From the NCBI RefSeq assembly GCF_024282095.1, contig NZ_JAMWZS010000031.1, positions 1 through 37,305 on the forward strand: a stretch of 37,305 nt of DNA, written 5' to 3'. Position 1 is the stretch's first letter; every line of letters begins with the position of its first letter. This DNA is from Nitrosomonas sp. (GTDB lineage Bacteria > Pseudomonadota > Gammaproteobacteria > Burkholderiales > Nitrosomonadaceae). A program made the position numbers and the translations under genes. A model generated the notes under the pieces. It was not told the origin of the DNA and did no database searches. It was given only the letters and a program-made list of their open reading frames with translations. Shown in pieces: positions 1-37,305 of this stretch.

Positions 1-378
1 CAAAATTGCATGCTTTCCTACATTATTTCCTTTTTTGTATGGAATGGCCTCTTTGATAAAGTCTTTTGAAGATAAAATCCATAGTTTATCCATGCGCTCA
101 GAGTAGAAAACAAACCAATAATTTAACCGGTATTTATGCGGGATAGCTGAAAAGAATGCAGCCGTGCCAAATTTAACTTCCTTTGAACGGGCTTTGATTT
201 GTACTTCTACAAAAGAACCATCAAGTTTTTTGATTACAGCATCAATGGCATCGTCATCAACCATTGGCAAATACACGTCAAGACCTTCCTTGAGCATTAA
301 GCCAATTACATAATATTCTATTCGCTTACCAAATGCAGCCGAATGTCTGAAGCTTTTATTTATTTTTTCTTCGTTCAT
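1..378 (-). CDS. Small PD-(D/E)XK nuclease-like protein, C-terminus cut by window edge
   Basis: An open frame runs from ATG at 378 to the left edge without a stop (126 codons seen). The ATG overlaps the hsdS stop codon as ATGA, so it is translationally coupled to hsdS. The protein begins MNEEKINKSF. It shows a pattern expected of a PD-(D/E)XK nuclease fold: a conserved-looking Glu at 21, Asp at 46 (in DDAID) and E58-x-Q60-x-K62 (in VEVQIKAR), the variant ExQxK form. The fold assignment is from these motifs only. Small proteins of this kind occur beside restriction systems and as Holliday-junction or intron-type endonucleases. Its role could be cleavage, repair or control of the type I system. 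It is not HsdR itself: no helicase motors are present in the part seen, and hsdR is expected further left. Confidence 0.7.
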   Translation of the reverse strand, partial: MNEEKINKSFRHSAAFGKRIEYYVIGLMLKEGLDVYLPMVDDDAIDAVIKKLDGSFVEVQIKARSKEVKFGTAAFFSAIPHKYRLNYWFVFYSERMDKLWILSSKDFIKEAIPYKKGNNVGKHAIL

Positions 379-1568
379 GCGGCTACTTCTTTTGAAGCTT
401 TCAATTCGCCATTAAATGCTTTTTGAAGGATAGATTTCTTCAGCTCTTCAAGATCATTTATTTTTTGTTGGAAGATGGTTTCTAGTTTTTTGGTTTCGGC
501 ACTGAGGGCATCGAGTTTCTGAACGATAATTCTTTGTTCTTGAATTGATGAAAGATTATAAATTCTAAATGCCCTAATATCTCTCATATTGATATGCTCA
601 ACCGTTGCGCCAGTTGAATGTAAAAGCAATTTTTCTTGCACATCTTTGGATAAAATCAAATATGCCAGATATTTTGAAATAAGCTTGTCTTTTTTCGGTC
701 GAATAAGAACAGTTCTTTGACCTAAACAGCATTCTAGGTTTTCAGGAATAACTGCTATGTTTCCAGCTGGAGCTTCTCTTGCCAAAATCAAATCATCAGC
801 TTTAGGAATTGCTCGTCTTGTCCATTGCAAATATGTTTCATAAGATACCCTATTTACATTGTCTAAAATCAAAGTCCCTTTGCCAATATTTGGTGTTCTG
901 ATTGAAGGATATCCTGTTTCTTGAATTGGTGCAGTTTTGTGTTCGCAATCCACAATTAACTCGCATAGATTGTCTATTGCATTGCTTATCTCACCTTGAA
1001 TTTTAGACTTAAATGTATTCTGCAAATAACTCTCAAAAAGTTCTTTGGCGTTTCTGAGGTTTTGTTCGGCATTGGCTTTTGCCTTAGCTATGGCGGCAAA
1101 GGCTTCATCTAAGATGGCTACGATGCGTTGTTGCTCGGGGAGTGGGGGGAGTGGAACTAATCTAGTTTCAATTGAGTTTTTACCAACATGCATCATAGTT
1201 GCACCAGTTCCATGAGCTGTCTTTATCGCCTCTGTATCCCATTTTAATAATTGAAACAAAAACTCTTTTGTAATTAGTTCGGTATTGGGAATTACCTTCC
1301 AAATATGATAGTGATAAATAACTTTCGCTCCTTCCCAAATTCTGGGACCAAACGAAGCAGACCATGCGTATAGTAAATCTCCATAATCACAATATTTGTC
1401 TTCATCTAATTCTAAGTCTGAGTGATACCAGTGATTATTTGTAAAAAAGTTTCCCACTCTTAAAACAGGATATTTCCCTTGCTGCAATAATTCATGCTTA
1501 GAATAGGCACGGCCATTTATGAATCTACATACTTCCCCTAACTTTTTTATTTCCCAACCTTGCTTCAT
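375..1568 (-). CDS. hsdS: Type I restriction-modification specificity subunit HsdS
   Basis: HsdS chooses the bipartite DNA target for the HsdM methyltransferase and HsdR endonuclease. The 397-aa protein has the normal two-repeat plan. A first target-recognition domain (about 1-140) opens with WEIKKLGEVC and ends at the conserved PLPPLPEQQRIVAILD. A helical spacer (about 150-190) follows. A second recognition domain (about 195-340) ends at a second spacer with SIQEQRIIVQKLDALSAE and a Lys/Glu-rich C-terminal helix. It starts 4 bp inside the end of hsdM (ATGA overlap) and itself overlaps the next gene by 4 bp, so the three form one transcription unit. Codon use is AT-rich relative to the chromosomal genes to the right, in keeping with acquired DNA. 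The target sequence cannot be read from the protein. Confidence 0.93.
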   Translation of the reverse strand: MKQGWEIKKLGEVCRFINGRAYSKHELLQQGKYPVLRVGNFFTNNHWYHSDLELDEDKYCDYGDLLYAWSASFGPRIWEGAKVIYHYHIWKVIPNTELITKEFLFQLLKWDTEAIKTAHGTGATMMHVGKNSIETRLVPLPPLPEQQRIVAILDEAFAAIAKAKANAEQNLRNAKELFESYLQNTFKSKIQGEISNAIDNLCELIVDCEHKTAPIQETGYPSIRTPNIGKGTLILDNVNRVSYETYLQWTRRAIPKADDLILAREAPAGNIAVIPENLECCLGQRTVLIRPKKDKLISKYLAYLILSKDVQEKLLLHSTGATVEHINMRDIRAFRIYNLSSIQEQRIIVQKLDALSAETKKLETIFQQKINDLEELKKSILQKAFNGELKASKEVAA

Positions 1569-3019
1569 ACCAAATCCAAAATTGAGTCTAATATTTCTGC
1601 GCTTTCTTTATCCAAGGCTCTCATTGCTTGCAAAATTTCCTGCGGTTGCCGTAAGGCTGTGGCTTCTTTTTTGTTGGGGTTTTTGGCACTCAGATCAAAG
1701 GTAGTCTGATCAATGTTTTTCGCATTGATGCTCCATGAGTTCTCGCTATCAGCAAAGGTTTTTTGTAATGCTACAAACTCAGATAAATCTTTCTCGTTCA
1801 GCGAATTGGTTTTTCCCAAATTGCGTTCAAGGTTCAATTGGTAAAACCATACTTTCTCGGTAGGTGCGCCTTTCTCAAAAAACAACACCACTGTTTTTAC
1901 GCCTGCACCGGTAAACGTTCCGCCCGGCAAATCCAATACCGTATGCAGATTACAATTTTCCAGTAAGAGTTTACGCAAGCTGATACTGGCATTATCGGTA
2001 TTGCTCAGGAAGGTGTTTTTAATGATCACGCCTGCTTTGCCGCCTGCTTTCAGTATCTTGATAAAATGCTGCAAAAACAATGAAGCGGTTTCGCCTGTCT
2101 TAATCGGAAAGTTTTGCTGCACTTCGGCGCGTTCCTTTCCACCAAAAGGCGGATTGGCAAGCACTACATCGTAACGGTCTTTTTCCTGTATATCAGCGAG
2201 GTTTTCGGCAAGGGTATTGGTATGCACAATGTTGGGAGCTTCCACGCCATGCAGAATCATATTCATGATGCCAATGATATACGCCAGTGACTTTTTTTCT
2301 TTGCCGTAAAAGGTTTTCTTCTGAAGTATCTCGGTTTGACTGGTGCTGAGGCTTTTCTTGTCATTGAGATAATCAAATGCTTCACACAAGAAGCCCGCGC
2401 TTCCTACAGCACCATCATAGATTTTATCGCCAATTTTAGGCGCAACCACTTTTACGATGGTTTTAATCAAAGGGCGTGGCGTGTAGTATTCACCGCCATT
2501 GCGCCCTGCGTTACCCATATTCTTGATCTTATCCTCATAAAGGTGACTCATCTCATGCTTTTCAGCGTGAGTTCTAAATCGCAGTTCATCAATACGGTTA
2601 ATGACTTCCCGCAAATTGTAGCCACTTTGTATGCGGTTCTTCAGTTCGCTAAAAATCTCCCCGACTTTGTATTCAATCGTATCGGCACTGACTGCATCGG
2701 TTTTAAACTTCTTAAGATAGGGGAAAAGGGTACGATCAACAAAGTCTTTGAGGTCATCACCTGTTAATGCTTTGTGGTGGTCTAGCTTGCCTTCTTTGTT
2801 TTTAGGCACAGCCCATACGTTCCATTGGTATTCTGGAGCAATAATGGTTGTGTAAGTTTTTCCTGTGAGTTCGGCTGCTGTTCTTTTGTCTTTTTCCAGA
2901 TCATCCAGATATTTCAAAAACAACACCCAGGATGTTTGCTCTACATAATCAAGTTCGCTGCTGCAACCTGCATCTTTGTGTAGTATGTCGTCTATATTTT
3001 TAAAGGTCTGTTCAAACAT
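1565..3019 (-). CDS. hsdM: Type I restriction-modification DNA methyltransferase HsdM
   Basis: N6-adenine DNA methyltransferase subunit of a type I R-M system, 484 aa. The N-terminal helical HsdM_N domain (about 1-140) is followed by the catalytic domain. AdoMet motif I appears as DGAVGSAGFL at 202-211, a subgroup variant of the commoner DPACGTGGFL, and the catalytic motif IV NPPF is at 289-292. Both key motifs are intact, so the methylase should be active. The N-terminus (FEQTFKNIDDIL...) resembles a subgroup I associate with Bacteroidota, which hints at distant transfer but is inference. It is the first gene of the hsdM-hsdS-nuclease unit and starts just left of an AT-rich non-coding region that must hold its promoter. 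The helicase/nuclease subunit hsdR is not in the window. Confidence 0.94.
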   Translation of the reverse strand: MFEQTFKNIDDILHKDAGCSSELDYVEQTSWVLFLKYLDDLEKDKRTAAELTGKTYTTIIAPEYQWNVWAVPKNKEGKLDHHKALTGDDLKDFVDRTLFPYLKKFKTDAVSADTIEYKVGEIFSELKNRIQSGYNLREVINRIDELRFRTHAEKHEMSHLYEDKIKNMGNAGRNGGEYYTPRPLIKTIVKVVAPKIGDKIYDGAVGSAGFLCEAFDYLNDKKSLSTSQTEILQKKTFYGKEKKSLAYIIGIMNMILHGVEAPNIVHTNTLAENLADIQEKDRYDVVLANPPFGGKERAEVQQNFPIKTGETASLFLQHFIKILKAGGKAGVIIKNTFLSNTDNASISLRKLLLENCNLHTVLDLPGGTFTGAGVKTVVLFFEKGAPTEKVWFYQLNLERNLGKTNSLNEKDLSEFVALQKTFADSENSWSINAKNIDQTTFDLSAKNPNKKEATALRQPQEILQAMRALDKESAEILDSILDLV

Positions 3020-3037
3020 GTATATTTATTTGGTTTC

Positions 3038-3166
3038 TTATTCTTTTTGATTGGCGGGTGTTTGGGCAGATTTTGTAAGGCTGATAATCATACATTTTTC
3101 ATGCTTCTTTTGTAGCTTACTTGATCCATACTTATAACCATTACGGCTTGATTTCGCTATTCTTAC
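3038..3166 (-). pseudogene. Remnant copy of the C-terminus of the small protein at 3586-3792
   Basis: On the minus strand, translation between in-frame stops gives a peptide containing AKSSRNGYKYGSSKLQKKHE. This matches the end of the 68-aa protein at 3586-3792 (ARSSRNAYKHGLGKLQKEIS). At the DNA level 3123-3157 and 3656-3690 are identical at 28 of 35 positions. No start codon or N-terminal half survives, so this is a decayed duplicate. The remnant and the intact copy bracket the origin-like region between them. Confidence 0.65.
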
Positions 3167-3250
3167 TTATTCAATGTACATCAATCGAATTGTAAAAAAT
3201 ATTTCAAGTTATTTAAATTACGGTCGATAACAAAAAACAGATAAGCAAAA

Positions 3251-3526
3251 TTGTAATTATTTACAACTTATTGAATGAAAAAGCATCGCACATAAATAAA
3301 TAATTTACTTGACATTCAAAAGTTACCCACAGTTTGAACAAAATAAAAAATTACATTACATAACTTCACGTCAAGAAGAAAAGTATCCCGTAACTATATG
3401 ATAAATGTCACATAACTAATATGTTAAATAATTAAGCAATCTAAGGAAAATCCTTAGAAATTTACAAGTTAAGCGTTCAGGCAAGATGGTTATACACAAA
3501 GTTATCCACAGAAACTGTGGGTAACT
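3251..3526. other. AT-rich non-coding region with DnaA-box-like sites; possible replication origin of the element
   Basis: No gene lies between hsdM and 3586 apart from the remnant at 3038-3166. The region is very AT-rich. Four sequences match or nearly match the DnaA box TTATNCACA: TTATACACA (3490-3498), TTATCCACA (3502-3510), TTACCCACA on the other strand (3524-3516) and TTACCCACA (3323-3331). Two of them form a 12-bp-arm inverted repeat, AGTTATCCACAG / CTGTGGGTAACT (3500-3511 and 3515-3526), with one mismatch. Other inverted repeats are TCTAAGGA-aaa-TCCTTAGA (3440-3458) and TTGTAA-N4-TTACAA (3251-3266). A run of this kind downstream of a primase/helicase pair fits a replication origin. It may also hold the hsdM promoter. 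Function is inferred. Confidence 0.5.
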
Positions 3527-3585
3527 AAAATTACTCATACTAAATATGATGATATCGTCGGCATTGAAAGCTCTTTCTATAAAAG

Positions 3586-3792
3586 CTAGCTAATTACCTC
3601 AATCGCCTTTCTATGTTCTTTCAATAACCGGCTTATTTCTTTTTGCAGTTTTCCTAATCCGTGCTTATAAGCATTCCGGCTTGATCTGGCCTTGCCTTCG
3701 AATGTTTTAGCGCCTGTCGACTGTTTCCACGGCTGCCAATTCCTGATTAAAGCTGCCTGTTTCAATCGTTCCTCGGGTGTCCAGTGTCGCAT
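3586..3792 (-). CDS. Small hypothetical protein of mobile elements (68 aa)
   Basis: The protein begins MRHWTPEERLKQAALI and carries the block PWKQSTGAKTFEGKARSSRN followed by AYKHG. I associate this Trp/Lys/Arg-rich pattern with small proteins of proteobacterial prophages and integrated elements, with no known function; the basic charge suggests nucleic-acid binding. The start is supported by a GAGG Shine-Dalgarno sequence 6 nt upstream of ATG at 3792. It overlaps the end of the preceding gene (3707-4327) by 86 bp in a different frame. A decayed copy of its C-terminus lies at 3038-3166. Confidence 0.7.
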   Translation of the reverse strand: MRHWTPEERLKQAALIRNWQPWKQSTGAKTFEGKARSSRNAYKHGLGKLQKEISRLLKEHRKAIEVIS

Positions 3793-4327
3793 GTTCAGCC
3801 TCGCTTAATAGTTCGTTTGACGAATTAATTGTTTTTCCTGCGTGCGAAGGGGATTGATTGTTATTAATTTGCTGGTGTCCTTGTGCAATATTGGCTTGCT
3901 TGGCAAAGACTATTGGCGGATTTTTCATTGCTGCCAATACCTCAACGGTTCGGGCGCATTGTGCTTGTGCTTTCAGGGCTAACCGTAAATTTGTTTCCAT
4001 TTGATTCAAATATTCACAATTCGCTGATCGTCTTGCCAGTGTGGTAAATATTCCATTGAGTGAGGCCACTTGCGCGCTTAGTGTCGATTCGAGTTCACTT
4101 AAATCACCCGCAATGATCGTATCTGATTTCACTTTCATCACCTCTATAGCTTCAGTTAAATCTACTTCGCCAATTACTGATTTAGTAAAGCATTGGGTTG
4201 TTATTGTATTTAGTATAGTAGGACATAGCTGCACTTCAGCCATTTTGCCCTGGTCACTTTTATTCTGGTTGACCTTTATATTAATAGATTGGGGGTTTTG
4301 CTTTGTAGGTTTCTTGCTAATCGTCAT
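3707..4327 (-). CDS. Hypothetical protein of the integrated element (206 aa)
   Basis: Not recognised as a named family. The protein begins MTISKKPTKQ and is Gln/Asn/Ala-rich, with a long helical middle section (about 65-145, containing SELESTLSAQVASL and TNLRLALKAQAQ) and a low-complexity tail. No signal peptide or membrane segment is seen. ATG at 4327 is preceded by AAAGGT, an acceptable ribosome-binding site. Its last 29 codons overlap the start of the 68-aa gene out of phase. Both frames stay open and the second gene has its own strong ribosome-binding site, so I accept both as genes. The pair follows the replication genes of the element and may act with them. Confidence 0.65.
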   Translation of the reverse strand: MTISKKPTKQNPQSINIKVNQNKSDQGKMAEVQLCPTILNTITTQCFTKSVIGEVDLTEAIEVMKVKSDTIIAGDLSELESTLSAQVASLNGIFTTLARRSANCEYLNQMETNLRLALKAQAQCARTVEVLAAMKNPPIVFAKQANIAQGHQQINNNQSPSHAGKTINSSNELLSEAEHATLDTRGTIETGSFNQELAAVETVDRR

Positions 4328-4473
4328 AGTTACCTTTATTGATTTGTATGGCGAGAAAAAATTCTCTGTATGTCTCCATGTCAGGTTACTTGAATTTGTT
4401 TCCTGTAGAGATTTACACCCTGGGGGAGTGTCTGCTTAAGTAAGCTATTTTTATACTGCATTTCATTATCAAT

Positions 4474-4839
4474 TTATTGAATCTGCCCTTTCTCAATTAC
4501 CTCTAATAAAAAGAATGCATCATATTTTTCTCGTGGTAAAAGCAATTCAAATGTGTACTGATCTCTGATTGCAATAGCTAGAATTACGCTTGCTGGATCA
4601 AAATTTGAATCACTGATGATTGCCCGCTCTGAACCTGAATTTTCTGCCAGCATAGTTAATACTCTCATCCGCCGTTTTTCCCGTTTGAGTTCTAAGAGAA
4701 TCGCTGGCTTATGTAAGCGAAGTCGTTGAAGCAGTTCCTCCGTTATTTTTTCCGGTGGCGATAATTCAAGGTATTCACCGTCAGCTTTAATACTAAAATC
4801 TTGCTCTCTCAGGTATTTAATAATTTCGATGGCATCCAT
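4474..4839 (-). CDS. TubC N-terminal-domain-like small protein (121 aa)
   Basis: Residues 1-55 fit the TubC_N docking-domain pattern: a short helix, then FSIKADGEYLELSPPEKITE, then a helix ending in HKPAILLEL. In polyketide/peptide synthetases this domain docks subunits, but it is also seen as a stand-alone or fused module in plasmid and integrated-element replication genes. The rest (about 56-121) is an unassigned alpha/beta segment. The ribosome-binding site AAGGA overlaps the end of the upstream ATPase gene, and only 3 bp separate the two genes, so they are co-translated. A protein-docking role with the primase or helicase is inference. Confidence 0.6.
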   Translation of the reverse strand: MDAIEIIKYLREQDFSIKADGEYLELSPPEKITEELLQRLRLHKPAILLELKREKRRMRVLTMLAENSGSERAIISDSNFDPASVILAIAIRDQYTFELLLPREKYDAFFLLEVIEKGQIQ

Positions 4840-4842
4840 TTA

Positions 4843-6669
4843 TTAAATCCTTATAGATTCAGAAAAATTATTTGTTCTAACGGATAAGTCTGAAACGACA
4901 TTGCCAATGTTGCCGTCATTGTCAGATAATATTTTTTTGATTGTGATTGAAATGCCGCGATCACCGTTTATTCGTTCAATGCCACCTTGCACCACACTCA
5001 CACCAATAGAATCAAGTGCCGGTGTTTGCCTTCTGATGGCATCACCTAAACCTCTAGGCGATCGTGGCCAACTCTCCAATGAATGCTGATCATTCTTTAG
5101 TCTGTCATATAGCTGCTTCACGGTTCCATGAAAAACGACTTCGCTATGACAGTTTTCTGCCATTTCACGAACTGCCACGGCAACGGGTGAAGCTTCCATT
5201 GCCCTTGAAACTGATTCGTTTCTGTTTTTCTTGAAGATTCGTTCAAATGCTCCAACCTCATGCCCCATTGCCTGCGCCATCGCCTCACCAAATCTTGCAA
5301 AATCTGCCATCCTTGGTGGTTTGTTTAGTTTGACGTAAGGTAACTTTGCCAAGGTTTTAACGAGAAGGTCTAGCAAAGCACCGAAGAGTTTCGGCCTTGC
5401 TGCTTCAAACTTAGCATTAATTTCGATTTCATCCCGGTAAGTTTCAAGCCTCTGCAATTCAATATTCAGTACACGGTCTGTTAAGTCCTGCGCCGTAATT
5501 ACTACCGGAATCGAATTGATTATCACCGGTCGTTTAACATTGATAGTGGTCTCATCATCATTGGTGTATAAGGTTCTAGTTGAAAAACCGCCACCAGTAG
5601 CCAAAGTACAAAGCGCGTCCTGTTGCTGCGCGGACAGCCGTGAGATATTTTCAAAAGAAACAATCCAATTAGAACCCGCGCTTACATAAATATCTTGAAT
5701 ATCCTTCGGTGCAGCCCGAAGATCACAGCCGCTGGGATCAATTAATTGCCTGATTCGCTTGTGTGTTGATGATTTTGCCGTACCCTGCAAACCATTTAAA
5801 GCCAAGACTGGAAAAGGTGTTTCTGATCTGAATGCTTCCAACATCCATGCTAAAACGAGCAACCTATAATCGCCACTGATATTAAGATATTCCCATAGAT
5901 CATCAATTTTCCCACCAGATACCGGCATTGGAAGGGCAAGCATTGATCCAGGTTTCCAAAACTTAATATGAGATTCAGAATCTAGGTTCCATCCTGAGGC
6001 CGTCACCTTGATGCTTTGCCAGTCCCCATCACCCATAAAGATATAGATAGCATCTTGATGATTTGCCGCTCTTATGTAGACACGTTTCTTGATACCGTCA
6101 TGTTTTGCGTGACCAGTAAGCGTGAAAGCTACCTGCTTGATGGCTGATTCACTTACAGAACGGCCAAACTCTCTGAAGTACTTGTGGCTTACCCATTCAG
6201 TAAATGGTTGTGAACCAATCCGATAGATTCTTTCATCATCTTCAATGAAGGTTTTATCTGCATCTTCATCATGAAGGAGTGGCTTTTCATCTAGGACTTC
6301 AAGAATGATGTCAGCATCAGAATTGCGCTGTCCTTGCCCGTTTTGCATAGGGTCTGTTTGACTATCAATATCTGCAAGCAATATTCCACTGGGTTTATTT
6401 TGCTTGATCGAAACCCTTATATTTGCCCAATCCTTTTGTGAAAGAACTCTGACAGTTTTTACCGCTTTGATAAACTCAGGCTCGAATAATGAACCGGGAT
6501 TTTCTTTGCATTTCGCAATTACTGCATACGCTATCGATAACGCATCTTTCAGGTCTTGTACTTTGGGGTCGATCCCATCATCTAAGTTTACCGCGGCAAG
6601 GTTGGTAACATTGGCAATGTCACCTGAAACTATTTCATCAGGAAAATTATTGTTTTCTTGATTATCCAT
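4843..6669 (-). CDS. P-loop ATPase / putative replicative helicase of the element
   Basis: About 608 aa. A P-loop GLQGTAKSST (about 293-302) is followed by a Walker-B-like stretch WIVSFENIS (about 335-343) and a sensor-like region, the arrangement of primase-linked ATPases of plasmids and phage-like elements. The N-terminal 290 residues include an acidic region and a likely DNA- or primase-contacting domain. I place the start at ATG 6669, not the in-frame TTG at 6687, because GGGAGG lies 8 nt upstream of the ATG. The gene then overlaps the primase by 8 bp. It probably unwinds or melts DNA for the element's own replication. Exact superfamily (SF3-like, DnaB-like or a DUF-type ATPase) cannot be settled by eye. 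Confidence 0.75.
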   Translation of the reverse strand: MDNQENNNFPDEIVSGDIANVTNLAAVNLDDGIDPKVQDLKDALSIAYAVIAKCKENPGSLFEPEFIKAVKTVRVLSQKDWANIRVSIKQNKPSGILLADIDSQTDPMQNGQGQRNSDADIILEVLDEKPLLHDEDADKTFIEDDERIYRIGSQPFTEWVSHKYFREFGRSVSESAIKQVAFTLTGHAKHDGIKKRVYIRAANHQDAIYIFMGDGDWQSIKVTASGWNLDSESHIKFWKPGSMLALPMPVSGGKIDDLWEYLNISGDYRLLVLAWMLEAFRSETPFPVLALNGLQGTAKSSTHKRIRQLIDPSGCDLRAAPKDIQDIYVSAGSNWIVSFENISRLSAQQQDALCTLATGGGFSTRTLYTNDDETTINVKRPVIINSIPVVITAQDLTDRVLNIELQRLETYRDEIEINAKFEAARPKLFGALLDLLVKTLAKLPYVKLNKPPRMADFARFGEAMAQAMGHEVGAFERIFKKNRNESVSRAMEASPVAVAVREMAENCHSEVVFHGTVKQLYDRLKNDQHSLESWPRSPRGLGDAIRRQTPALDSIGVSVVQGGIERINGDRGISITIKKILSDNDGNIGNVVSDLSVRTNNFSESIRI

Positions 6670-7582
6670 GTTGGTAACCTCCCGCAATCAAATCATTCCA
6701 GTCTTTTCCTGGAAGTGGCGGAATTAGCACTTTTCCACCAATAGCTAATGCAGCCTCTTTTGCTTTGTCTTGACCAACACTAGAGAGATCATTATCGCCA
6801 CAAATAATAATCTCAACATCTGGTGATAGCTCACGGATATTCTTGGCTACTGGTAAGAGATTGCCAGCATCAAACGCAACAATTACACGCTGTCCAGAAT
6901 CTTCATAAAGACTGGCACCAGTAGCGAACCCTTCACAGATCAATAGCTTTTCTGATAAATCACCGATGATATGAAAGCAGCCGCGCTTCCTTCCACCAGA
7001 TAAAAATAATTTTCTTTCACCCTCTAGCGAGATGAATTGCAGATTCACCAGTTGATCCGATTCGTTATAGATAGGAATTACCAATGCATGACGATAGAGT
7101 CTTGCGCTATGCGGCTGAATGCGTTTCTTGATTAAGTAGGGATGATCCTCTTGCTGGGTGATTGGTGTGGATTTATCCCAGATATAAATCGCCTTCTTCG
7201 CGGCTGCTTCTTGTTTCTGGTGTATTTCCGCCTCACGCTGCCTCTTAGCTTCCTTGATCTGCTTACTCAGTGCATAGGAAATACGGGAATTGCCGTTAAA
7301 CCTCCATGTTTGAGATATCCCGGATTTGTAATCCATAAACCAGCCTGCTGGGCATTTATCTGCATGAAGAACATACGCGCCGTTTTTGCTTCCGCGTTTG
7401 TGGCTTTCTATATGGAATCTATGAAGTTTGCTATCCGCAATAATCTCGCCAGAATAGTTAATTCCCGCGGATTGTATAGCTTCTAGAAATTGTAAATCTA
7501 TACCAATATTGGTATAATTTACGTACTGATTAAATGCCTTACCTGAAGCCACCTGCCCGGTGGCTTTTGCATTTCTGAGCAT
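6662..7582 (-). CDS. Toprim-domain DNA primase-like protein
   Basis: 306 aa. The C-terminal half is a Toprim domain: LLICEGFATG with the catalytic Glu at 217, and IIICGDNDLS with D263-x-D265, ending in the GKDWNDL motif typical of plasmid and phage primases. The middle (about 105-130) is a charged helix. No CHC2-type zinc finger is visible at the N-terminus, so template recognition may depend on another protein. ATG at 7582 has a strong GGAGGGG ribosome-binding site that overlaps the end of the AlpA-like gene, and the stop overlaps the ATPase start. Primase plus ATPase as adjacent coupled genes is the usual replication core of satellite-type elements. Confidence 0.85.
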   Translation of the reverse strand: MLRNAKATGQVASGKAFNQYVNYTNIGIDLQFLEAIQSAGINYSGEIIADSKLHRFHIESHKRGSKNGAYVLHADKCPAGWFMDYKSGISQTWRFNGNSRISYALSKQIKEAKRQREAEIHQKQEAAAKKAIYIWDKSTPITQQEDHPYLIKKRIQPHSARLYRHALVIPIYNESDQLVNLQFISLEGERKLFLSGGRKRGCFHIIGDLSEKLLICEGFATGASLYEDSGQRVIVAFDAGNLLPVAKNIRELSPDVEIIICGDNDLSSVGQDKAKEAALAIGGKVLIPPLPGKDWNDLIAGGYQHG

Positions 7583-7585
7583 AGC

Positions 7586-7816
7586 TTACCCCTCCACCCG
7601 ATAGTTGATTGGGTCGGCCAGCCATTTATGCAGTTCTGCGTTATCATAGAAGGTGCAGCGGATGCCCATTCTTTCCGGTTGCGGTGCTTTGCCTTCTAAT
7701 GATAATTGTCTGAATTTCTCACGAGAAACGGGACTGAATGGGGCAAATTTTTTATAGCGACTTTTGCCCGTAAGAGGTAACACTTCAGGTGTTACACCTG
7801 ATTTATTTTTATTCAT
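7586..7816 (-). CDS. AlpA-like / MerR-type helix-turn-helix regulator (76 aa)
   Basis: The segment SPVSREKFRQLSLEGKAP followed by PERMG, FYDNAELHKWL and a short tail is the AlpA/excisionase-type winged helix pattern: a helix-turn-helix, a wing and a conserved Trp near the end. In satellites such as P4 and CP4-57, AlpA-type proteins activate or assist excision. ATG at 7816 is preceded by AAAGGAG. It is first in the operon with primase and ATPase (4 bp to the primase), so it may also set replication levels. The palindromes in 7940-8050 upstream are candidate binding sites. Confidence 0.8.
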   Translation of the reverse strand: MNKNKSGVTPEVLPLTGKSRYKKFAPFSPVSREKFRQLSLEGKAPQPERMGIRCTFYDNAELHKWLADPINYRVEG

Positions 7817-7911
7817 TTAAGCTCCTTTGATTAACAAATGATATTTATCAATCAGGTAGCTGTTTCCTCTATCCAGCCTTGTTCATTTCTTGTCTATTCT
7901 TTAAACAATTA

Positions 7912-7940
7912 TTGACAAGTAATGTTTAAATGTTTATATT
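7912..7940 (+). promoter_or_regulatory. Sigma-70-like promoter pointing right, towards the integrase 3' end
   Basis: TTGACA (7912-7917), a 17-bp spacer and TATATT (7935-7940) form a near-consensus promoter. An inverted repeat ACTCAT-N6-ATGAGT (7945-7962) covers the predicted start point, as an operator would. No convincing plus-strand gene follows, so the transcript would run antisense to the integrase. The stretch 7817-8172 is otherwise without genes. AT-rich DNA gives chance matches, hence the low score. Confidence 0.4.
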
Positions 7941-8017
7941 AATAACTCATCGCCAAATGAGTAATACGTAACATAAATAAGATGTAAAGAAGCAAACATA
8001 TACCTGTATTAGCTTTT

Positions 8018-8046
8018 AATCATTAAAGAACAGTTCTTTGATGATT
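8018..8046. promoter_or_regulatory. 29-bp hyphenated palindrome, likely regulator or recombinase site
   Basis: Arms of 14 bp (8018-8031 and 8033-8046), AATCATTAAAGAAC and GTTCTTTGATGATT, pair at 13 of 14 positions around a single central base. It lies between the integrase 3' end and the AlpA-like gene in a 356-bp gene-free stretch (7817-8172). A dimeric repressor or the AlpA-like protein is the likeliest ligand. No U-run follows, so a terminator is less likely. Confidence 0.5.
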
Positions 8047-8172
8047 TTTTGCTATTATAAAATATCTGTTGCTAATAATAGCAAACTACAATGCATCGCG
8101 CATGGTTTGTGGCAAAAAAACCTCCTTATCTGTATCGCAATTTTCTTGCAAACTCCTACAGACACAAGAAAA

Positions 8173-9363
8173 CTATTTTTTCCCAGTTTTTATTGCATCT
8201 AAATAATCCGCCCAATCCTGCATCAATCGCGCCCGTGGTTCAAGATATAAAGCATGGTTATAGCTTGCTGATACTTGGTTGCGTTCTGCGTGTGCCAGTT
8301 GTAATTCAATATGATCATGGTTATAGCCGCGCTCATGAAGGATTGTTGAAGCTATTCCTCTGAATCCGTGGCCAGTCATGCGGGAGTGATACCCAAGTCG
8401 ATAAAGAGCATACAAAATGGTGTTGTTGCTCATTGACTTGCCATCCCTGCGTTCACTTGGAAATAGCAAGATTTGATCGGCTGCCAAATTCTTGATTTTA
8501 TCCAATATGGCAATTGCCTGATCGGATAGGGGCACAATATGCGGTGTTTTCATCTTCATGCGCTCTGCTGGTATGCGCCACAGTTTATTATCCAGTTCTA
8601 TTTCATCCCATCTGGCACCAATTAATTCACTGGTACGCACAAAAGTAAATGCCATCAATTGCAGCGCAAGCTTGGTTAATGGCTGCCCATCATAGGTATC
8701 AATCTTTTGGAGTAGTTCGGGTAATTCTTTTTGATCCAACCTTGCATAGTTGTTTTTCTTGCTTGGTTTCAGTACATCGGAAGGTTTTATATCTGCGGCT
8801 GGATTGCGTTCTGCCAGTCCATGAGCTACAGCATAGCGCATGATCTGACCACATGTTGTTAATGCACGTTTGGCAATATCTAAAGCACCGCGTGATTCGA
8901 TCTTTTTTATCACCATAATCAATATAGGTGCGGTGATTTCGGCAATAGACTTTTTGCCGATAATAGGAAATATATCAGCTTGCAGTCGCCTGATCGTATA
9001 ACCGGCATGTCGTTCAGTTTGACCTAATTTCCAATGATCCCACCAAAGACGAGCGATAGATTCAAAACTATTTTCAGTCGCCAATGCTTCCAGTTGCTTT
9101 TGTTCTTGGCGGTGTTGGGAAGGATCAACGCCCTGCGCGAGTAATTCTTTGAAGCGCGTTAACCTAATACGTGCTTCTTTTAATGTCACATCAGGATAAA
9201 CGCCCATAGAGAGCATTTTAGCTTTGCCACTAAAGCGATAACGATATCGCCACCATTTAGCACTAGAAGTTTGCACCAATAGAACAAGTCCATGACCATC
9301 TGGAAGAGAGTAGGGTTTCGCTTTGGGTTTTGCAGCTTTAATGATTGGGTCAGTCAGTTTCAT
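8173..9363 (-). CDS. P4-type tyrosine integrase
   Basis: Site-specific recombinase of 396 aa. The N-terminal DUF4102 arm-binding domain (about 1-90, with LPDGHGLVLLV and GVYPDVTLKEAR) is followed by a SAM-like core-binding domain (about 95-190) and the catalytic domain. Catalytic residues are visible: R243 (in TFVRTSELIGARW), H332 and R335 (in GHGFRG), H358 (in QLAHAE) and Tyr368 (in SASYNHA). The set is complete, so it should be active. ATG at 9363 has GAGGGTG 7 nt upstream. Its 5' end faces the tRNA-Ser gene, and the 36-103 bp upstream holds repeated sites that fit integrase arm binding. This family typically integrates into tRNA 3' ends. Confidence 0.95.
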   Translation of the reverse strand: MKLTDPIIKAAKPKAKPYSLPDGHGLVLLVQTSSAKWWRYRYRFSGKAKMLSMGVYPDVTLKEARIRLTRFKELLAQGVDPSQHRQEQKQLEALATENSFESIARLWWDHWKLGQTERHAGYTIRRLQADIFPIIGKKSIAEITAPILIMVIKKIESRGALDIAKRALTTCGQIMRYAVAHGLAERNPAADIKPSDVLKPSKKNNYARLDQKELPELLQKIDTYDGQPLTKLALQLMAFTFVRTSELIGARWDEIELDNKLWRIPAERMKMKTPHIVPLSDQAIAILDKIKNLAADQILLFPSERRDGKSMSNNTILYALYRLGYHSRMTGHGFRGIASTILHERGYNHDHIELQLAHAERNQVSASYNHALYLEPRARLMQDWADYLDAIKTGKK

Positions 9364-9399
9364 GTGAAAACACCCTCAACCAGTAGGTTACATAAATAT

Positions 9400-9467
9400 G
9401 TGAGTAACTTTCTAGTGAGTATTATAGTTACTCACCAACTTACTCACAAATTTATCTTGTTACTCAC
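9400..9467. repeat. Five 9-bp repeats between integrase and tRNA; putative arm-type integrase sites
   Basis: GTGAGTAAC (9400-9408) and GTGAGTATT (9415-9423) are followed by three copies on the opposite strand: GTTACTCAC (9427-9435), CTTACTCAC (9439-9447) and GTTACTCAC (9459-9467). The shared core is TTACTCA / TGAGTAA. Spacing between the last sites is 12 and 20 bp. The core recurs singly at 3531-3537 and 7958-7964. The place, next to both the integrase start and the tRNA attachment site, fits arm-type binding sites, which may also let integrase repress its own promoter. Confidence 0.65.
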
Positions 9468-9493
9468 ATTTCACATGATTGACTATGGTTAAC

Positions 9494-9526
9494 AAAAAAC
9501 CCGCTAAACTTATCATTTATGCGGGT
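9494..9526 (-). terminator. Probable rho-independent terminator after tRNA-Ser
   Basis: Read on the minus strand, ACCCGC, a 16-nt loop and GCGGGT are followed directly by a run of T (9500-9494). It starts about 37 nt beyond the tRNA 3' end and would stop the tRNA transcript before the integrase region. The loop is long, so strength is uncertain. Confidence 0.55.
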
Positions 9527-9562
9527 CTTGTTGGTGTTGCTGGGTGTCTATTGGTAAATAAG

Positions 9563-9655
9563 TGGCGGAGAGGATGGGATTCGAACCCATGTGCCAAGTT
9601 ACCCTGACCAACTGATTTCGAGTCAGCGCCGTTATAGCCGCTTCGGTACCTCTCC
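9563..9655 (-). tRNA. tRNA-Ser, anticodon CGA
   Basis: The 5' end GGAGAGG (9655-9649) pairs with CCTCTCC (9573-9567); discriminator G and an encoded CCA follow (to 9563). The anticodon arm is CTGA-CTCGAAA-TCAG, giving anticodon CGA for UCG codons. A long variable arm is present as in all tRNA-Ser, and the T arm reads GGGTTCGAATCCC. The gene is complete although an element is inserted at its 3' side, as expected if the crossover restores the 3' end. It lies 74 bp after rpoH. Confidence 0.96.
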
Positions 9656-9729
9656 ATTGATTGTGAATTATCTATCTTTTGTTACTTTATTTTTGACTGA
9701 ACGCACGCAAGTATAAAGCAAGTTTAATA

Positions 9730-10575
9730 TCACGCATGCGTCGCAATAACACCGCGCATTTTTTGCAGGGCTTTGGCTTCAATCTGGCGAATACGTTCTG
9801 CTGATACGCCTAATTCATCAGCCAGGTCATGCAATGTTGCTGTATCTTTTTCTCTTAACCAGCGAGCCTCAATGATGTGACGGCTACGATCGTCCAGACA
9901 ATCCAGGGATTGCTGTAAGCTCTTTTCGCACAAGTGTCTGTTTTGCTCACTTTCCAGAATTTTTGACGGTTCTGTACCATCCGTTAAATAACTGATTGGA
10001 CTGAACGTGCCTTCTTCTTCATCAGACATGGGTTCGAGTGAAATATCCGAGCCATTGAAACGCTTTTCCATTTCGACGACTTCTTCGGATTTGACACCCA
10101 ATTGTGCGGCCATTGCATCCACTTCCTGCGGATTCATCGTATCCAATCCTTGCTTCATGCTGCGCAAGTTAAAAAATAATTTTCGTTGTTGCTTGGTGGT
10201 GGCTATTTTAACCAAGCGCCAGTTGCGCATGATGAATTCATGAATTTCTGCTTTGATCCAGTGCACCGCAAACGATACCAGACGTACACCGCGTTCAGGA
10301 TCAAAGCGTTTGACTGCCTTCATTAAACCGATATTGCCTTCTTGGATTAAATCAGCTTGTGGCAGACCATATCCTTTGTAACCACGTGCGATGGCAACCA
10401 CAAAACGCAAATGTGACAATATTAACTGTTGTGCAGCTTCAATATCGCCATCACGCCACAGGCGCCGCGCCAAGCTGGTCTCTTCCTCTTGGGAAAGAAT
10501 GGGAAAAGAATTAGCAGACTGAATATAACTTTCAATACTTCCGCTCATTGCAGGTAGTGTTAAAGCATTCGTCAT
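9730..10575 (-). CDS. rpoH: RNA polymerase sigma-32 factor (heat shock)
   Basis: 281 aa, normal family length. Regions in order: sigma 1.2-2 (about 15-120, with LSHLRFVVAIARGYKGYGLP and the DLIQEGNIGLMKAV core-binding segment), region 2.4/3.0 with FAVHWIKAEI, the RpoH box QRKLFFNLR at 130-138 that distinguishes sigma-32 from other sigma factors, and the region 4 helix-turn-helix at the C-terminus (LADELGVSAERIRQIEAKAL). It directs transcription of chaperone and protease genes. It follows ftsX in the conserved ftsY-ftsE-ftsX-rpoH order but has its own promoter with a CIRCE-like operator at 10630-10659. The ribosome-binding site is AGGAG about 9 nt before ATG. Confidence 0.97.
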   Translation of the reverse strand: MTNALTLPAMSGSIESYIQSANSFPILSQEEETSLARRLWRDGDIEAAQQLILSHLRFVVAIARGYKGYGLPQADLIQEGNIGLMKAVKRFDPERGVRLVSFAVHWIKAEIHEFIMRNWRLVKIATTKQQRKLFFNLRSMKQGLDTMNPQEVDAMAAQLGVKSEEVVEMEKRFNGSDISLEPMSDEEEGTFSPISYLTDGTEPSKILESEQNRHLCEKSLQQSLDCLDDRSRHIIEARWLREKDTATLHDLADELGVSAERIRQIEAKALQKMRGVIATHA

Positions 10576-10629
10576 AATAATAATCTCCTGATGATAATCT
10601 ATGCCTACTCTTTATCTTTCTAATTTTTT

Positions 10630-10659
10630 ATTCTAGCACTCTGGAAATGAGAGTGCCAA
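10630..10659 (-). promoter_or_regulatory. rpoH promoter overlapped by a CIRCE-like HrcA operator
   Basis: On the minus strand TTGGCA (10659-10654), an 18-bp spacer and TAGAAT (10635-10630) form a sigma-70-type promoter about 55 bp before the rpoH start. The same bases form TTGGCACTC-N9-GAGTGCTAG (10659-10633), which matches the CIRCE consensus TTAGCACTC-N9-GAGTGCTAA at 16 of 18 positions, with the exact 9-bp spacing. The inverted repeat itself covers -35, spacer and the edge of -10. HrcA bound here would block rpoH until heat or misfolding releases it. No hrcA gene is in the window. Confidence 0.75.
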
Positions 10660-10693
10660 CTTTTCAAAAAGTTTTGCTATCGGAACCGCCATT

Positions 10694-11605
10694 TTATCTC
10701 GGTTCAATTTGCCAGAGATGGCTTGCAACCGATAAACGTGCCCCCAACCACCCTAACCAAGCTGAAAACAATAATAAGCTGATGCTGTCTTCAGGAGAAA
10801 GGTGTTGTAGATGCAAATCAAAGTTATAAAGCTGAACAATTTCAATAAGTTCTGCATTGATCGTTTCGATGGTGAATGCAATGATAGACCATGCAGTAAC
10901 ACCACCGGCCAATCCCTGAACGGCACCGAAATATAGGAAAGGGCGACGAATAAAGCTATCGGTTGCGCCGATTAATTTGGATATCTCGATTTCATCTTGC
11001 TTGGTAAGTATCTGCAGGCGAATCGTGTTGAACATGATGGCAATAATCGCGATACTCAGCAGGGTTGCCAGCATAAGTACAACAAAACGCCCCAATTTGA
11101 GTAGCGCGTGCAGGCGTTCTACCCAAGCAGAATCAAACTGCACATGCTCGATTGCCGGCCATTGCTGCATTGCCACCCGTAATTGCTCCAAAGTTTCAGC
11201 GGTGTCTTTCAGTGTATGCACAATGAAGGCATCCGGAAGCGGGTTACGTATCAAGCTGGCAGTGATATCGTCGAGCCCGTTACTTTGCTGTAACTGGCGC
11301 AATGCAACATCCTTCGGAACAAACTGAAAGCTTACGACTTGCGGATTTTCTTCCAGTTGCTGTTTGATTCTTGCAATATCTTCTTTTTGGGCATCCAGTT
11401 TAAGGAACAAACTCATCTGCGGAGAACTTGCCGTTTGCCCGGAAATGGATTGCAAGTTTTCCATGAGTACATAAATACCTGCCGGCAAACTGAGGGCAAT
11501 ACCCATCACAATGATACTAAGCAGGCTGGTAACCGGCGTTGAAATCAGCCGTTTGAGCGTAATAAAAAATACAAACCCGTGCTGCATCAGCCAAGCGCGT
11601 ATCAT
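10694..11605 (-). CDS. ftsX: Cell division protein FtsX
   Basis: Permease-like half of the FtsEX complex, which couples ATP use in the cytoplasm to peptidoglycan hydrolase activation at the septum. The 303-aa protein has an N-terminal cytoplasmic stretch, a first membrane helix (about 25-45), a periplasmic domain (about 50-165, with QKEDIARIKQQLEENPQVVS) and three further membrane helices in the C-terminal half (around 170-195, 220-245 and 270-290). It overlaps ftsE by 4 bp (ATGA), so the two are co-translated. The length is normal for the family. Confidence 0.95.
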   Translation of the reverse strand: MIRAWLMQHGFVFFITLKRLISTPVTSLLSIIVMGIALSLPAGIYVLMENLQSISGQTASSPQMSLFLKLDAQKEDIARIKQQLEENPQVVSFQFVPKDVALRQLQQSNGLDDITASLIRNPLPDAFIVHTLKDTAETLEQLRVAMQQWPAIEHVQFDSAWVERLHALLKLGRFVVLMLATLLSIAIIAIMFNTIRLQILTKQDEIEISKLIGATDSFIRRPFLYFGAVQGLAGGVTAWSIIAFTIETINAELIEIVQLYNFDLHLQHLSPEDSISLLLFSAWLGWLGARLSVASHLWQIEPR

Positions 11606-12255
11606 ACTGCCAGTTTTCCTTGTTTTAGTGACAGAATACGATGTTGTGTATCTTCCAGTAAGGAAGCATCATGCGTTGCTATCAACACGGTGACTCCCAC
11701 CTGATTGAACGACGTGAACATAGCCATGATATCGCGCGCATATTCAACGTCCAGATTACCGGTTGGTTCATCGGCGATCAAAATGTTCGGGCGATGGACG
11801 ACTGCACGGGCAATGCATAACCGTTGCCTTTCCCCACCCGATAGCGCAATGGGCATGGCTTTTTCTTTTTTTAACAAGCCAACTTTATCCAGTGCTGCGC
11901 GGACACGACTGGCTACCGTTTTGTTATCAAAACTGCTGATTTGTAATGGTAGTAAAACATTGTCAAAAACATTGCGATCAAATAATAACTTGTGATCCTG
12001 GAAAATGAAGCCGATTTTACGGCGCAAATAGGGAATTGCGCCAAGCTTGAGTTGCGCGATGTTTTGTCCGCTGATCGTAATGGTGCCGGAGGTCGGACGT
12101 TCTATCGCAGCGATTAATTTCAGTAGGGTACTTTTTCCTGCACCTGAGTGACCGGTCAGAAATACCATTTCACCGGATGCAACGGCCAGATCAATGTTGT
12201 TTAATGCAACGTAACCATCCGGATAGCGTTTGGAAACATTCTTGAAGATGATCAT
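11602..12255 (-). CDS. ftsE: Cell division ATP-binding protein FtsE
   Basis: ABC ATPase of 217 aa that drives FtsX. Walker A is GHSGAGKSTLLK (about 35-46), the Q-loop lies in FIFQDHKLL, the signature is LSGGERQRL, Walker B is ILIADEPTGNLD and the switch His is in IATHD. All catalytic motifs are intact. It lies 24 bp after ftsY and overlaps ftsX by 4 bp, the standard proteobacterial operon. Confidence 0.97.
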   Translation of the reverse strand: MIIFKNVSKRYPDGYVALNNIDLAVASGEMVFLTGHSGAGKSTLLKLIAAIERPTSGTITISGQNIAQLKLGAIPYLRRKIGFIFQDHKLLFDRNVFDNVLLPLQISSFDNKTVASRVRAALDKVGLLKKEKAMPIALSGGERQRLCIARAVVHRPNILIADEPTGNLDVEYARDIMAMFTSFNQVGVTVLIATHDASLLEDTQHRILSLKQGKLAV

Positions 12256-12279
12256 AGTTATGTTCGTGTTATCAATCGA

Positions 12280-13308
12280 TCAATCAAACATCGCTTCGAC
12301 AAACGCTCTTGCATCAAATGGCCTTAAATCATCCAACCCCTCACCAATACCAATAAAACGTAACGCCGGCGGATTCTGTGGATATTGCCCGGCAATGGCG
12401 GCTACGACACCTCCTTTGGCGGTGCCATCCAATTTGGTCAAGATCAAACCGGTAACATGCAATGCTTCATCAAAGGCTTTAACCTGAGTGATTGCATTTT
12501 GTCCCGTGTTGGCATCCAGTACCAGCAACACTTCGTGCGGTGCATCCGGCATGGCTTTGGCGATCACACGTTTTACTTTTTTAATTTCTTCCATTAGATG
12601 CAGTTGTGTCGTCAAACGGCCGGCAGTATCTGCCAGCACAATATCAATGCCACGTGCTTTGGCTGAATTGACCGCATCAAAAATCACTGCAGCCGGGTCA
12701 CTTTTTTTATCCGGATCACTATCCGGTGCGATGACAGTGACATTATTGCGTTCGCCCCAGGCAATCAGTTGCTCGCGTGCCGCCGCACGGAAAGTATCAC
12801 CGGCGGCCAGGAGTACTGATTTGCCTTGCGTCTGGAAATATTTGGCAAGCTTGCCAATGGAAGTTGTTTTTCCTACGCCATTGACACCTGTTATCATGAT
12901 GACGAAAGGTTTCTGGACGGTGGTATCCAATGGCTGAGCAAGCGGCTCCAGCATGGCAATAAGCAATTCCTGAAGCACTTGTTTTAGTTGTACAGCATCC
13001 GTTAAGGCATCGCGCTTTACTTGTTTGCGCAGATTTTCAAGTAACTGGTGCGTTGCATTAACGCCGATGTCGGAAGTTAACAAAATAGTTTCCAATTCTT
13101 CGTAAAGCGCTTCGTCTATCTTGCCGCCGCCAAATAGGCCTGAAAGCTGCTTGCCCAAATTCTGCCGGGTGCGTGCAAGACTTTGTTTAAGCTTGCTTGC
13201 GAAGCTTATTGACTCATCGGGACGAGATTCTTCTGGTTCTGCATTCGGTGTATCCACTGCTTCAGCAGGATCTGCAGGATTTTTTTTGGATTTAAAAAAA
13301 CTAAACAT
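12280..13308 (-). CDS. ftsY: Signal recognition particle receptor FtsY
   Basis: SRP-receptor GTPase that delivers ribosomes making membrane proteins to the translocon. The 342-aa protein has a short acidic A region (about 1-40, DPAEAVDTPNAEPEESRPDE), the four-helix N domain (about 40-120) and the G domain with GVNGVGKTTSIGKLA (G1), DTFRAAA, DTAGR (G3), TKLDGTAKGG (G4) and the closing IGIGEGLDDLRPFD. The A region is much shorter than in Escherichia coli, which is usual in betaproteobacteria. First gene of the ftsYEX unit; the promoter must lie in the 76 bp shared with the divergent M16 protease gene. Confidence 0.97.
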   Translation of the reverse strand: MFSFFKSKKNPADPAEAVDTPNAEPEESRPDESISFASKLKQSLARTRQNLGKQLSGLFGGGKIDEALYEELETILLTSDIGVNATHQLLENLRKQVKRDALTDAVQLKQVLQELLIAMLEPLAQPLDTTVQKPFVIMITGVNGVGKTTSIGKLAKYFQTQGKSVLLAAGDTFRAAAREQLIAWGERNNVTVIAPDSDPDKKSDPAAVIFDAVNSAKARGIDIVLADTAGRLTTQLHLMEEIKKVKRVIAKAMPDAPHEVLLVLDANTGQNAITQVKAFDEALHVTGLILTKLDGTAKGGVVAAIAGQYPQNPPALRFIGIGEGLDDLRPFDARAFVEAMFD

Positions 13309-13384
13309 TCTGGTAGGCTCTAATATGCATTGGAATTCTCAAAGCGCAATTTTATTCTGTTTACTCACACTTAGGTTAGTAAAA

Positions 13385-14785
13385 ATGAAACCTGATTACC
13401 GTATTACTTTTTCTCGCTTTTTTTCGTTCTTTGGATTGTTAATAGCAAACCTGCTGATCGCATTCCCGGTATTTGCCAATCCGCATGAGTATCTGCTTGA
13501 TAATGGGTTGAAATTGATTGTCAAACAGGATCATCGCTCACCTGTCGTAGTGACACAAATCTGGTATAAGGCGGGCAGTATTGACGAAGTCAATGGCGTA
13601 ACCGGTGTGGCTCATGTGCTGGAGCATATGATGTTTAAAGGCACAGAAAAAGTTCCGAATGGTGAATTCTCAAAAAAGATCGCAGCTGCCGGCGGACGTG
13701 AAAATGCTTTTACCAGTTACGATTACACCGCTTATTATCAGCAATTGCATAAACGTAATTTACCCATGGCGATGGAACTGGAAGCGGATCGGATGCGCAA
13801 CCTGATTCTAACAAAGGAAGAGTTCGAAAAAGAAATCAAAGTGGTTATGGAAGAGCGGCGATTGCGCACTGACGATCAGGCGCGCGCTTTACTCTATGAA
13901 AAAATGATGGCTGTTGCTTACCAGGCGCATCCTTACAAAAATCCGATTATTGGTTGGATGAATGATTTGGAAAATATGCATGTAGAAGATGCGCAGGCAT
14001 GGTATGACCACTGGTATGCACCTAACAATGCCACGTTGGTTGTGGTTGGTGATGTTGACGCAAATGAAGTATTCAGGTTGGCACAGAAAAACTATGGTGT
14101 TATTGAAAAGCGTCCATTATCACCGATCGATACACGCAAACCACAAATTGAGCCGCCACAACTCGGTACCAAGCGGATCACTGTCAAAGCGCCGGCAGAA
14201 TTGCCTTATCTCATCATGGCATATCATGTACCGGCGATTAGAAACGTCACTACAGATTGGGAACCTTATGCGCTGGAAGTGCTGGAAAGTGTATTGGATG
14301 GCCATGCTTCGGCCAGACTGAACAAATCATTGGTGCGCGAAAATCAAATTGCCAATTCAGCAAACGCAAGTTATGGCGCCATGGCACGTGGCCCGAGCAT
14401 TTTCTTTCTCAGCGCCGTGCCCAGCGCAGGCAAAACGGTAGCAGAACTGGAACAGGCATTACGTGGTGAGATCGAAAAAATCATTAAAGCGGGTGTGACA
14501 GAAGAAGAGCTGGCGCGTGTTAAAGCTCAGGTAGTTGCAAGTCACGTGTATCAGCGTGATTCTATTTTTTCGCAAGCCATGCAGATCGGAAGATTGGAAA
14601 GCATGGGATTGTCTTATCGTGACATTGATACCGTACTGGAAAAATTGAAAGCGGTTACTGCCGAACAAATACGCGATGTAACCAAAAAATATTTCAATGA
14701 TGATAGCCTGACCGTAGCAGTATTGGATCCGCAACCATTGGAACAAAAAGTACCCACGAAGGCGACCAGTGGGTTAAGGCATTGA
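13385..14785 (+). CDS. M16 family zinc peptidase (pitrilysin/processing-protease type)
   Basis: 466 aa. A hydrophobic segment after Arg/Lys (FFSFFGLLIANLLIAFPVFA) is a Sec signal peptide, so it acts in the periplasm. The inverted zinc motif HVLEH (in GVAHVLEHMMFKGT) and the downstream Glu in EERRLRTDD complete the M16 active site. Two M16 halves follow, the second being the inactive-fold domain. I place the start at ATG 13385, in front of the signal peptide; an in-frame ATG at 13325 would bury the signal peptide. In many related genomes this gene is followed by a second, zinc-less M16 partner, which is missing here: an EF-hand gene lies next in the opposite direction. Confidence 0.9.
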   Translation: MKPDYRITFSRFFSFFGLLIANLLIAFPVFANPHEYLLDNGLKLIVKQDHRSPVVVTQIWYKAGSIDEVNGVTGVAHVLEHMMFKGTEKVPNGEFSKKIAAAGGRENAFTSYDYTAYYQQLHKRNLPMAMELEADRMRNLILTKEEFEKEIKVVMEERRLRTDDQARALLYEKMMAVAYQAHPYKNPIIGWMNDLENMHVEDAQAWYDHWYAPNNATLVVVGDVDANEVFRLAQKNYGVIEKRPLSPIDTRKPQIEPPQLGTKRITVKAPAELPYLIMAYHVPAIRNVTTDWEPYALEVLESVLDGHASARLNKSLVRENQIANSANASYGAMARGPSIFFLSAVPSAGKTVAELEQALRGEIEKIIKAGVTEEELARVKAQVVASHVYQRDSIFSQAMQIGRLESMGLSYRDIDTVLEKLKAVTAEQIRDVTKKYFNDDSLTVAVLDPQPLEQKVPTKATSGLRH

Positions 14786-14796
14786 ACTTGCTGAAG

Positions 14797-14836
14797 CTCT
14801 GACAGTTATTTGGGATAAATCAAGTGACTGTCAGAG
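14797..14836. terminator. Perfect 10-bp inverted repeat between convergent genes
   Basis: CTCTGACAGT (14797-14806) and ACTGTCAGAG (14827-14836) enclose a 20-nt loop, just after the M16 stop and before the end of the oppositely oriented EF-hand gene. The place suggests a transcription terminator. No strong T-run follows immediately, so termination efficiency is uncertain. Confidence 0.5.
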
Positions 14837-14871
14837 TAACATAGCGATCTTTTCAGCTTTTTAAGCGATCA

Positions 14872-15261
14872 TTATTTTTTTGTATCGCTCGGCGCATGGC
14901 CACCCTCTTTAGCATGATCATGATCATGCTTATGCATCTTGTCCATCATGTGATGCATTTCTGTATCATCCAGAAAACCGTCTTTATTGGTATCTTTTTT
15001 ATCAAACATGGCTTCATGGTGCTTCATGAATTCTTCCTTGCTGATTTTGCCATCTTTATTGAGATCCACTGATGACATTTTATGACCGCACTGATGACCG
15101 TGGTGATCGCCCGATTTCATGTCGCCATGGCCAGCCGCTTGTCCGCTTTGATGTTGGTGACCGCTTTCTTTGGTATCCGCAGCAGAAATTGCCGATGCGC
15201 TGAATGTGAGCAGAAATACCGCTCCAGCGATGATCGTGCTCATATTTCTTGTATACAGCAT
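14872..15261 (-). CDS. Secreted His-rich EF-hand protein
   Basis: 129 aa. ATG at 15261 with GGAG 7 nt upstream precedes a signal peptide (TRNMSTIIAGAVFLLTFSAS, then AISAA), so it is exported. The mature N-terminal part is rich in His and Gly (GHQHQSGQAAGHGDMKSGDH, then HGHQCGH), a likely transition-metal site. Two EF-hand loops follow: DLNKDGKISKEE and DTNKDGFLDDTE, each with Asp/Asn/Asp at loop positions 1, 3 and 5 and Glu at 12, so both should bind calcium. The tail is again His/Met-rich (MHHMMDKMHKHDHDHAKEGG). A role in metal storage or sensing in the periplasm is inference. Confidence 0.85.
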   Translation of the reverse strand: MLYTRNMSTIIAGAVFLLTFSASAISAADTKESGHQHQSGQAAGHGDMKSGDHHGHQCGHKMSSVDLNKDGKISKEEFMKHHEAMFDKKDTNKDGFLDDTEMHHMMDKMHKHDHDHAKEGGHAPSDTKK

Positions 15262-15391
15262 TTTGTTTCTCCTAACTAAGTTTAGTAAAAAAGAATGAAC
15301 GATGAAGCATTTCTTGCGCTTTTTAGAAACTGAATAGACCAGGAAAGTTCGGCAAGCTGCCGGAAAACATAAATAATGGTAACAGTGCTGT

Positions 15392-15937
15392 TCAGGCAAC
15401 GATAAAATGTTGACGGTAATACTTGAGTTCATTGATGGAATCATAAATATCCGCCAAAGCCTCATGTTTGCTTTCTTTGGTTAAGCCTGACGCAATTTCC
15501 GGTTTCCAGCGCTTGACCAGTTCTTTGAGCGTACTGACATCCAGGTTGCGGTAATGAAAGTATGTTTCCAGTTGTGGCATTGAGCGAACCATAAAGCGCC
15601 GATCCTGGCAAATGGAATTACCACACATGGGAGACACACCGGAGGGCACATGCAATCTTAGAAATTCGATCATCTTCGCTTCAACCTCGGCTTCGTTGAA
15701 ACAAGACGCCTTAATCTTATCAATCAAGCCGGATTTGGAATGTGTGGACTTATTCCATTTATCCATGCCATCCAGAATCTCGTTGGGCTGATGTACTACC
15801 AGAACAGGACCTTCAGCAATGGTATTGAGTTGTGAGTCGGTAACCACCAACGCCACTTCAATGATACGATCGGTATCCGGATTGAGTCCGGTCATCTCCA
15901 TGTCGACCCAGATGAGGTTATTGTTATCTTGTGCCAT
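15392..15937 (-). CDS. orn: Oligoribonuclease
   Basis: DEDDh 3'-5' exoribonuclease that degrades 2-5 nt RNAs and the linear dinucleotide pGpG from cyclic-di-GMP turnover; essential in many proteobacteria. The 181 aa from ATG 15937 equals the usual length. Exo I is WVDMEMTGL (D12, E14), Exo II lies around CQDRRFM and Exo III around [10 protein letters not shown] prefer ATG 15937 ([10 protein letters not shown]) to the in-frame ATG 45 nt upstream because Orn proteins start here. It is divergent from the M48 protease gene. Confidence 0.95.
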
Positions 15938-16033
15938 AATGATTTCTATATTTTTTGAATGCAATGCGTTTAATTGTGTCATATTGGCGTTAGTCCGTCA
16001 CTGTTAAAAACCTTTTAACTCAATTTATAACCT

Positions 16034-17284
16034 ATGCAAACTTTTACATTGATTTTTCTGATTGCGCTGCTACTCACAACCATGACCCAAATCTGGTTGT
16101 CAGTCAGACATATTCGCCATGTACGCGCCCACCAGGACAAGGTGCCGGAAGAATTCGCCAGCCAGATCAGTCTAAGTGATCACCAGAAAGCAGCGGATTA
16201 CACCTGCGCCAAAACACGGGCGGGGTATCCGAGCATACTGTTACATGTGGTATTGCTGCTCGTTTTTACGCTGGGTGGCGGTTTAAGTGCCCTCAGTGAA
16301 TTCTGGGCGGGCTGGTTGAGTGATCCTTTGGCGCATGGCATGGCGCTGATTATCAGCACCTTCTTTATCATGAGCGCCGCTGAGATTCCATTGAGTTATT
16401 ACCGCACTTTTGTGATCGAAGAACAATATGGTTTCAACAAAATGACTCCGGCCATGTTTTTTATCGATCTGATCAAGCAATCCGCACTGGGTTTGTTGCT
16501 GGGCGCGCCTTTGCTATTTTGCGTATTGTGGTTGATGGAGAAAATGGGGGAAAGTTGGTGGTTGTATGCTTGGTTTGCCTGGATCGCTTTCAACTTGTTC
16601 ATTCTGGCGATCTTCCCCACCTGGATTGCGCCGCTGTTCAATAAATTTACGCCATTGGAAGATGCCACACTCAAAACGCGCATCGAACAACTGATGAACA
16701 AATGCGGCTTTAAAGCCAGCGGATTGTTTGTCATGGACGGCTCACGCCGCAGCAATCACGGCAATGCATATTTCACCGGATTCGGCAAAACCAAGCGCAT
16801 CGTTTTTTTTGATACCCTGCTGTCACGCCTGAATCCAGGCGAAATCGAAGCGGTATTAGCGCATGAATTAGGGCATTTCAAACATCGCCATGTGATCAAA
16901 CGCATTGTGATATCGTTTGCCATGAGCCTGGCTTTTCTGTGGATACTGGGATATTTGATGGGACAAAGCTGGTTTTATGCAGGCCTCGGTGTACCGGTTG
17001 CAACCGTACCGTCAACCGCGATGGCATTGTTGCTGTTTTTCCTGGTGATGCCGGTGTTCACCTTTCTGCTGCACCCGATATCGAGCATTTACTCACGCAA
17101 ACATGAATTTGAAGCTGACGCCTATGCTGCACAGAATTCATCCGCGGATGATCTGATTCATGCACTCGTCAAGCTGTATCAGGACAATGCTGCTACACTC
17201 ACGCCGGATCCGCTGCATTCCGCTTTTTACGACTCACACCCACCGGCAGCCATCCGCGTGGCACATTTACAAAGTCAGGGGTAA
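16034..17284 (+). CDS. M48 family (Ste24/CAAX prenyl protease 1-type) membrane metallopeptidase
   Basis: 416 aa, the length of full Ste24-type enzymes. Several membrane helices (about 1-20, 65-85, 100-120, 150-170, 175-200, 290-310 and 325-350) surround the zinc site HELGH (in LAHELGHFKHRH), and the third ligand Glu lies in SRKHEFEADAYAAQ. It probably cleaves membrane proteins at the inner-membrane face as a quality-control protease; bacteria lack CAAX prenylation, so the eukaryotic substrate does not apply. Only 2 bp separate it from the pterin dehydratase gene, so the two and rsgA form one unit. Confidence 0.9.
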   Translation: MQTFTLIFLIALLLTTMTQIWLSVRHIRHVRAHQDKVPEEFASQISLSDHQKAADYTCAKTRAGYPSILLHVVLLLVFTLGGGLSALSEFWAGWLSDPLAHGMALIISTFFIMSAAEIPLSYYRTFVIEEQYGFNKMTPAMFFIDLIKQSALGLLLGAPLLFCVLWLMEKMGESWWLYAWFAWIAFNLFILAIFPTWIAPLFNKFTPLEDATLKTRIEQLMNKCGFKASGLFVMDGSRRSNHGNAYFTGFGKTKRIVFFDTLLSRLNPGEIEAVLAHELGHFKHRHVIKRIVISFAMSLAFLWILGYLMGQSWFYAGLGVPVATVPSTAMALLLFFLVMPVFTFLLHPISSIYSRKHEFEADAYAAQNSSADDLIHALVKLYQDNAATLTPDPLHSAFYDSHPPAAIRVAHLQSQG

Positions 17285-17286
17285 TC

Positions 17287-17628
17287 ATGAACAACATCGT
17301 GTGTGATCTCACTGCCAAGCAGTGCAAACCTTGTGAAGGTGGTGTGCCGCCGTTGTCTGCCGATGACGTTGCTGCCTTTTTGCAGCAAATTGAAGGATGG
17401 CAATTACAAAATAAGCAAATCAGTAAAACCTATGCATTCAAAAATTACTATCAAACCATGGCATTTGTGAATGCGGTGGCATGGATTTCCCACCGGGAAG
17501 ATCATCATCCGGATATGCTGGTGGGTTACAATCAATGTGTGGTCACGTATACGACGCATGCGATCGGCGGCTTATCCGAGAATGATTTTATCTGCGCGGC
17601 CAAAATCGACAAGCTGTTTTCAATTTGA
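17287..17628 (+). CDS. phhB: Pterin-4a-carbinolamine dehydratase
   Basis: 113 aa. It dehydrates 4a-hydroxytetrahydropterin, the step that recycles pterin cofactor. The family motif is present as EDHHPDMLVGYNQCVVTYTT followed by H and ENDF, with the catalytic His pair HH. The N-terminal CDLTAKQCKPCEGG opening is common in bacterial members. No phenylalanine hydroxylase is nearby; a stand-alone copy is often linked to molybdopterin or other pterin metabolism, so phhB as a name is by family only. It overlaps rsgA by 4 bp. Confidence 0.92.
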   Translation: MNNIVCDLTAKQCKPCEGGVPPLSADDVAAFLQQIEGWQLQNKQISKTYAFKNYYQTMAFVNAVAWISHREDHHPDMLVGYNQCVVTYTTHAIGGLSENDFICAAKIDKLFSI

Positions 17629-18518
17629 GTGCTCGCTCCAATAACGCTAAGCAGCAAACGGAGCACTTAAGCGGACAGGTTATCGCCACATTTGGCAGGC
17701 ACTGTTCCGTTGAGACTGAAACCGGCGAGATTGTATCCTGTGTAATGCGTGGCAAGAAAACCGGCATTGCTTGCGGCGATCAGGTTGAATGTCAACTGAC
17801 CACGTCGGGGCAGGGTGTCATCGAAAGCATAAAAACGCGTACATCACAGTTGTACCGCAGTGACGCCTTCAAGGAAAAAATCATTGCCGCCAATGTGACA
17901 CAAATCATCATTGTGGTGGCTGCGATTCCCAGCTTTAGTGAAGAATTGATCAATCGCTGCCTGGTCGCTGTTGAGAGCGAAAATATTGCTGCATTGATTG
18001 TGCTCAATAAAGCAGATCTCGCAGAACCTACCCGGGTGGCAATGGATACCCTGTCGCTCTACGTGAATCTTGGTTATCCCGTATTACAACTCAGCGCGCT
18101 CCAAGATGTTTCGGCGCTTCAGCCCTATTTGCAAGGCCACCTCAGTGTATTGGCCGGCCAATCCGGTATGGGCAAATCAACATTGCTCAATATGCTGATT
18201 CCACAAGCCAAACGCGCCACGGCAGAAATCTCGGTAGCATTGGATTCCGGCTGCCACACCACCACGCACTCACAGTTGTATCATGTGGATGCGGACAGTG
18301 CCATCATTGATTCTCCCGGATTCCAGGAATTTGGATTACAGCATATTAAAGATGAGAATCTGGCATGGGGGTTTACCGAATTCCACCCGTATATCGGGCA
18401 ATGCAAGTTCAGTAATTGCCGCCACACCAAAGAACCTGGTTGCGCTGTGATGCAGGCGGTTCAGGAAGGAAAAATTCATGCCAAGCGGTTGGATTTTTAT
18501 CATCGACTGCTGCGTTAA
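17625..18518 (+). CDS. rsgA: Ribosome small subunit-dependent GTPase A
   Basis: Circularly permuted GTPase that checks late 30S assembly. 297 aa: an OB-fold (about 15-75), then motifs in permuted order G4 NKAD (128-131), G1 GQSGMGKST (178-186) and G3 DSPGF (229-233), then a zinc knuckle C260-x4-C265-x-H267-x5-C273. The start is TTG at 17625, overlapping the previous stop as TTGA; there is no ATG or GTG in frame before the OB-fold and no clear ribosome-binding site, so translation probably depends on coupling. Confidence 0.95.
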   Translation: MSARSNNAKQQTEHLSGQVIATFGRHCSVETETGEIVSCVMRGKKTGIACGDQVECQLTTSGQGVIESIKTRTSQLYRSDAFKEKIIAANVTQIIIVVAAIPSFSEELINRCLVAVESENIAALIVLNKADLAEPTRVAMDTLSLYVNLGYPVLQLSALQDVSALQPYLQGHLSVLAGQSGMGKSTLLNMLIPQAKRATAEISVALDSGCHTTTHSQLYHVDADSAIIDSPGFQEFGLQHIKDENLAWGFTEFHPYIGQCKFSNCRHTKEPGCAVMQAVQEGKIHAKRLDFYHRLLR

Positions 18519-18650
18519 TAATCTAGTAAGCTTCAGAATCCTAACCGGTACTCTGTATCATTTACCACACCCCATTCCAGAGTGTGGCACTCATGCGGCA
18601 AAATAATTATTTTAGGCGAAGGCTTATCACAATAATCCATTAACAGCCTG

Positions 18651-19388
18651 CTAAGCTATACCGGCCAAACCTAAAATACTGAGATCAAGATTGCCGGTAA
18701 CAACCACGTCACCATTCCAGAATTCATCAATAAGCGATGCAGTCTCGTTGACGATAAGATTGGCCAAGTCCTGGTCACTTCTATTTGCTGAATCACTCAG
18801 CGCCTCGGTCAATATTGATCGATATTCGCTGACATTACTCTCGTTGTGAGAAAAACCTTTAAGCTGGCTTAACTCGGTTTCATCAAGTGCAGAGTATACG
18901 TTTATTAATGTGCCATAAACCAGTGATTCAACGCTCTCAGCAGTAGCAGGAACATTACCCAAATGTGAAACGCCTAATTCATCCGGAGTATAGATACCGT
19001 CATCTTGTTGATAGTCGAATACTGATTCATAAAAGGTGCTGTAATCCGATGGATCAACATTAAGTTTCACTTGATCACTGAGTGAAGCTGTTGATAAAAC
19101 CCCGTTGTGATCATTAAATTCAACGAGACTGGCCAAATCACCCAAATCTGAGTTAAACAATATTTTTACTTCGTCAAGCAGCTTGGTATCCAATCCAAAA
19201 GACGCAAAAAAATTGCTGATGACATCGGTTGAATACCCCGTGATATCGCTAAGATGCTGGGTTGTGATTCCAAACTCGGATGCAGCGTTAAAAATAACTT
19301 CAGGTTGCTCAATATTTTCCATGATAAATTCATTGGCTTGCTCAACGGTTAGTTCATGGTGCGTTAATACTTCTTGTCCATTTGCCAT
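18651..19388 (-). CDS. Acidic protein of unknown function (245 aa)
   Basis: Not recognised. It starts MANGQEVLTHHELTVEQANE with AGAGG 8 nt upstream of ATG. The N-terminal part carries a helical block (ASEFGITTQHLSDITGYSTD, then VISNFFASFGLDTKLLDE) like short helix-turn-helix-like segments seen in large secreted or surface proteins of aquatic proteobacteria. The rest is acidic and Ser/Asp-rich, without Cys. No signal peptide or membrane helix is visible; the C-terminus is a short hydrophobic stretch LDLSILGLAGIA, which could serve as a type I secretion signal, but no GGxGxD repeats are present. It stands alone between rsgA (convergent) and the lipoprotein gene. Confidence 0.75.
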   Translation of the reverse strand: MANGQEVLTHHELTVEQANEFIMENIEQPEVIFNAASEFGITTQHLSDITGYSTDVISNFFASFGLDTKLLDEVKILFNSDLGDLASLVEFNDHNGVLSTASLSDQVKLNVDPSDYSTFYESVFDYQQDDGIYTPDELGVSHLGNVPATAESVESLVYGTLINVYSALDETELSQLKGFSHNESNVSEYRSILTEALSDSANRSDQDLANLIVNETASLIDEFWNGDVVVTGNLDLSILGLAGIA

Positions 19389-19466
19389 AAAATTGCCTCT
19401 TTTTGATAGTAATCCGATCGCCTAGCATACTGAAGAAATTCACAGTACCTGTCCACATGAACACAT

Positions 19467-19982
19467 TTAATGTTGTTGAACTTTAATCATTTTGTCACGC
19501 AAAGAAAGCGGAACATCCTGCAGAAGAACGATGTTTGCTTTGTCAGGCTCAATTATCGTGCTTTGTTTTAATGCATCAAATGTCACATTAATTTCATTAG
19601 TGTTCAATGTCCACATGGCTCCGGTGGCTGGATCAATGATGAGCAGGCCAATGACACCCCCAAAAAGAAGATTGCCTATATACCAACCACCTACTTTTGT
19701 ATCTACTGTAACAACTTTTTCAGAGTAGCCTTCCTTTAAGATCTTGACATCATATTTTTTACCGCTAAAAAAACCTTTTTTCTTCTCGAGCGGTAAAGAT
19801 GTCGGTGTTTTACCTTCAAAAATCTTAGTGCCGGATTCATCCGTAATAACTACATTTGCTTGATCAGGGGTGCTGCGGACATTCAGGGTTTCAGGAGCGC
19901 TTTTACCCATAATCGTTGCGCAGCTCGCGAGGACAGTCGAAGCGAGTAAAATTACCACCGGTTTCCACATTCTTTTTTTCAT
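19467..19982 (-). CDS. Lipoprotein with PEGA-like domain
   Basis: 171 aa. The N-terminus KKRMWKPVVILLASTVLASC is a lipoprotein signal peptide with lipobox LASC. A beta-sandwich PEGA-like domain follows (about 33-95: LNVRSTPDQANVVITDESG, then KTPTSLPLEKKKGFFSGKKY), then a Gly-rich hydrophobic segment GGWYIGNLLFGGVIGLLIID that is typical of this envelope lipoprotein group. ATG at 19982 has AAGGGAAG upstream. Function unknown; probably attached to a cell-envelope membrane. The gene stands downstream of a short doubtful ORF (20025-20252). Confidence 0.85.
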   Translation of the reverse strand: MKKRMWKPVVILLASTVLASCATIMGKSAPETLNVRSTPDQANVVITDESGTKIFEGKTPTSLPLEKKKGFFSGKKYDVKILKEGYSEKVVTVDTKVGGWYIGNLLFGGVIGLLIIDPATGAMWTLNTNEINVTFDALKQSTIIEPDKANIVLLQDVPLSLRDKMIKVQQH

Positions 19983-20024
19983 ATTCGCTTCCCTTTTTTG
20001 GTTTATTTAAAAAATTTATTTCAC

Positions 20025-20252
20025 TCACTTAGTGAGCATATGGCTAGCTTCTTCGAGTTTGAAATTGCTAATGTAAATTTTAATAACTCTGCCTTTATAT
20101 TCGCTGTGAGAAAAAGCACATCCAATGATTTTGTCCTTGTATACATTGATTGACGTGCTAATTGCACTCCGGCATGATGCGGAAAGAAAAAGAAGCCAAG
20201 TACTTTTTGTGCTGGGTTTTATTACTGCTTTCCACCCCTTAACCTTCATCAT
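20025..20252 (-). CDS. Doubtful small ORF (75 aa)
   Basis: Starts MMKVKGWKAV and ends LEEASHMLTK; not recognised. A hydrophobic patch WLLFLSASC looks like part of an export signal but lacks a good lipobox. Its ATG lies 3 bp from the start of the divergent DASS transporter gene, so their control sequences would have to sit inside each other. If it is not a gene, then 19983-20255 is a 273-bp control region for both neighbours. Confidence 0.3.
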   Translation of the reverse strand: MMKVKGWKAVIKPSTKSTWLLFLSASCRSAISTSINVYKDKIIGCAFSHSEYKGRVIKIYISNFKLEEASHMLTK

Positions 20253-20255
20253 TAC

Positions 20256-21638
20256 ATGACCATCACCCCCAATCGGCAGTGGGCTTTGATCGCCGGTCCG
20301 CTGCTTGCAATCGCGGTTGCATACGGCATGAACCAATCCGGTTGGGAAGCACAAGCTTGCTGGACTGCTGCCATAGCGATTTTATGTGTTGTCTGGTGGA
20401 TATTTGAGCCTATCCCGATTCCTGCCACGGCAATCATTCCATTAGCGATTCTTCCGCTCACCGGCGTTTTACCACAGGAAAAAATAGCGACAGCTTATGG
20501 CAACGAACTGATTCTATTGATGCTCGGCGGATTCATCCTCTCCGCGGCGATGGAACGTTCCGGTGCACATCACCGTATCGCATTGGGTATGATCAATCTG
20601 GTGGGTGGAACCAGCAGCCGCCGTATCGTGCTGAGTTTTATGATTGCGACTGCGGCACTCAGCATGTGGATATCCAATACCGCGACGACATTGATGATGC
20701 TGCCGATTGCATTGGCTGTGATTGCACAAAGCCCCGATAAGAAATTAGCTATTCCACTGTTATTAGCGATTGCTTATGGCAGCAGCATCGGCGGCTTGGG
20801 CACACCCATTGGGACGCCACCCAATCTTGTATTCATGCAGCAGTATGAAAAATTTACCGGTACAGCAATCAGTTTTACGCAGTGGATGAGCTGGGGATTG
20901 CCGGTCGTTTTCCTTTTTATACCGCTGGCCGGATTGTGGCTGACACGTAAGCTGAATTATCGCGGGGAATTGGTGATTCCATCGGTGGGCGATTGGCGGC
21001 CGGAAGAACGGCGAGTGTTGATCATCTTCGGCATAACCGCATTAGCCTGGGTCACACGTCAGGAGCCTTGCGGTGGTTGGAGCACCTGGTTTGATCTCAA
21101 AGGGGCCAACGATGCGATTGTGGCATTGATCGCTGTCGTGATCATGTTTTTGGTCCCTAACGGACACGGCGGCAAACTGCTCGATTGGAAGACCGCTGAA
21201 AAAATACCCTGGGGAATTCTGATTCTCTTTGCTGCAGGGATTGCCATCGCGCAAGCTTTCGTCGAATCCGGCCTTTCCGGCTTCATCGGTAAGCAACTGG
21301 CTGTTTTTGCCAGCTTACACCCGCTGATTATTATCGCGCTGATTGCACTGATGGTGACCTTCTTGACCGAGACCACCAGCAATACCGCAACAACCATTTT
21401 ATTGATGCCGATACTGGCACCCGCAGCGCTTGCAGCAGGCATCGAGCCCAGCTTGCTGATGGTGCCCGCCACGATGAGTGCCAGTTGCGCATTTATGCTG
21501 CCTGTCGCAACAGCACCCAACGCCATCGTTTTCGGCAGCGGTCATGTCACTATCACCCACATGGCGCGAGAAGGCTTGGCGCTGAATTTTATTGGTGTTG
21601 TGGTGATTACGCTGGTTTGTTATTTTTGGGTGGTATAG
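20256..21638 (+). CDS. DASS/SLC13 family sodium-dependent anion (dicarboxylate) transporter
   Basis: 460 aa with about 11 hydrophobic segments. The family features are the opening WWIFEPIPIPATA and two SNT motifs, one in WISNTATTLMMLP and one in TETTSNTATTILLMP, which bind sodium and the carboxylate in the two structural repeats. Members carry succinate, malate, citrate or sulfate; the exact substrate cannot be read. ATG at 20256 has no clear ribosome-binding site, but no better start codon lies upstream in frame. It is followed in the same direction by cstA, which suggests a carbon-uptake region. Confidence 0.9.
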   Translation: MTITPNRQWALIAGPLLAIAVAYGMNQSGWEAQACWTAAIAILCVVWWIFEPIPIPATAIIPLAILPLTGVLPQEKIATAYGNELILLMLGGFILSAAMERSGAHHRIALGMINLVGGTSSRRIVLSFMIATAALSMWISNTATTLMMLPIALAVIAQSPDKKLAIPLLLAIAYGSSIGGLGTPIGTPPNLVFMQQYEKFTGTAISFTQWMSWGLPVVFLFIPLAGLWLTRKLNYRGELVIPSVGDWRPEERRVLIIFGITALAWVTRQEPCGGWSTWFDLKGANDAIVALIAVVIMFLVPNGHGGKLLDWKTAEKIPWGILILFAAGIAIAQAFVESGLSGFIGKQLAVFASLHPLIIIALIALMVTFLTETTSNTATTILLMPILAPAALAAGIEPSLLMVPATMSASCAFMLPVATAPNAIVFGSGHVTITHMAREGLALNFIGVVVITLVCYFWVV

Positions 21639-21712
21639 CAAGGCCGACTCATGGTGCGGATAATCTACTACAATTTATTTTTATTTACCCTCCCACTTCC
21701 ACTGAAAAACAA

Positions 21713-23785
21713 ATGAATTACTTAATTTCTAAACTCGGCTGGTTACTAGTTTCTCTCTCCGGCGCATCCGCATTCGCCGTGATCGCACTCAATCGCGGCG
21801 AATCCATCGGTGCAATCTGGATCGTCATCGCAGCAGTCTGCGTTTATATCACTGCATATCGCTTTTACAGTCTGTTCATTGCTAATAGCGTATTGAAATT
21901 AGACTCCACCCGCATGACACCGGCTTACAAGCATAATGATGGTCTGGATCATGTACCGACCAATAAATATGTGTTGTTTGGGCATCATTTCGCAGCGATT
22001 GCCGGAGCAGGTCCGCTGGTGGGGCCGATCCTGGCAGCGCAGATGGGCTACATGCCCGGTATGTTATGGCTGTTGGCCGGCGTGGTATTTGCCGGGGCGG
22101 TGCAGGATTTCATTGTATTGTTCATATCGACCCGGCGCGATGGCCGCTCGCTGGGGGACCTGATCAAGTCGGAGCTTGGGCAGGTACCCGGCATGATTGC
22201 AATGTTTGGTGCGTTTTTTATCATGCTGATCTTGCTCGCGGTATTGGCTTTGATCGTGGTCAAAGCGCTGGCCGAATCCCCGTGGGGAACCTTTACGGTG
22301 GCTGCCACTATTCCTATCGCTTTGTTTATGGGAATTTATGTGCGCTATCTTCGCCCATGCGCAATTGGTGAAGTTTCGTTGATTGGTTTTGTGTTACTCA
22401 TGTTGTCAATCGTTGCCGGGCAATATGTACAGGAAGATCCTACGCTGGCGGCGATTTTTACGCTGACAGGCGAGCAGTTGACGTGGGCGCTGATTGCCTA
22501 CGGGTTTATTGCTTCCGTCTTGCCGGTCTGGCTATTATTAGCACCGCGCGATTATTTATCCACTTTTTTGAAAATCGGCACCATTGTCGGGTTAGCGGTT
22601 GGTGTCATCGTTATTTCACCACAACTGAAAATGCCGGCCTTTACCCAGTTTGTCGATGGCTCCGGCCCGGTCTGGTCGGGTAGCCTTTTTCCTTTTCTGT
22701 TTATCACAATCGCTTGCGGTGCGATATCCGGTTTTCATTCATTGATCGCGTCCGGCACCACACCCAAGATGATTCAGACGGAAACCGATGCGCGTTTTAT
22801 CGGTTATGGCGCGATGCTGATGGAGTCGTTTGTCGCCATCATGGCCTTAGTTGCTGCAGCAACGCTGGAGCCGGGAATATACTTTGCCATGAACAGTCCG
22901 GCGGCAATTATCGGCACCACGGCGGAATCGGCTGCGCAAACCATCGCGCAGTGGGGGTTTTATGTCACGCCCGAGATGATTACTCAAACCGCACAGAATG
23001 TCGGCGAACATAACATCATTTCTCGAACCGGTGGCGCACCGACGCTGGCTGTCGGCATGGCGCAGATTTTGTCGGAAGTAGTTGGCGGTACTGCGATGAT
23101 GGCTTTCTGGTATCACTTTGCGATTCTGTTTGAAGCGCTGTTTATCCTGACCGCAGTGGATGCCGGAACCCGTGCGGGGCGTTTTATGTTGCAGGATTTG
23201 CTGGGTTCATTCATCCCTGCGATGAAACGTACCGACTCGTTGGTTGCCAGCCTGATCGCCACCGGTATCTGCGTCGCCGGCTGGGGGTATTTTCTCTATC
23301 AGGGTGTCGTTGATCCATTAGGCGGCATTAATACGCTGTGGCCGTTGTTTGGCATTTCCAACCAGATGTTGGCGGGTATTGCGCTGATTTTGTGTACCTG
23401 CGTGCTGTTTAAAATGAAGCTGGATCGTTTTGCCTGGGTGACTATTATCCCGGTGACGTGGGTTTGCGTGTGCACACTGACAGCCGCGTGGCAAAAGATT
23501 TTTGACGCTAATCCGCGCATCGGTTTTCTAGCGCATGCCAATAAATACCGGGATTCAGTAGCGGAAGGCATCGTGCTGGCGCCCGCCAAATCCATCGAAC
23601 AAATGCAGCAGGTTATTTTTAACGACTATGTGAATGCATCACTGGCTAGTCTTTTTATGGCGGTGCTCATCAGTATGCTGTTCTTTGGAATCAAAACTGT
23701 GTTGCAGGCGCGTGTCATCAACCATCCGACTACCAAAGAAGCGCCCTTTGAATTATCACCTGTTTATGCAACTACTGAGAAATAA
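21713..23785 (+). CDS. cstA: Carbon starvation protein CstA (pyruvate/peptide transporter)
   Basis: 690 aa, close to E. coli CstA (701). Very strongly conserved stretches are visible: IALNRGE near the start, AYRFY, NDGLDHVPTNKYVLFGHHFA, AGAGPLVGPILAAQMGYMPG, STRRDGRSLGDLIK, WLLLAPRDYLSTFLKIGTI and VDPLGGINTLWPLFGISNQM. About 16-18 membrane helices. CstA and its paralogue BtsT import pyruvate and, by older work, peptides. I start at ATG 21713, in front of the conserved N-terminus; the open frame extends further left only as overlap with the DASS gene. The next gene, ybdD, is its usual partner. Confidence 0.95.
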   Translation: MNYLISKLGWLLVSLSGASAFAVIALNRGESIGAIWIVIAAVCVYITAYRFYSLFIANSVLKLDSTRMTPAYKHNDGLDHVPTNKYVLFGHHFAAIAGAGPLVGPILAAQMGYMPGMLWLLAGVVFAGAVQDFIVLFISTRRDGRSLGDLIKSELGQVPGMIAMFGAFFIMLILLAVLALIVVKALAESPWGTFTVAATIPIALFMGIYVRYLRPCAIGEVSLIGFVLLMLSIVAGQYVQEDPTLAAIFTLTGEQLTWALIAYGFIASVLPVWLLLAPRDYLSTFLKIGTIVGLAVGVIVISPQLKMPAFTQFVDGSGPVWSGSLFPFLFITIACGAISGFHSLIASGTTPKMIQTETDARFIGYGAMLMESFVAIMALVAAATLEPGIYFAMNSPAAIIGTTAESAAQTIAQWGFYVTPEMITQTAQNVGEHNIISRTGGAPTLAVGMAQILSEVVGGTAMMAFWYHFAILFEALFILTAVDAGTRAGRFMLQDLLGSFIPAMKRTDSLVASLIATGICVAGWGYFLYQGVVDPLGGINTLWPLFGISNQMLAGIALILCTCVLFKMKLDRFAWVTIIPVTWVCVCTLTAAWQKIFDANPRIGFLAHANKYRDSVAEGIVLAPAKSIEQMQQVIFNDYVNASLASLFMAVLISMLFFGIKTVLQARVINHPTTKEAPFELSPVYATTEK

Positions 23786-23803
23786 ACACTGGAGAAACGA
23801 ATT

Positions 23804-24004
23804 ATGGTCAACAAAATCACCCAAACCCTGCGCCAACTCTCACAAAGCATGCGATTGATGGTCGGCGTGCCGGAATACAGCACGTATGTTGCTCACATGA
23901 GAAATGCACATCCCGATCGCCCCGTTATGTCTCATGAGGAATTTTTCCGCGAGCGTCAGGAAGCGCGGTATGGCGGCAATGGGAAAATCAGCCGTTGTTG
24001 TTAG
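23804..24004 (+). CDS. ybdD: YbdD/YjiX family small protein (CstA partner)
   Basis: 66 aa of the DUF466 family: VGVPEYSTYVAHM, HPDRPVMSHEEFFRERQEAR and a C-terminal GNGKISRCC ending are diagnostic. In E. coli the family member next to BtsT/CstA is needed for pyruvate transport. GGAGA lies just upstream of the ATG, and 18 bp separate it from cstA, so the two are co-expressed. Confidence 0.93.
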   Translation: MVNKITQTLRQLSQSMRLMVGVPEYSTYVAHMRNAHPDRPVMSHEEFFRERQEARYGGNGKISRCC

Positions 24005-24024
24005 GAAATTTCACATCAGAGCAT

Positions 24025-24082
24025 GCAGCGAAAGACGATGAGGGCGACTTCATCCCCATTCTTACTTTAGCTGCGGTTTTTT
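24025..24082 (+). terminator. Rho-independent terminator of the cstA-ybdD unit
   Basis: GCAGCGAAAG (24025-24034) pairs with CTTTAGCTGC (24065-24074) with one mismatch, enclosing a loop that has its own short hairpin, and is followed by GG and six T (24077-24082). It lies 20 bp after the ybdD stop. Confidence 0.7.
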
Positions 24083-24181
24083 CTCCGCCAACTGGTTATA
24101 AGCATATTACTTAATGTTATTTAAAATTTTTCTCAAGTTTAGTTATATTGCCGTACATTTTTAAATTAAAAAGATAACTTC

Positions 24182-25162
24182 ATGAAAATTCGTAATCTTG
24201 ATCTGACTCCCAATTCGGTCAATGAAGAGCATCAGCAATTAGGATTGCCGCCTATTGAAGATACGGTATCGCATCTGGATGCGCATCCTTTTTTACGAGC
24301 TGCTGTCTGGTTTGCGGTGATTGTTTTAATTCTACTCATTGCATTTTTGATCGGCCGTTTTTTTCTTGCACAGGAATGGAGCGATAGCTGGCAGATCATC
24401 AATAGTACGCTCGATAGCAGAATTTTCTGGAGTGCTGTTGCCGTTGGTTTTCTCGCACAAGTAATCGACGGTGCTCTAGGCATGGCCTATGGCGTCACTG
24501 CAACCACATTTCTACTGGCATCCGGCGCAAGTCCTGCTGCAGCCAGTGCCAGTGTACATATCGCTGAAATTTTCACCACCGGTGTTTCGGGCATTGCCCA
24601 TGCCAAATTCGGCAACGTCAACAAACAATTATTTACCCGCCTGCTGGTACCCGGAATGCTGGGAGGTATATTAGGCGCACTATTAATTACTCATATCGAC
24701 AGCGCATTATTCAAACCTTTCATATCCGGTTACTTGATATTGCTGGGGTTTTACATCCTTAGCAAAGCCTTCCGTCAGCTAAGTATCCGCAAAGAAGCCC
24801 CAAAACATGTCGGCAAACTGGCATGTTTTGGGGGATTCATGGATGCGGCGGGTGGCGGCGGCTGGGGTCCCATTGTTACAACCACTTTGGTCGGCACAGG
24901 TACTGATCCGCGTACCACGATTGGTTCAGTCAATTTTGCAGAATTCTTTCTGACATTAACCAGTGCGGCTGTTTTTGCTTTACTGATGGAAACAGACACC
25001 TGGCCATTGATTGTGGGTTTGGTATTCGGTGGGCTATTTGCAGCACCTTTTGCAGCCTATCTATGCAAGAAATTCCACGCACGTACCTTATTGATACTTG
25101 TTGGCGTTTTAATTACCACAATAAGCTTTTATAACCTTTATAAGGCGCTCATTACGCTGTAA
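24182..25162 (+). CDS. TSUP (TauE/SafE) family sulfite/sulfonate-type exporter
   Basis: 326 aa. After a hydrophilic N-terminal stretch (about 1-40) and a first membrane helix, two homologous halves each carry the family motif: VIDGALGMAYGVTATTFLLA in the first and GGFMDAAGGGGWGPIVTTTL in the second. About 8 membrane helices. TSUP proteins move sulfite, thiosulfate, sulfonates or other small anions; the substrate here is unknown. It has its own AT-rich promoter region after the ybdD terminator. Confidence 0.88.
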   Translation: MKIRNLDLTPNSVNEEHQQLGLPPIEDTVSHLDAHPFLRAAVWFAVIVLILLIAFLIGRFFLAQEWSDSWQIINSTLDSRIFWSAVAVGFLAQVIDGALGMAYGVTATTFLLASGASPAAASASVHIAEIFTTGVSGIAHAKFGNVNKQLFTRLLVPGMLGGILGALLITHIDSALFKPFISGYLILLGFYILSKAFRQLSIRKEAPKHVGKLACFGGFMDAAGGGGWGPIVTTTLVGTGTDPRTTIGSVNFAEFFLTLTSAAVFALLMETDTWPLIVGLVFGGLFAAPFAAYLCKKFHARTLLILVGVLITTISFYNLYKALITL

Positions 25163-25591
25163 ATTATAAATCTTACGGCAACACAATCCGCAGATTCCGG
25201 CAGATTGCCTTCCACTATCAGCCAAATTGCACTAACGCGCATACTAAATTTTGAATCAAAGAAATCTTAATTGCAGATATTCCTTTTTAAGGACTCATGT
25301 TTGTTATTGATTTTAGATTGAGTACTTCAAACACCGCCACAAAATAAGCTGAAGAATGATAAATATCAGTATCTCAAATTCTTAGTGTGCCCCCATTACT
25401 GTAGAATCAGGCTTCCAATGCAAGATCATGGATTCAACCAGAAGATAATTTAATGCGCTCCGGTTAGGGGCAGCACTTGGCAAGAGGTAAATGTCACATC
25501 ATCACCGTGATACTCAACAGCATCATGAACTTTGCCAGAACAGCGCAATTATTGATCATTCCGATTTCTCTGCCGCAGGATAACAACATTA
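25163..25591. other. Gene-free stretch of 429 bp before hpnN
   Basis: No open frame, tRNA or clear repeat is visible. It must hold the end of the TSUP transcript and the hpnN promoter. A TAGAAT at about 25417 could be a -10 box, but the sequence 17 bp before it (TTCTTA) is a weak -35. Confidence 0.5.
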
Positions 25592-28237
25592 GTGGAAACT
25601 TCACATAGCCGCATTCATGGTGCTTTTGCGCACTGGACTACCTTTTCCTATCGGTATGCTTTATGGGTTCTGTTAGTGGCATTACTCATTGCTATAACCA
25701 GCGGCATCTATATTTCGCGTAACCTGGGTATGAATACCGATACCACCGATATGCTCTCCGAACAGTTGCCATTTCGCGTCAACCTCAAGCACTACAACAA
25801 AACGTTCCCTCAGGACATCGAAACGCTGCTCATAGTACTGGATGCTCCTACACCCGAACAGGTACGTCTGGCAACGGAGCGCTTGGCTAAGCAACTAAAC
25901 AAGGACACTGAAAATTTTTACGATGTCTATTCACCCAGAGTAGATGATTTTTCTGCACGCAATGGTTTGCTCTATCAGAGCATCCCGGAACTTGAACGCA
26001 TTACTGATAGCTTGGCAGCGGCACAGCCTTTGATCACTCGTATTACCCGGGATCCTACGTTGGCTGCCTTTGCTGATGTACTCACCGGTGCAGTGGAAGA
26101 ATTGAGTAAGGGACGCAACCTCGAACTTCGACCCGTGCTGAGCGGCGTAAATGCAACGCTGGATGCTCGGTTTAACGGTTCGCCCAGCGCATTGTCATGG
26201 CAAGCCATGTTCAATGGTGAGTCGCAGAAGAAAAAATACCAGGAGCTGATCGTAATCAAACCAAGACTTGATTATTCTCAATTATTTCCAGCTGAGCAAT
26301 CTATCGCAGCCCTGCACGCAGCCGCAGAAAGTGTCGGTGTGACAGAGGATGGTCCGGTCCGACTACGCATTACCGGCGAGGTAGCGTTGGCTGATGAAGA
26401 ATTCAACAGCTCACTGCGCGGCATGGAATATGCCGGGATAATCACGTTCATCATGGTAGGCGTCGTACTTTTTTTTGCGATGCGCGCCGGCGGACTCATA
26501 CTGAACGTGCTGGTTTGCCTGATAATGGGGTTGCTTCTGACCGCGGCATTTGCCACTGCCGTGGTCGGTCACCTCAATGTGATCTCTATTGCGTTTGCAG
26601 TATTGTATATTGGTTTGGGAGCAGACTTCGCTATCCATTTTTTACTGCGGTATCGTGAGGTTCTGGAAAGTCGTCTCCCACCTACCGATGCCATCCATAT
26701 ATCCGGTGGCGATGCCGGGGCGGCATTGACTGCATGTACGATCACCAACGCGATTGGTTTTTATGCATTCATACCGACTGATTATAGTGGAGTGGCAGAG
26801 TTAGGGATCATTTCCGGCACAGGTATGATCATCAGTCTGCTGGTTACGCTTACCATTGGCCCCGCATTATTACGTTATCTGCCGAAACGGGAGCCAACGA
26901 AATCGGTTGCAAAGCGCTCTGTGGGTAAAGTACTCGAGTTTTCTTTGAGGTGGCACAAATTAACCTATGCTGCCACTTTGGCAGCTACGGTCGCAGCCCT
27001 GATCATCTTGCCGCAAGTAAGATTTGACTACAATCTATTGAATATGCAAGATCAACGGGGAGTTGCGGTACAGGCTTTTCGCGAGCTGCTTGCGGAACCC
27101 GATCATTCACCTTGGCACATCGTTGTGTTGGCTGATAATCTTCAGGAAACAGAACGCTTGGCACAGCGACTGACCGAACTTCCTGAAGTCAACAAGGTGG
27201 TTACGATCTTGGATTTTGTGCCCACGGAACAGGAGGAGAAATTCTCCCTTATCAAGGAAATGGCGCTTACAGTAGGGCCGATCTCGACCGCAACACAAGT
27301 TCAAATGACGAATGATGTCTTGGCGCAGCAGCAAAAAGCACTGAATGCGCTCGCTGCGGCATTAGATCGATTTGCTGCCGAACATCCCGATCACTCTGCT
27401 GCTGTCACCGCACGCACATTACAATCATCGCTGATTGCCTTATTCGCTCAACTCGATAGGGTTGGTAACGACGAGAAAAATAAACTGCTGCATGCGGTGG
27501 AAGAGGATCTGCTCGCAATGTTACCACTGGCTTTGCAGAGTCTGCGCACCGCTACTGAGGCCGCTCCTTTCGGCGAGGAAGACTTGCCCGTCGCGTTAAG
27601 CGAGCGTTGGCATAGTCAAACAGGAGAGTACCGCTTGGCGGTTTATCCGGTGGAAGATCTTAACGATAACGACGCATTGCGACGCTTTGTACGGGCGGTG
27701 CAACAAGTGGCACCACAAGCCATCGGAGCACCGGTAGTGAGTCTAGAAGCAGGTGAAGCGGTGGTGCAGGCATTTATTCAGGCTTTCTCGTTGGCGTTAA
27801 TCGGCGTTGTCGTCATATTATGGGTATTGTTGCGCAGCATAAAATATACTTTGCTGGTATTGCTACCACTCCTGCTATCCAGTTTATTTACCGCCGCATT
27901 TACTATTTTGGTAAACGTACCGTTCAACTTCGCCAATATTATCGCTTTGCCACTCTTGCTCGGTCTCGGTATCGACAGTAGTCTGCACATGGTGTATCGA
28001 AGTATGAATAACCAATTAGTAAGCGAAATTCTGATTCACACCAGCACAGCCCGCGCAATTTTCTATAGTGCCCTGACTGCCTTGGTCGATTTTGCAAGCC
28101 TTATGTTTTCATCTCACCAAGGTACTGCCAGTATGGGAATCATGCTTACTGTAGGATTGGCTTTTACGCTCATTTGCACGCTCATCATATTACCGGCGCT
28201 GCTGCAGACTCCATCAAAAGGCGCAATACAGCAGTAA
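25592..28237 (+). CDS. hpnN: Hopanoid-associated RND transporter HpnN (MMPL family)
   Basis: 881 aa, the family length. Two repeats, each a membrane helix, a large periplasmic domain and five further helices: first TM about 20-42, periplasmic about 43-275, TM cluster about 280-435; then TM about 460-478, periplasmic about 480-730 and TM cluster 735-875. The MMPL-type segments YIGLGADFAIHFLLRYREVL and LLLGLGIDSSLHMVYRS carry the proton-relay acidic residues. HpnN carries hopanoids to the outer membrane. The start is GTG at 25592 with AGGA upstream. No other hopanoid gene is in the window. Confidence 0.9.
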   Translation: METSHSRIHGAFAHWTTFSYRYALWVLLVALLIAITSGIYISRNLGMNTDTTDMLSEQLPFRVNLKHYNKTFPQDIETLLIVLDAPTPEQVRLATERLAKQLNKDTENFYDVYSPRVDDFSARNGLLYQSIPELERITDSLAAAQPLITRITRDPTLAAFADVLTGAVEELSKGRNLELRPVLSGVNATLDARFNGSPSALSWQAMFNGESQKKKYQELIVIKPRLDYSQLFPAEQSIAALHAAAESVGVTEDGPVRLRITGEVALADEEFNSSLRGMEYAGIITFIMVGVVLFFAMRAGGLILNVLVCLIMGLLLTAAFATAVVGHLNVISIAFAVLYIGLGADFAIHFLLRYREVLESRLPPTDAIHISGGDAGAALTACTITNAIGFYAFIPTDYSGVAELGIISGTGMIISLLVTLTIGPALLRYLPKREPTKSVAKRSVGKVLEFSLRWHKLTYAATLAATVAALIILPQVRFDYNLLNMQDQRGVAVQAFRELLAEPDHSPWHIVVLADNLQETERLAQRLTELPEVNKVVTILDFVPTEQEEKFSLIKEMALTVGPISTATQVQMTNDVLAQQQKALNALAAALDRFAAEHPDHSAAVTARTLQSSLIALFAQLDRVGNDEKNKLLHAVEEDLLAMLPLALQSLRTATEAAPFGEEDLPVALSERWHSQTGEYRLAVYPVEDLNDNDALRRFVRAVQQVAPQAIGAPVVSLEAGEAVVQAFIQAFSLALIGVVVILWVLLRSIKYTLLVLLPLLLSSLFTAAFTILVNVPFNFANIIALPLLLGLGIDSSLHMVYRSMNNQLVSEILIHTSTARAIFYSALTALVDFASLMFSSHQGTASMGIMLTVGLAFTLICTLIILPALLQTPSKGAIQQ

Positions 28238-28282
28238 GGGGAAATTGGACCGTTGTTGTTAAAGGCACCCAAGAGGGCATGA

Positions 28283-28831
28283 CTAGAAATACCCTTCGGA
28301 TAACACCCAGGCCTTCCAGCCGGCTAAGCAGAGTAGCGTAAAAAATGCCGCCAATAGGTCATCAAACATGACGCCAAAACCGCCTTTCAGATTGCTATCG
28401 TAATATCGGATAGGCTGGGGTTTGGCGATGTCAAACAGGCGGAACAAAATAAATGCAGCAAGCTGCCATGCCCAATCGACCGGCGTAAAGTACAACACCA
28501 ATAGGAATGCCACGGTTTCATCCCAGACCATGCCGCCATGATCCGGATCACCCAAAGCTTGGCCACTGAGACCGCACGCCCAGATACCGGCAATAAACAT
28601 AATGTCGATCAGCAGCAAAAAATGAACCGGGCTCAGATAGTGATTAAGCAGCCAGAATAACGGAAATGCAGCCAGTGTTCCGACGGTGCCCGGTGCGACC
28701 GGACTCAATCCGGCACCACCTGAGAATGCGATGAAATAGGCCGGGTGGCTGTAAATTAAATTTAAGTCCGGTTGAATCTGAATGGATTGAGTACTGGATA
28801 AATCATCAGTCTCAGGTACTGAAGTGGTCAT
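28283..28831 (-). CDS. pgpA: Phosphatidylglycerophosphatase A
   Basis: Removes phosphate from phosphatidylglycerophosphate, the last step to phosphatidylglycerol, at the inner membrane. 182 aa, slightly longer than usual because of a hydrophilic N-terminal extension of about 30 residues. Conserved stretches are GGAGLSPVAPGTVGTLAAFP, DHGGMVWDETVAF, FRLFDIAKPQPIR and GFGVMFDDLLAA, with the acidic metal-binding residues intact. It overlaps thiL by 20 bp and is the last gene of the riboflavin operon, a conserved betaproteobacterial arrangement. Confidence 0.93.
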   Translation of the reverse strand: MTTSVPETDDLSSTQSIQIQPDLNLIYSHPAYFIAFSGGAGLSPVAPGTVGTLAAFPLFWLLNHYLSPVHFLLLIDIMFIAGIWACGLSGQALGDPDHGGMVWDETVAFLLVLYFTPVDWAWQLAAFILFRLFDIAKPQPIRYYDSNLKGGFGVMFDDLLAAFFTLLCLAGWKAWVLSEGYF

Positions 28832-29783
28832 ATCCTTGAGTCTCCAATGTCATAGTATTTCCTTGCGCATCTTTTACAATTAAGCCCTGGCCTGCAGAAA
28901 TCTCACCGATACGAGTCAGTGGAATAGCTAGTTCGGCAGCAAGCGCTGCAATTTTCCCGCGATTTATTTTAGGTGCCGTAAAACATAACTCATAATCATC
29001 TCCGCCAGCAAGCAGGCAATCGATTGCCCATGACTGCTGCAGGTATCTTTTTAATAGCGGTGAGCAGGATATATCGGCCATATGGATACAAGCCGCTTTG
29101 TCCGAAGCAGTCAGGACGTGCCCCAGATCCGCCATTAATCCATCGGATATATCGATGGCGCTATGCGCCAGACCAATCAGCCGTTGACCCAGTTTAACCC
29201 TGGGTGACGGTGTCAACAATGCAGGCAAGCATTGTGCAATCTCATCGGGCTCCAGGGTTATCCGCTGTAGTTGGTGATTGAGCGCCAGAGCAGCATCGCC
29301 TAACCGGCCGGAAATCCAGATATCATCATCCAATTTGGCGCCGCTACGGCGCAGTGCTTTGCCTGCAGCAACCTCACCTACAATCTGTACGCAGATATTC
29401 AGTGGCCCCGACGTGGTGTCACCGCCGATCAATTCCACATGATGAGCATCAGCCAGCGCAAAAAAACCTTGGCTGAATTCTGTTAACCAGGTGGTATTCC
29501 GCTTCACCAAATCTTCCGGCAGTGTCAAAGACAGCAGCGCCCAGCGAGGCTTTGCCCCCATGGCAGCCATATCGGAGAGATTAACTGCCAGGGATTTACA
29601 GCCGAGCGTGTAAGGATCTACATCAGCGAAGAAATGTATGCCACACACCAAGGTGTCCGTTGAAATGGCCAATTCGGTTTTGTCGGGTGCTGCAATGAGT
29701 GCGGCATCATCGCCGATTCCAAGCACTGCGCCCGGCGCGAGGCGTTTGAAATAGCGGTGAATAATATCGAACTCTGAACACAC
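28812..29783 (-). CDS. thiL: Thiamine-monophosphate kinase
   Basis: Makes thiamine diphosphate from thiamine monophosphate with ATP. 323 aa; motifs GIGDDAALI near residue 21, STDTLV, LSDMAAMGAKP, IGGDTTSG, DISDGL and LAGGDDYEL are all present and hold the magnesium ions. The start is GTG at 29783, 10 bp after nusB, with no clear ribosome-binding site, so it is probably read through from nusB. Confidence 0.95.
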   Translation of the reverse strand: MCSEFDIIHRYFKRLAPGAVLGIGDDAALIAAPDKTELAISTDTLVCGIHFFADVDPYTLGCKSLAVNLSDMAAMGAKPRWALLSLTLPEDLVKRNTTWLTEFSQGFFALADAHHVELIGGDTTSGPLNICVQIVGEVAAGKALRRSGAKLDDDIWISGRLGDAALALNHQLQRITLEPDEIAQCLPALLTPSPRVKLGQRLIGLAHSAIDISDGLMADLGHVLTASDKAACIHMADISCSPLLKRYLQQSWAIDCLLAGGDDYELCFTAPKINRGKIAALAAELAIPLTRIGEISAGQGLIVKDAQGNTMTLETQGYDHFST

Positions 29784-29793
29784 GCTGGTAAAA

Positions 29794-30288
29794 TTATGCT
29801 TGCGTTTTTGCCAGTCTCTGCGCTTCTATTTCAACTGCGCGCAACTGAACGGCCAATTTATCCAGTACGCCATTCACATACTTATAACCATCACTACCGC
29901 CGTAAGTTCTGGCCAATTCTATCGCTTCATTGATAATTGCCCGGTAAGGAATTTCCAGATGATGGATTAATTCAAAAGTACTCAGCAATAAAATGGCGAG
30001 CTCTACCGGACTCAATTCATGCAGAGGACGATCCAAACAAGGCTGGATATGTGTGCCGAGCCCTTCAACATCCTGCAATACACCGTGTAGCAAGCGGGAA
30101 AAATGTTTTTCATCGACGTGCTTAAATTCGTCGGATTCGCGTAGTTGCTGTTCAATAAAACTCGCTGTGCCGCCAGCAATTTTCCATTGGTAGATGCCCT
30201 GTAATACAAATTCTCGCGCAATCCGGCGGCGGCTTTTGTGTTTATCCATTTTCTTGTCCAGGGTAGTTTCTGGTAACACAGTCATCAT
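29794..30288 (-). CDS. nusB: Transcription antitermination factor NusB
   Basis: 164 aa. Binds boxA RNA with S10 (NusE) in rRNA antitermination. Recognised from [20 protein letters not shown] near the N-terminus, the [20 protein letters not shown] helix and [20 protein letters not shown]. It overlaps ribH by 4 bp (ATGA); the first ATG at 30288 is used here, though a start at the second Met or a little inside is possible because the N-terminal 12 residues are not conserved. Confidence 0.95.
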
Positions 30289-30767
30289 AAGGCGATTTCA
30301 TCAATTTTTATTTGTAAATTGGCCATTTCCAGTGCGGCGTGGGCAGCCTCGATTCCTTTCTGGCTCATGCGGGCAATGGCCTGATCATCGTTATCAGTCG
30401 TCAATATGCCATTAGCGATGGGAATTTCCACATCAATCTGCACCATCATCAAGCCGCGCGCAGATTCGTTAGCAACCACCTCAAAATGATACGTATCGCC
30501 ACGAATGACTGCACCCAACGCAATCAGTGCATCAAACTGATCGGATACCGCCATTCTTTTCAGTGCCAATGGGATTTCCAAAGCGCCCGGTACGGTGACA
30601 AGCAGTATATTGGAATCCTGCACGCCGTTTTTCTTGAGCTCCGCTGTACAGGCGCTGAGCAGCCCTTCCCCGATATCAATATTGAAGCGGCTCATGACAA
30701 TGCCGATGCGCAAGTCAGCGCCATCCAGGTTGGGTTCAAATTCAAGAATATCGTCATAGTACGGCAT
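30285..30767 (-). CDS. ribH: 6,7-dimethyl-8-ribityllumazine synthase
   Basis: Condenses the ribityl pyrimidine with dihydroxybutanone phosphate to give lumazine, the riboflavin precursor. 160 aa. Motifs SRFN (substrate site), [28 protein letters not shown] with the catalytic His, and [11 protein letters not shown] are intact. CGGAG lies 6 nt before the ATG. It follows ribBA after 63 bp. Confidence 0.96.
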
Positions 30768-30830
30768 GTCTAACTCCGGTAAGTGTATTGATTGACAGCG
30801 ATCATTTCTTGATCGATCAAAATTTAAAGT

Positions 30831-31931
30831 TTATTGCTTACAAGTTTCCGCGTAACTGGTTACTTCCAAACCGAATCCTGTCACGCTGGGCATTTTTCTG
30901 GGTGTTGCCATGAGCCGCATTTTTCCTACGTTCAGATCTTTCAGGATCTGCGCGCCAATGCCATGATTACGCAGATCCGGCTTGATAGCGCCAGGGAAAT
31001 GCGGCTCATAACAATGAATGCGCTCAATCAATTTGGCTGAGCTTTCTTTGCGATGCAGTAGGACAATCACGCCCTGGCCTGTTTCGGCAATCAATTTCAT
31101 CGCATCGTGGATGCTCCAGGAATGCGTAGTATCCTGCATATCCAGCAGATCAATGACCGACAATGGCTCATGTACACGTACCAATGTTTCGGTTGCCGGG
31201 TTGATCTCGCCTTTCACCAAAGCCAAATGGGTGGTATTGGCGATGTCATCACGATAGGCTGTCAGCAGAAATTCACCATACAATGTTTGAATAGCCCGTT
31301 CAGCGACGCGCGTTACCAGACTTTCAGTCTGGCTGCGATATTGAATCAGATCCGCTATTGCGCCAATTTTGAGCTGGTGCTTGCGCGCAAACTCCATTAA
31401 ATCAGGCAACCGCGCCATACTGCCATCTTCCTTCAGAATTTCACAAATCACCGAGGCTGCTGTCACGCCAGCCATGCGGGCTAAATCGCACCCTGCCTCG
31501 GTGTGACCGGCGCGCACCAAGACCCCGCCTTTTTGTGCCATCAATGGAAAAATATGTCCTGGCTGCACGATATCCTGCGGCTTGGCATCCGCTTTAACGG
31601 CCACTTGAATGGTACGTGCGCGATCGGCCGCAGAAATGCCTGTGGTGACACCGCTGGCTGCTTCAATGGAAAGCGTAAAATTGGTTCCTAAGGGGGCGCG
31701 ATTAGCGGATACCATTAAGGGCAAATCCAGTTGATGGCATCTTTCTTCAGTCAGCGTCAAACAAATCAGTCCGCGACCGTGAGTAGCCATAAAATTGATG
31801 GCTTCCGCTGTGACAAAATCGGCTGCGAGAACCAAATCCCCCTCATTCTCGCGGTCTTCTTCATCGACCAGAATCACCATTTTGCCGCGCTTAAGTTCGG
31901 CAATAATATCCTGGATGGCACTGATTTTCAT
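30831..31931 (-). CDS. ribB: RibBA-type protein: active DHBP synthase with degenerate GTP cyclohydrolase II domain
   Basis: 366 aa. Residues 1-200 are 3,4-dihydroxy-2-butanone 4-phosphate synthase, with DEEDRENEGDL, ATHGRGLICL, SIEAASGVTTGISAADRA, PGHIFPL and HTEAGCDLARMA carrying the metal and catalytic residues. The C-terminal 165 residues have the length and outline of GTP cyclohydrolase II (RVAERAIQTLYGEF, LVRVHEP..., NHGIGAQILKDLNV) but lack the three zinc Cys residues normally found after VRVH (CLTGD...CDCG), so this half should not open GTP. A separate ribA is expected elsewhere. It lies between ribE and ribH, as in other betaproteobacteria. Confidence 0.93.
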   Translation of the reverse strand: MKISAIQDIIAELKRGKMVILVDEEDRENEGDLVLAADFVTAEAINFMATHGRGLICLTLTEERCHQLDLPLMVSANRAPLGTNFTLSIEAASGVTTGISAADRARTIQVAVKADAKPQDIVQPGHIFPLMAQKGGVLVRAGHTEAGCDLARMAGVTAASVICEILKEDGSMARLPDLMEFARKHQLKIGAIADLIQYRSQTESLVTRVAERAIQTLYGEFLLTAYRDDIANTTHLALVKGEINPATETLVRVHEPLSVIDLLDMQDTTHSWSIHDAMKLIAETGQGVIVLLHRKESSAKLIERIHCYEPHFPGAIKPDLRNHGIGAQILKDLNVGKMRLMATPRKMPSVTGFGLEVTSYAETCKQ

Positions 31932-31947
31932 GGCTGCTTAATCCCGA

Positions 31948-32553
31948 TTAACCTTGAATATTTAATAATTTTGCCACATAACGCGCCAACATATCCGTTT
32001 CCAGATTGACACGCATGCCTGGTGTCAGTGTACTCAAAGTAGTCATCGCCAACGTATGGGGAATAAGGTTAACAGAAAACTCACTATCTTCAATCCGATT
32101 AACCGTCAAGCTAACGCCATTGACAGTGATGGAACCCTTATGGGCAAGATAGCGCACTATGGATTCCGGCACCCGCACAATTAATTCAAAACTTTCCCCG
32201 ATCGATTCAAATTTAACCACGGTTCCGATCGCATCCACATGCCCGCTCACCAAGTGTCCGCCTAGTCGATCCGACAAGCGCATGGCCTTTTCCAGATTGA
32301 CGCACATAGCCACTTGATCCAATCCATAGGTACAGTTTAACGTTTCCTGCGAAACATCCACGGTAAACAAATCTTCGGTCAATGTGGTAACCGTCAGACA
32401 AACACCATTCACAGCAATGCTGTCTCCCGGCAGCACATCGGTCAGATCCAGTTTTCCGGCGGAAATGCTTAACGATAGCCCTTCATTGCCATGTTCTTTC
32501 ATGGAATGAATTTCTTTAATTTGACCGACCGCTTGTATGATTCCGGTAAACAT
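31948..32553 (-). CDS. ribE: Riboflavin synthase, alpha chain
   Basis: Dismutates two lumazines to riboflavin. 201 aa in two lumazine-binding repeats (about 1-97 and 98-195), each with its own motif: FTGIIQAVG, DSIAVNGVCLTV, then GGHLVSGHVDAIG and KGSITVNGVSLTV. AGAG lies 9 nt before the ATG. First gene of the operon (ribE-ribBA-ribH-nusB-thiL-pgpA). No FMN riboswitch was seen in the 170 bp upstream. Confidence 0.95.
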   Translation of the reverse strand: MFTGIIQAVGQIKEIHSMKEHGNEGLSLSISAGKLDLTDVLPGDSIAVNGVCLTVTTLTEDLFTVDVSQETLNCTYGLDQVAMCVNLEKAMRLSDRLGGHLVSGHVDAIGTVVKFESIGESFELIVRVPESIVRYLAHKGSITVNGVSLTVNRIEDSEFSVNLIPHTLAMTTLSTLTPGMRVNLETDMLARYVAKLLNIQG

Positions 32554-32723
32554 TGCAATATTCTCTAGCCGTTCGAGTATGACATGAATGATAGGGTATG
32601 CATCAGCGAATTGAAATTTGTGTGGTGTGCAAACTGAAAATCTTGTGTTGCTGCGGAGTATACCTTGTCAACATAGTAACTCTGAGAAAATCCGCAGAGT
32701 TCATCAAAGAATCTGCTCTTTGT

Positions 32724-32799
32724 GGCGCGCCCAACACGATTCGAACGTGCGACCCCCGCCTTCGGAGGGCGGTACTCTATCCAGCTGAGCTATGGGCGC
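32724..32799 (-). tRNA. tRNA-Arg, anticodon CCG
   Basis: 76 nt with encoded CCA. Acceptor GCGCCCA (32799-32793) pairs with TGGGCGC (32734-32728), with discriminator G. The D arm reads GCTC-AGCTGGATA-GAGT, the anticodon stem CCGCC/GGCGG holds loop CTCCGAA (anticodon CCG, reads CGG codons), and the T arm is CACGTTCGAATCGTG-like with TTCGAA. It lies about 170 bp before ribE on the same strand. Confidence 0.96.
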
Positions 32800-32881
32800 G
32801 TTGATGAGTAGATATCAATGCTATTTACCGGTCGACAGGATAACTGCTTTTGTAATTCTCGTCCAACTCGGATTGTCCTTA

Positions 32882-33023
32882 GCAGGCCGTTGAAGAACGT
32901 TTTCGAGGCAGCCGATACCAGGCAAAAACAGGCGAGAAAGCGCAGTTTATGCGTAATAAATGAGCATTTTGAGCCTGTTTTTAACACCGTAGCGGCAACG
33001 TAGATAGTTTTTCAACGGCCTGC
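32882..33023. mobile_element. 142-bp MITE-like element with 17-bp terminal inverted repeats
   Basis: The left end GCAGGCCGTTGAAGAAC (32882-32898) and the right end, read in reverse as GCAGGCCGTTGAAAAAC (33023-33007), agree at 16 of 17 positions. An inner inverted repeat AAAAACAGGC (32924-32933) / GCCTGTTTTT (32973-32982) is perfect, so the whole element can fold on itself. It has no transposase and no convincing ORF. No clear target-site duplication is visible. Sequences with this end (TTTTTCAACGGCCTGC) are familiar to me from repeats in related genomes, but that is memory and not a search. It could also serve as a terminator for the CorB-like gene. Confidence 0.7.
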
Positions 33024-33064
33024 AGGATGGCTTGAGCCTAGCACGGCTAATTCAAAATCCTAAA

Positions 33065-34351
33065 CTACTCAGGTTTTTTTGTTTCTGTTAAGGCTGGAAA
33101 AATTTTAACAGTCTTTACAACCCGATTCTTAGTTTGAATAATTTCCATTGGATAACCGGCAATGCTCAGTCCGATTCCCGCTTCGGGAATATCTTGGAAA
33201 TGCTCCAGGATCAAGCCATTCAAGGTTTTAGGGCCATCTAACGGAAATTGAAAATCAAGCTTGCGATTCAATTCCCGCAGCAAAGTGCTGCCTTCGACAA
33301 TGATACTGCCGTCTTCCTGCCTCAAAAAGCCACTGGTTTGGGTAGGCGCGTGCGTCGTAAAATCTCCAATAATCTCTTCCAGGATATCTTCCAGGGTAAC
33401 CAGGCCCATCCATTCGCCATATTCATCGACCACCAGACCAACCCTTTTCTGATTTTCTTGAAACAGCTGCAATTGAGAAAATAATGGTGTGCCTGATGGA
33501 ATGAAATAAGGCTTGCGCATCACTTTTTCGAGTGTTTCCGCCGTAATTTTGCCATTCTGCATCTGATTCAGCACCTTGCGCACATGAACAATGCCGACAA
33601 TATTATCCATGCGTTCACGATAGACGGGCAAGCGCGTATGGTGACAAGTCAATAATTGTGCATGGATAACCTCATCATCCGCATCCAGATTAATCGCCTC
33701 AATCTGACTACGCGGCACAATCACATCATCAACCGTGATAGTTTCAAGATCCAGTAGATTCAACAGCATGCTCTGATGCTTATGCTGTATAAAATGCCCG
33801 CCTTCCAGTACTAAGGTTTTCAGTTCTTCCGGGCTTATTTTTTGTTCAAGCTCACCCTTTTGAGGCTTCAATCGGAACAGAATCAGCAGTCCACCAACAA
33901 ACAAATTAATGAACCATACGATGGGATAAAAAATGATCAGTAATGGCGTCAGCACATAGCTGGATGCCAAAGCAATGCGCTCAGGATAGGCGGCGGCAAT
34001 GACTTTGGGAGTAATTTCACTAAACACCAGGATGGCAAAGGTAACGGCTATCGTTCCCATAATCAAGGCAAAGTCATCATGTGCAAAAAGAGTGGCCACA
34101 ATAATGGCCACTAATGTTGCAGAAGCCGTGTTAAGTAAATTGTTACCTAGCAAAATGACACCGAGCAATCGATCAGTGTGATCGAGCAATTTTACCGTTA
34201 AGCGAGCACCACGATGGCCCTGCTTGGCCAGATATCGCAGGCGATAACGATTAATCGCCATCATGCTGGTTTCAGATAGGGAAAAAAAGCCTGATAGAAT
34301 CAACAAGAACACCAATGCAATCAGCATGGTGTGCAGCGGCAAGTCTTCCAA
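33065..34351 (-). CDS. CorB/YfjD-type membrane protein (DUF21, CBS pair, CorC_HlyC domain)
   Basis: 428 aa, the length of E. coli YfjD/CorB. Domains in order: DUF21/CNNM membrane domain (about 1-175, with FFSLSETSMMAINRYRLRYL and LLGNNLLNTASATLVA), a CBS pair (about 200-325, with DVIVPRSQIEAI and DEYGEWMGLVTLEDILEEII) and a C-terminal CorC_HlyC domain (about 340-420, with DGSIIVEGSTLLRELNRKL). Relatives take part in magnesium/cobalt export; function here is by family. The start appears to be TTG at 34351 with AAAGGTG upstream. The MITE-like element lies 41 bp after its stop. Confidence 0.9.
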   Translation of the reverse strand: MEDLPLHTMLIALVFLLILSGFFSLSETSMMAINRYRLRYLAKQGHRGARLTVKLLDHTDRLLGVILLGNNLLNTASATLVAIIVATLFAHDDFALIMGTIAVTFAILVFSEITPKVIAAAYPERIALASSYVLTPLLIIFYPIVWFINLFVGGLLILFRLKPQKGELEQKISPEELKTLVLEGGHFIQHKHQSMLLNLLDLETITVDDVIVPRSQIEAINLDADDEVIHAQLLTCHHTRLPVYRERMDNIVGIVHVRKVLNQMQNGKITAETLEKVMRKPYFIPSGTPLFSQLQLFQENQKRVGLVVDEYGEWMGLVTLEDILEEIIGDFTTHAPTQTSGFLRQEDGSIIVEGSTLLRELNRKLDFQFPLDGPKTLNGLILEHFQDIPEAGIGLSIAGYPMEIIQTKNRVVKTVKIFPALTETKKPE

Positions 34352-34502
34352 AAAACACCTTTATATGGTCGTAAAAATGGTTAGCAGCTAGGAAACAACA
34401 AAAAACCTAAACTGACAATCCGTATATTCTGGATTCAAACGAACGTTTGTCAACAGGAAAATGTACATTGGATGGATTAAAATTTTAAGCAGAAGGTGGC
34501 GG

Positions 34503-34544
34503 AATCCCGTGAAATATACCTGTGTTAATATTCTTCACGGGATT
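34503..34544. terminator. Perfect 11-bp inverted repeat between decayed gene and corB-like gene
   Basis: AATCCCGTGAA (34503-34513) and TTCACGGGATT (34534-34544) enclose a 20-nt loop and are followed on the plus strand by TTATTG. It lies just after the end of the decayed P-loop gene and probably ends that minus-strand transcript, although the T-run is better on the plus side. The rest of 34352-34566 shows nothing else. Confidence 0.5.
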
Positions 34545-34566
34545 TTATTGTTGTAATACGTTGCTA

Positions 34567-35637
34567 TCAACTTACCAGCATACTCTGCATGGATGGCATT
34601 TGCAGCGGAGGCATTTGCAAGATATCGACGATGTTGTGAGAACCGAGTATCGCTTTATTTAGCACGGGTAATCCGGTGGCATCCACCGCTTCGATAATCG
34701 CCATAGGAGAAGCCGTCAATCGACCGCTGATTGCTGAGACAGGTAATTTTTTATGTCTTAAGCATTCGATCCCGGCTGCGGCATCCGTTACATCACCAGC
34801 TGCAAAAATGATGCTATCAATCGTTTTTGCAAACATATTGGAGTTCAGTAAAGCAGCTGTCTCGCCTTCAAACAAACCATCGGCCACTTCAATGACAATC
34901 GCATTGACTTTGGAAACACTCAAATGTCGTCACAAGAGTTTCGATCATCGTTGTCGATTTGTTGCGTGTGGCCAGGTAGTATGACAGAAAACCCACATGG
35001 GTAAAGTCCAAGGTTAATTCCAAGCCCCGGCATCCGTCATCAGCCAGATTGTGCCGACCTGAGCCAGTGCCCGTATCCTGGCAGCACCTACGGTATCTGC
35101 TGCATCCGGTCAAACCACGAATCGAGCTATTAAAATCGTTGTTTTGCCAGCATTCCGTGGCTGCGCCGACGACCGCGACCGTATAGGGTGGGGAAACAAG
35201 CTGACCAGTTTAGGTAAGGCAGTATCTTTTAAGTTGATGCGCCGCTTTTTGCTATTTGCCAATAAGCCAATGGGTTGAATGCTGGTAGGTGCTTTTGTAT
35301 GGCGTGGCGGTAATTCATGTGCGCCGCAATACCGCCCGATGCCACCAGATCGCATGTCCCTAAGTCCTGGGTGCTTGCACTTCAATGGATGGGCGCATAA
35401 CAACCCGTCGCGTACCGATGATTTCATCGCCAATAACCAAAGCGGAATGTCGGCCATGTACCGATTCCAATCCGCTGTGCTGCCCTCTGTTATTACTTGG
35501 CCAGTAACATGTCCCCGACGTAGGAATTACATCGTTCTCATCCAACAAACTTGCCACCGGATTCCAGTCTTAAATTACATGGTATAAGCTACCTTGGCTT
35601 TCAGTAACCGCTCCTGACTAATATGAGAAATGTTCAT
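34567..35637 (-). pseudogene. Frameshifted P-loop NTPase gene (DUF1611-like)
   Basis: Pieces of one protein lie in order but in changing frames. A start with GAGGAAA ribosome-binding site is at 35637 (MNISHISQERLLKAKV), with a stop after 20 codons. Then GQHSGLESVHGRHSALVIGD and EII follow (about 35500-35410). Then LKDTALPKLVSLFPHP leads to the P-loop, whose first part TVAVVGAATE and second part AGKTTIL are in different frames at about 35150. TGTGSG and IWLMTDAGA are again in two frames (about 35070-35030), then LDFTHVGFLSYYLATR (to 34940), then VNAIVIEVADGLFEGETAAL to the stop at 34567. At least five shifts are needed. The order, an N-terminal beta-rich segment, P-loop, TGTGSG, DAGA and EVADG, matches a P-loop family I know as DUF1611-like; that name is tentative. 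Confidence 0.75.
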
Positions 35638-35650
35638 TTTATTATTTCCT

Positions 35651-36373
35651 CTATCTGTGAGTTTTAAAAGATTGCGATAGCTCTTCTAAAACTAAAAGGG
35701 GAGATTCATCATCCCTTTTGCGCAGTGCTAGCTCAGCACACTTGACGTCATCCCAACTGATTTGATCAGACGGTTTACCGACCAGCGTGATGGATGCAGT
35801 GGAGCGGAGATTACGAATGAAATCTTGATCATCATCACTGCGGCGAATGCCATTGACATGACTTGCCAGTTGATCCACTGAGACCGGACCAAGACCTGTA
35901 TCAAACTGAGTGGGGCCATCCTGCGTGGCTGAAGTTGTGCAATACGCAAATGTGTCGCTTCACGAATGACAAAGTCGTCGGCTCCCTGCCCGCCATGACA
36001 ATCCTCACCACCGCGTACGGCAATATGGTCATCCCCATCGGTAGGAGAGTAGCTAAGATCATCTTCAAACTTAAAGTGTGCGCTACCGGCGCATCAGCGC
36101 TTAATAGTTCGGAAATACAAGTTATAAAAAGTACACCATCGATATCAGCGTAGCGGGTAATTTCTGTACCAAAAGGCTTAGCTGCTCAGTACAGTAGCTA
36201 TTACGCCATCGCTATCCACTCCATAAGTTTCAGCTCCCGTCATCGTCAATAGATTTGGGCTCCGGTACACCATCCTTGATTTCAAATACTTGGGTGACTT
36301 CACCATCTACAATAGTGAATTGGAAGGCTTTGTGGCTTCCTTCTTCGGGTGAATCATCATGTCCTGTGTATTT
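35651..36373 (-). pseudogene. Frameshifted RTX-like calcium-binding protein gene
   Basis: Fragments in order on the minus strand: YTGHDDSPEEGSHKAFQFTI then VDGEVTQVFEIKDG (36370 to about 36245, then stop), ETYGVDSDGVIA in another frame, GTEITRYADIDG in another, then KFEDDLSYSPTDGDDHIAVR and GGEDCHGGQGADDFVIREAT (about 36080-35950), and finally VDQLASHVNGIRRSDDDQDF to ASITLVGKPSDQISWDDV and the stop at 35651. The GGxxxxGGxGxDxFV block and the closing ITLVG..PDQISWDD are typical of RTX/hemolysin-type calcium-binding proteins exported by type I secretion. No good start codon survives after the AGGAGAAAAAAA ribosome-binding site. It ends 14 bp before the P-loop pseudogene, so they were one operon. 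Confidence 0.7.
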
Positions 36374-36468
36374 TTTTCTCCTAATAAATTAGTCGTCGTG
36401 GCAATAAACAGTGTTCTTGATTAAGCGATACTATCGAACACTGTTTATATTCATCATGTATTAATCAG

Positions 36469-37305
36469 TTATTTAATCGGATCGCGTTGCGACGGTGTCA
36501 ATTGATTACTCCAAACAGCCGGTAGATTCTGAACCCAACCGTTGTAGGCGACAGGAATCGGCAGAATGCCTTGTCCGCCCATCCCGGGGTTACCTTTAAT
36601 TGTGTCATCTTGCTGTGTTGTGCTGGTAGAGAACAATCCTACTTGACCTGCAATCTTGGCATCAGATGGATCGCCATCACCGTTTGGATCAGGATCAACG
36701 ACCAGCAGTCTGTTCGAGAATTTGCTTGCAACATACGCATAGTAGCCACCCCCCTGTTTAGCGCCGTATTGCGCACCATGGCAACCAGGATCGCATGGCA
36801 ACATGGCTACCACCTCATCGATACTGGTATCGACGATGGTAATCGTGCCTGTGAGCGTGTTGGCTGTAACCATATGTTTCCCATCGGGAGAAACGGGCGT
36901 TTGGATCGGTAATGCACCTACAGGCCCAGAAATGGCTCCGGTTATAGGGTTATAATTTTTGATCAGATTGATATGCTTGGTCACTTTATGTGTATCCATG
37001 TTCACAACAGCGATGGTGCTATCGAGCAGGTTAGCCACATAATATTTGCTGGCATCCGGCATCATGCCTGTTGCCAAAGGATGGCCGAATGGACTACTTA
37101 CCGGCAAAATGGCTTCAATCGAGTCGGTATGGAAATTGTATTGCGTGGAATCGCCTGAAAAGACGTTTGGCGTTACCATGGTTTTACCATCATGACTCAT
37201 CCAATGCGCATGGGCATTGCCTCGTCCAATATCTACTCGGCCCAGCACTCCAGTTGCAAGCGGAGCCAGTTCCATCACAGAGTCTGAGCGGGTATCGCCG
37301 TTATT
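36469..37305 (-). CDS. YVTN-type beta-propeller protein, N-terminus beyond window edge
   Basis: The frame is open from the right edge to the stop at 36469 (278 residues seen, beginning NNGDTRSDSVMELAP); internal GTG and ATG codons at 37278 and 37275 are not needed as starts. Repeated blades show the YVTN pattern: MSHDGKTMVTPNVFSGD, MMPDASKYYVANLLDSTIAV, VSPDGKHMVTANTLTGTITI and YYAYVASKFSNRLLVVD. A CDPGCHG segment sits between blades, and the C-terminal GMGGQGILPIPVAYNGWVQN region is conserved in the copper-oxidase-like propellers of nitrifiers and methanotrophs that I recall. It is probably periplasmic. The gene is intact as far as seen, unlike its two downstream neighbours. Confidence 0.8.
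   Translation of the reverse strand, partial: NNGDTRSDSVMELAPLATGVLGRVDIGRGNAHAHWMSHDGKTMVTPNVFSGDSTQYNFHTDSIEAILPVSSPFGHPLATGMMPDASKYYVANLLDSTIAVVNMDTHKVTKHINLIKNYNPITGAISGPVGALPIQTPVSPDGKHMVTANTLTGTITIVDTSIDEVVAMLPCDPGCHGAQYGAKQGGGYYAYVASKFSNRLLVVDPDPNGDGDPSDAKIAGQVGLFSTSTTQQDDTIKGNPGMGGQGILPIPVAYNGWVQNLPAVWSNQLTPSQRDPIK

Follow-up and report, generated by a model that had tools for sequence, protein, structure and literature searches.

The window analyzed here is the whole of a 37,305-base contig from a 2.8-Mb draft genome of Nitrosomonas sp., and its left part carries a tyrosine integrase beside a tRNA-Ser gene, a Toprim primase, an ATPase-like protein and type I restriction genes, the contents of an integrated island (Table 1). 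The ATPase-like protein has no match in Pfam, NCBIfam, PHROGs or the PDB sequences; a P-loop-like motif was seen in it by eye, and a relative with 81% identity occurs in a Nitrosomonas metagenome-assembled genome. Between the restriction genes and the primase side lies a noncoding module of about 255 bp, adjoined by a small ORF of 68 residues with no family match in NCBIfam or PHROGs. Beyond this is a 206-residue ORF, relatives of which, as judged by eye, also adjoin copies of the module in two other genomes (G020 and G022). On the opposite side, directly after hsdS, an ORF at 1-378 is cut by the contig start and shows a weak match to PDDEXK_5 below the curated cut-off. On either side of the module stands one copy of a 50-nt direct repeat (3108-3157 and 3641-3690), 78% identical and comprising a portion of the 68-aa ORF, a sign of rearrangement. 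The module likely belongs to the tRNA-Ser island, the left end of which lies beyond the contig start; we place the window copy on or beside the island.

Table 1. Features of the window around the module, with DnaA-box pairs adjoining dnaA at other Nitrosomonas loci
Feature	Position	Strand	Remarks
Type I restriction genes	375-3019	-	hsdM 1565-3019, hsdS 375-1568; other side of the module from the ORFs and primase
Whole conserved module (DARS-like)	3305-3563	+	31-copy alignment; model match 3305-3556; right edge by eye
Distal (fourth) DnaA-box-like site TTACCCACA	3323-3331	+	-167 from box III
IHF-binding-site match TAACTATATGATA	3391-3403	-	1 mismatch; -99 from box III
Fis-consensus-like site GTTAAATAATTAAGC	3423-3437	+	1 mismatch; -67 from box III
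DnaA box III equivalent TTATACACA	3490-3498	+	
DnaA box II equivalent TTATCCACA	3502-3510	+	3 bp after box III
DnaA box I equivalent TTACCCACA	3516-3524	-	head to head with box II across 5 bp
68-aa ORF adjoining the module	3586-3792	-	ORF list
206-aa ORF	3707-4327	-	without family match
Island ATPase-like protein	4843-6687	-	614 aa; without family match
Toprim primase	6662-7582	-	PF13362, phrog_2249
Tyrosine integrase	8173-9363	-	adjoins tRNA-Ser
tRNA-Ser(cga)	9563-9655	-	presumed island attachment gene
dnaA-adjacent box pair, L175	9694-9737		
dnaA-adjacent box pair, L173	10748-10791		
dnaA-adjacent box pair, L147	1452-1495		

The original prediction held this to be an AT-rich, gene-free stretch with four DnaA-box-like sites, and both points stand: the four boxes are present where it placed them, and the stretch from 3166 to 3585 has 27% G+C against 45% for the window, with no ORF above 40 aa and with the window's second least stable 100-bp duplex region. 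Two of the boxes had been described as 12 bp apart, which is the distance from start to start, the actual spacer being 3 bp. One mismatch interrupts the inverted repeat AGTTATCCACAG-aaa-CTGTGGGTAACT, and a perfect 15-bp inverted repeat (3321-3335 and 3512-3526) links the first box to the last. The conserved unit (approximately 3305-3563) is larger than the region first described; it begins with CTTGACATT at 3308 and runs from the distal box through an IHF site and a Fis-like site to boxes III, II and I, the last of which has one mismatch to TTWTNCACA. In a fixed 9-3-9-5-9 geometry the three clustered boxes match 23 of 24 positions, a score that none of 2000 dinucleotide shuffles of 3166-3585 reaches (maximum 20); elsewhere in the window the score does not exceed 18. 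A loose count of boxes gives a weaker excess, the six observed being reached by 13 of the 2000 shuffles. The boxes are thus clustered beyond chance and, as set out below, also conserved, which supports the earlier view that they point to the host DnaA. We rejected a structured RNA, since 0 of 11 predicted pairs showed changes on both sides and there was no Rfam match in 2900-4500.

The module is widespread in the genus. By blastn, with at most six candidates scored in most genomes, the window DNA from 3100 to 3800 matches 64 of 85 Nitrosomonas genomes. Thirty-four copies were gathered by similarity to the core, and 31 of these (all but those at L045 11200, L046 6432 and L051 8056) were aligned to build a sequence-only model, which at an E-value of 0.001 or less finds matches in 84 of the 85 genomes: at least two in 79, a single one in five and none in G014. 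Fourteen mostly complete genomes have between two and nine strong copies each (matches of at least 40 bits): nine in G069, seven in G020, five in G028, four each in G044, G061, G067, G029 and G046, three in G060, and two each in G006, G045, G035, G059 and G053. The genome of the window itself has at least four copies, namely the window copy (23/24), those on contigs C79 and C8 (24 each) and one on C77 at a site between xseA and exbB (21), and the model search counts five. Across the 31 aligned copies the core matches 22/24 or better in 29, an IHF site with at most one mismatch is present in 30 and a Fis-like site with at most one mismatch in 29, and the CCACA of the distal box is kept at its place in all. 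The nine diverged copies of G069 retain both protein sites at the same places, IHF with no mismatch in seven and one mismatch in two, Fis with no mismatch in eight and one in the ninth. The same genome also has a second class of eight core-bearing copies (L129-L136), which share an upstream stretch around GCTTTAGCATCTTTTT and have neither an IHF nor a Fis site where these normally occur.

Such abundance raises the possibility of a non-functional, MITE-like dispersed repeat in which the DnaA boxes occur by chance. The module contains no gene, G069 has up to 20 model matches if weak and strong ones are taken together, and a 458-bp copy, 92% identical to that of the window, lies in another setting in G008. 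Against this, the motifs are kept while the remainder of the sequence diverges, terminal repeats were not seen by eye at the module edges, and the same intergenic sites are occupied in several families, making a mere repeat very improbable. The sites in question are two. Of the 12 Nitrosomonas loci of the xseA site, inspected by eye, all have ExbB on one flank and 10 have XseA on the opposite flank; in the genome of the window and in G273 both genes are confirmed by Pfam. Copies in other families lie upstream of xseA or near hemE/priA, as judged by eye apart from hemE and priA in G142 and hemE in G331, which are confirmed by Pfam.

The genomic settings also bear on the idea that the module is a replication origin. 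In the original prediction the element was a self-replicating, DnaA-dependent satellite; in such a scheme DnaA, together with the island primase and ATPase, would open the AT-rich stretch and replicate the excised island. The boxes, the very unstable DNA, the adjacent primase and ATPase-like genes and the integrase at a tRNA gene are all in keeping with it. However, the satellite claim finds no support in the distribution of the module, which is present in 84 of 85 genomes and in most cases occupies intergenic chromosomal DNA with no relation to such islands. Nor did the region prove conserved in related elements: we fetched 14 loci that encode a relative of the ATPase, at some 12 separate places, and none has the core (flanks of at most 1.5 kb, several contigs ending early), the best score there being 17/24. 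Further, the island part of the window (1-9600) contains only two-copy repeats and no iteron array, and the box geometry is that of the E. coli DnaA-reactivating sites (DARS) rather than any oriC-like one. We therefore regard an island origin as improbable. An origin of plasmid or phage derivation was likewise discarded, as 3300-3800 has no blastn match in PLSDB or INPHARED.

The module as a direct chromosomal oriC is ruled against by its position and box geometry. In G020 the sampled GC skew switches sign at dnaA and again around 1.7-1.9 Mb, which places the copies of that genome, at 0.52-0.53, 1.07, 1.16 and 1.59 Mb, away from the origin. Separately, three Nitrosomonas genomes have a pair of divergently oriented DnaA boxes, 35 bp apart, immediately beyond the 3' end of dnaA (Table 1); this pair is a better candidate for oriC than the module. 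The intergenic position and TTGACA-like start of the module could instead speak for a promoter of neighboring genes under the control of DnaA and IHF, but the neighbors and their orientations vary widely and the copy at L040 sits between converging genes (a secF-like gene and an antisense-facing one), so that we consider this reading extremely improbable.

DARS were worked out in E. coli, which has two such loci. According to the portions of PMC10380432 and PMC8682772 available, the DARS core is defined by three DnaA boxes, and what marks these sites and sets them apart from oriC is the head-to-head placement of boxes I and II. Such a core, with boxes I and II head to head and box III beside II, is present in the window at 3490/3502/3516. 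As read from the K-12 sequence, DARS1 and DARS2 both run + box, 5 bp, - box, 3 bp, - box, and the Nitrosomonas trio has the same arrangement on the other strand. Hence, the module shares with DARS2 (rppH-mutH region) and DARS1 (bioD-uvrB region) a three-box core of identical spacing and orientation. The intergenic location away from oriC that is typical of DARS is likewise seen: 25 of 25 cores found by the pattern search described below are intergenic, and the copies of G020 lie away from dnaA. When the Nitrosomonas model is run on four E. coli loci, DARS2 scores best (24.9 bits), followed by DARS1 (20.3), datA (12.4) and oriC (10.7), with further places at DARS2 (18.1) and datA (11.1).

The arm upstream of the core differs from that of DARS2 and has a datA-like spacing. 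Like DARS2, the module has an IHF site at a set place beyond the box III end of the core. This site is oriented as in DARS2, at a distance 9-12 bp greater (-99 in the window and -99 to -96 overall, vs -87 in E. coli); DARS1, in contrast, has no IHF match within 200 bp upstream. The Fis-like site of the module, at -67, is nearer to the core than IHF is; DARS2 has the two in the opposite order, as we infer from the available part of PMC4245941. Given this difference in order, we file the module under DARS and not under DARS2, from which it also differs in its chromosomal site and in having several copies per genome. The available text of PMC4245941 calls IHF broadly conserved. As for Fis, the genome of the window encodes an 86-aa Fis-like protein directly behind dusB, which passes the Pfam cut-off and scores too low for either of the NCBI Fis cut-offs (93.0 against 122 and 87.7 against 99). 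With E. coli oriC the module has DnaA boxes and AT-rich DNA in common, but not the box arrangement, and the Nitrosomonas origin maps to dnaA.

A rather unlikely reading is that the module is a datA-like site, at which IHF-assisted hydrolysis of DnaA-bound ATP, or plain titration of DnaA, would lower initiation. The distal box and IHF site stand at nearly the same distances and in the same orientations as in E. coli datA (-167 and -99 from box III, the IHF site ranging to -96, vs -162 and -97), a fit at least as good as that to DARS, and the left half of the model also aligns at datA (11.1 bits). However, the spacing match was seen only after DARS had been chosen and so counts as a lead; datA lacks the three-box core with 3/5 spacing (18/24, 3/5 not being its best spacing), and the DARS loci score higher with the model. 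As such a lead, the box-IHF-box distances would leave room for a datA-like or two-way function.

We examined the spacing of the core on a grid of 121 spacer pairs, where the loci were found with the model and are biased towards 3/5. Within this limit, 3/5 is surpassed by no other spacing in any of the 13 dispersed copies, in 10 of 12 Nitrosomonas copies at the xseA site or in any of the 32 loci from other families; in E. coli it is best for DARS1, ties for best at DARS2 and is outscored by other spacings at datA and oriC. The 32 loci were fetched from an order-wide model search matching 256 of 300 genomes, in which the E-values are rough, the model is AT-rich and not all matches are counted as DARS. 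A less biased search let each spacer of the box pattern vary between 0 and 10 bp over 399 genomes of the order: it returned 25 sites in 22 genomes, every one with 3/5 spacing and every one outside all kept ORFs of 80 aa or more, while a control with the pattern reversed gave no match in the same 399 genomes. Fifteen of the sites are from outside Nitrosomonas, representing 10 families, some being close relatives of each other. Among these 15, 10 have an IHF match at -99 to -96 with no more than one mismatch (shuffles: mean 0.14, maximum 2), 8 have a Fis match at -67 to -65 (mean 0.45, maximum 5), where loose Fis matches are inflated by the AT-rich background, and 7 have a distal + box at -172 to -158 (mean 0.70, maximum 4), or 13 at -177 to -154, a wider range picked post hoc. 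Outside the order, in 398 genomes of the phylum, the pattern is weaker: nine of the 20 sites have 3/5 spacing, a near-identical pair among them, and the others are mostly shorter.

Viral sequences presented a different picture. In IMG/VR 31 stretches match the 3/5 core and none the swapped 5/3 core; with free spacers, among the matches listed (86 unique sites), at least 20 have 2/3, at least 14 have 3/3 and at least 5 have 3/5 spacing. No IHF match with at most one mismatch was found at -99 to -96 in the IMG/VR stretches. Given these other spacings, dominant among the matches listed, and the absence of IHF at that place, we rejected a phage-borne DARS. The many DnaA-box trios with 2/3 or 3/3 spacing on viral contigs (L276-L349), again among the matches listed, are possibly phage origins or DnaA sinks.

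Taken together, the architecture of the module, its conservation and spacing, its position off the origin and the Fis-like gene behind dusB point to a DnaA-reactivating site of the DARS type, present in multiple copies in Nitrosomonas, for which we predict an ADP-releasing activity. We hold this to be probable, with a real margin for error: the datA-like spacing noted above weighs against it, as does the single mismatch in each of box I, the IHF site and the Fis site of the window copy. The departures from DARS2 in Fis order and IHF distance, the low scores of the Fis-like protein and the mixed spacings outside the order also count against it. By analogy to the mechanism given in the accessible parts of PMC10380432, PMC8682772 and PMC4245941, ADP-DnaA would bind boxes III, II and I, and the head-to-head placement of II and I would let the AAA+ domains of two DnaA molecules meet, with release of the ADP. 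IHF, and probably Fis, may bend or stabilize the upstream arm and draw in the DnaA bound at the distal box, which would render the site conditional. The freed DnaA could then take up ATP and initiate at the chromosomal oriC. The Nitrosomonas copies occupy fixed chromosomal sites and also accessory DNA. We infer DnaA binding, ADP release and an effect on timing from the sequence features; a replication-timing switch is more likely than an origin belonging to the island itself.

The available part of PMC4245941 links the DARS2 core to relatives of E. coli among the gamma-proteobacteria, and a review, in the portion at hand, speaks of DARS2 conservation in some E. coli-proximal beta or gamma species (PMC5742627); DARS-like sequences are mentioned for V. 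cholerae in an excerpt of PMC6090056. Among open-licence papers we found none on DARS in Nitrosomonas or on the xseA site. One speculative possibility, which we rate as doubtful, is that the module combines a DARS core with a datA-like box-IHF-box arm that shares box III, and that it reflects an ancestral DnaA switch working in both directions, of which datA and DARS2 would be later, separate offshoots. It would then have multiplied in Nitrosomonas, with some copies on accessory DNA shifting host initiation in favor of that DNA. A conserved, multicopy module of the DARS type with relatives in other families would make reactivation sites older and more variable than the E. coli model suggests. 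Its copy number and the order of its IHF and Fis sites would serve as a natural experiment, and it would raise the question of whether mobile DNA carries its own DnaA switch.
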